The notes below the pieces were generated by a model. It was not told where the DNA came from and ran no database searches. It saw nothing but the letters and a program-made list of their open reading frames with translations. Below, piece by piece: positions 1 to 64,000 of a stretch of DNA of 64,000 bases. The DNA lies in assembly GCA_018873225.1 (NCBI GenBank), contig JAEILZ010000010.1, forward strand, positions 389,220-453,219. The letters are read 5' to 3'. Origin of the DNA: [Phialemoniopsis] sp. UDSM-2020 (lineage: Eukaryota > Ascomycota > Sordariomycetes > Thyridiales > Thyridiaceae). Position 1 is the stretch's first letter. Each line of letters begins with the position of its first letter. The position numbers and the translations under genes are program-made.

Positions 1-905
1 TCTGTGGTGACATAATTTCCCCTCAGAGATTTTCTCTGCTCATGTCAACAGCTACTTAGTGCTGTGTAAGACTTGAAAATCGTGGGCCGATGGCAAATAA
101 CTAGAGGGAACAAAGACAAAAGGGTGGTGGCCTTTGGGATTGTTGGAATTCAACGGTCAAGTACGTAGGTAGGCATCCGGCGTTTTCAGCTTTCCCAAAC
201 TGCTTGCAAGTGCAGACAGTAGCTAGAATGATTCCCCATGTCTGGGGTGACTGTAACCTCCGTCCCGACTTCACTTGGTTCCTGCATGCAGCTCCCGCTC
301 GATTCAGTCGGTGGTGGTGTCGGGGTGAGGCCTTCACTGCGTGTACACGAGCCGCATCATCATCTAAAGGACTGTAAGCTTAAACCTTTTCTTTGCCTCC
401 TCCCAGTGCTGTGCTGGACAACAAAGCCACCCTTCCTGGGAAAGTAAAGCCCTCTCATGCAGAAGAACTGGGGGTGTTCGGACTCTCCTCGAATCAACCT
501 TGGCCGCACTCTCCATGACCTACTTACCAAGTAGTGTGGCCTCCACTCCCCTCTGTTTGCAAGTGCTTCACGCCTATCAACCGCCAGGATCGACACGGTC
601 TAATTGCTTATCCTTGCCCACCGACGACCCCGGTCAAAGCCCATCCTTAAATAAAGGAAATACTCCCCCCAGCCAAGCGGCTGGGACGGGCGGGTTCTGC
701 AGTGAAAAAGGATTTGCATCCATTACGACGAGTCGCGCGCCTCATCATCAAATCCCGTACATACACTCCTACGACGAGAATCAAACGCGGGGAGGAAATA
801 CCAAGGCGTTATTGTACTCGCCTTTGTGAACCCCGATACGCGGTCCCGACGTAGCCGCCAACCTTTTTTAAGACACACGGGTAGGGCCGCGCCCTGCATT
901 CCAGC
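1..905. other. Upstream non-coding stretch
   Basis: No convincing coding region is visible. Short open frames here lack splice support and recognisable motifs. An A/T-rich TATA-like stretch (TTAAATAAA near 648-656) lies about 250 bp before the next start codon and may belong to the promoter of the membrane protein gene. Confidence 0.4.
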
Positions 906-2271
906 ATGCGGGCTTCCCTGCTGCTAGTCGCAGCTTCGAGCTGCTTGGTGAGCGCGAACCTCGTCAAGCTTGAAGGAGACGTCGAGCCATACAACGCCTA
1001 TTTCCCGCGCGAGACGGGCTCATCACAAGTCGACGAGAGCAATGGATGGACACCGAAGCCGACGCCGGCACCTGGATCTTGGACCAAGTCGGAGGAGGTA
1101 CTCGAGTACTTGAAGCTCGTCGGGAGGGACGAGAGTGGTGACGGTGACGACTCTAAATCTACATCGGTCTGGACCAACGACGAGACGTGTGGCTGGTATG
1201 CCGGAACATCATGTAAGTCTTCGGTCCGCTGTTGATGAAGGAAGAACACGTGAAGAAATATGGAGTTGTGCTGACACGTTCAAAAGCCAAGCCATGGACC
1301 TGTGCAGCAAAGTCGTCGTGCGCCGTGAACAAGCAAAATGTCGTGGCCTGTGTATCAGGGACCTTCAGTCCTTTCTTCACCGTCTGCCTCGACTACAACG
1401 CCTACAAGAACGGAGCCTGCAAGTCGATCGGTGCCGCGACGGGATGCTGGTAAGACCTTCTTTCCCCCTCGTAGCATGTGAGCCACGTACTGACTTCCAG
1501 TGCAGCCAAGAATCCACCGCCGGTGCATGCGGCACCTTCCTCTGGACGGGATCTCCCGCCCGGTCCATGTATCGATGCTTCAACAAGCCCGTCATCATCT
1601 CCATGAACGACCAGCCGCAGTTCGTCCTCGACGCCCTGTCGCGCACCACTGCCGCCTCCACCACCAGCGCTGGTCCCACGAGCCAGCAGCCCACCGAGAC
1701 GGGCGACCTGGGTAACACGACCGGCGGTGACGACAAGAAGGGCGGTAGCAACACCGGTGCCATTGTCGGTGGCGTCGTGGGCGGTGTCGGCGGTATCGCC
1801 ATCATCGGCGCCGCCGTCGCGTTCCTGGTCCTGCGCAACAAGAAGAAGAAGAAGAGCGAGGCCAGCTACAGCGCCGTCAACCACCAGGACCCCTCGGGCG
1901 CAGGATACGCTGGCGGCTACGCCGGTGCCGGCAGCTCCATGACGTCCCCCGGCTTCGCACCCGGCCAGCCCTCGCCGCAGATGTCGACGACGTACCCGCC
2001 GCAGTCGCCGTACGGCAACCCCGCGCAGTACGACCCGCGGCAGAGCTACTACGACCCCAACCAGCAGGGCGGTCACCTGGCGCCGGGCCAGCAGCAGATG
2101 TACGGAGCGTATGCGCCGCCCGCCGGGAGCCCGGATCCCAACAAGATGGTCGGCGCCGGCGGCTACATGCCGCAACCTCCTGCACCCAGCGCCGAGCTTC
2201 CCGCCACGCCTGCGCAGGCGGCTCCCAACCACAACAACCCCGTCGAGATGGGCACCGACAACTACAGGTAA
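906..2271 (+). CDS. Secreted-N-terminus, single-pass membrane protein with Cys-rich ectodomain
   Basis: Three exons (906-1212, 1287-1449, 1506-2271) joined by phase-compatible GT-AG introns give 411 residues. Residues 1-17 form a signal peptide (hydrophobic core ending at Ala-Asn). The ectodomain has several Cys residues (CGWYAG, WTCAAKSSC, ATGCQ, GACGTFLW), followed by a Ser/Thr-rich stalk. A glycine-rich membrane helix (IVGGVVGGVGG then AIIGAAVAFLVL) lies near residues 241-265, with a KKKKK stop-transfer. The cytoplasmic tail is rich in Pro, Gly, Tyr and Gln. This layout is that of fungal cell-surface sensor-like proteins of the Mid2/WSC style, but I recognise no WSC domain. The role is therefore unknown; surface sensing or wall contact is inference from topology. 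The start is the first ATG that supplies the signal peptide. Confidence 0.85.
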
Positions 2272-2601
2272 CAATACCTTGGTTGGGTGTTGGTGGAAAG
2301 GAAACGTACGCAGAGTTTTATGAAGGGTCATAATGGGGTAATCCGATTCATGTACATAAAATAACATTGGGTAACTTGCAGCCACAAACGGTCGAGGGAC
2401 TTTTTGTATGAGCAAGTCTCGCATCAGGAGATGGACTGGAAGATAACGATTTGTCTGGGAATACCCGCCGTAATTGCATCAGCCTTGTATCAGGCATTGG
2501 AAATAAACGAAACATTGTAACGAAACGAGCTTGGCATGTGAATGATGTGATATAAATGCTTCTGCGGCTCATCTGCTTCTCATACAACCAGCTCCAAGCC
2601 A

Positions 2602-3901
2602 TTAATCGTGCTTCTTCAGGTATTGTAAATTAACAGGCGTGATCGGCTCCCCTCCTCGAAGCACAGCCATGATGTTCCTCATGCTTAGCTCCTCGAAGCC
2701 GGCATGCGTCTCAACAGTCCCTCCAGCGTTGTGGCACGTCAACATGACTCTGCCGGGGTGGCCCCCGGGAGATGGCGAAGGGCTCGCAAGCTTCAGTAGC
2801 CTCGCGTTGATCTTGGGCTCGGTCGAGTGCACGTCGAGCGCGGCAGTGGCTATCCTTCCCTCCTCAAGGGCATCTGCGAGAGCCTCGTCATCGACCAGTG
2901 AGCCCCGTGCAATGTTAACGAATCTTGAGCCCTGCTTCATGTTGCTGAGGACTTCTTTGGTCATCAACGGCTTGCCGTGGGTGGCAGCAGGTGCACAGAG
3001 TACTACGCAGTCTGATACTCTGAGAAGGTCCACAAGCGTATCGTGGAAGGTGGCCCCGAGTCTCTCTTCGAGCTCCGGGTCCTTGCGAACAACATCGTAG
3101 TAGTGGATCTGCATGCCAAAGGCAGGACAGCCGAGCTTCTCGGCCAGCTGCTGGCCGATATTTCCCAGGCCGATCAGCCCTAACGTGTGTTTTCGAAGGT
3201 TGTGCGAAGCACCGGTTGCCAGGGCATGGCACGAGTTGAATAACAGAGCAGAGTCCTCAAGGGAGGAGCCAAGCTCAGTCGCAGCGCCCATACACCACGG
3301 CAGGTGTCTGAAGGTCGAGATGATCATGGCCACCGTAAAGTCGGCCACAGCTTCGGCAGCCGCAAGTCCCGAGTTGCAGTAGATGATCCCTAGCCGCCAT
3401 GACCGACTCGTTAGCTGAGACTCTCTCCCAAACATCTCACTTCTATAAAGCAGCTCCCGACTTACCTTTCTCTCCCAATGCCTTGGTATCAGCCCAGTCA
3501 AAACCCGCTCCGGCGCTCGCAAACACCCGGCACGACTCGGGGAGCAGTTCGATCAGTTCATCGTCCCACTTCCCCATCTCCCCACCGGTACCCCAGAATG
3601 GTCTGAATACTGCAGAAAACTGGCCCCAGCGCCCCTCGCGCAGAGCTCGTATAAACTCCGGGCGGCGGCGCTCTTCTGTCTCGGGCCGGACCACCTGGAA
3701 CATGTCGGAGAAGGCGGCGTAGGTCTCCGGATTGTACTTGATCGGATCGCCGATGTGCAGCACAATTGGCTTTGCAAACCTGTGAGCCAGGCCGTTGGTC
3801 GATACAGCAGATGGAACCGGGGGCACTGGGGACGCCGAGCGCGGCGTTGACGCTGGGATGGGCGTCGCCGGCGGCATTGGGGTGTTGGTCGGCTCCGCCA
3901 T
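2602..3901 (-). CDS. D-isomer-specific 2-hydroxyacid dehydrogenase family protein
   Basis: Two exons on the minus strand (3901-3466 and 3389-2602, intron 3465-3390) encode 407 residues. The first about 40 residues are a Pro/Ser/Thr-rich extension (MAEPTNTPMPPATPIP) not needed for the fold. The NAD(P)-binding Rossmann motif GLGNIG is at about 219-224. The family catalytic set is visible: Arg in NIARGSLVDD (about 307), Glu in STEP (about 336) and His in CHNAGGT (about 365). Members interconvert 2-keto acids and D-2-hydroxy acids (glyoxylate/hydroxypyruvate reductase, phosphoglycerate dehydrogenase and relatives). The substrate cannot be read from the sequence. No targeting signal is obvious, so it is probably cytosolic. 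The next gene (GH43) is on the same strand, more than 1.5 kb upstream. Confidence 0.9.
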
Positions 3902-5423
3902 ACTGCCGACTCAAGAACCACGGATCAAGAGAATGTGCTCGTTCCCCCTCGAAGAGCTGGGTAGGTGCTCAAGTGAGACCTAATATGTAAAAGACCGGAT
4001 TCGAGAAGGCAGGGACAGCTGGTGACGACCGGTGACACCAGGCTTTGGGGGAGATGCTGAATCAGGAAACCCGATGAAGAAGATTGACCCAGACCCAGAG
4101 ATCTGATAGGAACGAGAAGCGCGATACCGGCACGGATGATGCAACGGAAATGCACGGTATGACACCAATCAACACCTACGTGTATGATGGGGAGATAGAA
4201 GATAAGGGCAAGTCTTTATCTCTCTCTCTCTCTCACCCGGAGGTTGGACAGCCGGGACGTCGTTACCTTGAGGGAGGGAGGGAAGGATGGACGATGCCAC
4301 CCATTATGAATGGTCCCGTCATCACCTACCCGTCGAGACCAGCACAGCAAGAGGAGAGATAGACAGATAGCACGAGCAAGCACTTGCTTGTAGATCTGGT
4401 AGGAGCGGATCCCGCAATGTCTGCTCACAGAACCAAGTGCTGTGAATAAAAGGCGGTCAAGATTGTCAGGCACCATCCATGTGCGCCATTGTGTGATGGC
4501 TGCGGTGGCAGTGGTAATGGTGGTGGTGGTGAGTGTCAGCTCCAGTCCTGTTCCTCATCCGATGTCTGCTCGTGTTGAAAGGGGGTTCCCAGCACCCACA
4601 GACGTGGATGAAGCCGATTTGACCGGAAGCAGGCGAGCTCATTATCAGAGAGCATGGTCCCATTTACCTACCGCCGTCGTCACTCATCCATCCATGGGAC
4701 ATCAGCCATGGATCAATGGTTGTCCACCCGAACATAACGGCAGCAGGGGCCTGCGCCAGCGTAGCCTCCCAAGAATTGACCACTGTCCCCCCACTGAACC
4801 AAGCCCTATCCGGGCCGGCTAGTGGCGGATCAACCGCTGGAGCCCATCGGTTTCTCCACCGTGCTGCCATCAGAGATCCGCTAATCTGACTCCACTACCG
4901 GCACCAGACCTGACATTCTGCCGCCGAAGCTGCATCAAGAGATCAGAGCGTATCTTTTGTCATCCAACCCCTTCACCGCGTGCTCAGAGACATGAGCATT
5001 TTTGGTCCTTGGTCAATATTACAAGTAGAAGAAAGGGGTCAGGTTGCTGCTTCGAGAACGGAGTTCCCTTCTTGTCTGCTCTCTGGTACCCTAGCACAAC
5101 CTGTTTTCTTCTGGCCAAGCATTACATGTATCCAGAACCGACGGAGACCTGGGTGGAATAATGCCCTCATCTACCTACATCGTCCAACCTCTCGTACTTC
5201 CACATTTCTGGTTCCCGAGGTCCCTGCGAGTCTGGTCGGCAAGTTCCAATGTTCAGGTAGGTAGGTACCTTGATGGTTCGTTGGCTTTCAATTTGTCTGG
5301 AACAATGCTACCCTCTCCTGACCCCATGACGGCTTGCGACTCTGCTCTCCCATCGCCGTCCTCCTTTCCCTTCTGCTTCTGTCCTTGCTCCTTTCTTTTC
5401 CTACATCACTGCCCCCAAGAAGC
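3902..5423. other. Intergenic, with TC microsatellite
   Basis: About 1.5 kb without a supported gene. It is the upstream region of the 2-hydroxyacid dehydrogenase and the downstream region of GH43. It contains a short TC dinucleotide run. Small open frames near 4442-4822 have low-complexity Val/Ser-rich translations and no introns or motifs, so I do not call them. Confidence 0.5.
4219..4234. repeat. (TC)8 microsatellite
   Basis: Eight perfect TC units lie about 320 bp upstream of the 2-hydroxyacid dehydrogenase start; on that gene's strand this is a GA run. Such tracts are common in fungal promoters. Confidence 0.8.
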
Positions 5424-6469
5424 CTAGGTGCCACTGGGCTCGCCAAAGACGTGCGAAAAGGGCTGCGCCACGCCAAAGTTGGGGCTGCCGTCGCTGTGCG
5501 TGCCCAGCGGCTGCACCATGGTGTACCGGTTGTTGTCGCACGCGCCGCCCGAGACGCCCGTCGCGTGAAAGGCCATCCACGTCTGCGACCCGTCCGGGCT
5601 CTGGAAGAAGCTGTTGTGGCCCGTCCCGTAGTGCCCGTTGGCGCTCGACAGCACGCACCCGCCGCCTTTCTTCCACGCCCGCGCCTGCGAAGGGTCCGTC
5701 GCCCCGTCCCAGGTCAGCAGGCCCAGGCAGTACGACGCCGTCCAGCAGTCCGACGCCGAGTAGGCCACGTACGTCTTGCCGCCAAAGTACAGCGCCTCGG
5801 GCCCTTCGTTGACGGCGTGCTGCACCGTCTCCCACGGCTGCGTCGGCTGCGAGATGACGCTGATGGCGCCCGTCAGGGAGACGTAGTCGGACCCCAGCTT
5901 CTGCAGGCACAGGGACTGGTTCGGCACGCCGTGGAAGCACGAGAAGATGAGGTAGTTGCCCCACTGGCCGAAGCGCAGCGTCGAGGCGTCGATGGCCCAT
6001 TCGGACGTCATCTGGCCCGCGTAGGTGAAGGAGTCCCACGGCGTCGCACCGCCTTGTCACCGCGTCTTAGTCTCATCTGCCTTGGTCACACTTCATCACG
6101 AAAGAGGTTCTCACCTTTGAGGGCATGCAACCGCTGGCCGTTGAGGTCGTTATTGTTGCCCGCCGTGAAGTAGACGTACCACCGCCCGTCAAAGTAGTGC
6201 ACTTCGGGAGCCCAGACGTTGCAGCAGCGCGACGAGGTGCTACTCGAGTAGATGACCTTCTTGGAGGCAGTCTTGAGGCCCTCAATGGTGGTCGCTCGCG
6301 CAATCTCGACATTGCTCCACGACGTGCTCATCAGATAGTAGTAGCCGCCGCTGTATGTCACGAACGGATCACTGCCGCCCGGGTTTCGGATCGGGTTGGT
6401 GAAGGCACTGGTCAGGCCCAGCAGGCCCAAGAGAACGAGGATCGTTCTCGCAACACTGAAAGACTTCAT
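5424..6469 (-). CDS. Secreted glycoside hydrolase family 43 (arabinofuranosidase/xylosidase type)
   Basis: Two exons (6469-6115, 6052-5424; 62-bp intron) encode 327 residues. Residues 1-22 form a signal peptide ending TSA, so the enzyme is secreted. The mature protein starts FTNPIRNPGGSDPFV, the typical GH43 opening in which the Asp of SDPF is the general base. Later blocks fit the five-bladed propeller: NVWAPEVHYFDGRWYVYFTA, and NEGPEALYFGGKTY, whose Glu is the expected acid. NSFFQSPDGSQTWMAFHA follows. GH43 enzymes release arabinose or xylose from plant cell-wall arabinan or arabinoxylan. The subfamily is not resolved here. At 327 residues it is a catalytic domain only, with no carbohydrate-binding module. 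It implies a plant-associated or saprotrophic life style. Confidence 0.9.
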
Positions 6470-7069
6470 GATTGTAGATCGGGATTCAGAAGTCTCTACC
6501 AGAGTGTGGCAGATAAGAAAGCGCTGCCCACGCTGGCAAAAGCCTTGTCGTATATGTACTCCGTCATCGTTTGTAGCCAGTGCTATTTTACGTCCATCGG
6601 AATTGTCACATCGTCACTTGTATGGCGCGCTTCAAGAGCTCTAGGTGCGGAAATCAACATCTCGGACGCAGTCGTCCGTGAAGCACGCACGGCGGGGTTG
6701 ATATACATTTCTCGCTGTCCTCATTAGTGGACTTTTGCCTCACGGAGTCTTGGGTATCATCGGTCTTTACGGGCGTCGGCGAAATACCTGCCTTTCCACC
6801 ATATGACACTAGTGGGCAGGGTTCTAGGATTTGTTCGATGAGTGTAGCATCCGGCCTCGGTCCGAGATCGTCACTGGTCAGAGATTTCGCTTCTTCAAAA
6901 TAGACTCAGATGTTCCATTCATAATGACAAATTGTCAAAGAAGCTCAAGCTGATGTAGAACCTTTTTTAATCCTTAACGCCCGAGTTGCCGTGAGAAATA
7001 ATCTTGTGCCATCTCCTTGGTCACAACCGTGAAATGTTCTCTGGGGTATCATAAATCATTGACAGACCT
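6470..7069. other. Intergenic between TAF11 3' end and GH43 5' end
   Basis: 600 bp that must hold the TAF11 terminator and the GH43 promoter, as both genes run leftward. It is A/T-richer than the flanking genes. I see no clear element or open frame to report. Confidence 0.4.
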
Positions 7070-8213
7070 TCACTTGAAGATCTTCCGCCCTCCGGTCTTG
7101 GAAGGGAACCTCTCCACGCCGCTGTGCTGCTGAACATGCCACAGACCTTGCAGGCCTGTTGAACTGCCCTGGAGTGACGTCTTGTATCGCCGCCAAGCCT
7201 CGCGCAGGTGGTCAGGACGCAGTGGCCCGCGCGGCGGCTCCTGTAGAATCACCTCTTCCTTCTCGGCCTCCCATGGCCACTCCTTGGCCTGCTGGTCAAA
7301 CTTCTCTTTCGCCTCGGGGTTGCGCGTGAGGATCCTGCCCGGGTATTCCACATCGGCCTGCTTCTCATCTCCCACTTCGGACCATTCACCCTGAACACGT
7401 CGAGCTTGGACGATGAGGTCGGTCAAGAAGTACTTGGTGACGGAGCGGACGGCGGTGACGACAGACGGAGGCACTGATTGCGACACGGTCGCGTTGACCA
7501 ACTGAGATACCATAGGTTAGCACACCCTCTCGACTTCAGTAAACATGCGAGCATCCAAGACATCTTACCCGCTTGATGACGGAGTCTGGCAGCTTCGCAG
7601 CACGCCACGCCGAGAAGCGCTCGAACTGGTCGAGATCCATAGCGCTTGCCAGCATGGCTCTTAGTCTCTTCTCTTCCTTTCGCTCCTCCTCTGTGCGGGT
7701 CGCATTGTTCTTAGCCATGTGTTCCTGCATATCTCCCTCTGCCTCGTCGTCCTCTGCCGCCTCGTTCCCAGCGCCGACGTTACTCCTGGGTCCGCTGGTG
7801 CCGCTCACGGCCGTGGGAGCCCGGCCGCCGGCCACCGAGGGCGTCTGCTCGCGCGCCTTCTCCGCCTTGCTCTTGCGGCCCCGCTTCTTCTTAGGACGAC
7901 CCGTGGCGCTGAGCTGGCTGGCGCTGGCACTGACGAGACTCGCCGTGTCCATGTCTACGGACGGCGATCGCGCCGAGAAGGGCGTGCCGGCCTCGTCTGG
8001 AGGGAAGGAGGTCTGTCGCAGCGGGTGGGCGGATCCGACCGAGGCGGCCGACATTATCGAGGCCTTGCGCCGTTTGTTTGCGGGGGTGGAGCTGCCGTCG
8101 GCAGCTGAGCGTTTCTTGGACCCCATGCCGAGAGATGTGTTGATAGCGGGGAGCTCGCGCGATGCGAAAGAGGGAGAGTAGGAGGGAGGGTGGTTTGGGG
8201 GAGGCGAGGCCAT
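7070..8213 (-). CDS. TAF11: Transcription initiation factor TFIID subunit 11 (TAF11)
   Basis: Two exons (8213-7569, 7501-7070; 67-bp intron, phase 0) encode 358 residues. The N-terminal half is low complexity with basic nuclear-localisation patches (KKRSAADGS, NKRRKAS, RPKKKRGRKSK) and an acidic stretch (AAEDDEAEGD). A TAF11 histone-fold domain follows, from about residue 195: DLDQFERFSAWR, LPDSVIKR across the splice junction, VSQSVPPSVVTAVRSVTKYF. The family's final helix is present as PLRPDHLREAWRRYK. TAF11 pairs with TAF13 in TFIID at RNA polymerase II core promoters. The reading frame is open further upstream to about 8699, but the start at 8213 is preferred because the upstream part reads as untypical hydrophobic sequence in a CT-rich leader. 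Confidence 0.93.
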
Positions 8214-8892
8214 CTTGGGTGGAAGTGCAACCGCAAGTCGGCCACCACTTTTTGGAAGCGAGAAGGTAGGGGCCGAGGGATTTTCGATTGTGGTTTGAGT
8301 AGAGATTACGCTTCTGTCAGCCCACGGGAGAGAGGAGATGACACCCTCTGTGGGTGAAAAGGGCGCAGCCGAGAAAAGGTTGAAGTGGAAGATGAGGGAG
8401 AGAGAAGGTTTGTGACGCGATTGGTAAAGTTCATGTGATGTCCAGCGATAGGTAGTGTTTGGGTCCAGGGGGGAAACAGTTGCCCACAGTGCCCCAACTG
8501 CGCTGTGCCTGAGGTATTGGAGCACCAGAGAGCAGTGGAACAGTGGGGTAAGCACTGGAAACGAATGCAAGAAAAAGTCAGAAACCACATTGATGCACCT
8601 AACTAGCTCCGATAAGATAAGCCAGAAAAGGCAGGCCGGCGTCATTTTGCAGTGGAGTAAGAATGCGGATAGACATGGAAATTTTCGGCCAAACCGCAAA
8701 GCTCACAGTGTGACTCGGTCTCCGTCTTGGACTACGCTCCCTCCCTCTCCTCACCTCTGTAAGCACCAATGGGGACATAAATCGTTCTGTTTCCGTCCCA
8801 ATTGACATCCTCAACTCTACACCCTTCTTCGCCTCTTCCCGTCACCCCTCTGACACCAGACTGCCAGGACCGACAGCGCCGGCCAGCACAGC
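8214..8892. promoter_or_regulatory. Divergent promoter of TAF11 and GTP cyclohydrolase I
   Basis: The 679-bp spacer serves two head-to-head genes. On the plus strand two CCAAT boxes (8766-8770 and 8798-8802) and a CT-rich leader (about 8820-8850) precede the cyclohydrolase start. The placement fits a HAP-complex-type promoter, though single motifs of this length occur by chance. Confidence 0.5.
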
Positions 8893-9929
8893 ATGGTTCA
8901 ATTCGAGCACTCGGAATCCGAGAGTGGGGCGGCCTCGAAGCCGTCCTCGGTCAACGGCGAGGCCAAGAGGAAGGACGGAGAGAAGAGCGCCAAGAGCAAG
9001 AAGAAGAGCAAGAAGTCGGCCGAGTCTCTGCACCGCTCATCCAAGCGCCGCCACAGCATCAGCAAAGCCGCTCGCGACCCCAGGGATGAGCCCTCTTCCC
9101 CGCCCCCCAAGAAGTCCAAGAAGGACGAGGGCAAGGTGACGCGCTCTCCCAGCCCGGTCATTGACTTTGACGGCCTCAGCCGGCCCAGTAAGTCTCCAAT
9201 CGTCCAAGACACACCAATCACAATCCCATTCCTAACTCATGATCAGGCACCGGTACCAGAGCGAGAGCCGAAGAAACCCCCGAACAAGCTGCGGAGCGGC
9301 TCGAGCGGATGCGGGGCGCCGTACGAACACTCCTCGAATGCGTCGGCGAGGACCCCGATCGCGAGGGATTGCTTGATACCCCGGCTCGATATGCCAAGGC
9401 CCTGCTCTTCTTCACACAGGGCTACCAGCAGAACGTACGCGATATCGTCAACAATGCCATCTTCCACGAGGGTCACAACGAGATGGTGGTCATCAAGGGC
9501 ATCGAGGTCTTTTCCATGTGCGAGCATCACATGGTCCCATTTACTGGCCAGGTTAGTACATCTTGAGGATTAATCCTTCGTCTCTCGTCTTGCGATCGAA
9601 AGCTAACAGGTGTACTTCAGATGCACATTGGATACATCCCCTCTCACTCCGTTATCGGCCTCTCGAAGCTCCCCCGAATCGCCGAGATGTTCAGCAGGCG
9701 CCTGCAGATCCAAGAACGCCTCACAAAGGAGGTGGCCAACGCCATCATGGAAATTCTGCAACCGCAGGGCGTCGCCGTCGTCATGGAGTCGTCTCATCTC
9801 TGCATGGTTATGCGCGGTGTCGAAAAATCGAGCGCCACCACCATCACCAGCTGCGTGCTGGGTTGCTTTGAGCGCAAGGAGAAGACGAGGAACGAGTTTC
9901 TTTCGCTCGTCGGCCTGAACAGGCGCTAA
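8893..9929 (+). CDS. FOL2: GTP cyclohydrolase I
   Basis: Three exons (8893-9187, 9247-9551, 9621-9929) encode 302 residues. The enzyme converts GTP to 7,8-dihydroneopterin triphosphate, the first step of folate and pterin synthesis, in the cytosol as a decamer. About 115 N-terminal residues are a lysine/serine-rich extension ([18 protein letters not shown]) that fungal homologues often carry and that is not part of the catalytic core. The core starts near [11 protein letters not shown]. The zinc ligands are visible as Cys190 and His193 in CEHHMVPF and Cys261 in [11 protein letters not shown]. The [11 protein letters not shown] and [13 protein letters not shown] motifs are intact. The start ATG lies in a consensus-like context after a CT-rich leader. 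Confidence 0.96.
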
Positions 9930-10708
9930 AGTTCTTTTTATTACGAAAATGCATACGAACACTCGCTAAAGAGCCAGGCCATTTGGGGGGGCTTTGCATT
10001 TTGTTTTCACAGGCGTTTTACTGGATATCATGATACGAAAGCATATCATATTGGGTTGATCTGGGTTTCAACAATACCTCGAATCTGCAAAGATGGCATT
10101 GGCGTTTTGTGGGCTCAACACCGCATTTATCGAGGCAAGGGGCGGGAGGATCAAAGAGTCATTTATTCAGCAGGCCCCAACGGCCGACCTAGAGTCAGGG
10201 GTCATCATCTTCAACACACACATTCAACACAGAGATACCACGGGTCCCCACGCGGACTAGACAGTGGTATGATGATTACGCAAGAACAAAAGCTAGATTT
10301 TGTCCAACAGTCCCGTATTTGTGACCTCTTAATTGAAACTCTTCGTGCCGACGGCTCACTTCATGTAACCTTGACAAGGGGGTGATCAGAACATATAGTT
10401 CCTCATTATACGACTGTGGGACAGGATTACTTGAGTGATCAATATATAGCATTGCTTTTGGACGTTTATGTACGGCATTAGAGCAAAGCAAAGTCGGCGC
10501 AGTAAAAATGCACAAAAATCCCTAACGACAAAGCGTGACCGTGGTCCCCAAAAATAGCAATGCTCAAGGTCGCCCCCGAGCCACATGAACGCCATATGCC
10601 TTTCAAACGCCTTTACCAGCCAAGATCATAACAAAACCAGCCGCCATTTCTTCGTCCCTCATTCATATCCAATCCCGTAACAGCCATTCCAATTCGTATT
10701 CAAGACAA
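9930..10708. other. Intergenic between convergent genes
   Basis: 779 bp between the 3' ends of the cyclohydrolase and the KEN-box gene. It should hold both terminators. It is A/T-rich from 10270 to 10540. No gene is seen. Confidence 0.4.
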
Positions 10709-12158
10709 TCAAGCCACGACCTCGACAGCCGGAAGCTCCTCTACCATGGGCTTGGGCGTGGCCGGAGCCAAGGGCTCAGCCTCGTCTCTTGCGCTACCGC
10801 TCTCCCACAGATCGAAACTCTCTCCCGTGCCCTCGATGGGTTCCAGGAGAGCCGCCTTGGCGGCCGGCTCTTCCCTGTGGTCCATCAGGCTTTCGACCGT
10901 CGGCTCTTGCTCCTTCTTCTCGCTGGCGAGCTCGATCTCCGGTGCAAATGCATAGTTGTCATCTGCCACGGACGCCTGCTTCTCCGGGGCTTGCTTCTCC
11001 TCCTCGGCGCCCTCCTCGTCGTCAACAATGACGACGACGGAAGACTCGTCGCAGCCCTCGGCATAGAAATCAGCTGCATTCAGCTGCGACAGAGGGTCCC
11101 GGGCTTTTTCGACGATCATGTCGTCGATCGAAGTTCCGGCCGCAGCTCGGGCACTAGCAGCCCTCGAGGTCTGGCTAACGTCGTCCGCGGGCGGGATGTT
11201 CTCCTTGTCACGGCCCTCGTCGCGTTCCCTGCGCGCCTTTTGCTCCGACTCCTCATCGCTCGAGATGTCGAGGACGCAGGTGCTGTGCTGCAGAAGGTTG
11301 GTCATCTCCTGCTCGGGCGTGTCCTCGTGGATATCGAAGAACCAGTCCGACTTGGCGCCAGACTCGTTGAGCGAGTCCAGAGACGACGAGGCGGCGGTGG
11401 AGCGCGAGGCATAGCTGGGGATGGTGCCCTTCAGGGCAGCATCGAGTGAGAAAGGAGCGGCGGCGGAGAGCTTGAAGGACGGAGGGTCAACACGGCCAAA
11501 GGAGGAGCCTGTGCGGCGGCGGTTGTTGGAGAGGATGCCGACCCGCTTGCTGCCGCGGGTGGGGGAGCGGCCAGCCGGAGCCGAGAGGGGAGTAGACTTG
11601 GTGACACTGGTGTTGAGCTTGGCGGCAGGCGACTTGGGCTGCAGGAACGTGCGAGAACGAGGTGCGGTGGCGGACTTGGACGGGCTGGTGAGAGAGAAGA
11701 GCGAGCTCCTCGGAGTGGCAGTCTGGACAGGGGCGGCCTTGGTGAGAACAAATGACGAAGGCTTGAACAAGTCGTTGGAGAAGCTGTCAACACCCTTGGA
11801 CCTCTTGGAGAAGAGGGCCGGGTCGACGTTCTCCGAGTCGTCGACCTCGACAGACTCGGCAGCCTTGCGCTTCACCGACGAAGAAGGAGAGATAGCTAAA
11901 TGCACATGCCGTTTAGTCCGAAGTTATCTTGTAAGGGTAGTGAAACAGGCGAGTTCACGATGGAAGGGCAGAAGTGGACGTATGCACAGTACAAGAGGGA
12001 GAAGAAGACAAGGTGACAAAACGGCAAAGTCAAATGGAGTGCTAGTGCCAGTTCTGGGACGCAATCGACATACCATTCTGTCTGTTCTTGAGGCTGGTGA
12101 GGTTCTGGAGACGAGTGCCGTCCAGAGGAGCAAAGGGTTGACGGGTGACAGCGGCCAT
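10709..12158 (-). CDS. Unidentified protein with KEN box and D-box-like motif
   Basis: Two exons (12158-12074, 11895-10709; 178-bp intron, phase 1) encode 423 residues. I do not recognise the family. The short first exon encodes a motif-like N-terminus (FAPLDGTRLQNLTSLKNRQN) directly followed across the intron by SPSSSVKRK. The rest is mostly Ser/Pro/Lys/Glu-rich and predicted disordered. A conserved-looking island SDWFFDIHEDTPEQEMTNLL precedes DISSDEESE. A KEN box sits in RDKENIPPADD (residues 259-261), and RDPLSQLN from about Arg294 resembles a destruction box. Both are recognition signals for the anaphase-promoting complex, so a cell-cycle-regulated nuclear protein is plausible, but this is inference from short motifs. 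The C-terminal third is acidic. The gene borders the long gene-poor region. Confidence 0.75.
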
Positions 12159-15100
12159 CGCGAGTGGATAGGCGCTGCCGATCACGTAGCTGGTCTTTTG
12201 GAGGTTCTGTATATGTCTTGCCTCGCTGTGTTTATTTGTTTTCCTGTTGGGCTGTGATGATCTGCCGTCTAGAGACTATTGCACCAGTGCAACAATGACG
12301 AGAACGGTGGAGGGCAGAAGGAAGAGAGAGAGAGGAATGGTGGCAGAGGTGTGTGTGGGAGCGGAGGTGGTATTTCTTATGGCTCGGATTGGGCTGTGGC
12401 CGCCGAAAAGGGTCGATCGGCCGAATGAGGACGGTCTCAGTGAGGTCGGCCCACGACGTGTTTGAAGCGTCAGATAGGTCCGGCACGGTGGTGGAGAGGC
12501 GACAGGATCAGCGACACCGTCTTTACCAAGCCAGATCGCGAGTCCCGTTTGAGGAAGATGAGGCAGCTAGAGCAGGTGGTTTGACGTGAGTGGCAAGACT
12601 TGTGAGGTCAGGATATGAGAGAGAAGAAGCCTGAGGGAAGAGAGATGGACGGACAAGGCCCGGGAGGAGGGGAAATGAATCAATCGAATGGCGCTCACGC
12701 GGTCGGGCCTCTGACGGGGTTGGATGCAGGAGACAAGACGTGCTGGAGCGTGGTAAAACCTCTGTACGCGTGAAAGTGGTTTGGCGTTTCCAAGGGAGGG
12801 AAGTGAGTGTGTAAAGTGAAATGGGATCCACCGGGCAGAGACCCATGTACCCAACGCGCTACCAATCACGGAAAGGGGGCAATTAAAGATCAAAAGTCGC
12901 GGTGCGGTGGTCCAGTCGCGATAGGTACAAGCAGATTTTACCAGGTGTGGGTGGGCTTTTTGATGCGCAAAGTTGTGGGTTCTCTTCTTTTTTCCTGGCT
13001 TGGCTTCCTTTTTCCTTGCTCGCTAATGGGGCAGGATCTCGACTCCCATTGGAACATCTGGAGCTGTCTTGATCATCTAGATGGAGCTCTGAGAGCTTGG
13101 ACTTGTTGAGGGAGCTTGGATCACAGCTTGCCCGGCTTGCCCGATGACGAGAGGGAGGATAACAAAGAGCTTCTTCTTCTTGCCGACTCCTCCCCCAATG
13201 TCTCGCTTTAGCGGGAGATCGTTAGGAGATCATTACAACCCAATGGATCTGACATCTATCAACCCCAATTGCCGATTTTTTTTTCTTTCCCTCCCTCGCC
13301 ATCCCTTGGATCGGGGCAAATGGTCCCATCTCTACATACTCTCTGAAGTACGTACCAAATGGCTTATCATGCTGGCCGGGCGGGCGTCAAGAGAAACAGG
13401 CGACAATGCAGGATTTCGCTGTCCGACGGGGATTGGCCAAAGTATGCCTCGAAATGGGTTGCACTGCCCTGCTTTGTGCAGCCTACGACGTGCATACAAA
13501 GCTGACAATGGCAAGGATCCTGGGGTCTACTGGGCAGTTCCGGTCAATGCACTTATGCAGGAGGCCCTTTTTCTTTCCTCTTTTTTCGCCAATCTGACTG
13601 GTAAGAGGGCGGGGTTTCAACCCAAAAAGTGGGAAGGCACCAATCAACGCGTCGGACGGTTCAGCGGCGCGTTCCCGAGCAAGGAAGGGGGAAGGGACGA
13701 GCCACCTCCAGGGTGCACCAGTCCCCACGCGTACCTGACCTGGTGGGCTTCCAGTGGGTGAGTGGGTGAGTGGGCAATCAAGGCAGACTTTAGGGCGCCC
13801 CACTGCACTAAATCGGGCGAGAGAGCTCTGCACTCCATAGGGCCAAGAGGGCCTGGAGAAGCCTGGAGAGCTTGAGGACAATCAATTGATCACCTGGACT
13901 CCACCGCTGCGTTCCTGTCAAGTTGTCGGCTGGAATGGCTTCAGACCCTTTGGAACCACTCAAGCGCGCATCTTGGACCCCCAGCCATTGGGTATGTGAT
14001 CTTCTCATCCAGCCATACCGTGGTTCTTTGCGGATTCCCTCGCCATCTAGCGATTATTTGCTCAACATCCCAATTGACATCCCATCATGGCACGGCTGGC
14101 TGTTGCCATCGTTGAAGCGTCCGTGGTTCCGAGAGCGACGGCACACGACTTATCGCAACAAGGTCGTTAGCTGTTCTTCAACGTCACACAAGCAACGACC
14201 CCGGCGGTGGTAGTGGTGGTGATCTGAGACATGCCTAGTCCTTATGGCTGTCTAGCTCTACCGTCACGATCTACCTCTCTGCGATTCTCTCTCTGTTCGA
14301 GGCCAATCTTAATCTCACAGCTGGAATGGGTGATGCACTCATGATCGAGTTCTCCGCCTCCTCCATTGCACAGATTGCACCCCTTTGGTGGCCTCAGGCG
14401 TCTGGTCAGCAGCTTGGATGATGTGAGCCAGAGGCAATTCCTCGACGACTGACGACCGGACAAGCCGTGATTGCCGTCTGGCTGCTCCACAGGCGCGCGG
14501 TCGCGTTGGATGCGGCCACTCGCTCTCCGTCACACTCGATGCCATCCGCCGCTCCATGCACCTCCGCCGCTCGTCATGCCATGCCATCGATTGGCTCCGA
14601 GGCCCTCGCTGACAAGTGCACCACAGTGGACGAGCCACAAGAGGAGCTTGTCGGCAAAGGGAAAAGGCTAGGCCAACCCAACATCGTCATGTTCGCTTGT
14701 TGGTCGCCGTGTCCGGCTGGTCGGAGGCGAAGTCTCGGCCATGTTGGCCATGCCATGATGATGAAAGGCTCCAGGCAATCGTCGTCATTCCGGTCGATCA
14801 CGGCCGCCAGTCTTGCCTCTCGCGGCATCCCTTCCGTACACCTGCGTTCCAGAGATGAGGTGCTTCTCAGACACTCTAACCTGTGGCACGGCCCAGTACG
14901 TCAGTACCACGGTTGATCGTGACGTTGTTTCTTTGGTCCAATATTGCCGCCTGCGCCATCGTCCTTAGACGAACCAACCCTTCGGACATCGTTGCTAACC
15001 ACCTTCCCCATCCCAACTCCTATCCGCTGTCTCTCGACGTTCCAGTGCCATGCGAACGATGTGTCTTCCTCACGTGAGATCCGTATGACATGATCCAGCG

Positions 15101-16784
15101 CTTTCCTAATGCTCATGCACGTGACGGTTTCGATGTTGAAATACATGAATGCGGGTCTGCGCATGACATGACCGGTATCGCGTACATTGGAGTTTTGCAC
15201 TCCTGTCTCAGTCGTGCGATCGGTACAATTCTTTCAAGTTTCGAGATGCCGTTTTGCAATGCTCAACATCTGGGCCTGCAATTCGAAAACTTGTTCGTCG
15301 AGCCAAGTGTCATGGTTTTGGAATACCTAGATTCCCCTTTGGGATAGACTCCAGATGTTTGATCAGAAGTGATGTTTGCCCTTCGTGCCGAATCGTGACT
15401 GTACCTCCACCATCACGATTACATTCACAACGTCCTTCTGATGCTGGATCATGTCAAGCAGCAGTCAGACATGTTCGCATGCTATGAAGAGCACTCCTTC
15501 TTATTGTCATCGGAATTAGGAGGGTGCCGTTCTTGTATTGCAGCAACGTCGCGTTTTCCAGGAGCGGGGACTGGGAGACAAGATGAGACCATGGCATCAA
15601 TGATCAACGGATTCAGTGTTCAGACAACTGGCCTTCTCCCGCTCTGCATCCCTCTTACGTACAAATGCAAGCTCTGCAAACAGAGAGGTTCAATGGTGTG
15701 AGGCTCATGTCATGTCAAGAGATTGAGGTGGGCATCTCGGTTCCCCGACACGCGGAACGGGGCCCGTTGCGAACCACCGACTGGGGCTTTGGCTTCCCTT
15801 TGGCCGGTCGGCGGCTTCGGGACCCCACTCAAACACACCACAACACCACCACAACCCCAGGTTATCCTCTGAAGCTTCCGTTAGCCCTCCTACCACCATA
15901 GTAATTCTGGTCCGCACGCTACTGACAAAGGACCAGTCACTTCGGTCCCTCCGTCAGGCCTTGACTCGTAAGCGACATTAGCTCCGGCATTTGGCGGGGG
16001 CCAGATGTCTTGACTGTGCCTTTCACCATCCTTTGATGCATCTCCCCTATTGAAATCGCCCCAGAGTGTCGTGGCTGAAGCCTGTCAGATCTCTCACCGT
16101 CACTGGGGGTCTACTTTGTAGGATAAACAACCTCGACACGAGGCAGCTAGCGGCAGCTCGAGTCGTAGAACATCATCGGTCGAATAAGCTATGCGGCTTT
16201 GACCGTTTCCATTGGGTCTGAGATCCCCACAATCTACAATAGCTCTGGGTTGAGGAAGTGTGGTCTGATGCGTTGCTACATGCAAATGACCTGGGGTGCA
16301 GTGGCATCAGCATGTCCCCTGGCCTAAGGGTCATCACATCAAAGCCTCCTTCTCCCCGGCATACCCACTTTGGCGCCCATGGGGAGGAGGAAAGGCAAGT
16401 CATGTCATCTCAACATCGGTTTGCTAGCCGCGTACCTACAGGTCTGCAATATCGAGTGCTGCAATGCCTGTCTGCTCTTAACAACGATTATTTTTCGTGA
16501 TACATTGTCTCGCCTTAGTCCCAACAGTCCCCAACTGCTGCTTCCCCGCAGAGTTTCAATTAGGTCCCGTCTTTTTGTAAGACTAGTCCCACGGGGCAGA
16601 GGAGGCTTTTATTAGCCTGGGTCTGGTCTGGGAATATAAGAACAAGGCTGGAGACAGATGGTATGATGTCCACGTCTCCCCCGACATTCTCTTCTCAACT
16701 CAACCTCAACTTCAATCCCAATAGATAACAGTCCTTGCATAGCTGTGTTCTAGAATTCGACCTACAACTTGACTCCTCGGCACG
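12159..16784. other. 4.6-kb gene-poor region
   Basis: No supported gene in 4.6 kb, the longest gap in the window. Open frames such as 13144-13761 (205 codons) have low-complexity translations with phenylalanine tracts from T-runs, no splice logic and no motif. A small tandem repeat of AGTGGGTG lies near 13753-13772. Base composition is ordinary, without the extreme A/T content expected from strong repeat-induced point mutation. It separates a leftward gene from the rightward acetate transporter, so it should hold both promoters. A long non-coding RNA or long 5' UTR is possible but not shown. Confidence 0.5.
16635..16640 (+). promoter_or_regulatory. TATA box of the acetate transporter gene
   Basis: TATAAG within GGAATATAAGAAC lies 145 bp upstream of the ATG at 16785 and is followed by a CT-rich leader (about 16676-16720), the usual fungal core-promoter arrangement. 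Confidence 0.55.
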
Positions 16785-18006
16785 ATGACCACCACCCAGG
16801 TAGAGCACGATGGCCGGTATATGAATAACAACCATAACGCAATGCCCAATTACATGGATGGCAAGGTGGAAAGCAATGATGATGCCCTCCGCCGCATCCG
16901 GACTGCCGGCGCCATCTCCTTGTCGCCCGAGCTGTTCGAGAAGCTGTACCTCTCTCCACAGAACGCCGTCAAGGGAGATCTAAGAAAGACCTTTGGTAAC
17001 CCGACGCCAATGTACGTATGATCTTCTCCGGCTCTTTATCTGAGCAGTGCCATTCAAAGATACAATTTCACTGCTTTAATCGAGTTCAAAAAATGGGCTA
17101 ACAAGTAGAAAAATACAGTGCCATGATCGGTTTCCTGGTTTGCCTCACGCCATTGTCTTGTCAGCTCATGGGTTGGCGTGGAAGTGGCGGGAGCGGTATT
17201 GCTACAGTGTAAGTTGGACTGTCCGAAGATTGTCCCTCCATGTTGCACACAAGAAGAATGAATAGAGAAACTGATCCAATGCTATGACAGCGGTGCTACC
17301 TGGTTCATGGGCGGTCTCCTCTTGCTCCTCGGTGGCTTGCTTGAGTGGATCCTCGGCAACACCTTCCCAGCAGTCGTCTTCTGTTCCTTTGGCGGCTTCT
17401 ACCTCGCCTTCGCAGCCACTTTGACGGAGAGTTTTGGGGCATATGCAGCTTATGCACCAACAGGGTCACCTGCTGCTAGTGGGCTAGCTACCACAGGGTT
17501 CAACGCTGGATTTGGTCAGTATACACCTTCATTCCTATTCAAAAGATAAGGCATCGCCGAGGCTCAAGGTCGGAACTAATCAGCATGTCAAACACAGGAT
17601 TCTTCATGTTGTGGATGGGTTTCATGTGCCTGATCTACCTCATCTGTGCCCTGCGGACCAACGTCTGCTTTGTTGTCATCTTCTTGACCCTTCTGTGTGC
17701 CTTTGGCTGCCTGACTGGGGCATACTGGTCCCTCGGCGAGGACTACACTGGCAAGGCTGCGTATGCAGGCAATCTTATTATTGTAAGTTTACTCTCCTGC
17801 CCCTGCGGCGTTCACTCGAGATACTTACAGGACTGGGTTTACAGGCAGCGGGTGCGTTCCTCTTTGTGGCCTGTGTCTCGGGCTGGTGGATCTTCTTCGC
17901 CGTCATGCTCGAGGCTCTCGACTTCCCGTTCCAGGTGCCGGTCGGCGACCTCAGCACTGTTATTGTTGGCCGCAAGGCTCGCCAAGAACGAAAAGGCGAG
18001 GTATAA
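16785..18006 (+). CDS. GPR1/FUN34/YaaH family acetate transporter
   Basis: Five exons (16785-17011, 17119-17208, 17291-17514, 17598-17782, 17845-18006) encode 295 residues. All four introns are GT-AG and phase-consistent. After a hydrophilic N-terminus of about 70 residues, the family signature appears as NPTPIAMIGF, completed across intron 1. Six membrane helices follow (for example TWFMGGLLLLLGGLLEWI, FGGFYLAFAATLTESFG, FMLWMGFMCLIYLICALRT, AGAFLFVACVSGWWIFF). The family (yeast Ady2/Ato, Aspergillus AcpA) moves acetate and related short acids at the plasma membrane. Expression is usually acetate-induced and glucose-repressed. The very long upstream region may carry that control, which I infer only from position. 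Confidence 0.93.
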
Positions 18007-20340
18007 GTGTCCAGGTAGACGCACAGGGGTATATATATCATTGAGACTCTTATGAAGAGCACACCAACATCTAGAAGGAGCCGGGGTGCAGTTGCATGAG
18101 GAAGTACGTAAGTCACCTGCTGTATCCAGGGAAAGTCGATATGAGACAAAAGGTTCACGATGCTATAAAAAGACATCACAAACGATGGCACAACAAAACT
18201 GTCTTGTATTCAGATGTGGATTCACGAGGAATAGCTGCATTTTGAATTTCCCACACATGCGTCGTGGTGTTGCTCTTAATGTTAAGTCGTGAAGAGAATA
18301 TTAGACTTGTAACAAAATGGGATTTGCGGAGGTTGGAATAATCGATAAGTTAATGCACAAGGCACAATTTGTCCAATATAACACGGTAAGTAATATATTC
18401 TGCTCAGTATTATGATGAGTCTTGTATATTTCGTTACTTTTCCTCTTTGAAGCTTCACTTTCTCCGTTGCATTCTAAATTATTGTAATCTTTACTTTCCT
18501 TCTCTTTAATCATTTAACGGAAACAGCCTAAGTCTCTGTGAAATCTATGTGAGAATGAGACAAAATACTCGATGTATTCAAAGGCAAGAAGAATGTTTCT
18601 ACCGGGGTTATCTTTCGATAGGGTTTGGATATTTGCAATACATATTTTTCTTTTGTCAACTGGGGAATTTATTACTGGGAGTAGTGGAGAGTGACGGAGA
18701 ATTGTCGAGACTTGACAGATAGTATTTGGAAAAGAAGTTGAAGATCACTTGTGGCATCTCGGACGAGCATACGGAACCGAGGCAGAGTTGGCAGGGCAGA
18801 GACCAGCTACGGAGTGATAGTGGCGTGATGAGTACCTCATGCCACAGCACCCACACAGATACACCACACAGTGCAGCAGCAGTGGTGGGTGTGGCTTGCG
18901 TGGTCCAAAAGAGGAGCAACCCATGCTGTGCATGTCGTCAGAGGTGGAGCTCGAGGTTTGACAGGGGCGTCACCGCCTGGCAGAATGCCCCAACACGGCC
19001 AAGATCTGACGACACGCCCACGTAGCCCCGAAAATTTCACTCGACAGACCCGAAAAAGACAAGTCGATTGAACATGCACAAAGGATTGTTGCTGTCCCCC
19101 TTTCTGTTATTCTGTTCTCGTAACGGCATCTCCAAAGGGGCCGCCTCATCGCCCACAGCAGTAGCCGCGAATGATGGAATTATGACCCGCCTGTGTTCGA
19201 AGCGCGTGTCTGGGCTTGGTGCTTGGTGTTTGGTGCTGGGATACAAATACAGCGCTGAAGAGTGGACACTTTCAGGCGGGCTCCGCTGGAGGGACTAGCC
19301 TGAGCGGTGCTAGCGCTACCTTTAATTCGGGCTGGCCATCGGAGAAAGCCAGTGGTTCCTCGCAGCCACCGATCCCGCATTTCGAGCCATGAGATCATTG
19401 ATCGATCCCAGTCCCATAGACTGCCAGTTATGCACCCTTATTAGCCATCGGCCACTCGATGATGGGATCGACTCTAGCAAAAAAGCCTACGTGCACTCAT
19501 CCACCCCCCACTGCCACACCAGGGCCACACGACTGGACTGCGACCTCATGACAGCATAGGCAAGCTCAGAAGAGCTCCAATGGAGCCTTACCGAACTGGT
19601 GGTAAGGGTAGTTGGGTAAGAGGTAGGTCGAGAGCTCCCAGCCCCAAAGCTGTCCCTCCCGCACCCAGAGCCAGAGCAGAGCAGCTCGAGTTGAGAAGCC
19701 TCTTGCTTGATTGGCCACCATGACGACTCGTGCCGTCATTCCTCACCTCCGACCCTTGCTGGCCCTATGGATTCTGCCGGCTGTGGTCCCGAGTATCTCT
19801 TTCTCTATTCTCTTCATCTTTTCCCTTTTGTCGCCGGTCATCTGCTTCACTTTTCACTTCAAGGCAGTTGCGATCTCTTGGACTGATCACTCCAAACCTT
19901 GTTCCCTTCCCCTTGACATCTCGCTCAATCCTGTCCGCGCCAATCGCATTTCTTCCTTGTTAATGTCCTACCAGATCCCATCAGGTAAGGTCAGGTGAAG
20001 ATCACTCGAGCTGTAGTACAGATCTCCTCCGGGGCGGCCAGTACGCACACTGTCAAAAGTGTCGAAGGCCAGACGGAGGAGAGAGTTCCCCAGTGTTTAT
20101 CGCATGTCATATGTGCCCATCCGCCTCAACGCGAGTGGTTCTCGGATCGCTTCCTCCGCCTTGTCCCTCCTGACCCTGTCACCGGCGCCACTGCTGCGTT
20201 GCCGCTGTCCGGTGAAGCCAGTCTCGGGCCTTGACAGGAAGATTTGCTCCGCGTTGCCCACACCTCCCGCACCCACCTATTTTCCCACCGCACGTCACAC
20301 CCACCGACCTCCGTCATCACCTCCGGCCTTCTCCTCCACC
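18007..20340. other. Intergenic, partly A/T-rich
   Basis: About 2.3 kb. The stretch 18290-18720 is markedly A/T-rich. No gene is supported. From 20104 to 20340 the frame of the downstream endonuclease is continuously open with an in-frame ATG at 20104 (see findings). A small hydrophobic open frame at 19720-19998 ends next to a GTAAGG donor-like site and could be a 5' leader exon, but nothing confirms it. Confidence 0.45.
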
Positions 20341-22492
20341 ATGCCGCGCAAAAAGGCCTCCACCACCGCCGCCGCTGCTCCCCAGATCCAGAACATTCTG
20401 GCAGCGAGCACCGATCCCTCACCCAACAACGACAATAATACCAAAAACGGTAACGGCAACGGCAACGGCAACGGCGGCGACACTACACCTAAGAGCGGCC
20501 CCCAGCCGGATGCACCTCGCCGGTCCACGCGCCGGCCCCAAGCTGCTCGCAACCCGAGCAGCTCCAAATGTGGCGCTGGACTGCTCCCAAGCTCACAGAG
20601 CCAAAAGAAGGGAACGAAAAACGCAATGACCACCGATAGCAGCGAGGCCGAGGAGCAGCGGGAGCTGAAGATGGGTGAGGAGGGGGTCAACGAGGCGATC
20701 GAGGAGCTGGCCAAGATGGAACGTCGCCTAAAGAGGGCCGTCAAGCGCCAGAAGCTTAAGCTCGAGGAGAGCTTCTGCGTGTCGCGCGAGGACGATGTCG
20801 AGGAGAGAGGCCTGAACCGGTTCCCAACCGAGAACGTCGATGACTTCACGAGCGATATGAACTTGGCTGACCACTTGCCCACTCCCGAGCGAGACATGGA
20901 GGATAGCGAGTACGAGGATGAGCCACAGGGTCCGCTGCCCAAGGACGAGGAAGATATACCGGAAACCCTCAAGGTGGCCGAGAGGGGCGCGGCGCGTCCC
21001 TCGGCAGTCAACAGCGACTACCTGCCGTTACCCTGGAAAGGGCGACTGGGCTACGTAAGTGTTCACGCTTGAAGAGAAGAGAGGGTGGGGTATGCGCGAT
21101 GCGCGATGCTAACTTGTCGCAGGCATGTCTCAACACTTATCTGCGCAATGCCAGACCGCCAGTCTTTAGTTCACGTACTTGCCGCATGTCGTCCATCATC
21201 GACCACCGTCATCCCCTGCAGGACCCTTCCCAACCCGAGCATGCTACCAAGAATAGACCCGACAAGACGCAGAAGGCCAAGCTTGAGCTTGGCCAACGGT
21301 GGGTACACGAGCTCGGCATCGCCAATGCTCGAGACATTGTCAAGATGATCAGGTGGAACGACAAATACGGCATCAAGTTCATGCGGCTGAGTTCAGAAAT
21401 GTTCCCCTTTGCCAGTCACCATGAGCACGGATACAAGCTCGCTCCCTTTGCGTCGGAAGTACTCGCCGAGGCTGGCAGGGTAGCCGGGGAGCTCGGCCAC
21501 CGGCTGACCACTCACCCAGGCCAGGTATGTCAATCCCCCCTTCCTTACTCACACGGCGGCCGACGTCTAGCTCAGTCCTAACCCTTTCACAGTTCACCCA
21601 ACTCGGTTCGCCGCGCAAGGAGGTGGTCACAGCTGCCATTCGAGACCTCGAGTATCACGATGAGATGTTGACGCTGCTCCGACTACCTCCCCAACAAGAT
21701 CGGGATGCCGTCATGATTTTGCACATGGGAGGAGTCTTTGGGGACAAGGGCGCCACGCTGGACCGTTTCCGCCAGAATTACGCCGGCCTGCCGCAGTCGG
21801 TCAAGAACCGACTCGTGCTTGAGAACGACGATGTTTCGTGGAGCGTACATGACCTCTTGCCTATCTGCGAAGAGCTCAACATCCCCATGGTCCTGGATTA
21901 CCATCATCACAACATCGTTTTCGACTCGCAGCATGTACGTGAAGGAACCAAGGATATCTCGGATCCAGCGTTGATGAACCGGATCTTGGCGACCTGGCGG
22001 CGCAAGGGCATCACGCCCAAGATGCACTATTCGGAGCAATGCCCCGGAGCGGTGACTCCCCGCGACCGACGCAAGCACCGGCCGCGCGTGCTCACGCTGC
22101 CTCCATGCCCGCCGGACGCTGATCTGATGATTGAGGCCAAGGACAAGGAGCAAGCAGTCTTTGAGTTGATGCGCACGTTCAAACTCCCAGGCCACCAGCT
22201 CGTACACGACGTGGTGCCCCACGAGCGACCGGACGAGAACCGGCCCGAAGTCAAAAAGAAGATCAAGAAGTCGAAGCGCAAGTCCAAGTCGACCCAAGAC
22301 GAGTTGGCGCACGACGCCGAGTACGAAATTGTGGACCCCGGCATGCAGGTGACAGCCGAAGAGTTCGGCATGGGTGGGCCGGACGGCAGAGTTTACTGGC
22401 CCGAAGGATTCGAGGACTGGCTGAGGCCCAAGAAGAGGGAGATCAAGAGGAAAGCGGACAAGTTTGAAGGCGACGACAGCCTGGAGGCTTAG
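20341..22492 (+). CDS. uve1: UV-damage endonuclease (UVDE)
   Basis: Three exons (20341-21054, 21123-21524, 21593-22492; two 68-bp phase-0 introns) encode 671 residues. UVDE nicks DNA 5' of UV photoproducts and other distortions, starting light-independent alternative excision repair. The N-terminal about 230 residues are low complexity: Asn-Gly repeats (NGNGNGNGNGG), acidic patches and basic patches. The catalytic TIM-barrel begins at GRLGYACLNTYLR across intron 1. It continues with IVKMIRWNDKYGIKFMRLSS, HEHGYKLAPFA, VMILHMGGVFGDKGATL, RLVLENDD, PMVLDYHHHNIV and TPKMHYSEQ, which carry the metal-binding His, Glu and Asp residues. The C-terminus is Lys-rich. Neurospora mus-18 and fission yeast uve1 are the reference homologues. 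An alternative upstream start at 20104 would add 79 residues. Confidence 0.95.
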
Positions 22493-23724
22493 GGACGGTG
22501 TGACATTTGCGCCGTCGATTGTCACAAGAAAGAGAACCTCTTTGTACTAACAGATGCCAACAATGGCGAGGCGTACGACAAATTGGATGTGTCTACGGAT
22601 TTGATAGAGTAATGCATTATTACATACAGGGTAGATACAAGCATGGATAGGCAATCTAGGATGAGAATCACGAAAAATAGAACGAAAACTCCAAAGAGAA
22701 ACCCCAAATGGCCGCGAGTCGCAGTCGTAGCTACATCAGTGATGATGGCATCAAACGGGGGACTTTTATGGTTGCATGCGCTAGAGCCGGTTACAGCAGG
22801 GAATCACACACACAACATTGAAGGCTTTTGACAAGCTGCATGGACCAAAAGCACCCCGCACACAACTACCGTTGGTAGGCGACACCGACAAGATGAAATC
22901 GGCCATGTGATCATCTGTGCCTGGACCTGCTGGGCATGGGTTCGGGGAGGAGGGGAAGAAGAAGCCCCCCCCCTCGAGAGGACCGAGACTTTACCTGAAG
23001 AAGCAGGCAGATGTGGCATTCGAAGAGGGATCTGCAGGTTTTGTCGTTCTTTTAGACTGTGGGGAATCAACCCCAATCGTGGTCTCGCCGAGATGAACAG
23101 GACAGGGCATACATAATACGACGCACACGCGCGCGCTCTCATGCTTACTCGGTACGGTTACTTTCTCACGAACGTCATCTCAGCCATAAATGCCTTTGGT
23201 CTCTTCTACCATCTTCGGCCGCTAAGACAAGGGGAAACTGAAGCTCTTTTTTTTTTAGTCCGGCTCCACACAACAACCAGTGTTCCATCGGCGCCGTTGG
23301 AATGGAACACCCATCTGAAGTGTCAATAAGGTACCAGCAGCAATAAGAGAGAAGGAAAAAGAAAACAAGGGGACCATAAACAGACGCACATCTTCTCAAA
23401 AGCGGAGACAAGACCGACCGTGTGGTGCAACCTGCCCCGTCTCCCGCGCTGTCTCTGGCGACATTTCCGGGGACCCAGATTTTATTTCTTGTCTCTCCAT
23501 CGTCGCGTGGAAAATACTTTTTATTCTGGGGACTGGCCCTCTCACTCCATCTGGTCCGTCCTCTCTACGCACTCCAATTAGCCACACGCGCACACACCCA
23601 GCCGGCTAAGGGACACATCATACAAGGCTCGAACAAGGTCTTTCATAGAGCTTCTCCCCGGACTACCGGCGCTGATTGCACCGGGCATTTGTGCCCTGAA
23701 TAACAAGAACCATAAACCACCGTC
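22493..23724. other. Intergenic between UVDE and MFS permease
   Basis: About 1.2 kb holding the UVDE 3' end and the permease promoter. A run of nine C (22965-22973) and a run of T near 23250 are the only notable tracts. No gene seen. Confidence 0.4.
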
Positions 23725-26302
23725 ATGGCAGCACCTCACCCTTCCGGCGGGCCGACGGCAGCAGACGAAGTTACCCCGGCTCCGCCTGTCGCCCACCCGG
23801 AGCACGGTGGCGACCCGGAGAAGCGTGCCATGGGCGGGGACCTGGCGCCCGAGGACGGCCACGACAAGGCTCGCCTGCGCATGATCGACTTCGCCAAGAC
23901 GGCCACCGAGAAGGAGCGCAAGATGACGCTCATGCAGGGCATCAGGCTGTACCCCAAGGCCATTGCGTGGAGCATCTTGATCAGTACCTGCATTGTCATG
24001 GAGGGATACGATGTCTGCCTGATCAACAATTTCTGTAAGTCGACGCTGTTGTCGACCCCGGACCGTCAAGTGTTGTCAATGACTGGTAGCGGCTGACCGC
24101 GATGCCATCGAAAGACGCATTCCCCCAATTTGCTAGAAAGTACGGCGAGAAGCTGCCCGGTAAGGACAGCTACGAAGTCACGGCACCGTGGCAGTCTGGT
24201 CTGAGCAACGTGAGTCATGCAAATCGGAGAGTGTCTTGTAGATACGAGAAGTGAGTTGCTAAGTATACCATCATAGGGTGCCAATGTGGGTGAACTCATC
24301 GGCTTGCTGCTCAACGGCTGGGTTTCGGAACGTTTTGGATAGTGAGTCACTTTAACAGGTAACCTCTGAATGGCACGGCCGGATCACTGACCGAGGAGCC
24401 ATTACTAGTCGTTACACCGTTATTGGGTGTCTTGTCCTGATCATTGCTTGGACCTCCATCTTTTTCACTGCCCAGAATGTGGTGTCTCTTCTCGTAGCCG
24501 AGATTCTCTGCGGTATTGTGAGTGTTCACAAGACGATGTCCACAACCTGGTCTAACACTAACAATGTGCGATGTCTAGCCTTGGGGAGTTTTCCAAACTC
24601 GTGAGTGCATCCTTATGATCATGCTACCTTGTGCCAGCAAGCTGACAACATTTCAAGTAACTATCACGTATGCATCAGAGGTTTGCCCTGTGGCTCTCCG
24701 TGGCTACCTGACCTGCTATGGTGAGTTAGCATTATAATACCTTTTGTCCGGAACTGGTCGATACTAACTCAAACAAGTGAACCTGTGTTGGGGCGTTGGG
24801 CAGGAAATTGGCATTGGAGTCATCATGAGCATGCTGGACCGAGATGACGAGGTGCGTTCAGCACCCCAGGATATTGGCTTTCATCGTTTACAGACTGACA
24901 GCGAACACAGTGGGCATATCGCATCCCCTACGCGCTGCAGTGGATGTGGCCGCCTCTGTTGATTGTTGGCATATGGTTTGCCCCCGAGTCGCCTTGGTGG
25001 CTGGTGCGCAAGGGCAAGATTGAGGCTGCCAAGAAGTCTCTGCTCCGTCTGACAAGCTTGAACCGCGAGACCGACTTTGACGCCGATGAGACTGTTGCCA
25101 TGATGGCACATACTGCCGCGCTCGAGGAGAAGGTGAGTCTTTGCTGCCAGTCTTGACTGTACTTTGCAAACTGATCTGACACACCTGTGAAAGACTACCC
25201 GAGGAGCTTCGTACCTGGATTGCTTCAGAGGACACGATCTCCGCAGAACCGAGGTATGGAAGCCGCCATTACTGGTCATCCAGACCTTGACGATGAGATG
25301 ATACTGATGGAGAGTAGATTGTGTGTATGATCTGGGCTATTCAGAACCTCAGCGGCAACTCGTTCTCCAACTATTCGACGTACGTAATTATTGGCTATCC
25401 TAGTTGACCGACTACCCAATCTGACTAGTATCGCAGTTACTTCCTCAAGCAGGCTGGGTTGAGCGAGCATGACGCTTACGGTTTCGCCCTCGGCCAGTAC
25501 GCCTTCAACATCGTGGGTGTCTTTGGTGCTTGGGGCTTGATGACCCTGGGTATTGGCAGACGGTTAGTGGAATTTGTATGCTCAGCAGATGCATTTTGCC
25601 GAGACTGACCCCTGATCACAGCTCCCTTTATCTCTACGGTCTCTGCGGCCTGTTCACCATGCTTCTGATCCTCGGCTTCATGGGCCTTGTCCCGGAGACC
25701 CACCGGAGGGAGGGATCCATCGCCACGGGTAGTATCATGCTGTGCTGGGCTCTGACCTACCAGCTTACTGTCGGTACCGTCGCGTATTCCCTCGTGGCGG
25801 AGATGTCGACACGACGTCTGCAGATCAAGACGGTGAGTGCGATATGTCGCCTAATAATTTTGGCTCTATAGTCCCTTCCGACTGACCCATGTTTGCAGGT
25901 TGTGCTTGGCCGCGTGCTCTACATCATTGTGGGCATCATCTGCAGCGTGCTGACACCATACATGTTGAACCCGGGAGAGTGGAACTGGCGCAATTATGCT
26001 GGCTTTTTCTGGGTATGAGTTTTTATCCCCTCATCTTGTTTTCTTACTGTCAGTTGCTAACACATACACAATAGGCGGGCGCGTGCTTCCTCTGCATCAT
26101 CTACACCTTCTTCCGTGTGCCGGAACCCATGGGCAGGTCGTTTGCCGAGCTGGACGTGCTGTTCGAAAAGGGAGTCAGCGCAAGGAAGTTCTCAAAGACG
26201 TCGGTTGATGTGTTTGAGGTGGATGTCGAGGAGCGCGTGATGAACATGTACAACGAGCAGGTTGGTGCGGCCCACGCCAGCCAACTTAGGGGCCAGCCTT
26301 GA
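23725..26302 (+). CDS. MFS alpha-glucoside/maltose-type permease, 14 exons
   Basis: Fourteen exons (23725-24034, 24115-24209, 24277-24341, 24409-24517, 24579-24600, 24658-24720, 24778-24851, 24911-25132, 25194-25253, 25318-25379, 25437-25562, 25622-25832, 25899-26012, 26075-26302) join in phase to 586 residues. Exon 5 is only 22 bp. The protein has a hydrophilic N-terminus of about 85 residues and then twelve membrane helices. Sugar-porter marks are present: GYDVCLINNF in helix 1, GWVSERFGYR after helix 2, PESPWWLVRKGK before the central loop, and VPEPMGRSFAELDVLFEKGVSA after the last helix. The final motif is typical of fungal maltose/alpha-glucoside proton symporters. Substrate is inferred from that resemblance. 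The unusually high intron count contrasts with the intronless MFS gene at 52010. Confidence 0.92.
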
Positions 26303-27514
26303 AGCGCGGGATCACTCAGTCTATACACCGAGAGGATCGGAAGCTAGGTAGTCTATTTACCTGCGACGAAGGGTGTCAAGGGGAGTTGTGAAAAGTAGTG
26401 GGTGATGTGAAGAGGGACATGACGATTTATGTTCTATACCCTGCACTATTCAAGATGCAATTATGAGGCTTTGCCATATCAGCGGCAATACATGTAGATA
26501 TCTTATATATTACCAAACACTAAATTGAACAGTCAAGCTATCTTCTTGAGCGGAAAGAAGACAAGTCTCTTCTTCACTACCATGGTCAGCCAGAGCCCGG
26601 GAGGACCCGTCACATGCCAGTGCCCGCTCAACGGCCAAATATCCGGGGAGATCTGTCAAAGCGGAGCATCAATACCGATCCACCTGGGAAAAGAACTGGG
26701 CCAGAATGGTCTAGACAGCTTGTCAGTACGGAGAAGAGATATGTAGCTTGATTTGTTGAAATGCAAGTTGATGGCAGTATCTGTGCATGAAGAAGAGGAC
26801 GCTAGAAGGATGGCATGCTGTAGCGTGGACGATGATGATGTCAGTGGTGGTGTTGTGAAGAGAAGGAACCAGACTCACATGCTTCTGCAAGAGCCGTGGA
26901 AGCTTCCAGAGGTCTAACAGCACTTCCTTGCCAGTACCTGTGGATGTCGGTGTCAATTGCGGAGGCTTCATGTACTGATTACGGGTCAGTGCTAGTGCAT
27001 GCCTACAGGGGACCCACTCACCCAACCACCGCTAGAAATGCGTGGGCTTAGGACTCAGGACTCACGAGCTCAGCTCAAGTGCCAAACTGCGTCACAGTCA
27101 CAGCACCCAAAAACCCGCCCACCTTTTTCCTCTTCGACACTCTGCTGATCACCTTCAAGACCAAACCATACCACAACAAGACAAACTGAGCAACCATCAA
27201 GCTACATCGATTCTGTCCCACGACTATTATCTTCTTTCCCTCTCCTGATCATCATTTCTACCCAGCTGTTTACCAAGTACCAGTCAAGTGTTTTGTTTCC
27301 GTCTGGCAGGCATTTAGACCTCAAGTGTCTTGCCCTCCAGCTTGTCTTCCGAACCCCCCGCCATCAAAACACCCCACCACTGCTCCTGCCATCGTCAAAC
27401 GACCCTGCGCCCGAGGCAAAACAATCCACCGCCCGTTGTCTCACACGATCAATCTGCATCTATTTGATCCCTAGAACCTCCTCTACGACACCCGAGAGCT
27501 CAGAGCAGACTCAC
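26303..27514. other. Intergenic
   Basis: 1.2 kb between two rightward genes. The last 300 bp before the inhibitor-2 start is CT/CA-rich, as is usual for a fungal 5' leader. No supported gene. Confidence 0.4.
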
Positions 27515-28442
27515 ATGAAGATGGCCACCGCCGTCAACTCGCACGATAACCCCCACAGCCCTCCAGGGCCCAATGCCAAGCGCCCCAGAGGTATGTCACC
27601 CATCTGGTCCTGCAACGAAACGCTTTGCTGTTGCGCATGCTTCGGACCGCGCGTGTTCGAATATGGACCTAACATTCGGTATAGGCATTCTCAAGAACTC
27701 TTTCCAGAGGTCCCCGCCTACCTCTCCCAATACGACCAGCTCGCACGCTGTCGCGATGCCTTCCGTCGAGACCGAGAACACCAATGTCAACGAGAAGGAG
27801 CTCACCATTCAAAACACACAGCGGAATGCCGGCCACCGACGATCCTCGTCGGCCGCACGACCCTCGGGATCGCGCAGGCAATCCAGCCGCACCCCGTCCC
27901 ACCACGGTGACGAGGATCTCGAGTCCTCCCAGCGTCTCAAGTGGGATGAGGCGAACCTCTACCTCACTGAGCAGGAGCGCACAGCCACCATGAAGATCAC
28001 CGAGCCCAAGACTCCGTATGCGAAGCACTATGACCCCGCTGAGGATCCCAGCGACGACGAGGGCGATACCGAGATGGGTGGTACAAAGGGCCGCGAGGAC
28101 GACATCCCTGGCCTGTCGCTCGGCGAGCCCGAAGAGGAGGTTCCCGAGGGCGAATTCGCCAGGCGACCTAGCAAGGTCCATGTCGACGACGCGGGCAGCG
28201 GTCACGACAACGACGACGAAGAGTTGGCCGGCATGTCCCCCGAGGAGCGTGAGAAGCACCGCCGCTTTGCCCAGCTGCGCAAGAGGCACTACGATATGGG
28301 AGGTGTTGCCCAGCTGCTGGGTCACCCGGAGAAGCTCGACGATCTCGCAGACGAAGAAGACGAGAACAACAACGGAGCCCGCCGACCCCCTGTTCCGCCT
28401 GTTCCCCGGAGCGATCGGGATACCAACGGTCGAGCTGCATAG
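27515..28442 (+). CDS. GLC8: Protein phosphatase inhibitor 2 (IPP-2/GLC8 family)
   Basis: Two exons (27515-27590, 27685-28442; 94-bp intron, phase 1) encode 277 residues. The three docking elements of inhibitor-2 are visible. KRPRGILKNSF (about 23-33, assembled across the intron) is the N-terminal PP1-binding motif. RLKWDEANLYLTEQER with KITEPKTPYAKHY carries the threonine phosphorylated by GSK3-type kinases. QLRKRHYDMGG is the C-terminal helix that occupies the PP1 active site. The protein regulates type 1 phosphatase in nucleus and cytosol. The regions between motifs are acidic and disordered, and the C-terminal tail is Pro-rich. Confidence 0.95.
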
Positions 28443-28961
28443 GGATTTGTTTGTCCGTTCTTCTGATGGAGGAGAAGACAGGCCATACATCGTGGAAAGA
28501 GATGTGAGGTATCAGGACTTTTGGCATGGGATACCTCTGGTGTGGGCATTCAGGAGCGTTCCCTAGGTCTTTTATTGCTCGGCATTGCTATTCCCTTCTA
28601 GAAACGCAACCTGGTGCTGCGTGTCCCGAGCTCGGGGCAGCCGTCCTGGCTTGACGTTGTGTACACATGTTGTACAGTATTTCACAGGAGGAATGTCTCT
28701 TTGGCTGGATGTTTTGTCCCTGTATGGGATCTTGTGGTATCATTCATTTGAGTAAGCCTTGTGCGACAGACAGTCATAGCTTCGTGGCGCGTTTCCTTGC
28801 GCCCTCAATCAACGCCTTCCTCCCCGTCTCTCAACTCCCATCTGCATCACGAGAACAAGCCTCGGGTCGTAACATGATCGTTCGTGAATGTTTATGCCTT
28901 GGGACTCTTCGTCGCCATAGCCCGCCGTGCCCCTTCCATTTCACCTGTGGTGTCAACAGGT
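28443..28961. other. Intergenic between convergent genes
   Basis: 519 bp between the inhibitor-2 and LCL2 3' ends; both terminators must lie here. No gene seen. Confidence 0.4.
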
Positions 28962-29401
28962 TCAGAGCAAACCCTTGCGGGCCAACTCGATCTTCCTCGC
29001 GGCCTCTCCAGCCTTGAAGCCACCTTTGGACACGCATACCCTGCTCCCGTCCGCCATCTCGACCTTTTCTTCTTGCGCGGGCCACGGGCAGGGGCAGTGG
29101 TGCGGGTAGTGGACGCATGCTAAGGAATCACTCGTCAGTACATCGCATCTCCAACCCCCCAAACCATAGTATTGTCCATACCTAGAGTGTCAGGACACAA
29201 GTACTTGTCGCAGTACGCCTTGTCCACGTTGGCCTGGTACCATGACGGGTCGCTCGGGACGTTTTGTTGCTGATGATGGTGGCCATGACCGTGGCCGTGA
29301 CCGCCGTCCTGGCCGCCGAACATTTGCTCAAAGAAGCCAAACTGAGCGTGGGCGGCGCCCACGAGGAAGACCAGCAAGGGAATTGCGCTTAGGGAACGCA
29401 T
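28962..29401 (-). CDS. LCL2: Long chronological lifespan protein 2 (LCL2), small secretory protein
   Basis: Two exons (29401-29182, 29119-28962; 62-bp intron) encode 125 residues. A signal peptide (residues 1-20, [15 protein letters not shown]) is followed by [11 protein letters not shown], the conserved mature start of the LCL2 family. A His/Gly repeat ([13 protein letters not shown]) is next. The conserved domain reads [29 protein letters not shown] and ends [21 protein letters not shown], with six Cys likely paired in the secretory pathway. In yeast, LCL2 is linked to ER-associated degradation and lifespan; the molecular role is unclear. The ATG at 29401 is used because the frame upstream has no ATG and this one begins the signal peptide. 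It is head-to-head with the mitochondrial ribosomal protein gene. Confidence 0.93.
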
Positions 29402-29748
29402 GGTTGTGGACAAGGATATCTTCTGCTATGGAGCGGTGACCAATATGTATGGTTCGTCGTAAGACTAGGGGAGGGTCGTCAACTCAACTTAAAGAAAGCC
29501 AGCTGTAATTAGATACCTTTTATGTATCGCGTTTCGGACGAGTTGGTTCCATCCCTCGTCATTTGGACAATTTGGCCATTCGCACTGGGGCTTATCGTTA
29601 TCGGCGCTGATGACTAAGATTTTGGGCGACTGGAACCCCCGACAACAATTTTGATTTGATCGCGAGCACCATCAAACCATTTTGGGACCTCTCCTTCTAG
29701 ACTTCAAGCTCCATTGCCGTGCCATTGGGAGCCCACAAATCCGAATCG
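29402..29748. promoter_or_regulatory. Divergent promoter of LCL2 and mitochondrial bL27
   Basis: A 347-bp spacer shared by two head-to-head genes. No unambiguous TATA or CCAAT box is visible. Confidence 0.35.
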
Positions 29749-30878
29749 ATGCGGCTTCTACGATTGCAGCAGCCCTTGAGGGCAGCTGCTGGCTCCAGCT
29801 TCAGGCCGGCCATCTCATTTTCCTGGAACTATCGGCCGGAAATCCTGTCGCAATCACGATTCGATGCCGGCAACCAGGCCGTCGAGGGAAGGAGGAATGC
29901 TTCGGTCAAGTCGCAGGGTGCGTACAAATTGACGTCCAAGAAGACGATACCGAAGAAGCTCGGCGCCAAGAGGACTGGAGGTATGTCGTTCCCGTACAAT
30001 CTGCACTCGATTCGCTTCCACTCGCTGGCCGGTTTACTGACTATTGACCTCTTTCCAATTGTCCAGACCAGTATGTCATCCCTGGCAACATCATCTACAA
30101 GCAGCGCGGCACCCTATGGCATGCAGGCGAGAACGCCATCCTCGGACGTGACCACACGATTCATGCTGCTGTCTCGGGATTCGTCAAGTACTACCGCGAC
30201 CCGGCCCGGCATCCGACCCGCCAGTACATCGGCGTCGTCTTCAACCGCGAAGACAAGCTGCCCTACCCGCCCAATGCCATGCGTAAGCGCAAGCTGGGAC
30301 TCGTCGCTGTCCCCCGCAAGCCCGAGGTCAAGAGCGAGGCTCTTAGTCTTAGTGGCATACCGCGAAGAGTTATCCGGAAGGAGGGCGTGATGGAGATCCA
30401 GGAGGCCATCCGGGCCGCGCAAGAGGTCGATGCCGAGATCGAGGCGGCGGAGAACCAGCAGCCGGCCGCCGACGGCAGCAAGAAGAACACCAAGTACCGC
30501 ACGCAGGCGGCCTACCTCGCCCGCCGGTGGTCGGAGCGCATGCGCATCAAGCGGTCCAACCGCGTCCTGCTGCTGCAGAAGGACTACAGCTACCGCGAGG
30601 CCAACTCGGCCATCGGTCGCCTGATGGGCAAGCACCGGGGCAAGACGCCCGGGACGGTCGTCCTGGGCAGCCGGCACGGCAAGCTCCGCGCCCGCAGGAG
30701 GAAGCGCGACGCCGAGTTTGCGCAGCGGCAAGAGGCGCTGAGGCAGCGGCGGGTGATGGCGGCGGCGCGCGAGAAGGAGAGGCAGGAGATGCTGGCCAAG
30801 AGGGCGGCCAAGGCCAAGGCCAAGAAGGAGGGCAAGGAGGGGAAGAAGGACAAGAAGGACAAGAAGGTCGCTGCATAG
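29749..30878 (+). CDS. MRP7: Mitochondrial large-subunit ribosomal protein bL27m
   Basis: Two exons (29749-29980, 30067-30878; 86-bp intron, phase 1) encode 347 residues. The N-terminus (MRLLRLQQPLRAAAG) is an Arg/Leu/Ala-rich mitochondrial presequence without acidic residues. The bL27 domain follows: SKKTIPKKLGAKRTGG, DQYVIPGNIIYKQRGTLWHAG and LGRDHTIHA. The remainder is the long fungal-specific C-terminal extension, ending in a highly basic Lys/Ala-rich tail (KAKAKKEGKEGKK). bL27 lies near the peptidyl-transferase centre and its N-terminal arm reaches the tRNA ends. The symbol follows the yeast bL27m gene. Confidence 0.94.
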
Positions 30879-31884
30879 ATGGGGCAGGAGAATAATTGTA
30901 AGATATCCAAAGACTGTGTTGTAAGCCATATGGATGTGTACACTGTAAATATACTAGAGACTCTGGAACACATGCGCATGTATTCTGTGAGGTGCCACGT
31001 CGATGAGGATGGCGAGTAGCCCCTGACTGAAACGTCCATATCAGTGTACACTGCTCACTGTCTTGTAATGAATTGCATCGAATGAACTGAACCATAGGAA
31101 TGAGATAAAGTATTGGAAACTCGAAGGGCCTAAAAAGGACGATGGTGATCAAGTCAATGCATGGCGGAGGTGCTCTTAAGCCATTTGGGCCATCGGTTTA
31201 GGGATGGATGCCCCATAGACAGAGCACTGGGTGCCCTAAAGCTAGCCGCTTCCAGGGCAAACTACGGAGGGTGGGCCACTATTGCATCGTGCTAAGAAAG
31301 TAAACATGGCTCACTAAAAGATACCTATTGATTCTGTGGTTTGCATCACCTTGCTTCTCTCCGAGATGCAACATTCTCCTTAGTATCTGGATGCTCACTT
31401 AAAGCAGTCTGTCTCTCAGATTGTATGAGCGATACAAGCACTTGACTTGGGAGGACCGCGTTCGCTTCAGTAGGAGACGCGTTCCCTCGTGTTTATCACG
31501 ACGGGATTGAGACCAAGCAGGGCCACATCTGACCTGTCCCGATTTGATGTTTTCCCGGTGAGTCTGGTACTTGCTCTTTCTCCAAACACCATGATATCGC
31601 GTAAATTTGCCGGCTCATCAATGATCTTAGTTTCCTATCAGATCTGCTGTCCATCGATTTGCCAACTTTTGATTGGTGCTTGGATCGGAAGTCTCTTTTT
31701 GTGCAGGAAGCCGCGATGAGCCATGTTGGCAAACAAAGAACAAAGCAGGCAGTCACCACTTGCGCCCTGGCCTTCTGTCCGAGAAGAGCTCATCACACAG
31801 ATTGAAGTGAACCGAGCCACACATTGCCAGGGGGATTCCTGAGATCTCTTGAACGGTTCGCAAACAGATCTCCTGCCACATCAA
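30879..31884. other. Intergenic
   Basis: About 1 kb between two rightward genes. No supported gene; small open frames have no motif or splice support. Confidence 0.4.
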
Positions 31885-33822
31885 ATGGGTTCCATGTCCG
31901 ACATGGCCTCTTCTGGCAGTGTCGCGAAAAAGAGGAAGCGACCCCGAGCGAGCGACGAACGTACAAGCTCTCGTTTGTCCGCCACTTCCCAACGATCCCA
32001 CCCAGCTGCCACCAATGCGCATCTCACTTCTCCTGTTAGAAGTACGCTCTCGGAGTCTGAACTCGGGCCGGGACAGGACTTTAGCATCATCCTTGCCCGT
32101 GCTGTTGAACCTCCGCCAAAGCGCCGCCTAGTCGATGTTCTCAAATGGCGGCCAAAGAGTCTCTCATCGTCACCACAGTTATTCTTCGATGTGAATCGGC
32201 CTCATAAATCGACCCAGGTCAAGGTTGAAACCTCGCCCTGCATCACGTCCAAGGTCTCACTCCAAAGCTCAAGCGCTACAGACCGTCCTAGTCCAATTCT
32301 TGGTGGGAAATGCCAGCCGTCCAAGTCACCATCTCCTTTGGCAAGAGATGTGCCCACAGACGACTCGCATCTGGTCCCATTGCAAGACCAGACGCCAGTC
32401 CTAGCAAAGAAGCTAGACAATTCACGTGAGAACAGCAAAGGTGCGGCAGTTCCTATTCAAAAGCCAAGCCCAAACATCCGGCTAGCTCAAGCGGCCCTCA
32501 GTATCTCGGCTCGAGAACGCCGCAGAGGAAAGAAGAAGTGTTCCGACGATGGGCAGTTCAAGATATCCCGGCACAAGCGCGAGCCATTACCCGCTGATTT
32601 GGCTATCGATCTGCAGAGCCTTCGGCCAAAAGAAGGGGAGGTAAAGGGCCAAGTCGAAGTGGTCCTAGACCAGGGCAACACTGGGGCACCAGCCCAAAAT
32701 CATAGCAAGAAGCAAGGCAGCATCTTCGATGGTGACCTGCCGAGCCCCGTCTTGGATCTGGATGGATCAGAGGTTTGGGGCTACATCAGACCCTACTTAG
32801 GCTCCTTTCGAGACCTGCCAACCCGCAGCTTTGACCTTGCTCTCCTCCGTTACCCTCTTCAGCGTAGACTGAGCATCGAGTGGCAACACAGACTCCGTAA
32901 ACATGGAGCACGGGCAACTCGTTGCAGGGACTTCACGGCTGCCTTGCTCTTTTTGACGGGCTCAAGGGGCCTGTGCACCAACTGCGGCCATCACGCCGAG
33001 TTGCCCTTTGACGAGTGCATTGCACTACCCCTCGGAGCATCTCAAGAACTCAAAGACTACTTTGGCGTGTTTTCTTGCAGTAATTGCTTCGTCCAGTCAC
33101 ACTCTCGTCCATGTGTCTTTGTCCGATCACACAACGAGGCTACAGATGGGGCTTACCAACCCAAGCTCCTCGGTGAGGTGAGCGACAACAAACGCTTGAC
33201 CCGGAGTGCGGCGAATTCGTTGGCCCTTGAGGGCAAAACACTTCATAAGCCTAACAATGTGGTACTACAAGAGCCACACCCGGGTGTTGACTCAAGCAGC
33301 GCCAGTGTAGTCGCCGCCCCTGATGCCGTCGAGGAAATGGAAACGGCCGAAGTAACTAGTCGTATATCGACTTCTACTTATGCGGGCATTAGCTCTCTTG
33401 AAGCAGAGGCATGGGAATTCGCCCCAGGTCGTATCAGAATCACCACAGATCAAGGTACTGACAGTAAGTCACGTCCAAAGTCCTATGTTTTCATCACCAA
33501 TGGATGGTTGCTGACGTAGTTTACAGATGTTGCGTTTTCGAATGCCTACCTTGCCCAGAACCATATGGTTCAGATCTCCAGTAATGTTGCATGTCAGGTT
33601 GTCACGATCAAGCCTTGCAGCCCATATGCCTTCAAGGTTGACTCGGAGCGACTGCAAGTGTGCTTTCTGGCGGCTGGAAAGCTTTCCGTCAAGATACAGG
33701 GGGTAGAGTTCAAACTGGGCCCCCAAGGCGTGATGAAGATAGAGCCTGGAGAGTCAGTGATGGCCGAGAACTGGCAATACACCGATGCTGTGGTACAGAT
33801 CACCGCAATCTCGACAGATTAA
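31885..33822 (+). CDS. Unidentified nuclear-type protein with Cys-pair (DUF3716-like) module and C-terminal cupin-like domain
   Basis: Two exons (31885-33463, 33527-33822; 63-bp intron) encode 624 residues. The start is the first in-frame ATG; three Met codons lie close together (MGSMSDM). A basic patch KKRKRPRASDE (about 14-24) looks like a nuclear localisation signal. Residues 25-280 are disordered and Ser/Pro/Lys-rich. From about 290 there is a globular block (EVWGYIRPYLGSFRDLP), then a Cys pair CTNC (364-367), PFDEC, and a second CSNC about 35 residues later, ending RPCVF. This pattern resembles the fungal DUF3716 module, from memory. The last about 95 residues read as alternating beta-strands (CFLAAGKLSVKIQGVEFKLG, GVMKIEPGESVMAENW), cupin-like and reminiscent of the C-terminal dimerisation domain of Mif2/CENP-C. 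I do not assign a function. Confidence 0.8.
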
Positions 33823-34971
33823 GGCTTCATTCACTTGACTAGGGAGCTTATTGCTTCGGTGGCCTTCTTGATTTGGGCAAGGGGGCGTTGGGAAGTGGGA
33901 TCAAAGTCACAAGTGGTGCTTGGGAGGAGTTTATGCTGGTGACCACCTTGATAGTCCGAACAGCAAGAAAGCAACCCCGCTATCTTGCCTGACATTATAT
34001 ACTGAGGGATACAATTGGGCATCCGGCCTATCTCATCAACGAATCAAAGTTCCGTTGTGCTAGCTTCTCATACTCTCCTTCACGGCGTTGAGTTGTCTAA
34101 ATACGACAAGGCTAATCACCCCGTATTTCCTAGACTTGTGTAGTGTCGCCAGCATTTGATTGACTTTTGTCGCCAATCAACCTACTGTACACACATTGCG
34201 GACTCTCTTAGAAGGAAGAGAATAGTCATGCAACCCCGTGTTGCATACTTGGCACGTCAATCCCTGGGGTTTTTTCCTTGAATAAGCGAAGGCGCGATCT
34301 GTCAATTTGGCCCTTTGCATCTTGGTATGACACCTGTAAGCTATGACATTTAGAGAGCATCGAGTCGACCGTTCATCGTCATTGAGGCGGGCTTTTGCCG
34401 TCCTTGCAGTAACGCAGGATCCGACGAAAGCTAGGGTTGACCTCATGATCCACGACACGGACACCAACGTGGACAATACCGTTTCGTCAGACTCAATATC
34501 TATTAAGTAAGTGCTTTTCTCTGGAGAATCTGTTACATCATAAGCTGCCTCTTGCTAGTGGGGCGTCGAGCTTGGCGGTGAAATTTTGGGGTGGCCAGGC
34601 GCACCTGCAAGACCCGCACGCACCAATAAGCTTTTTGGGCGTCGTGTCGTGTTGTGCAAAGCTTGAAAGTCTCGGTGTGCGTTGAAGGGAGCAGGTGCAG
34701 CAGCTGACCGCTCCACTTTCTTCATCATAGTTGAGCTGGGATCCGTCAAGCCGCAATATTCCGACCATGCGATATCTGCAACAACACACAGGACCACGGG
34801 ATTGCTGATTCTGACGCCTGCAAACATCGAAGGTCCTGACTCACTGCTCTTTTACCTGTGCTTGTGGTTATCTTTCGTGGCACCAAGAGTCAGGCACACC
34901 TTCAAGAAATACCAATATCAAAGCGGGCTATATATCTTCGAACAACAACAAATCTGAGCCCGAGCAGCATT
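33823..34971. other. Intergenic, promoter of glutaminase
   Basis: 1.15 kb with no supported gene. A TATATA stretch (34929-34934) lies 38-43 bp before the glutaminase ATG and a GATA-type site (AGATAA on the minus strand, 34868-34873) about 100 bp before it. A GATA site would fit nitrogen control of a glutaminase, but a single site is weak evidence. Confidence 0.4.
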
Positions 34972-36354
34972 ATGAAATCACCCATTCCCGACTACCTCAA
35001 CCAGGTCCTGGAGAGCACACGACCAATCGACACGGGAGAGCCTGCCAAGTATATCCAGGCCCTGGCCAAGGCCGACACCTCCAAGCTTGGCGTCGCGCTT
35101 GCTATGGTAGATGGCAACCTGTACTCAGCGGGAGATGATCGAGTCGAGTTTTCAATCCAGTCCATCTCCAAGGCCTTTGTGTACGCACTAGCAATCGAAG
35201 ATGCAGGGCTGGACCACGTCTTGGAGAAGATTGGGGTAGAGCCCTCAGGAGGCGCCTTCAATGGTGTGCCTACTTCAGACCGCGGCAACGACAGACCCAT
35301 GAACCCCATGATCAACGCCGGCGCCATTACTGCGCACTCGCTGGTCGTGTCGCCGGATGCTACTGTGGAACAGAGGACGGATCGTATTCTCCAGACCTTG
35401 TCCAGGTTGGCAGGACGCCAGTTGACTATCGACGAGGAAGTGTATCAGGACGAGCTAAAGGAGGCCAGTCGCAATATGGGCATTGGGTATCTACTCAAGG
35501 GAGCCGGTATCATCGACTGTGACCCTCAGGATGCTGTCAGGGGCTACATCCGTCAGTGTGCGATCAAGGTCAACGTCCGTGATCTGGCCATGATGGCAGC
35601 GACTCTCTGCAACTCTGGGGTGCATCCCATCTCTGGTGACCGCATTATCCCTCACGAAAGTGTACGCCAGGTTCTTTCTGTCATGACCACCTGCGGCATG
35701 TATGATGGAGCCGGTACTTGGCTTTCGAACGTCGGGATACCAGCAAAGAGCGGAGTCGCGGGCGGTATTCTCGGCGCCCTGCCGGGCCAGGTCGGAATCG
35801 CCGCCTTCTCTCCAAAACTTGATTCACGCGGCAACAGCGTACGCGGCGTCGCGATATGCGAGCGCCTGTCGAGAGATATGGGTTTGCACATGATGGACGC
35901 CAGCCAGATCTCGAGGGCTACAGTGCGGGTGGCGGTCGCGACTGTTATCCCGGGTGACCGTCCAAAGACCAAGCGAAAAGTCATCATCTTCAGCCTCCGA
36001 GGTGCTGTTCGTTTTGCCGGTCTGGAACGCTTGAGCCGCGCCATCACTTACAGGATGAGCCCGCCGGGTCCCAACAATCCCGACGCGGGGAAGTACATGG
36101 ATGCTTACGCCGTGGTCATCTCTCTTCGCGAGGTCTACTCGCTAAACAACATTGCACGGCAGATCTTGCACGACGACATTGATCGACTTGTCATTGATAA
36201 CAGGTTCGTGATAGTGATCGATCCTACCAAAGTCTTACGGATGGACGAAACCGATCTGCCACCGTCTCTCCGTATCGTGGCTTCCGAAGCCGAAGCTCAG
36301 GAGTGCGTGGGAGGAACCGGGAGCAAAGTCTTCTACTCGACAGAGACTTGGTAG
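34972..36354 (+). CDS. Glutaminase, serine-type (GlsA/YbaS family), with STAS-like C-terminal domain
   Basis: A single exon of 460 residues. It hydrolyses L-glutamine to glutamate and ammonia using a beta-lactamase-like fold. The catalytic Ser64-x-x-Lys67 is visible in FSIQSISKAF, and NPMINAGAI (Asn115 region) is the second signature. Further family blocks are ASRNMGIGYLLK, GYIRQCAIKVNVRDLA and GVAGGILGALPGQVGIAAFSPKLD. After the catalytic domain (about 1-315), residues 335-440 (KRKVIIFSLRGAVRFAGLERL to FVIVIDPTKVLRMDE) resemble a STAS domain, which some bacterial glutaminases also carry. The gene has no intron while most neighbours do. No signal peptide is present, so it is probably intracellular. 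Bacterial ancestry is possible but untested; this enzyme type is known in other moulds. Confidence 0.92.
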   Translation: MKSPIPDYLNQVLESTRPIDTGEPAKYIQALAKADTSKLGVALAMVDGNLYSAGDDRVEFSIQSISKAFVYALAIEDAGLDHVLEKIGVEPSGGAFNGVPTSDRGNDRPMNPMINAGAITAHSLVVSPDATVEQRTDRILQTLSRLAGRQLTIDEEVYQDELKEASRNMGIGYLLKGAGIIDCDPQDAVRGYIRQCAIKVNVRDLAMMAATLCNSGVHPISGDRIIPHESVRQVLSVMTTCGMYDGAGTWLSNVGIPAKSGVAGGILGALPGQVGIAAFSPKLDSRGNSVRGVAICERLSRDMGLHMMDASQISRATVRVAVATVIPGDRPKTKRKVIIFSLRGAVRFAGLERLSRAITYRMSPPGPNNPDAGKYMDAYAVVISLREVYSLNNIARQILHDDIDRLVIDNRFVIVIDPTKVLRMDETDLPPSLRIVASEAEAQECVGGTGSKVFYSTETW

Positions 36355-36803
36355 AGCTTTGCTTGGAACGGACGAAAAGTTGTTCGCTGATTGATGACTT
36401 GAAGGGAAACGCAATGTCGCTCAAACAAGAGCAGTCGACGCTCGGATCTAGTCGTCTAATCAGGTGTTGGTTGGCAAGAGGTGAGGATGGATATTCGGGT
36501 CCTTCTTAAATACCGAAGCTAGCCAGCCTGGAGGAGGCCTTGCCGTGCTGACTCGAGCCACTCTCGTAAAGCATGCCCGCCAAGAAGAGTGCTCCACGCA
36601 GCACGCTACCTGTGCCGCCGGGGGTGCCAGCGATTCGGGCCTTGCCTAATTAAGAACTTTACGACGGGCCTGATTAGGAACAGTACGATTGGAGATGTTT
36701 AAAGTCAGACATATATAAAAGCATCGGTCTTATAACCAACCGCATCTTTGTGCTCGCCGGTGATTTCTATCTCGAAAGATTTTCGGGCCTCACGTCGTTC
36801 ACC
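36355..36803. other. Intergenic, promoter of alpha/beta hydrolase
   Basis: 449 bp between two rightward genes, ending in a clear TATA box (annotated separately). No gene seen. Confidence 0.45.
36712..36720 (+). promoter_or_regulatory. TATA box of alpha/beta hydrolase gene
   Basis: TATATAAAA lies 84 bp upstream of the ATG at 36804, a near-perfect TATA element at a plausible distance. Confidence 0.65.
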
Positions 36804-37652
36804 ATGGCCTCGCATTTACCAGCAGACACAGCGAGCACGTCATTGTCGTTCACTTCATTGAATGACGAACAGCCGACAACCATTGTCCTTCTCCACGGAG
36901 GCTTTACATGTCGCCTGGAGTTTGCCCTCGTCATTCCCCACCTCTCTGACTTTCACATCCTTCTTCCCGATCTACCGTTGCATTCCGCGTCACGTCACAT
37001 CAAACCAGGGACGACTGACAGCTCGGCCCGGCATGTCGCACAACTCATCCGATCTCATGCCCACGGCGGAAAGGCACACGTTGTCGGCATGTCCATGGGC
37101 GGCTACATCGGCCAATGCCTCGCGCTGGACCAGCCTGACCTCGTACTCTCGCTCTTTGTCTCGGGCGCCGCTCCAGTAGTCGGGAAACGATTGTTCTTGG
37201 CGCGTTGGACAAGCCTGACCTATTATACCATGAAGTTGATGCTGTGTTGGTTGCCGGAATGGGTGTATAAATCTCAATCGGCGGCACAGGGCCTCAAGCT
37301 CAGCGACGAATTGCTAGCAGAGCTGAGGAGCAACATCACCTGGGACCTGTGCCAGGATATGTTCCCTTGGATCTTGACCTTCACTTTGGATGATGTGCAG
37401 CAGTTGAAGGTACGGACCCTGTCCATCGCTGGGGCCAAAGGGGACGATGTGCCGATGATCGAGAGGACGGCCGATGCATTGAGGAACAGACGGACTAGTC
37501 AGGACACGCCGTGGCCCGAGGACGGGTCAGGAGCAGTTGTGATAAGGGAGGCAACGCATCCCTGGGACATGCAGTTTCCAGAGCTGTTTGCTCGTGGAAT
37601 CGCGGCTTGGGTGAATCAAGAACAGTTACCTAGCGAGTTCGAGAGGCTTTGA
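36804..37652 (+). CDS. Alpha/beta hydrolase fold protein
   Basis: A single exon of 282 residues. The nucleophile elbow is GMSMGG with Ser97. The oxyanion-hole motif is VLLHGG (about 28-33) and the probable catalytic His is His252 in EATHPWDM. The domain order and length match a minimal alpha/beta hydrolase of the epoxide-hydrolase/esterase superfamily. No signal peptide is present, so it is cytosolic by default. Substrate is unknown. It ends about 110 bp from the convergent oxidoreductase gene. Confidence 0.88.
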   Translation: MASHLPADTASTSLSFTSLNDEQPTTIVLLHGGFTCRLEFALVIPHLSDFHILLPDLPLHSASRHIKPGTTDSSARHVAQLIRSHAHGGKAHVVGMSMGGYIGQCLALDQPDLVLSLFVSGAAPVVGKRLFLARWTSLTYYTMKLMLCWLPEWVYKSQSAAQGLKLSDELLAELRSNITWDLCQDMFPWILTFTLDDVQQLKVRTLSIAGAKGDDVPMIERTADALRNRRTSQDTPWPEDGSGAVVIREATHPWDMQFPELFARGIAAWVNQEQLPSEFERL

Positions 37653-37761
37653 AGATTCATATCAAGCAAGTAACAATGGACACAATCTTATTATCAAGTC
37701 TAAGGTGGCTTGTCTGTCCTTGGCACTGTGACAGAGATGAGCAACAAAACGGGTTCCCCTC

Positions 37762-38844
37762 TTAGCGGCTGGCATTAGCCAGCATCTGTGCCTTGACGCA
37801 CAATTCTGCAGCCTTGAAGGCGTGTGCCTGGCTCATGGCGTTTTCCGTACGGTTGACGCAGTCCAGAATCAACTCGCCAAAGAAGGGGAATCCGACTTTG
37901 CCGGCTACCGGGTGACGGGACTCGCCCTCTTTGTTGACTAGGTAGACCACATCCTGCTCGCCGCGTGTGATATCGACGTACTTGCGGATCTCAATGTAGC
38001 CCTCCGTGCCCAGGATCGTCAAACGGCCATCTCCCCAGCTAGACAGTCCGTCAGGAGTGAACCAGTCGCAGCGGAAGTAGCCTGTTGCGCCGTTCTCACC
38101 CGCCAACATGGCATCGCCAAAGTCCTCGAACTGCGGATGCTGCGGGTGGGCAAAGTTGCGCACCTGGCTAGCCACGACCTGTGCATCGGTGTTGTCTGTA
38201 TAGTACAGGAACTGTTCGACCTGGTGGCTGCCGATATCGCAAAGGATGCCGCCAAAGAACTGCTTGTCGTAGAACCAGCCTGGTCGGCCTTGGCTCAGTA
38301 CTCCTTCGCGATGCGGGCCGGTGCCGATAGTCTGGATGACGCGGCCGATGGCGCCTTGCTTCACCAGTTGTCCGGCAAACACGGAGCTCTCGCTGTGGAG
38401 ACGCTCGCCGTAGTAAACAGAGTACTTCCGGCCCGTTTCCGCAGCTTTGCGTTTCGCGGCCTCGAGTTGGGCCAAGGTTGTCAAGGGGGCTTTGTCGGTG
38501 AAGTAGTCCTTCCCTGCGTCCATCACCTTCAAGCCCAACGCGCAGCGCTCCGAAGGGACCGCTGCACTGGCTACAAGCTTCACGCTGTCATCCTTGAGGA
38601 TGGTGTCTAGCGACTCGGCGATCTGGACTTGCTGCTGTGGGTATTGGCGGACAAAGACCTCAGTCTTGGCTGGATCAGGGTCATACACCCACTTCAGCGT
38701 TGCGCCCGCTTCCACCAGCCCATTGCACATCCCGAACACATGCGGGTGATCTAGGCCCGCAGCTGCAATGACGAATGTGCCCGCCTCCACCACTGGTTGT
38801 GGCTTGCCCTTCGGTGCGTAGTTCATGCCATCCTGATTGCCCAT
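37762..38844 (-). CDS. Gfo/Idh/MocA family oxidoreductase
   Basis: A single exon of 360 residues from the ATG at 38844 (MGNQDGMNYAPKGK). The Rossmann region begins at FVIAAAGLDHPHVFGMC, and the family EKP motif appears as the variant TDKAPLTTLAQLEAAK. The C-terminal substrate domain contains the conserved CDIGSHQVEQFLYYT, where the His of DIGSHQVE is the usual catalytic position, and later GDGRLTILGTEGYIEIRKY. Members oxidise or reduce sugars, inositols and pseudosugars with NAD(P). The frame continues upstream of 38844, but that part contains long basic stretches and no family sequence, so the internal ATG is preferred. Substrate cannot be assigned. Confidence 0.9.
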   Translation of the reverse strand: MGNQDGMNYAPKGKPQPVVEAGTFVIAAAGLDHPHVFGMCNGLVEAGATLKWVYDPDPAKTEVFVRQYPQQQVQIAESLDTILKDDSVKLVASAAVPSERCALGLKVMDAGKDYFTDKAPLTTLAQLEAAKRKAAETGRKYSVYYGERLHSESSVFAGQLVKQGAIGRVIQTIGTGPHREGVLSQGRPGWFYDKQFFGGILCDIGSHQVEQFLYYTDNTDAQVVASQVRNFAHPQHPQFEDFGDAMLAGENGATGYFRCDWFTPDGLSSWGDGRLTILGTEGYIEIRKYVDITRGEQDVVYLVNKEGESRHPVAGKVGFPFFGELILDCVNRTENAMSQAHAFKAAELCVKAQMLANASR

Positions 38845-39130
38845 TATCGCGCTGATTGACACAACTTCTACTCTGATGCGGATGTTGTATGAAGAAGAGT
38901 TCTGGGTCAAACTTCTCGACGGCCGAGAATTCCGGATTCGCACAGAGTACATATATGTAGGCAGCAGTGGAGAAACGGACTCCGTTCGGGAGCTTCCGAC
39001 ACATATTCGGTACCAACTTTCGCGAGCGGGCGGGGTTGGACGACGGAGCTGGCTAGCTTCCGTTGGTAAACAGTGTCTAGTCCCACCACGCCCCGGTTCG
39101 TCTGCTGCACAATCTTGGGCGTCTTTCGAC

Positions 39131-42100
39131 TCACTGTGACTCTTCATCGGATCTCTTCTTAGCCTTCTTGGCGCGTCTTTTGAGCCAGTGGCTGGCCTGT
39201 AACAGTGGTGATTCTTTTCTTTCACGGCCACCACCCTCGTTGGGTTCTTCCTGCTTCTCAACCTGTCTCGTCCGTCTTCTTTCCTTCTTGTGTTTATGAA
39301 TATGTAGCAAGACTCGATCTTTCATGCGACCCACGGACAGATACCCAAGACGAGAGTGCTCTCGGGCCGACACGGGGATGATGTACGCCCGGAATGCTTT
39401 GGCCGGGATCTCCAGCGCGGCTCCCAACACGAGACGAATCCAGCGACTGAATGCCAACGAAATCGAGATGATGATCACCAAAGCTGATAGTCCAACTACG
39501 AATAAATGTCAACATAGAAACTTTCCTGCCTCTGACAAGCGACACTTACACATGTATCCAATCTGTTGCTTCAATGTCATCCACTTGTCTTCGGTAGAAT
39601 CAAGATTGTTCATACCAAAGAAGCCGGCGAAGAAGCCGAGAGGTAGCTGAGCAGCGGTTAGTTGTTAAGTCACGAGCACAAGTGTGTGATATCCATACGA
39701 AGAAGATGGTGACAACTGTCAAAGCCATGATAGCTTGTCCCTGGCGAACACTTTCATCAGCACGTAATAATGCCGCCTTTGCTTGCACAATGCTAGCTTG
39801 TTGTTGTTTAAGGCTCAACAACTCCTGGAGCTGCAACCTTAATTATCATAGCGCATGGTCGAAAGCAATCGATAGGGTCCCTTGCCTGGGTTATCGTCCG
39901 ACTCCCTGCCATCTCGAGCTCCTTGATCTCAGCGATGCGGTTTTCGATCTGCTGCACGACATCCTTTGCTTGTTGAACGTCAAGTTTGACTCGCCTCCTT
40001 ACATCCTTGGCCTTCCGTAATCTTCTCTTTCGCCCGTTTTCGTCATTTGATCGCAAACAGGCAATTTCGTTGATGTGGTCTGCAGTATATCTTTCGAGAT
40101 CTTGTACCACCTTCAGTTGTTGATTGAAAACACCGGCCACTTCACCACAAGTCAGCGATGCATTGGATACGGACCATATGCCCTAGGTGGAATCATGCAG
40201 ATGGTTGCGGGGCATGCTCATCATAGGCAGTCAGTGTAGAACATACTGATACGGAGCTCCTCCACAATATCCTGAGCCTCCCGCAGTAGGGTCCCGTCAG
40301 GATTGATACTGAAGAGATACTTCTGCCGAGTGCCGTCGTGTTCCGTGTCATCATGTTGGGTACGCCGTTTGACATGCTCCCAGAAATTCTCAAAAGCGAA
40401 TGTAGTCTCATCGGTCTATTGAAGTTAGACACTTTTCAGAACGCGGATTGACCAGAGTACATAGCACGTACGACATTACCTATTGCCTCGGAAAAGAGAT
40501 CCATTACTTCGGGTCGAAGATCAATGGGCAGTGTCCGGTCAAAAAATACCTTTGAGCATTGATCGATGATAAGAAGTGCTTTGGACGATTAATGCCATGC
40601 TTCTCTGTCACCGCAGTAGTAAACTTACCAAGATGATGTACAGACCGGATCTTTTTGTTCTTCAATGTTTCTCGAAGACTCTTGTGTATTCCAGAAGAGT
40701 CAGGCTTGTTCTGTCCCCACCGTCGAGGAAAGGCAGTAACGATAGTCACTACGTTCAGTCAGTGTGCGCACATCATAGATGTTAAGGCGCCTTACTCTCA
40801 TCAAGTATCCACATCCACAATTGATCAACCATGACCACACGAGTGACTCCCATGAGTCGAGATTTGGGTGGTTGTTGTACATTCGTGCCGTTGGCACGCC
40901 TGTCTTGAAAGCTGTGGTTGCCTGGTCCCGCATCAATACCATTGCGATTGTCTATGGCCATCGGCGTCCGGTTTCGCTCATCTCTCAGCTCCTGCCATTC
41001 CTTCTGTACATCTTTTGGAACGGGTTCTTCTCCCATCCGTGTCTGTCGGTACACAACCTGGTCCTTATCTCTGTGCGTCGTGTCTTCCATGGTCAAGAAG
41101 TATGACTGATCTAAAGTGCGACGAATGTGCAACATAGGATGTTTCCGCGAACGTTCATGGGTGTCAGCAAGCCAACTTTTCCCCCATAAACTTTTCCGAA
41201 CAAGGCTCTCGTCTGCCTCGCAGTCTATGGCATCCCATAGCTGCGCTGCATCATAGAGGTATCGTCCGAGGTTCGTCGGTATCCTGGACCGAGCAAACTT
41301 GTGAGCTGGGCCCCGCCCTTGGACTTCTCTGACCACACTGACAAACCGAGCACCCTTCAAGGTGCTCTTCCTCTGAAGAAGACGCATTTTGAAGTTAGGG
41401 TCGTCGTCCTTGTCAATTGTTTCAAGCACTGCATGGGCCATCCTTTCCCGCCTACGATTTGTCTCCCAATGCAAGTAGGGCAACTAGAGGTAGATCGATT
41501 AGAACACATTACGGCATGCAAGGTACGTAAAACCTACGAATACTGCGAGCTTGGTGGTGTTCCAGATTGCCTGTCGATTCAAAAGTTGTCGATTGGATTC
41601 ATGAATGTTGTTGTTGTCGGTGATCGACTGTGTGGAAAGGTTGCTAGCCTCGTTTTCGGACACCTTTGATGTGAACATACCAGACTCTGGAAGACACGAA
41701 CTTGTCAATCAGAGCTCGGGAATATCAAAGCGACAAATATGATGACAAACCTGCTGTGATATGGGAACAACGCGAACGCATATGTCTCGCATGAACTAGT
41801 GTCGTGCCTGAACCACTCCCATGGAGCTGTCCTCGCCAGTGTTCTCTTGATAGAAGCTGTCTTGTCCTCTCCCTGTCAACCTCTTTGAGATTAACATCAT
41901 CTTCATTGTAATACCTGGCTATTATTCTCTTTACGGGCTGTCAGGTCACTGTCTTTGCGTATTTCAGGGTTTTAGGACAACTTACCTCAACCCAGCCCAT
42001 ATGATTAGCTGGAATGTGGATGTACTTGAGGCTGTGTAGGTGGCAGGCCAAAGGATTTTGCTCCTTATGGTATAGGAGATCCCTCATTGTAATCTTTTGA

Positions 42101-42747
42101 TTCGGAAACTTCCCGGTATAGACATTGTCGTTACTGGTATAGTTACTGCCTTCCCAGGACTGGTCGTCACTACTTTTGGCAAAGAGCATCAACCCGGCCT
42201 TGTACTCGTCAATCGGTTCCTCATCTTCAATATCATTGTCGTCAATTCGAACTTCTGCCTTCCCTTCCTTGACCAGACTAGATTGAATCATGTCCAGGGA
42301 GACATCCAATTGCTTTAGCTTTTCCTTGAGCTTTTGTATAAGTCCATGTCTCATTCCCTCACTTCTATTGCCGGATGTTTGTTGGATTAGATCATCGTCG
42401 ACTTCCTGAAACTGTTCTCTGATGTACTTCTTGATCTCCTTTCGGGATGGCAGATCCTCATGTTTGCACGATTGCACCTCTGTGTGCCAAACTAGACGAG
42501 ATACTTGGATATTCTCAAGCAGCTGCCTCTTTTCGTTCTTGCTGAACCTTCTGCGAATTTTGTAAAAGTTGTAAAGCCCGCTATCAGCCAGGTCGATGGT
42601 ATTTCCGTTGCCAACACTCGTATGGGTGGCATGGTTGGGGAGATCCCCATTCGAAATGGTTTCCGCCATGGTTAAGACCGCCATGAAGGACAGGAAAGAA
42701 TGGTTGTGCAGCGTGAGCCGCCTCGATTCGTGGGGGTAAAGGGCCAT
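39131..42747 (-). CDS. CorA-type divalent metal transporter with long N-terminal extension, 11 exons
   Basis: Eleven exons (42747-41986, 41937-41751, 41686-41538, 41483-40796, 40748-40629, 40578-40472, 40415-40247, 40139-39886, 39830-39699, 39646-39550, 39495-39131) join in phase to 1009 residues. One intron (39885-39831) uses a GC donor. The CorA signature GMN (about 867-869) closes LPLGFFAGFFGMN. The two C-terminal membrane helices are QAIMALTVVTIFF running into that block, and GLSALVIIISISLAFSRW. A charged coiled-coil-like stretch (RKAKDVRRRVKLDVQQAKDVVQQIE) precedes them, as in the CorA stalk. The upstream about 750 residues are the fungal-type extension, with PYLHWETNRRRE, VVMVDQLWMWILDE and TAFPRRWGQN blocks and no membrane segments. 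A basic tail follows helix 2. Metal transport (Mg or similar) is inferred from the GMN motif; the role of the extension is unknown. Confidence 0.88.
39831..39885 (-). other. GC-AG intron in the CorA-type gene
   Basis: The exon ends ACCCAG and the intron begins GCAAGG. The acceptor is TTGCAG, giving a 55-bp intron. The frame closes exactly (phase 0 on both sides), and no GT donor in the interval gives a usable reading frame. Confidence 0.75.
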
Positions 42748-43485
42748 TTTGTACCCCTGCCTTTCTGTCTTATCTAAGGTACGTCAATGACCAGGGCTGC
42801 TGTTACCGTGTACGGTTGTGCAAATATTGCATGCAGCCAAAATGCAGTGCAACCAGTTCGTGGCAAGAAAGTGGTAGCTTATTGTTGCCCCGTACGCATA
42901 CCATTGGTCACCGCTGATCTTGCAAGCGATTTTCGTATCAGGAATGACCAGGCTGAGATTAAACCATGATCATTGGCTACACTGCTGAACAGACCGAGCG
43001 CGAGTGGAAATTGGGGGCCGTATCTCGTGCCCACACGCCATGCGACCCAGCCCACCATCTCCATGTTGCCTGCCTCGGGATCCCCGGCCCCCACCCCTCC
43101 AGATATGAGATTGTTTCGGAAAGATCTATTCAGCTCTGCCTCTCTGTCTTGTGGCTTTGGCCTTTGCCGGCCCGTTCCCCGCTGCTATGGGCTTCATCAA
43201 AAATCTTCCAAGTCCTTTGAGGCATACGCTGTCCTTCCATCGGTTTGGCACACAGGATCGCTCCACAAGAAAAGGCTATCTTGGAAGTTACTGGTTACTG
43301 AAAGGTGAAGTTCAAAATAGACTGAAGAGTCATCTGGAGTACAAAGTTCGCCTTATCTAATGCGGGATGTATGATCTTTACAGCCTAACGCACGCATGCC
43401 CTTCGATCAGATCTCCGGGCACATATCTCTCAACATGTATATCTACGGAGAAGAACTAAATCTATGCAGAAGTAGTCCGCGGTAT
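42748..43485. other. Intergenic
   Basis: 738 bp between two leftward genes: promoter of the CorA-type gene and 3' end of the MFS permease. No gene seen. Confidence 0.4.
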
Positions 43486-45226
43486 CTACACTTCTGTCTT
43501 CTCCACCTCATCAACATTCATATCGCCCTTCCCCTCGGTGAAAGTCGCAGCCGCGTGTTGGTGTGTCTGGTAGTGCTTGGTCGCTTGCCACGCCAGCACG
43601 GGGACATCAGAGCCGAACAGCAGATCCATATCCTCGAGCTGCACACCCTTAGTCTCGGGCACAAAGAAGAATGCGAAGAGGATGGCTAGCACAGTGCAAG
43701 CCCCAAAGAAGAGAAAAGTTCCGTAGGTGATGCTGATGACCATGTGCGGCAGGCTGTAGACGACCACGAACTGGGTCAACCACTGGATACAGATGCAGAA
43801 GGCCATGCCTGCTGTACGGACGCGAGTAGGGAGAATCTCAGCCGTGAAAAGCCATGGAATCCCGTTCCAGCTGCAACCATAAAAGAGAGCATAAATGTAG
43901 ACCATGGCCACGGCAGCGTTTGCGCCGGCGTCACGCGGCGGCGTGCGAACAAACGAGCCCGAGATCTGGGAGTAGCCAGCCAGGTAGAACATGGCAATAC
44001 CAGCCCCAATGCCTCCAATGAGAAGTAGTGGCCGGCGGCCAAACCTGTCTACAAGGAGACCGGCATATAGAATGGTGCCGACCATCTTGATGATACCAAA
44101 GATGCCCGTGGCCAGAAGGCCGGTGGACGTGCCTGTGAAGCCGATCGAGTTGAAGATGGTCGGCGAATAGTAATTGATAGCGTTGATACTGCAAAGGGAT
44201 GTACACGTCAGCCGACAAATCACGAGCATGTCTGCTTATTGCATCATGAAAGGTTGCATACCCGGTAAAGTTCTGAAAGACCACGAGGCCACAGCCTATC
44301 ATGACTCTGCCTCGAACACCCCTTTGCATGAGCTCCTTGGCAATCTGCTTCCAGTTGCGGCCCGAGCCAGTAGACTGAAGTTCGTGCTCGATGGAGTTCT
44401 CAATGATGGCAATCTCCTGATTCAAGTAAGGGTGGTCGACGGGGAGGTTCCTGACCCAAGCCAACGACTTACGTGCCGTGTCATTCCGACCCTTGGACGC
44501 CAGCCAACGCGGCGATTCGGGCATGGGTATCATGCTCAGGATCAGAAGGCCGGCCGGGACAAATTGAATGGCGACGGGGATGTGCCACTGCTTGGAGTCC
44601 GCGCTGCTAATGTTCTGGTTGACACCATAGTTGACCCAGAAACCGAAAACGAGGGCCACCTGGAGCATGATCTCGAACACACCAACGAGGCGTCCTCGAA
44701 TGAGCGCAGGGGAACACTCAGACACGTAGATAGGGAGAATCATTGCGCTGGCGCCAACACCAAGACCGGTGAAGACTCGACCAGCATACAACAGGTCCAG
44801 GCGGCCGATCATCTGTAGAATAGCGCCAATCATGAAGACCACCGCGGACGACATCAGCAGGGGCTTACGCCCGAAACGCTCGGCAAGGATAAACCCCAGT
44901 GCGCAGCCGAAGAAGGCGCCGCCCTGAAAGGTCGACACGATGTTGGAGGACAGATCAGCCTTGGCAGCCTTGGACGCGGAGGCGAGGCCAAAGGTTCGCT
45001 GAAAGGACGGCAGGTTCAAGGTACCTCCAATGAATGCCGAGTCGTAGCCGTACATAGCAGATGCCTAGAGAGATTACAGTCAGCGCTTCTTGTAGCACAC
45101 GCAAGGAGATGGTACTGAAATTCTTACCCATGATGCTGAGAAGGCAAGAAGGTATGGCCGATAGCCGTACACTTCCTTAGGGGCCTCCTCGCCGGGTCTC
45201 TCTTTCAGTTGGAAAGGGTTCCTCAT
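43486..45226 (-). CDS. MFS sugar/quinate-type permease
   Basis: Three exons (45226-45128, 45064-44262, 44188-43486) encode 534 residues. The short first exon (MRNPFQLKERPGEE, then YGYRPYLLAFSASW) joins to the second to give AMYGYDSAFIGGTL, the helix-1 signature of the quinate/sugar subgroup. Sugar-porter marks follow: ERFGRKPLL, GRVFTGLGVGASAMILPIYVSE, MPESPRWLASKGR, QNFTGINAINYYSPTIF, LVDRFGRRPLL and VPETKGVQLEDMDLLFG. The order and the PESPRWL and PETKG motifs are those of proton symporters. Similarity to QutD-type quinate permeases is from memory of the N-terminal motif, so the substrate is tentative. The gene is divergent from the cyclase-family hydrolase, 780 bp apart. Confidence 0.9.
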
Positions 45227-46006
45227 CTTCACAGGAGAAAAGAATACGTGCGTTCCTCGAAGAAGATTCGACAGGGCTGTGCGATACGGCGGTTGGTTGT
45301 AAAGGTAAGGTGACAAGAGACGACCCAGGGAATCGGATCAGGGACTTTCCCACGATTTATGCAATGCAACGGCCCGCGGCAAGGAAGAGTCTGCAGCGCA
45401 AATCCGGGCTGAAGAAGAATGCGACCCCTGGCTTGGTCTGGGGCAATCCTGGGGTCGGAAGCAGATTGCGAGTCAGAATTATCACCTTGAGTGGAGGCTT
45501 GGTAGTGGTACCGTGAAAGTGTTTATCCGGGGCGTGGAGTAAGAGTGGCTTCAAACAAAGCCCAAAGAACGACTCAAGTACTAATGGAACGACGGACTAA
45601 TCGGCAATCAAATATTGCACAGACTGGACTCCAGGTCTTTCCTTTCGATGAGTAACATGTGGAGAACCTAAGCAGTCCGGCGAAGCTGGGGTGAGGGTTT
45701 TTCTCTCTTTCTTCCGCTTTTGCTGATGCCTCGCGACAACCCTTGCCATGTGGGTGTTGGATGAAAGCTCATCCCTCGTACCTGAAGTCCGGCGCTAAAA
45801 CAATGGTTTCCCCAGACTAAAACAAATTTGACACCTCCGCACATCGGATCACTCAATATCCTTACTTCTGAAGGCTACGAGATTCTATCCCCGTTAAAGT
45901 ATTGACGCGGTGCAAGTTACTGGTCCTTATGTAATTGTGTGTGTGGCTTGCAACATCTGGCATCATCTGGTTCATTCACGTCTTTCGCGCAAACTCGAAG
46001 TCCAAC
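45227..46006. promoter_or_regulatory. Divergent promoter of MFS permease and cyclase-family hydrolase
   Basis: 780 bp shared by two head-to-head genes. I see no clear palindromic operator. The arrangement would permit co-regulation of uptake and first-step catabolism. Confidence 0.4.
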
Positions 46007-47162
46007 ATGCCTGTGCCCGAGTTCCCGTCCTTCGACTCACTGCCCCTAGACAAGGCCGGCCCTCCAGGCAATGCCTGGGGTCTTTGGGGCGACGGTGATG
46101 AGCTTGGCATGCTCAATCTCCTCACCCCGGACACAGTTGCCGCTGCTTCAAGCGAGATTCGCGAAGGCCTGCGGATATCTCTAGACTTGCCTTTAAACCA
46201 GCCATCTCATCCTGCCTTTGACAGGAGCACATTCCAGCACAAGATACTCAACAAGTCCCCCATGACTATGAACGATGACACCATCTCAATAAATACACAG
46301 AGCAGTACCCAATGGGATGGATTTAGACATTATGGTGCAGTTCTACCTCCTCTAGACCAGTGAGCCTCGACGCTAATAGGCGAGTTGTGCAGGCTATCAG
46401 AGAACAAAGCAATTCTATCGAGGCCATGTACAAGAAGACTTTCATGATGGTGGAGGAAAACTTGGGATAGACAGTACGATCAACATCATCTCGAACAAGC
46501 TCATCACTCATTAACAGCACATCTTAGTTTTCTCCCAGAAAGGTGGAATAATTGGCCGAGGCATTCTACTCGACTGGTACTCCTGGGCTCAACGCAACGG
46601 CATCCACCGCTCCCCCTTTCAAACCAATGCTATTGAGGTGTCCCATCTACGGGCTATAGTCGATGAGACAGGCGTGACCATACGACCGGGAGATATTTTG
46701 TTCATCCGCAGTGGGTTCGTCGCCGAGTACCGCAAGCTATCATCCGCCGAGCAAGAGGGGTTCCCAACTCGGCAACCTGGAGGACTTCTTGGCTTAGAGG
46801 CCACGCCGGATTCGCTGCGCTGGCTTTGGGAAAACCATTTCTCTGCCATCGCCGGGGATGCCGCTGGCTTCGAGCGTGGCCCCGCTACGGGCCCGTACAA
46901 CCACCCCGATGTGAGCATACACCAATGGGCACTGGCGGGCTGGGGAATGCCCATAGGAGAGCTGTTCGATCTTGAAGAGCTGGCCATCGCCTGCAATGCA
47001 AGACAGCGGTGGTCGTTCTTCCTTTGCAGTGTTCCTCTCAAGGTTAGTGTTCTCCTGTTTTGCAAGGGTTCAGGAGCATGCGTACAAGATACTGACTTGT
47101 TGATGCGTATTTAGATACCGGGAGGAGTCGCAAGTCCTGGCAATGCTGTTGCCATTCTTTGA
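46007..47162 (+). CDS. Cyclase-family (PF04199-type) metal-dependent hydrolase
   Basis: Four exons (46007-46334, 46423-46473, 46528-47042, 47115-47162) encode 313 residues. Exon 2 is 51 bp. Splice choices are supported by the restored family blocks DGFRHYGHVQEDFHDG and KGGIIGRGILLDW. The N-terminal part (SLPLDKAGPPGNAWGLWG, DELGMLNLLTPDTV) is characteristic of the fungal branch of this family. STQWDGFRHYG is the metal-site region corresponding to the HxGTHxD motif of kynurenine formamidases. GDILFIRSGFVAEY and HQWALAGWGMPIGELFDLEEL follow, ending IPGGVASPGNAVAIL. The fold hydrolyses amides or lactones using Mn or Zn. Substrate is unknown; adjacency to a permease suggests catabolism. Confidence 0.88.
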
Positions 47163-47932
47163 AGCTAAGCCAACTTTCTCCAGAATCTGCTCAATTCCAT
47201 ATCAAGAGCTAGTAGACGTCCACTGTATATTCACCTAGGTCAGCATACAACTCCTAGTATGATCAGGGCCCGTTATCTCTCATGATATGCATGGGTGGCC
47301 ATGCTCAATATTCCTCCGATTAGCACATTCTTTTCCCATTGCTTTCCTGTCTCTACCTACGGACAATCCACTGTCTCCTTCCAAGTCCCGCACCTGACCA
47401 AATGCAGCAACATTACCCGAAAGAAATGTCAGGGACGTCCTCAGCTTTTTCAATGATTGGTTGTCGAAAGACTGGGTGTATTGCCATAAACCCGGAATAC
47501 TTCGCGTCCCCGTGCTCGTTCGTCGCGAGCGATCTACTGGAATGTGCCAAAACGCGACACCACCCGAATGTAGTCTAATTCCCAACTTTCGGCTGTTCTA
47601 GCCTTCCCGCTATCTAAATCTTTATGGTTAGGGGCATTGGTGCAATGAGACAACCGCCAAAGAGCTAGGAATTGAGCAAAAGCCACTGAAGCCAGGTGCG
47701 CGAGTCGGGGCATGTCGTGAAAGCGCCGCGTATTGTACTTGGCGATTCGAGGCCGACGCGAACACTTGGCCGTTGATATCAGGTCGCCCTTAGTGCAACC
47801 ATCGTCGGCGTCATTTCCATCTTCTTTCTCGCTCAAGTCTCATTTCTCTCTTTGTCGTGGAAGATTCGTCTTCCTAGCCACTCCTTTGACCCATTATTGT
47901 TACGAGCAGAAGCTGATGCCTCCACGTATGCA
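47163..47932. other. Intergenic
   Basis: 770 bp between two rightward genes; no supported gene or clear element. Confidence 0.4.
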
Positions 47933-50900
47933 ATGAGGCTATCATGGATTGCCGCACTTTCTGCGGCTCATAGCGCGCTTGCGCGACCACAACTACCGGG
48001 AGGTTTCCAGCCTCAAAGGAACGACTCTTTTATCGGAGGCACACTCAGCAATAGTACCGTCACGGTAACCATAGCTTCGACTGCCACCTCATCCACGACG
48101 GCCTGTCCTTCGGGCCAGTATGCATCTTTTACTGCAGATGTCGGGCCTCTTGCCACGCTAATGCCTGTTATCCATGTGGACCACGACCTACATGACATTG
48201 CCCACTTAACTCCTCAATGTGCCGGAGCCGGAGCGCCTATCCACTACGCTGTGGAAGGACAGGAAGGTATTACACACCGATTTCCCCCCTGTCAGTCTTG
48301 AATCCATACTAACAGCCTGGGTGTCACCAGACAAGGCAGGCATCTTTGCCGTAGCAACACCAAAATGGTCCTGTCCCTCGGTTGTACTAGATCATTCCAT
48401 CTTGATTTCAAGTATCGAATTCCGAGATGGAATTTTGATTATTCACTTCGCCGACAAGGCCTCTTTCGACCACTGCCTTTCGGAATGGACAAATGGGGAG
48501 ATGGTTCTCGTGACTTATACTGAAGGGTGTGGCGACTTCCACCTCGGTCAACGCTGTTATTATCACACGTTCAAGATTGTATTCGATGCCGGGTCTCTCT
48601 CGGCTTTTGCCTTCGGCCAGGCCCGCGCGATCGAGGAGGTCACAATCGAGGTGAATGTCTGGTGGGGGACCTTGGGCGGAATCAGCTACGGGGCTCCTAA
48701 CGGGCAAGGAGGCGGGACGAGCGGCGCTTCTGAGGGCGGCAACACTGTTCCCACGGGCACCACATCGGCATCGCCAAGCAGCACGTCGTCCTGCGTCGCG
48801 CCCATAGACACCAAGTATGGCCTTCCGACCGCGTGCCTCGGGCCATACTTTGACGATGACCTCGATGCCGGTCTAGGCTACTTCAATGCCAGCGATTTTG
48901 ACTACAGCTCCGTTCTGAGCAAGGAAGATGTCGACAACAGATGGGTCACCCACTCGGTTCAGAGACGCTGGGCTGTCTGGAGTTCCATAGTCAGCTCTGT
49001 GCGCAAGTTTGCTTCGAAGACCAAGGAAGGCATCCAGGAGATTGCTACGGCGGCTAAGGAGGTAGCACAGGCTCTGGGTTTGAATTTGAAGAAAGCCGGA
49101 TCGACAGCTGCCCGAGTCAGCGCCCAAATCCTCGACGTGTATCAGACTGTGGGACAGCTTGCAGCCAATGCATTACTGGGCAAGCCGAACACTTTCGAAA
49201 AGGACTTCGATAAGCTGTTGCTTCCTCGTCCGGCAAAGGAATGCGAAGATGATGAAAAGAACGGGGATGCCGACAAGACGAAGAATGCCTGCAAACCCAA
49301 AGGCGATGTCAAGGGCGTCAAGACACCTTGGGGTGACAGCGCTATACTTCTCAAGTCCATCGGCACGCTCCCCGACTCGAAGGATTTGTTGCCTGTAGGC
49401 GGCAAGAAGCAGACGACGATCACCAGAGCCAGCTTTATCAATATCTACTGTGTTCAATGCGGACTCACGGGCTCTATGAAGACCAAAGGCAATGTCACGT
49501 ACCAAGTAGGTCGAGGCATCACAGAAGGCTTTATTGAGGGGAATCTCGATATGTCTGTGGGAATCGGCCTGGGCATTTACGCGCAGTACCTCTATGAGGA
49601 CAAGTGGCGCAAGAACATATGGGACGTGCCTCTGTCGCCCTTCACGCTGGGCTTCATCACTGTAGGGCCCATCCTTTCCATTGGTACTGAGCTGAAGTAC
49701 AATCTGAACATGACTGGCACCATGCTTGCACGAGCTGATGTTAGCATTGCGCGAGCTCATTTTCTGTACGACTTCAAGGATGGAGGCAAAGTTATCTCGC
49801 GTGGCTTCAAGCCCGAGTTCAAGCCCGAATTCCGGGCTGATGGCGAGGTTACTGCGGCTGTACAATTCGGTGTACCTTTTGCCCTCGAGTTTGGCATCAC
49901 GACGTTTGACGGCTGTGAGCGATGCAAGGGGACTTTTGGTATCGAAGATATGCCTTCCGTCAAGATCGCTGCTGCGGTGGCGGCCTATGTCAGCTACAAC
50001 AATGCATCCAATGGTGTTGAGGCCGGCCTGACACCATTAAATGGCTGCAAAGGTATCTCAACAACACTCAGTGTCAGAAACGACGTCAACGCTGTTGCGA
50101 AGGGTTTTGGGTTTATTCAGAAGAACTGGACCATCTATGAGACCAAAGACTACGTTCTTGCCTCGTACTGTATTGGGTAAGATGACCTTGGTGAGATCCC
50201 GGACTGATCACAGAGGCTAATTATGCTCATCGGTACAGGGACAAGGTCAACACTACCAAACGTTCAGCGAGACTAGCACCTATTCACCAGAGTCTTGTAC
50301 AGACCGAGGCGCGTCGGGACCTTGTCAACGGCAGCACTTCAGCAAGAGGCTCCTCTACCCTCAGTGTGTCGACCCCGAGTGTCTCTCAGACGATTGCCTC
50401 TCGACCCAGTAATACTGCAGTCCAGAGAGTCCAGTCAGTCAGCGATTTTGATGACAGCAATATCTATGATCTTACACCGTACGTGGTTGAAGAGGTTGAG
50501 GATGTGGGCTTCGATGGCACCAGACTTCCGTCTACTCCATATGACCTGGACGAGAGCGACTTCGACGGTTTCTGGTTCAGCACGCTGGGCCTTCAGGGTT
50601 CAAATGGCGAATATGTGCTTGCCACATGCAATGACGGCAACGTCTACCTCCAGGAGAAGTCCGCCCACAACGATCTGCCTTTCTACCAGACCTGTACCAC
50701 TCTATGGGCCGGCTATGAAGACGCGGTGATCTCGACTCCCACCGGCGAAGTTCTCCACTACTATGAGAATACCATGTCATTGCTCAATGTCAGCCGGTTG
50801 CGGACTGCCGAGGAGTCGCATATCCCGGGAACCTCGGTCTATGTGTAAGTACAGTCTGCATTTGTTCTGCAGAAGAGACACTGATTTTGAACAACATTAC

Positions 50901-51365
50901 AGGGCACTCACACCTTTTTACTACTCACCCGACGACTCGACTGCCAGCCTCTTGGCTGCTGTGGATCCCAATGGCAATCTCTTCTTCCCTGCTGTATGCA
51001 CGTATCAAGACAGCTCACAAGGCGCCAAGCTATTTCTTGTGAGCGACGAAATCGAAGGCGGACTTGCTCTCTTGCGCTCAGCGGATCTCGAATACAGTGT
51101 GACAAACGGCGCCGTTGACGAGTGTTATCTGTTGTTCCTCGACATCACCGCCAGACAAGATGGTGCATGGGCTGCTGATGATGCTGGAGCAGCAGCAAGG
51201 TACCACGCCGATCCACTGGACGTGGCCTTTGATGACGAATATTTCAATGCCGACGGTAGTTTGGACCTGCCAGATGGTGCCGAGTTGTCAAGTACTGGCG
51301 ATGCGGGCCTGAGGGATCTGGAGGAAGTCTATGATGATGATGCATTTGACGACGAAGCTTTTTGA
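47933..51365 (+). CDS. Large secreted protein of unknown function (DUF7029/DUF7223-like)
   Basis: Four exons (47933-48266, 48331-50176, 50239-50844, 50903-51365) encode 1082 residues. Residues 1-18 form a signal peptide (IAALSAAHSALA). A Ser/Thr-rich segment follows. The first domain starts near KAGIFAVATPKWSCP and contains HCLSEW, EGCGDFH and YYHTFKIVFD. A low-complexity Gly/Ser/Thr linker follows, then a helical segment (SSVRKFASKTKEGIQEIATAAKE). A second beta-rich domain reads INIYCVQCGLTGSMKTKG to FGITTFDGCERCKGTFG. Possible Kex2 sites (QRRW, TKRS, EARRD) flank the domains. The C-terminal third is acidic, ending DDDAFDDEAF. I believe this is the paired DUF7029/DUF7223 architecture of mould secreted proteins, from memory. 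No catalytic motif is recognised. Confidence 0.83.
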
Positions 51366-52009
51366 AAGGGCTGTCCATATTTCTCAAGAGATTTTTCGTT
51401 ATTTTCTGTCTATTATTATTCGAGCTCCATGTTCACGTTGTCAGGCAGTCTGCATTATCATTCCAACATTCACTCTGTAGCCCGCATTCACTGGCAAGAC
51501 GCATACTCCTGGACGAGCGTCGCACATTCAGTACACTATGGGTATATTCAAGATCAACGGAATAAAGGAGAATGGGGTGAGGAGAGATGGTTAAGTTCAC
51601 ATAATTTATTTCGTAGAGAACATGCCAACACAAAGGCGAATGGATGCTTCTTATCATCACGGCTTCACGCGTCTCGGTGGTTCCGAGCTAAAGCCGGGAT
51701 TAGCGACTTAGTGTCCATTTCCTGGTAGCCGAGGCCGGGCAGTCCCCACGGAGCGGAGAGTTGCCGCCGCCCTAATACAAAAAAGTGAAAACCCTGTTAT
51801 GACGTTTGTTTTGACGGAACCACACTCCCTCTGCATTATCTTCCAGGTGCTGCTGCGCGTTATTTCTTCCTGTACCAATTCTTGTTGCCCCAGAAAACGT
51901 TAGGGGACCCATTGATGATCCCGATCCCGCCTTGAAATCTCTTGGCACTGACCTGACACTCTCATACAGCTCCAACGGAGAAGACGCGATTGCGTTTTCC
52001 AGGCCAACG
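51366..52009. other. Intergenic
   Basis: 644 bp between two rightward genes. The frame of the next gene is open upstream to 51932 but lacks an ATG there. No other signal seen. Confidence 0.4.
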
Positions 52010-53800
52010 ATGGCCAGCAGCGGAGTTCGAGGAAATCTCGGCGATACCGCCTCTCCAACGACCCAACTGCCCGCATCCGAGGAGAGTAGTAACGAAGATC
52101 TTGAGTCCTCAAGCGCTTCCATCAGCGTGTCCTCCGGCCCGACCAGCGCAGTTGCCAATGGCAATGAGAAGCAGAGCACCGACAACGACGGCCATCGGCC
52201 CACGGACGACGAAATGCGGCCGAGCCTATCCCGCACTCCGACAGCCCGTCTCCCCGGCCGTCCCGGTACGGCAACCGGCTTCGGGACCGGGATGCAACGG
52301 ACGGTCTCACGCCGTGAGACCATTATTTCGCGCATCCGCAGCCGACCTGTCCCTCAATTCACCCATCCGCTCTCTCACGTCAAGACGAGTGAAGCGGAAC
52401 TAGTGGACTTTGAAGGCCCAGATGACCCGTATCACCCTCTCAATTGGCCGACTCACAAGAAAGTGCTTACGACTGCTCTTTACGGCCTTGTCACCATGAC
52501 GGCAACGTGGGCATCGTCTGCCTACTCGGCTGGTACGGTAGCCGTCGCAAAGGAGTTCCATGTTGGCACTCAGGTCGCTGTGCTCGGCACAACTCTTTTC
52601 CTATTCGGATTCGGCATCGGTCCATTACTCTGGGCCCCGTTGAGCGAGGTCTTTGGCAGACGCGTCGCTGTGCTGGCGCCCATGGTAGTGGCTAGTTGCT
52701 TCAGCTTTGGCACTGCTACAGCAAAGGACCTGCAAACGGTAATGATCACGAGATTCTTTGGTGCATTCTTCGCCTCGGCCCCGGTGACCAACACGGGAGG
52801 CGTGCTAGGGGATCTCTTTAGCCCAGCCTGGAGAGGCATTGCGATGGCCGGCTATGCAATGGCTGTCGTTGGTGGTCCAGTGATAGGTCCAATCGTGTCG
52901 GCTGTTGTCACCCAAGTACCGTATCTGGGCTGGCGCTGGACGGAATACATTACCGGCATCCTACAAGTCTTCATCCTCATCATTGCCGCTATCTTCATTG
53001 ACGAGACTTACCCGCCCAAGTTGCTGGTCTACAAGAGCCGACGTCTAAGGCACGAAACCGGAAATTGGGCCTTGCACGCCAAATTCGAGGAGTGGGATGT
53101 CAGTATCGGGGAGCTGGCCAAGAAGTTCTTGATTAGACCAATCCAGCTCTTGTGTACCCCCATCTGCTTCCTTATCGCTCTCTTCGCCAGTTTCTGCTAT
53201 GGAATCTTGTACCTGCAGCTCGGGGCCATCCCATACATCTTCGGCGAGATACGCGGTTGGAGCCCTTTCGTCGCCACTCTCCCCTTTCTATGCATCCTTC
53301 TCGGCGCCATTGGCGGGGCCGCTGCCAATGTCTTCAACCAGACGCTCTATAACAAGGCTTACCACGCCGCAGGGAACCGCGCCGTGCCGGAGAAGCGCTT
53401 GCCTCCGATGATGGTTGGTTCTTTACTCTTTAGTGGAGGCCAATTCCTGACGGGATGGACTGCAGACCCTAAATTTCATTGGATCGTGCCGTGTATCGGA
53501 CTCGTCCTCTTGGGAATGGGCTTCTTCACCATATTCCAGGCGGCGTTGAACTATCTAGTCGACACTTTTCAACAATACGCAGCCTCGGCCGTGGCTGCCA
53601 ACACATTCCTTCGGTCATGTTTTGCTGGAGCTTTTCCCCTGATAGTGGGACCCATGTACCACAACATCGGCGTCGGTCCCGGATCGAGTATAGCAGCAGG
53701 GTTCGCCGCGCTGCTCATTCCGGTACCGTATGTGTTTTACTTCTATGGCAAGCGAGTAAGGGCGATGTCGAAATGGTCGAAGGGGTCGGTGTTCGATTAA
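52010..53800 (+). CDS. MFS multidrug/polyamine efflux transporter (DHA1 family)
   Basis: A single exon of 596 residues from the ATG at 52010. About 140 hydrophilic, Ser/Thr-rich N-terminal residues precede the DHA1 hallmark DPYHPLNWPTHKK. Twelve membrane helices follow. The antiporter set is visible: LWAPLSEVFGRR in loop 2-3, GGVLGDLFSPAWRG, and the helix-5 motif AVVGGPVIGPIVSA. The sequence class is that of Flu1/Tpo1-like fungal exporters of drugs, polyamines or fungal metabolites at the plasma membrane. Efflux direction is inferred from the helix-5 motif. The absence of introns contrasts with the other MFS genes here. Confidence 0.92.
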   Translation: MASSGVRGNLGDTASPTTQLPASEESSNEDLESSSASISVSSGPTSAVANGNEKQSTDNDGHRPTDDEMRPSLSRTPTARLPGRPGTATGFGTGMQRTVSRRETIISRIRSRPVPQFTHPLSHVKTSEAELVDFEGPDDPYHPLNWPTHKKVLTTALYGLVTMTATWASSAYSAGTVAVAKEFHVGTQVAVLGTTLFLFGFGIGPLLWAPLSEVFGRRVAVLAPMVVASCFSFGTATAKDLQTVMITRFFGAFFASAPVTNTGGVLGDLFSPAWRGIAMAGYAMAVVGGPVIGPIVSAVVTQVPYLGWRWTEYITGILQVFILIIAAIFIDETYPPKLLVYKSRRLRHETGNWALHAKFEEWDVSIGELAKKFLIRPIQLLCTPICFLIALFASFCYGILYLQLGAIPYIFGEIRGWSPFVATLPFLCILLGAIGGAAANVFNQTLYNKAYHAAGNRAVPEKRLPPMMVGSLLFSGGQFLTGWTADPKFHWIVPCIGLVLLGMGFFTIFQAALNYLVDTFQQYAASAVAANTFLRSCFAGAFPLIVGPMYHNIGVGPGSSIAAGFAALLIPVPYVFYFYGKRVRAMSKWSKGSVFD

Positions 53801-54256
53801 GCTTAGATTGCATGTGTCCCATGATGGCGGGAAGTAAATAGTTGAGATTAACAAAAACGGCTAGGGAACTGCTCGGAGGTAGCGGTTCGCGGCTTGCTAC
53901 AAATACATCAATGCTAGCACGAAGGAAGACTTGAAACTTGAGAGGATTGGCGATCAGAAAATAGTGCTGACATGTTCACTCAAAAAACCCTAAGCTGGCG
54001 TGGCCGGCAACCCACTTACGCCCTTTAATCCACACAGATGACGCATCTGCATGGTCCCTTATCCCTTCGAAGCAAGTTGCCGCGCTGCCACTGTAACGTC
54101 GAGAGATTTGAGAATCTCACCGCTCAATGGATCTTTGAGCACCACTAGCTTTGAAGCCTTTGCACTTTATTCTTCTTGGCATTTGATTGTTCGTTAGCAG
54201 AGAGCAGTGCATTTTCCTTTGCGGTTTACATTGAACGCTCGAAATATTATACAGCG
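53801..54256. other. Intergenic
   Basis: 456 bp between two rightward genes; no clear element seen. Confidence 0.4.
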
Positions 54257-55171
54257 ATGTCACAGATGAACACCGACCTCAGGATGCGCATCGGCTTTCT
54301 CGGACTAGGTGTCATGGGCACACCGATGGCTCTCAACATGGCGCGCGAATTTCCACTTACTGCGTGGAATCGAACAGCATGCGCAAAGAGGACAGAAATC
54401 TTCCAGCGAGCAGGAGCAAGCTTGGTCAGCACACCGTTAAAGGTTGTCGAGCAGTCGGATATTATCTTTGCCATGCTTGCGGATGCCGAGGCAATGCGAT
54501 CGGTCTTCGCTTCTGCGGGATTTCGGGAGGCACTGCGCGGGAAGATATTTGTCAACACAGGCACAGTCAGCATCGAGGAGAGCAGGGATATCGCGGAGCA
54601 GGTCAAACACGCTGGAGCGGATTTTGTCGAGATGCCCGTGAGTGGCAGCAAGGTCCCAGCTGAGCAGGCGCAACTTGTCGGATTGATCGCAGGCTCTGAA
54701 GAAGTTGCAAAACGTATTGAGCCGAGCGTACGGCTAATGACCAAGGCCACGGTCTATTGCGGGACAGGCATAGGCGCTGCACTCAAGATGAAGTATGCTA
54801 TCAACCTCTTCTTGATCACCATGTCGGTAGGGCTTGCGGAGGCCACGAACCTCGCAAGAGCGCAGGGTCTGGATCTAAGAGCCTTTGAGCAGGCTCTTGA
54901 TGTTGGGCCCTTGGCATCTCCCTACTCGAGAATGAAGATGCCCAAGCTGGTGCACGAGGACTGGACGGCTCAGGGATCCATCAAGAACTGTTACCACAGC
55001 AATACGAGGATCATCATGGAGGCTGCGAGAGCAGAAAATGCCCAAACACCGCTCTTGGAGATATGCGACGACCTCTACAGGAGAGCGAACGAGTCGGGGC
55101 TTGGGCAGGAGGATATGGTTGCTGTCATCAAGACAATTGCGGAGAGTGGCCCGCTGTCCAAGCACGCGTAG
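54257..55171 (+). CDS. Beta-hydroxyacid dehydrogenase (3-hydroxyisobutyrate dehydrogenase/glyoxylate reductase type)
   Basis: A single exon of 304 residues. The N-terminal dinucleotide motif GFLGLGVMGTPMALNM (residues 13-28) is the family hallmark. The substrate motif appears as FVEMPVSGSKVPAEQAQL (consensus DAPVSGG). The catalytic Lys lies in GIGAALKMKYAINLF, with the NxxK-type spacing altered to KMKYAIN. The C-terminal all-alpha domain is complete (GSIKNCYHSNTRI, GLGQEDMVAVIK). Members reduce or oxidise short beta-hydroxy acids with NAD(P). The second substrate-motif Gly is Ser here (SGSK), as in glyoxylate/succinic-semialdehyde reductase relatives. The exact substrate is not assigned. Confidence 0.9.
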   Translation: MSQMNTDLRMRIGFLGLGVMGTPMALNMAREFPLTAWNRTACAKRTEIFQRAGASLVSTPLKVVEQSDIIFAMLADAEAMRSVFASAGFREALRGKIFVNTGTVSIEESRDIAEQVKHAGADFVEMPVSGSKVPAEQAQLVGLIAGSEEVAKRIEPSVRLMTKATVYCGTGIGAALKMKYAINLFLITMSVGLAEATNLARAQGLDLRAFEQALDVGPLASPYSRMKMPKLVHEDWTAQGSIKNCYHSNTRIIMEAARAENAQTPLLEICDDLYRRANESGLGQEDMVAVIKTIAESGPLSKHA

Positions 55172-56572
55172 CACCTTTCCCGGTTGGTCTAAACCATTAC
55201 AACATAGATGCCTAGTCTAGAGATGAAGGTTCAGCTCATGCATACTTCGTGACCCAAGACGTCCTGTGGAGCGGTTGCACGTCGGTATTATTTATAGCAC
55301 CCGGTTCTTAGCTCACGGCCCAGCAACCGACTTGATCTGTTTTACTTGCTTGATAGCGCGAGGGAGAATGAAATTTGTCTATGAGAACACCACAGTGACT
55401 ATGCAAGTTGTAGGTTTCAGGAAATCATGGGGGAAAGTTTACCCGGAGACAACTGACGCGCAGACCAGTGAGAGGCTTTGTTTGAATGACGGGAGTAGAT
55501 TGGCTTGCGAAACATGACCCAGATATGGATTTCTTTGCGTGGTGTTACTTCTACCGCCGAAGTCTCCACGAATGATGTTGATCCATTCTGCCTCCGTTCC
55601 GAAGCTAGACCAGGGCTGTGCTCATGAAGTCCTGATCATCCGTCCGAATGGCTTCAGCATCGGCCACGCTGATACGAAACATCATTGTACTGGTAAGACA
55701 AGGTATTGCAATGATAAACCAAGTCCATACTGCCATAGTGAGCCTCTTCACACCTGTGAATTGCGGTTGCTTAATCACAATGCTCTCCATTACGTGCCGA
55801 GTCATATTCTGACGAGTGATCCCGCCTCTCGAGATCAGGAACATGGGCATTCATGATGTTCGTACTCTGGACAAAGTCTCTCACACTGATTGCTTACTAG
55901 CAAAGATCGACATGCAGACGCTCTCGAGCCATTGAGAGGGGTAAATGGGCATGACCGGAGCTCTTGTCTTGCCAACCCTGCTGAAGGAGACCAGCTTGAT
56001 TTGCCGCGGGGCAGGTGCTCAGGCCGGTCTGCATGGGTTGTCAGGCCCCATCCTAAACCCCGCACACTAATGTGTCCAGCTGTCACAAGCGGGGAAAGCC
56101 TGGGGTAACCAAACGAGTATCTGTCATCCAACAGTGCTGCTGAACGACCTAGTGTGGATGGCCTCTGACCATGGGATACGTTCTGAATGGCTGAGGTCAC
56201 TTGAGGATGCTTGCTTGCTGATCCACTCGTGTGTGATCAAGTGCTACGAAACTTAAATTTAACCCCGAGCACCGCGTAGAAACGGAGCTGAGAGCTGCTC
56301 AATAATGTGACAGCAGTTTCTGGTTGCAACGGAGTCGTAGATCTTCCCCGACCTACATATTTCTGCAAGCTTGGTTGCAGTCCGCACGCAGTCTCGGTGG
56401 TTTTTATTTGAAACGATTGAGGCACAGCAACGATTAACATAAAGCTTTGTCCTCCCCCAGGACCATGTCTACTCCACCGAGATCTCCTATCTTCTCAAGG
56501 CTTGTTTACCCCGGATTTCCCTTCGGGTAGTCCACTTTGCTACCCATTCTTCTTGGAACTCTAAACATCAAT
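55172..56572. other. Intergenic, 1.4 kb
   Basis: No supported gene. Scattered short open frames have no motif and no shared frame or splice logic. It lies between two rightward genes and must hold a terminator and the permease promoter. Confidence 0.45.
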
Positions 56573-58302
56573 ATGTCTGACACAAGGCGTACGCCCCTGC
56601 GGGCCAACTGGAAGTGCTTCGTCATCTGCTTCGGTATGACTATGGCCAATCTACAGTATGGTTTCGACGCGGGTGTCATTGCCAACCTGCAAGCCATGCC
56701 GGGTTTCCTGCAAGTTTTCGGCTATCGTGACCCCAAGCTCAAGATTGGCTGGGGCATCACAACTACGAACCAGCAGCTCATTACATCGTTTTTGAACATC
56801 GGCACCATGATCGGTGTATTTTTCACAGCGCCGTTTGGTCGGTTCTTTGGGCGCCGTGCCGGAATCTGGGCTGGATCTTTGATCTGCTACATCGGTGCTT
56901 CTGTTCAAATTGCCTCGACTTCCATTGCTGGGGTGTGCGTTGGGAGAGCATTTGTCGGAGCTTCGAATGCTTTCTTCATCACATTTGCCAATTCCTACAT
57001 CGCCGAATCTACTCCCCCTCATTTGAGACCGGTCGTATCTAGCATATTCGGCATAATGACGGGCGTAGGAGCCATCATCAGCGCGGTGATCTGTAACGGG
57101 GTTAAGACTATCATGAACAGACATTGCTATCAGATTCCGCTGGCCTGCTTGTTCTTTTTCCCGACTCTCATATCGATCATCTCATTCTTCGTCCCGGAAT
57201 CGCCTCGCTGGCTGTTACTCAAGAATCGCTCGCAAGAGGCCGAGAGATCCTTGACTATTCTGCGCGATAACTCTCTGAGTTTACAACTTCTCGAGGAAGA
57301 ATTCATTGAGATTACTCGAGGTATTGAAGAAGAAAAGGCCATGGCATCCAGCTCACAATTCATGGACATCTTTAGAGGAACGGATCTGCGCCGTACTATC
57401 ATCTGCACAGCCGTTGTCTTGTCCCGCGCTTCTTCAGGACTCTGGCTGTTCTTGGCTTACGGGGTATGTCATTTCACCCTTGAATATACTGAGATCTGCA
57501 GTGCTGACCTCTTGTTACCCAGACATACTTCTACCAACAGGCCGGCATCGGCGACCCTTTTGTCATGGGTATATACGTGCTGATTGCTCTCATCGGTGGG
57601 ACCGTGATTGCTATTTACTGCTCTTACAAGTGGCTGGGTCGAAGATCCATGATGCTTATCGGGACTGGGGGTGCAGGCATTTTTATGCTGGGCATTGCTA
57701 TCGCCGACACCATCGCGCCCGGTTCAGAGGCATCTGCTAAGACATTCACCGCCCTCTCGATCTGTTATCAGTTTGTGTACGGGGGCTTTTCGGGTGCCAT
57801 GTCTTGGCCTATCTCTGCTGAAGTGGTCAGCTCCCGGCTCCGAGTGTACACCTTGTCCCTGGCCACCGGCATCGACTATCTTGCTGCTTGTAAGTTATCT
57901 TAGCGTACCCGAATATTCTCCTGCCACTGACTTAGTACTGAAATAGGGCTGGTCGCCTTCTGCTCGCCATACTTCATCAACCCGACCGCCATGGGATGGG
58001 GCGCAAGGTACTGCTGGATCTGGGCCGCTTCCAATCTGGTCACCTACGGTATGTCTCGTTATGCACACTGTCCGCCTCACATGATTGACCAATTGATAGT
58101 ATTCTTTTATTTTATGCTCCCCGAGATGAAAGGTCGGTCTCTGGAAGAGATTGACCAGCTCTTCGAGAAGAAGGTCCCAACCCGTCAATTCCACAAATAT
58201 GTATGCACAACTCGAGAACAAGCCCACAACGTGGCCATCAAGAAGGGCCAAGCCGAGATTTCACATGTTGAGGGTAACGAGATGACTCTTCACGAGGCTT
58301 GA
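56573..58302 (+). CDS. MFS sugar permease (alpha-glucoside/hexose type)
   Basis: Four exons (56573-57463, 57523-57889, 57947-58048, 58100-58302; introns 51-59 bp) encode 520 residues. It has a very short N-terminus before helix 1 (FGMTMANLQYGFDAGVIANL). Sugar-porter marks are APFGRFFGRRAGIW, GRAFVGASNAFFITFANSYIAE, VPESPRWLLLKNR, YKWLGRRSMML and LPEMKGRSLEEIDQLFEKKV. The C-terminal PEMKGRSLEEIDQLF is the usual last motif. Helix 7 carries YFYQQAGIGDPF rather than the more common QxxGxN, so the substrate may be unusual. The neighbour at the 3' end is a convergent metallo-hydrolase 195 bp away. Confidence 0.9.
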
Positions 58303-58497
58303 TCAAGCAATGGACTGGGTTAATGCCAACAAGCCGGCAACACATTCCTGGAAGTCTCAAAGAGCATTTCGCTAGACCACAAGATTGGCAAGAAGTTTAT
58401 TGACCGTGAAGTAAATGAATGAAAGGTCGATCAGACACCCGGTGTTCTAGTCCGCCGCCGATTGCTCTGTCTCAAAGTCTGATGTCGTCTTCACCTG

Positions 58498-59403
58498 CTA
58501 GGGTTGTGGCTTGTATGTGATCCGATCTCTTAGCAGTCTCGGTGTTTCGGGGTCGTGACTCGGCAGAACAACCACATCAGACTGTCTTGCAAACTCTTTG
58601 ATGAGTTGAAGGCTCTTTTGCGCGGCTGCAGGGTCACCGTTCATACCGTCTGGCTCTTCTCTATCCAGTAGCTTGATTCCGTACGTCGCGTCTCCGGGAA
58701 GGAAATAGGTTGTTGGGTTCTCTCCATCGCCATCATGACCATAGACAATCAACGAAACATGGCCCGGTACGTGTCCCGGGGTCTGGACCACCATAACGGC
58801 CCCGTCGGAGGTGATTTTGCAAGACTCCTTCCAAGGCCCAACGGCTTCTTGCTCAAAATTGAGGAGGCTCGGCGCAAAATTGTCCGGGTAGTGTTGAGGA
58901 GTGTAGCCCATGAGTGATGCCATCAGGGGAGACTTCCCAGCTACTTCCCAATGCTCCTCGCTCACATACACGGGCACATCCGGTGCCACTTTGACAAGTT
59001 CCTGCAGTCCTCCAGCATGGTCGGCGTGCAGATGACTAATGACAATGGCCTGAAGACTGTTTGGTTCAACTCCATTTTCTTGCAATTGTGTTACAATGCC
59101 GTCTGCTGGGTTGATGCTGACTCGGGTGACGAATTTGACAGGGCTGAAGCTGGAAACATAGCCAGGGTCATTCCAATGTGGTGATTCGCCCGTATCAAAC
59201 AGTACAGGCCCATCGGGATGCCGGACAAGAAAAACGCCAATAGGTAACTCGTCTGACCAAGCGGAGTCTGTAAAGGCGCGTAGTCTTCGCATAAGAACGT
59301 TCCGGCTGCTCATGGGCTGGCTCGTGCCAGATCGTGTGATTCTGACCGTCCCAGTGCTGAAGAACTTGAGATCGATACCATTGGTAGACTTGGTGCTTTC
59401 CAT
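58498..59403 (-). CDS. Metallo-beta-lactamase-fold hydrolase (lactonase-like)
   Basis: A single exon of 301 residues from the ATG at 59403. The zinc motif HLHADH (His124, His126, Asp128, His129) is intact. Other metal-site elements are VVQTPGHVPGHVSL (His), FLPGDATYG (bridging Asp) and LPSHDPE (C-terminal His). The layout resembles N-acyl-homoserine-lactone lactonases (AiiA/AttM type). Whether the substrate is a lactone, and which one, cannot be decided. The frame is open upstream of 59403 to about 59649 but reads as basic Ser/Arg-rich sequence unlike the family, so this ATG is preferred. It sits between the permease and the P450. Confidence 0.9.
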   Translation of the reverse strand: MESTKSTNGIDLKFFSTGTVRITRSGTSQPMSSRNVLMRRLRAFTDSAWSDELPIGVFLVRHPDGPVLFDTGESPHWNDPGYVSSFSPVKFVTRVSINPADGIVTQLQENGVEPNSLQAIVISHLHADHAGGLQELVKVAPDVPVYVSEEHWEVAGKSPLMASLMGYTPQHYPDNFAPSLLNFEQEAVGPWKESCKITSDGAVMVVQTPGHVPGHVSLIVYGHDGDGENPTTYFLPGDATYGIKLLDREEPDGMNGDPAAAQKSLQLIKEFARQSDVVVLPSHDPETPRLLRDRITYKPQP

Positions 59404-60183
59404 GGCTTGCTGAAATTGCTGATCTTGGCAAAGGGCACCTGAACCTCGGCGTATGCAATGAAGTGTGTCGCATTGTCGGTGTGCTTCCAGGCATGATCGC
59501 CCCGTGGAAGATAAGCACGAAGTGGGGCAAACCTTCGACTGAGAGCTAGGCTGTTTCCGGGTATAGGGTTGACCGCGCCAATGATCATGGCTCCATGGTC
59601 CGGTACGATCAGTCTCACGGGCTGAAGGCTGTAGCGTCCGACAGAGCATCTCAACATGAGAGGCGCTGCTGTGACTGGCACGGTTGTCATCATTCGCCTC
59701 TTTTGCTATTGTCTAGATACAACTAAAATTCCACTACCACTGTCGCATACCATCGCAGCTTGTACATAGACACATGACAACACTTTTTGTGTCGTCCTCG
59801 TCAGTGCGAGTTTTACTGGTCTGCTCGGATCGCATGAGGCTAATGCTAGCTCAACACTCTCGAATTTGGTCAGCGTTTGGTACTAAGGATCGAGACGCGA
59901 GCTCCTCGGACTTTTCCTCGTCGTTCCCACCACAAGCACTAGAAAGATCTCGTCAGCCCTACTGGCAACCATGAGATTACCCGACCCCATTGGGCCATCA
60001 ATGCAGCAACTTTCCCGGAAACTTGATGTGACGGGACAAGGTTCGGTCAGGGTGACCCAAGGATGTCACTTCCTCCTGTCACTTCCTCCTGGAGCAGGCG
60101 GTACACGGGATCCGACAAGTACAAAGTAGTGGGCCTCGGCACTCATCCTCCATCTCAGCCGTACGCATTATCATCGACAAATC
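59404..60183. promoter_or_regulatory. Divergent promoter of metallo-hydrolase and P450
   Basis: 780 bp between two head-to-head genes. No unambiguous TATA box seen. A short direct repeat of TGTCACTTCCTCCTG occurs at 60064-60078 and again from 60076, just upstream of the P450 start. Confidence 0.4.
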
Positions 60184-61914
60184 ATGGCATTGTCAGAGCA
60201 TCTCCCCTCGTTTCTCACATCACGCATTGGAGCAGGTCTGTGTGTCATAGCATTCTGCTATGTATTCAGCGCTGTTCTGGCATGGCACCGCCTGCGCAGG
60301 TTCCCTGGGCCTGTGTTGGCCAGCTTCTCCTACTTGTGGTTATTCCGCACTGCACTGTCTGGCAGAGCTTACAAAATTCATGTCTCCACGAGAGAAAAAT
60401 ATGGCGCAGGCTTGATTCGTATCGGACCAAACACACTGATTACCGACAACCCAGACGTGTTGCAGCAGATAAATGCTGTTCGCTCAGACTACATCAAGTC
60501 CCGGTGGTATTCGGTCATGAGGCTGGATCCGTACATGCACAACATGATCAGCACGACAGATAGAACACTACACGACGACATTCGAGAACGAACAGCAGCC
60601 GGGTACACTGGTAGAGAAGTACCATCCATGGAGAACGACGTGGACAGCCAGATTGAAAGTCTCAAGAGCCTTATCCGCAAGAAGTACATCTCGAAGTCTG
60701 CAGAAACCAGACCTATGGACTGGGGGCTCCTTGCCCAGTATTTCACTCTTGACTCTCTCACCAAAATCGCATATGGCGAAGAATTCGGCTGCTTGGCTGC
60801 AGACGCAGATATCAACGATTACATCAAGACTGTGGAAGACGCAGGCTTCGTTTTCGCCGTGTGCTCTGACGTTCCCTGGATGGGACAATTCTTCCTATCA
60901 GACTTCTTTCTGAAACTCATCGGACCCAAGAGCTCCGATAAGAAGGGAATGGGAGTCATGATGGCGTAAGTTGCTCTGGTCGTGACCAAGTCGCCTTGCC
61001 TGACCATGTCACAGGCTCGCCGAGCGAATAGTAAGCAAGAGACTGGAACCAGGCGCTGAAGAGGGAAAAGACATGCTGGTAATGAGTGCAGTCCTCAGTT
61101 TGCGATGCCATCAACCTGTAATCGCTGATTGTTCTTAGGCTTCGTTTCTCCGGCACGGTTTGACCCCCAAACAATGCGAGTCTGAGATCCTAGCCCATCT
61201 TGTCGCAGGATCAGATACCACGGCCAATTACATTCGGGTAGCACTCCTTCTTGTTGCGTCGACACCACGTGTCTACCATCGTCTGCAGCATGAAATCGAC
61301 GAAGGTATTGCTAAAGGCAGGATTTCAAGCCCAATCACTCTTGCTGAGGCCCGTACTCTGCCTTATTTGCAGGTTAGTCGATTAAGAATGTCTACTGTCG
61401 GAAGACAAGAGCGCTCATCAAGATAGGCTGTCATCTGGGAGGTCATGAGGTTTCACCCACCCGTTTTCATGCTATTCTCCAAAGTCGTCCCTCCACAGGG
61501 AGACAACCTGGCGGGGCAATATGTCCCTGGTGGCACGGAGATCGGTCTAGATTCTTGGTCATTTGGGCGGCGTAAAGATCTATACGGCGATGACGTTTCG
61601 GTATTTCGACCAGAAAGATTCATCGAGGCAAGTCCCGAGAGGCGCTTGAATATGGAGAAGAACACAGAGCTGCTCTTTGGAACAGGTCGATACACCTGCG
61701 CGGGCAAGAATGTCGCATTTCTAGAACTGTGGAAGATCTTTGTTGAGGTATGTACTGTTGAATGCACAACTTCGAATCTCTCACTGACAGTAAGCAGTTG
61801 CTTCGAGACTTCGACTTCCAATTGCTGAACCCTGAGAAGCCGATGACCACATCTCATCGATCCATGTTTGTAATCCGGGACATATTCATGCGAGTCACCG
61901 AAAGAGATCAATGA
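60184..61914 (+). CDS. Cytochrome P450 monooxygenase
   Basis: Five exons (60184-60965, 61015-61078, 61139-61372, 61427-61747, 61798-61914; introns 49-60 bp) encode 505 residues. An N-terminal membrane anchor (IGAGLCVIAFCYVFSAVLA) is followed by the hinge RRFPGPVLA. The I-helix oxygen-activation motif is AGSDTTA (305-311). ExxR is EVMR (365-368). The PERF motif is FRPERF and the haem loop is FGTGRYTCAG with the axial Cys451. All key residues are intact, so the enzyme should be active at the ER membrane. The general type is that of pisatin-demethylase-like or secondary-metabolism P450s. It is the immediate, same-strand neighbour of the truncated ABA3-type synthase. A role in oxidising its product is therefore plausible but inferred. 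Confidence 0.93.
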
Positions 61915-62695
61915 GGCACATCATAGCAGGGCAAATCACCGTCAGGTTGTGACACCTGAAGCATTGAAACGATCAGCATGAGTCGGTCGTCTAGATTATT
62001 AGAGATCACTCTTTCCAGTGCTCGACAATGTCAATCAAGCGCAGAGTTAAATATGCCAATAAGATCGATGAAAGCTACTGATTTGCGGTCGACATACGAA
62101 TGATCGTCCAATGTTCATCGTCATACCATGGATAACATGAACTTAGATGCTCAAGACATTGTACTTACAAGTAAATTCCCGGATTACAGACGTGCGCGCA
62201 TGAAGTAAGCGCTCCTTCATAGAGCCAGGTGTGATTGTGTAATGCACTCGGACTCATGCTCCGGAACCATAGAGCCCCCTTTCAGGCTTGGCTTATTAAA
62301 GTTCGAACCATGGATCTCAGATTCTTCGTCAGATCTGACGAACACTATTGCTGACGCCCCACCGCCTTAGCTTTGCGCCTTGACTGTCAGATTGCATGTG
62401 GGTTGGGCCATTCACGTCGCGATACTAGGCAAGCTCCGGAGTCTCTCCTCGCATTCGCTCGGACCCAGTCCTAAGGTGTAAAGGTCCAGAGCGGGATGTT
62501 CCTCAGTGAGATGGACGCCAGTCCTATAAAAGATTGCTCACTTGTGCATGCAGCAATGTCGCTTTAGGTGTGGGGTTTGTATCTACACAGCTTGCTTATG
62601 AGACTGGCAAGCCGAACCATCGCGATCGATAGCCAGACCAGCTGTGTTCGCTTCACGCCAACAACTACAAGTACAGCATTCGAAGTCCGGCAACA
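61915..62695. other. Intergenic between P450 and terminal terpene synthase
   Basis: 781 bp with no gene. It holds the P450 terminator and the terpene-synthase promoter, which includes a clear TATA box annotated separately. Confidence 0.45.
62525..62532 (+). promoter_or_regulatory. TATA box upstream of the ABA3-type gene
   Basis: TATAAAAG lies 164-171 bp upstream of the ATG at 62696. Its presence argues that the truncated gene keeps an intact promoter. Confidence 0.6.
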
Positions 62696-64000
62696 ATGAA
62701 ACTACGCAGCCCATCACCTCATGCCCTCTCGAGTGCAGGACGTCCATCGAAGCCGCAAGCCATTGCCGTTTCTAGTGACAAGTGGTTTTACCCTCCAGAA
62801 ATAGCCAACGACCTGCAAGGCGTTGATCTGCCCACAAGCGCAGTTCAGGAGATACTGGCTTGTGCTTGGGAGTACACTCGCTGCGTCATTCCACAATTTA
62901 CGAATTGGGATCGCTATATTGCATTCGCCCGCATCATTGTCATTGGCATCATTACTGAGTTCCGAGGCGAGCTTGTCGATATCACTCGGGGAGACCGCGA
63001 TGTGCTCGGGTGCTATGACTTGGACGAACTGCTCAATACAGTGTACGGAGGCACTCCAGCTCACGAAGACATGTGTCGGGAGTACCGTACGTTTCTGTTG
63101 ATAACAGCCGACAAATGCAGCGACAGATGCGAATCGGAACTGTTTACACGCTACGTCAACGCACTGGCGAGCTCTCCGCAAACATGGTTCCGCATGCGCG
63201 ATTGTGATGCACTCGCACGCTTCACCATTGCGGCCGCCATGGCATGCAACGATGCGCTCAACGAAGACACCTGGTTTACAGAGGACGAGCTTCAAATCCT
63301 GGGCGAGCTCGGCTGCGCTCAATATGACGCCGTCGCTTTCCACAAGCACCGCGCCGAGGGTGAGACCAACAGTACATTTGCGTATGCTGGGGAGGAGGCG
63401 CGCACCGATATGTATAGGCAAACAAGGGAAGTCTTGTGGGCTCTGGATGTGGAGTGGACGCAAGCATCACCGGCCAGAAGGAGTGCAATCAACTTCCTGC
63501 GAGCGTTTGGCGGACCCATCCATTTGATGATGAGGAGATATCGATTTGTGGAGGACGGGCTTATGGTTGGCAAGCCAGAGACGGACAAGGTGGTGCAACA
63601 AACGAGGCAGAACTACAAACTCTGGAACCGCGTGGACGCTGGGCCAGGACTTGATGTCAGTGGCCACGAAGCACGGTTCACACAAGTCATTGAGGGCAGT
63701 GACAGACTGATGTTCCATGGACTGGCAAGCCTACTGCTGGACAGCAACAAAGATCACTGTGATGATTGTAGGTACAGGGTTTCATACGGCGCTGAGTCTC
63801 CTGGGCGATTTGGAGGGGTGGAACTCTGTGCAAGATGCCAAATCAATTGGCAGATGGAGCTTCATACCTTTCCGATGCGGGCTGCTAAGGTGTTTAGGGT
63901 TAGGGTTAGGGTTAGGGTTAGGGTTAGGGTTAGGGTTAGGGTTAGGGTTAGGGTTAGGGTTAGGGTTAGGGTTAGGGTTAGGGTTAGGGTTAGGGTTAGG
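62696..64000 (+). CDS. aba3: ABA3-type sesquiterpene synthase, 3' end replaced by telomere (no stop codon)
   Basis: One continuous frame from the ATG at 62696: 400 codons, then straight into TTAGGG repeats read as Arg-Val to the end of the window, with no stop. Family blocks throughout match the fungal abscisic-acid synthase ABA3: FYPPEIANDLQ (31-41), ACAWEYTRCVIP (55-66), EFRGELVD (88-95), WFRMRDCDALARFTIAAA (164-181), HRAEGETNSTFAY (218-230), GGPIHLMMRRYRFVE (272-286), GKPETDKVV (292-300) and FGGVELCARC (372-381). Two Cys pairs (355/358 and 378/381) suggest a metal-binding C-terminal element. ABA3 cyclises farnesyl diphosphate to alpha-ionylideneethane and lacks classical terpene-synthase DDxxD/NSE motifs; none is seen here either. 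From memory the family continues only about ten residues beyond the KVF at 398-400, so the catalytic body is nearly complete. The gene appears intronless. Confidence 0.88.
   Translation, partial: MKLRSPSPHALSSAGRPSKPQAIAVSSDKWFYPPEIANDLQGVDLPTSAVQEILACAWEYTRCVIPQFTNWDRYIAFARIIVIGIITEFRGELVDITRGDRDVLGCYDLDELLNTVYGGTPAHEDMCREYRTFLLITADKCSDRCESELFTRYVNALASSPQTWFRMRDCDALARFTIAAAMACNDALNEDTWFTEDELQILGELGCAQYDAVAFHKHRAEGETNSTFAYAGEEARTDMYRQTREVLWALDVEWTQASPARRSAINFLRAFGGPIHLMMRRYRFVEDGLMVGKPETDKVVQQTRQNYKLWNRVDAGPGLDVSGHEARFTQVIEGSDRLMFHGLASLLLDSNKDHCDDCRYRVSYGAESPGRFGGVELCARCQINWQMELHTFPMRAAKVFRVRVRVRVRVRVRVRVRVRVRVRVRVRVRVRVRVR
63894..64000 (+). repeat. Telomere, (TTAGGG)n
   Basis: 107 bp of perfect TTAGGG, about 17.8 units, running to the end of the window. 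The G-rich strand reads towards the end, as expected at a right chromosome terminus. The array abuts coding sequence directly, with no subtelomeric repeat between. Confidence 0.98.

Follow-up and report, generated by a model that had tools for sequence, protein, structure and literature searches.

A sesquiterpene synthase gene that reads without a stop codon into a terminal telomere array in [Phialemoniopsis] sp. UDSM-2020

Gene content at the contig end

The window analysed here is a stretch of 64,000 nucleotides covering positions 389220 to 453219 of contig C2. As C2 is 453,219 bp long, the (TTAGGG)n array that closes the window (107 bp, 17.8 copies, 100% matches) is the extreme end of the assembled contig, in agreement with the sequence-only reading, which had placed a telomere at the 3' end of the gene described below. 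The array is directly preceded by a sesquiterpene synthase gene and, upstream of this, a cytochrome P450 gene (Table 1). The five inferred exons of the latter read through to 505 residues and a stop codon. A short perfect tandem repeat (60064-60091; 13-bp unit, 2.2 copies) is found just upstream of the P450 gene, and further inward there are a metallo-beta-lactamase-fold gene, a sugar-transporter-like gene and a 3-hydroxyisobutyrate-dehydrogenase-like gene.

Table 1. Features at the terminal end of contig C2 (window positions)
Feature	Position	Strand	Basis or remarks
ABA1-like cytochrome P450, likely pathway partner	60184..61914	+	five exons, assigned by eye: 60184-60965, 61015-61078, 61139-61372, 61427-61747, 61798-61914
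Sesquiterpene synthase gene of the ABA3 type (alpha-ionylideneethane synthase family), a single open frame	62696..63893	+	codons 1-399 and one base of codon 400; lacks the native C-terminal tail and stop codon
Antisense open frame of 249 aa, probably a shadow of the synthase gene	62714..63463	-	ORF list, codon shuffles, Pfam search
TT seed common to Phe-400 codon and first repeat; probable telomerase extension site	63894..63895	.	inference from junction sequence and relatives
(TTAGGG)17.8 telomere array closing C2; (Arg-Val)n in the synthase frame	63894..64000	+	repeat detection, contig coordinates

The frame opened at 62696 is free of stop codons through 63999 when read in the window sequence. 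It had been credited with 400 normal codons before the repeats; entry into the array at codons 400-401 is confirmed, but only 399 codons lie wholly before it, and codon 400 (TTT, 63893-63895) straddles the junction with its last two T inside the array. From codon 401 onward the frame reads AGG GTT AGG GTT, giving the poly(Arg-Val) tail that had been described. In the assembled contig the template thus ends without an in-frame stop, and any mRNA is predicted to be nonstop. The earlier statement that the repeat can never give a stop in the AGG-GTT phase is true, but the TTA-GGG phase (Leu-Gly) is equally open; TAG-GGT stops, leaving two of the three phases open.

The open frame that had been reported antisense to the synthase exists, but we judge it to be probably a shadow frame and not a gene. 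When the codons of the synthase gene were shuffled synonymously, 57 of 1000 shuffles contained an antisense frame at least as long, a borderline 5.7%. The frame has no Pfam match, a result of little weight given that Pfam does not match the sense protein either.

Identity of the synthase and its P450 neighbour

The coding nature of the 62696 frame is not due to chance. It matches 363 database proteins at E<=0.001, and BcABA3 is 60% identical across 86% of the query (PDB 8zac, E 3.9e-153), so that homology to ABA3 extends over the whole domain. The original label of terpene synthase is therefore sound and can be narrowed to the ABA3 type. Judging from its family, the enzyme would convert farnesyl diphosphate to alpha-ionylideneethane. 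Among the 120 matches listed of 363, the best is 69% identical. For the neighbouring P450 the best relative is from Cephalotrichum gorgonifer, at 62%; the best P450 relatives presumably belong to Microascales and Sordariales. The synthase's own protein is missing from the matches, which says nothing about gene calling, because that of the P450 is missing as well.

The P450 and ABA3 matches give an equal longest-contig figure in Cephalotrichum gorgonifer (1,052,793), Apodospora peruviana (3,914,875) and Naviculisporaceae sp. PSN 640 (227,403), pointing to linkage of the pair in those three fungi too. What has been trimmed at this chromosome end would be a biosynthetic gene pair. Within the assembly, a protein search of the genome found the synthase once, and a DNA search found the segment 59900-63893 once, in an assembly that is incomplete and has one contig end reading N. 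A second copy of the gene or of the segment was rejected on these searches.

Position of the break

The predicted model of the synthase has the ABA3 fold when compared with crystal structures, and is 58-59% identical to BcABA3 and RuABA3 (PDB 8zac, 8zad) over the aligned domain. It differs from them in that the native C-terminal tail and stop are replaced by telomere repeats. (Our literature search returned no paper naming the RuABA3 or SkABA3 structures.) The last helix of the model spans residues 392-400, the ordered parts of five ABA3 crystal structures align up to model residues 401-405, and model confidence then drops along the Arg-Val tail, with block pLDDT values of 78, 62, 53 and 40.

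Sequence comparison places the end of the domain at the same point. In the 120 relatives listed of 363, the column of Phe-400 is occupied by Phe in 110 and followed by Pro in 107, and no more than 20 residues lie past it in 93. Since these relatives carry only 3-93 further residues (median 13), the synthase domain is complete. Taken with the last helix and the extent of the crystal structures, the short tails indicate that the break falls just past the conserved fold and removed little besides the stop and a loose C-terminal tail. The native tail was probably about a dozen residues long, an estimate of the lost 3' end that is drawn from relatives no more than 69% identical.

At 79 columns that are conserved in 95% or more of the relatives, the synthase departs from the family once (Tyr for Phe at 117), and the 121 aligned rows have a median of one departure as well. 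Since no decay is seen at conserved columns, we rejected the idea that the gene has degenerated since it was truncated. With a single departure, the truncation would be recent or the gene still under constraint; the data do not separate the two.

Other chromosome ends

The ten nuclear contigs have 20 ends, of which one reads N and 19 are readable. Of the 19, 13 end in a TTAGGG array of 95-113 bp; the other six have no telomere in the end stretch examined, which shows that the assembly is incomplete. When 4,000 bases from each telomeric end were compared with arrays removed, 11 of the 13 had sequence in common with at least one other end, the exceptions being C2R (the synthase end) and C4L. This comparison was run with the low-complexity filter off, and is a guide and not proof, as AT-rich sequence may inflate sharing; the sharing of C9L rests on a single 99-bp match. 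At this left end of C9, degenerate TTAGGG-like motifs lie immediately inward of the perfect array, which hints at an older end that has eroded.

Open sense frames of at least 60 codons meet the array at only two of the 13 telomeric ends, again C2R and C4L. At C2R this holds for the synthase and also for a shorter frame that overlaps it. Within this assembly, the C2R array sits directly on single-copy interior sequence with no subtelomere between, the arrangement of a healed end. C4L apparently represents a second gene cut by a telomere: an FAD-linked-oxidoreductase-like gene ends at ...VIRNTG, whereupon the array reads TAG at once. The FAD_binding_4 family matches there at profile positions 4-33 of 139 (E 0.00095), at 19.3 bits against a curated cut-off of 26.4 and with no stretch passing alone, and the upstream fragment of the gene gave no Pfam match. 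Relatives have Gly at the cut; if the native codon was also Gly, a seed of up to GGT would fit.

Origin of the junction

We consider it likely that a terminal break near the 3' end of the synthase gene was healed by telomerase on a short seed, with no selected role needed. The chromosome arm would have lost its terminal piece through this break, and telomerase would have capped the broken end by extending the TT of the Phe codon that usually precedes Pro. These two bases are common to the Phe-400 codon and the first repeat, the native bases that followed being deduced from the Phe-Pro of relatives. The two telomeric ends that share no sequence are also the two with cut frames, which supports a terminal break healed de novo. 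Stop or no stop would be the outcome of a phase lottery at healing, with the AGG-GTT phase drawn here and the TAG phase at C4L. As the cut gene at C4L has the immediate-stop phase, the nonstop state of the synthase is most simply a chance result of de novo telomere addition. Of the sequence-only reading, then, the ABA3-type gene, the 3' telomere and the nonstop frame are upheld, whereas its interpretation is amended in two respects: the enzyme domain is complete, and the nonstop state is simplest as chance.

The process itself is known, and a gene reading on into the telomere looks like an uncommon variant of chromosome healing. Seeds of 1-4 nt account for 19 of the 24 de novo telomeres at the Magnaporthe rDNA end (PMC7367193), and AVR-Pita loss is proposed to stem from chromosomes that were truncated terminally and then formed a telomere de novo (PMC8381367). 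The de novo telomeres of Pyricularia/Magnaporthe oryzae, including the truncations that remove AVR-Pita, resemble the present case in terminal loss, short seed and interior sequence beside the array, but here the catalytic domain is left complete and the repeat is in an open phase (PMC7367193, PMC8381367). AVR-Pita of strain 4224-7-8 likewise lies directly upstream of a telomere; it keeps its own stop, and the stretch after the stop is conserved among isolates (PMC3145791), whereas the synthase has no stop. Gene sequence also adjoins telomere repeats in the UTASa helicase sequences of Ustilago maydis, for which poly(A)-less transcripts are described as conceivable and not shown (PMC10532341). 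UTASa, however, comprises several predicted helicase-family copies, while the synthase is a metabolic gene, present in one copy and cut short by the telomere. No precedent for an enzyme gene in frame into TTAGGG was found among the titles and abstract openings of the literature searched, or in passages of PMC5576322 and PMC3145791, although one may exist.

Expected fate of transcript and protein

The gene is on the + strand with the array on its 3' side, which is the orientation of TERRA transcription. The fusion of transcript and repeat proposed earlier follows from this arrangement, in that any transcript reaching the end would carry UUAGGG repeats. Such an mRNA would be a TERRA-like nonstop transcript, and would yield at most a little enzyme, tailed with (Val-Arg)n. 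A nonstop message would also be subject to no-stop decay.

The gene would, in addition, now lie in telomere-induced repressive chromatin. In Neurospora, a 102-bp (TTAGGG)17 array, compared with 107 bp here, is sufficient for an H3K27me2/3 domain of ~225 kb, and new subtelomeres that gained H3K27me2/3 had lower expression (PMC5752202). In yeast, Val-Arg repeats destabilise mRNA independently of Hel2 (PMC10557687, a preprint). The same source cites Al-Turki and Griffith 2023 for Val-Arg and Gly-Leu products of mammalian TERRA. End-directed transcription would likewise give UUAGGG RNA at this locus, and Val-Arg is the same dipeptide; unlike mammalian TERRA, translation would here begin at the normal ATG of an enzyme gene. 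Silencing by the array, destabilisation by Val-Arg and no-stop decay together make low or no enzyme the most likely outcome, with a tailed active enzyme possible. Among database proteins, no terminal pure (RV)n tail was found by a search with residues 395-434, which is weak for low-complexity tails and matched five proteins at E<=1, all with imperfect Arg-Val runs.

The stop-phase gene at C4L and the gene in the open Val-Arg phase at C2R form a natural pair in one genome. They allow one to ask how a cell deals with messages ending in telomere RNA: by nonstop decay, by destabilisation through Val-Arg, by silencing at the telomere or by tolerating the read-through. A gene that reads on into the telomere is in itself a rare natural opportunity to study telomere RNA and the quality control of faulty messages.

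Alternative explanations

The telomere might have been joined to the gene by a chimeric read or wrong contig end, in which case the gene would continue normally. The six telomere-less ends show that ends are imperfectly assembled, but the array at C2R is perfect, stands at the extreme end and falls in the length range of the other 12; a plausible telomerase seed is present at the junction, and C4L, a second end of the genome, has the same pattern. We therefore regard an assembly artefact as very unlikely. Least probable of all is telomere capture, in which an interior locus is copied onto an uncapped end by break-induced replication. It is known for some Pyricularia ends (PMC8381367), but predicts an intact copy elsewhere, and both the terminal DNA and the protein are single-copy in the assembly, with the reservation about its completeness made above.

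A working fusion that has been retained, with the telomere as the 3' end of the gene, its transcript a coding TERRA and a Val-Arg-tailed synthase produced, would be in keeping with the enzyme domain being without decay at conserved columns, the fold being complete before the tail, the intact read-through of the partner P450 with its inferred introns, and the gene's TERRA orientation. A recent break accounts for the same facts, however, and the second cut gene is in the TAG phase, as a lottery predicts; low output is to be expected from silencing near telomeres (PMC5752202) and from destabilisation by Val-Arg (PMC10557687). Such a fusion thus seems very improbable as well. Slightly harder to credit is the proposal that this coding TERRA yields synthase whose Val-Arg tail lengthens and shortens with the telomere, coupling enzyme dosage or stability to the telomere. 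Healing of a terminal break by telomerase remains the reading we favour.

Further observations on the assembly

The other end of C2 (1-9900) has no telomere and only 6% G+C over 9,900 bases, so that C2 is probably only a piece of a chromosome arm, interrupted within a strongly AT-rich block. Contig C3, of 28.9 kb, is presumed to be mitochondrial.
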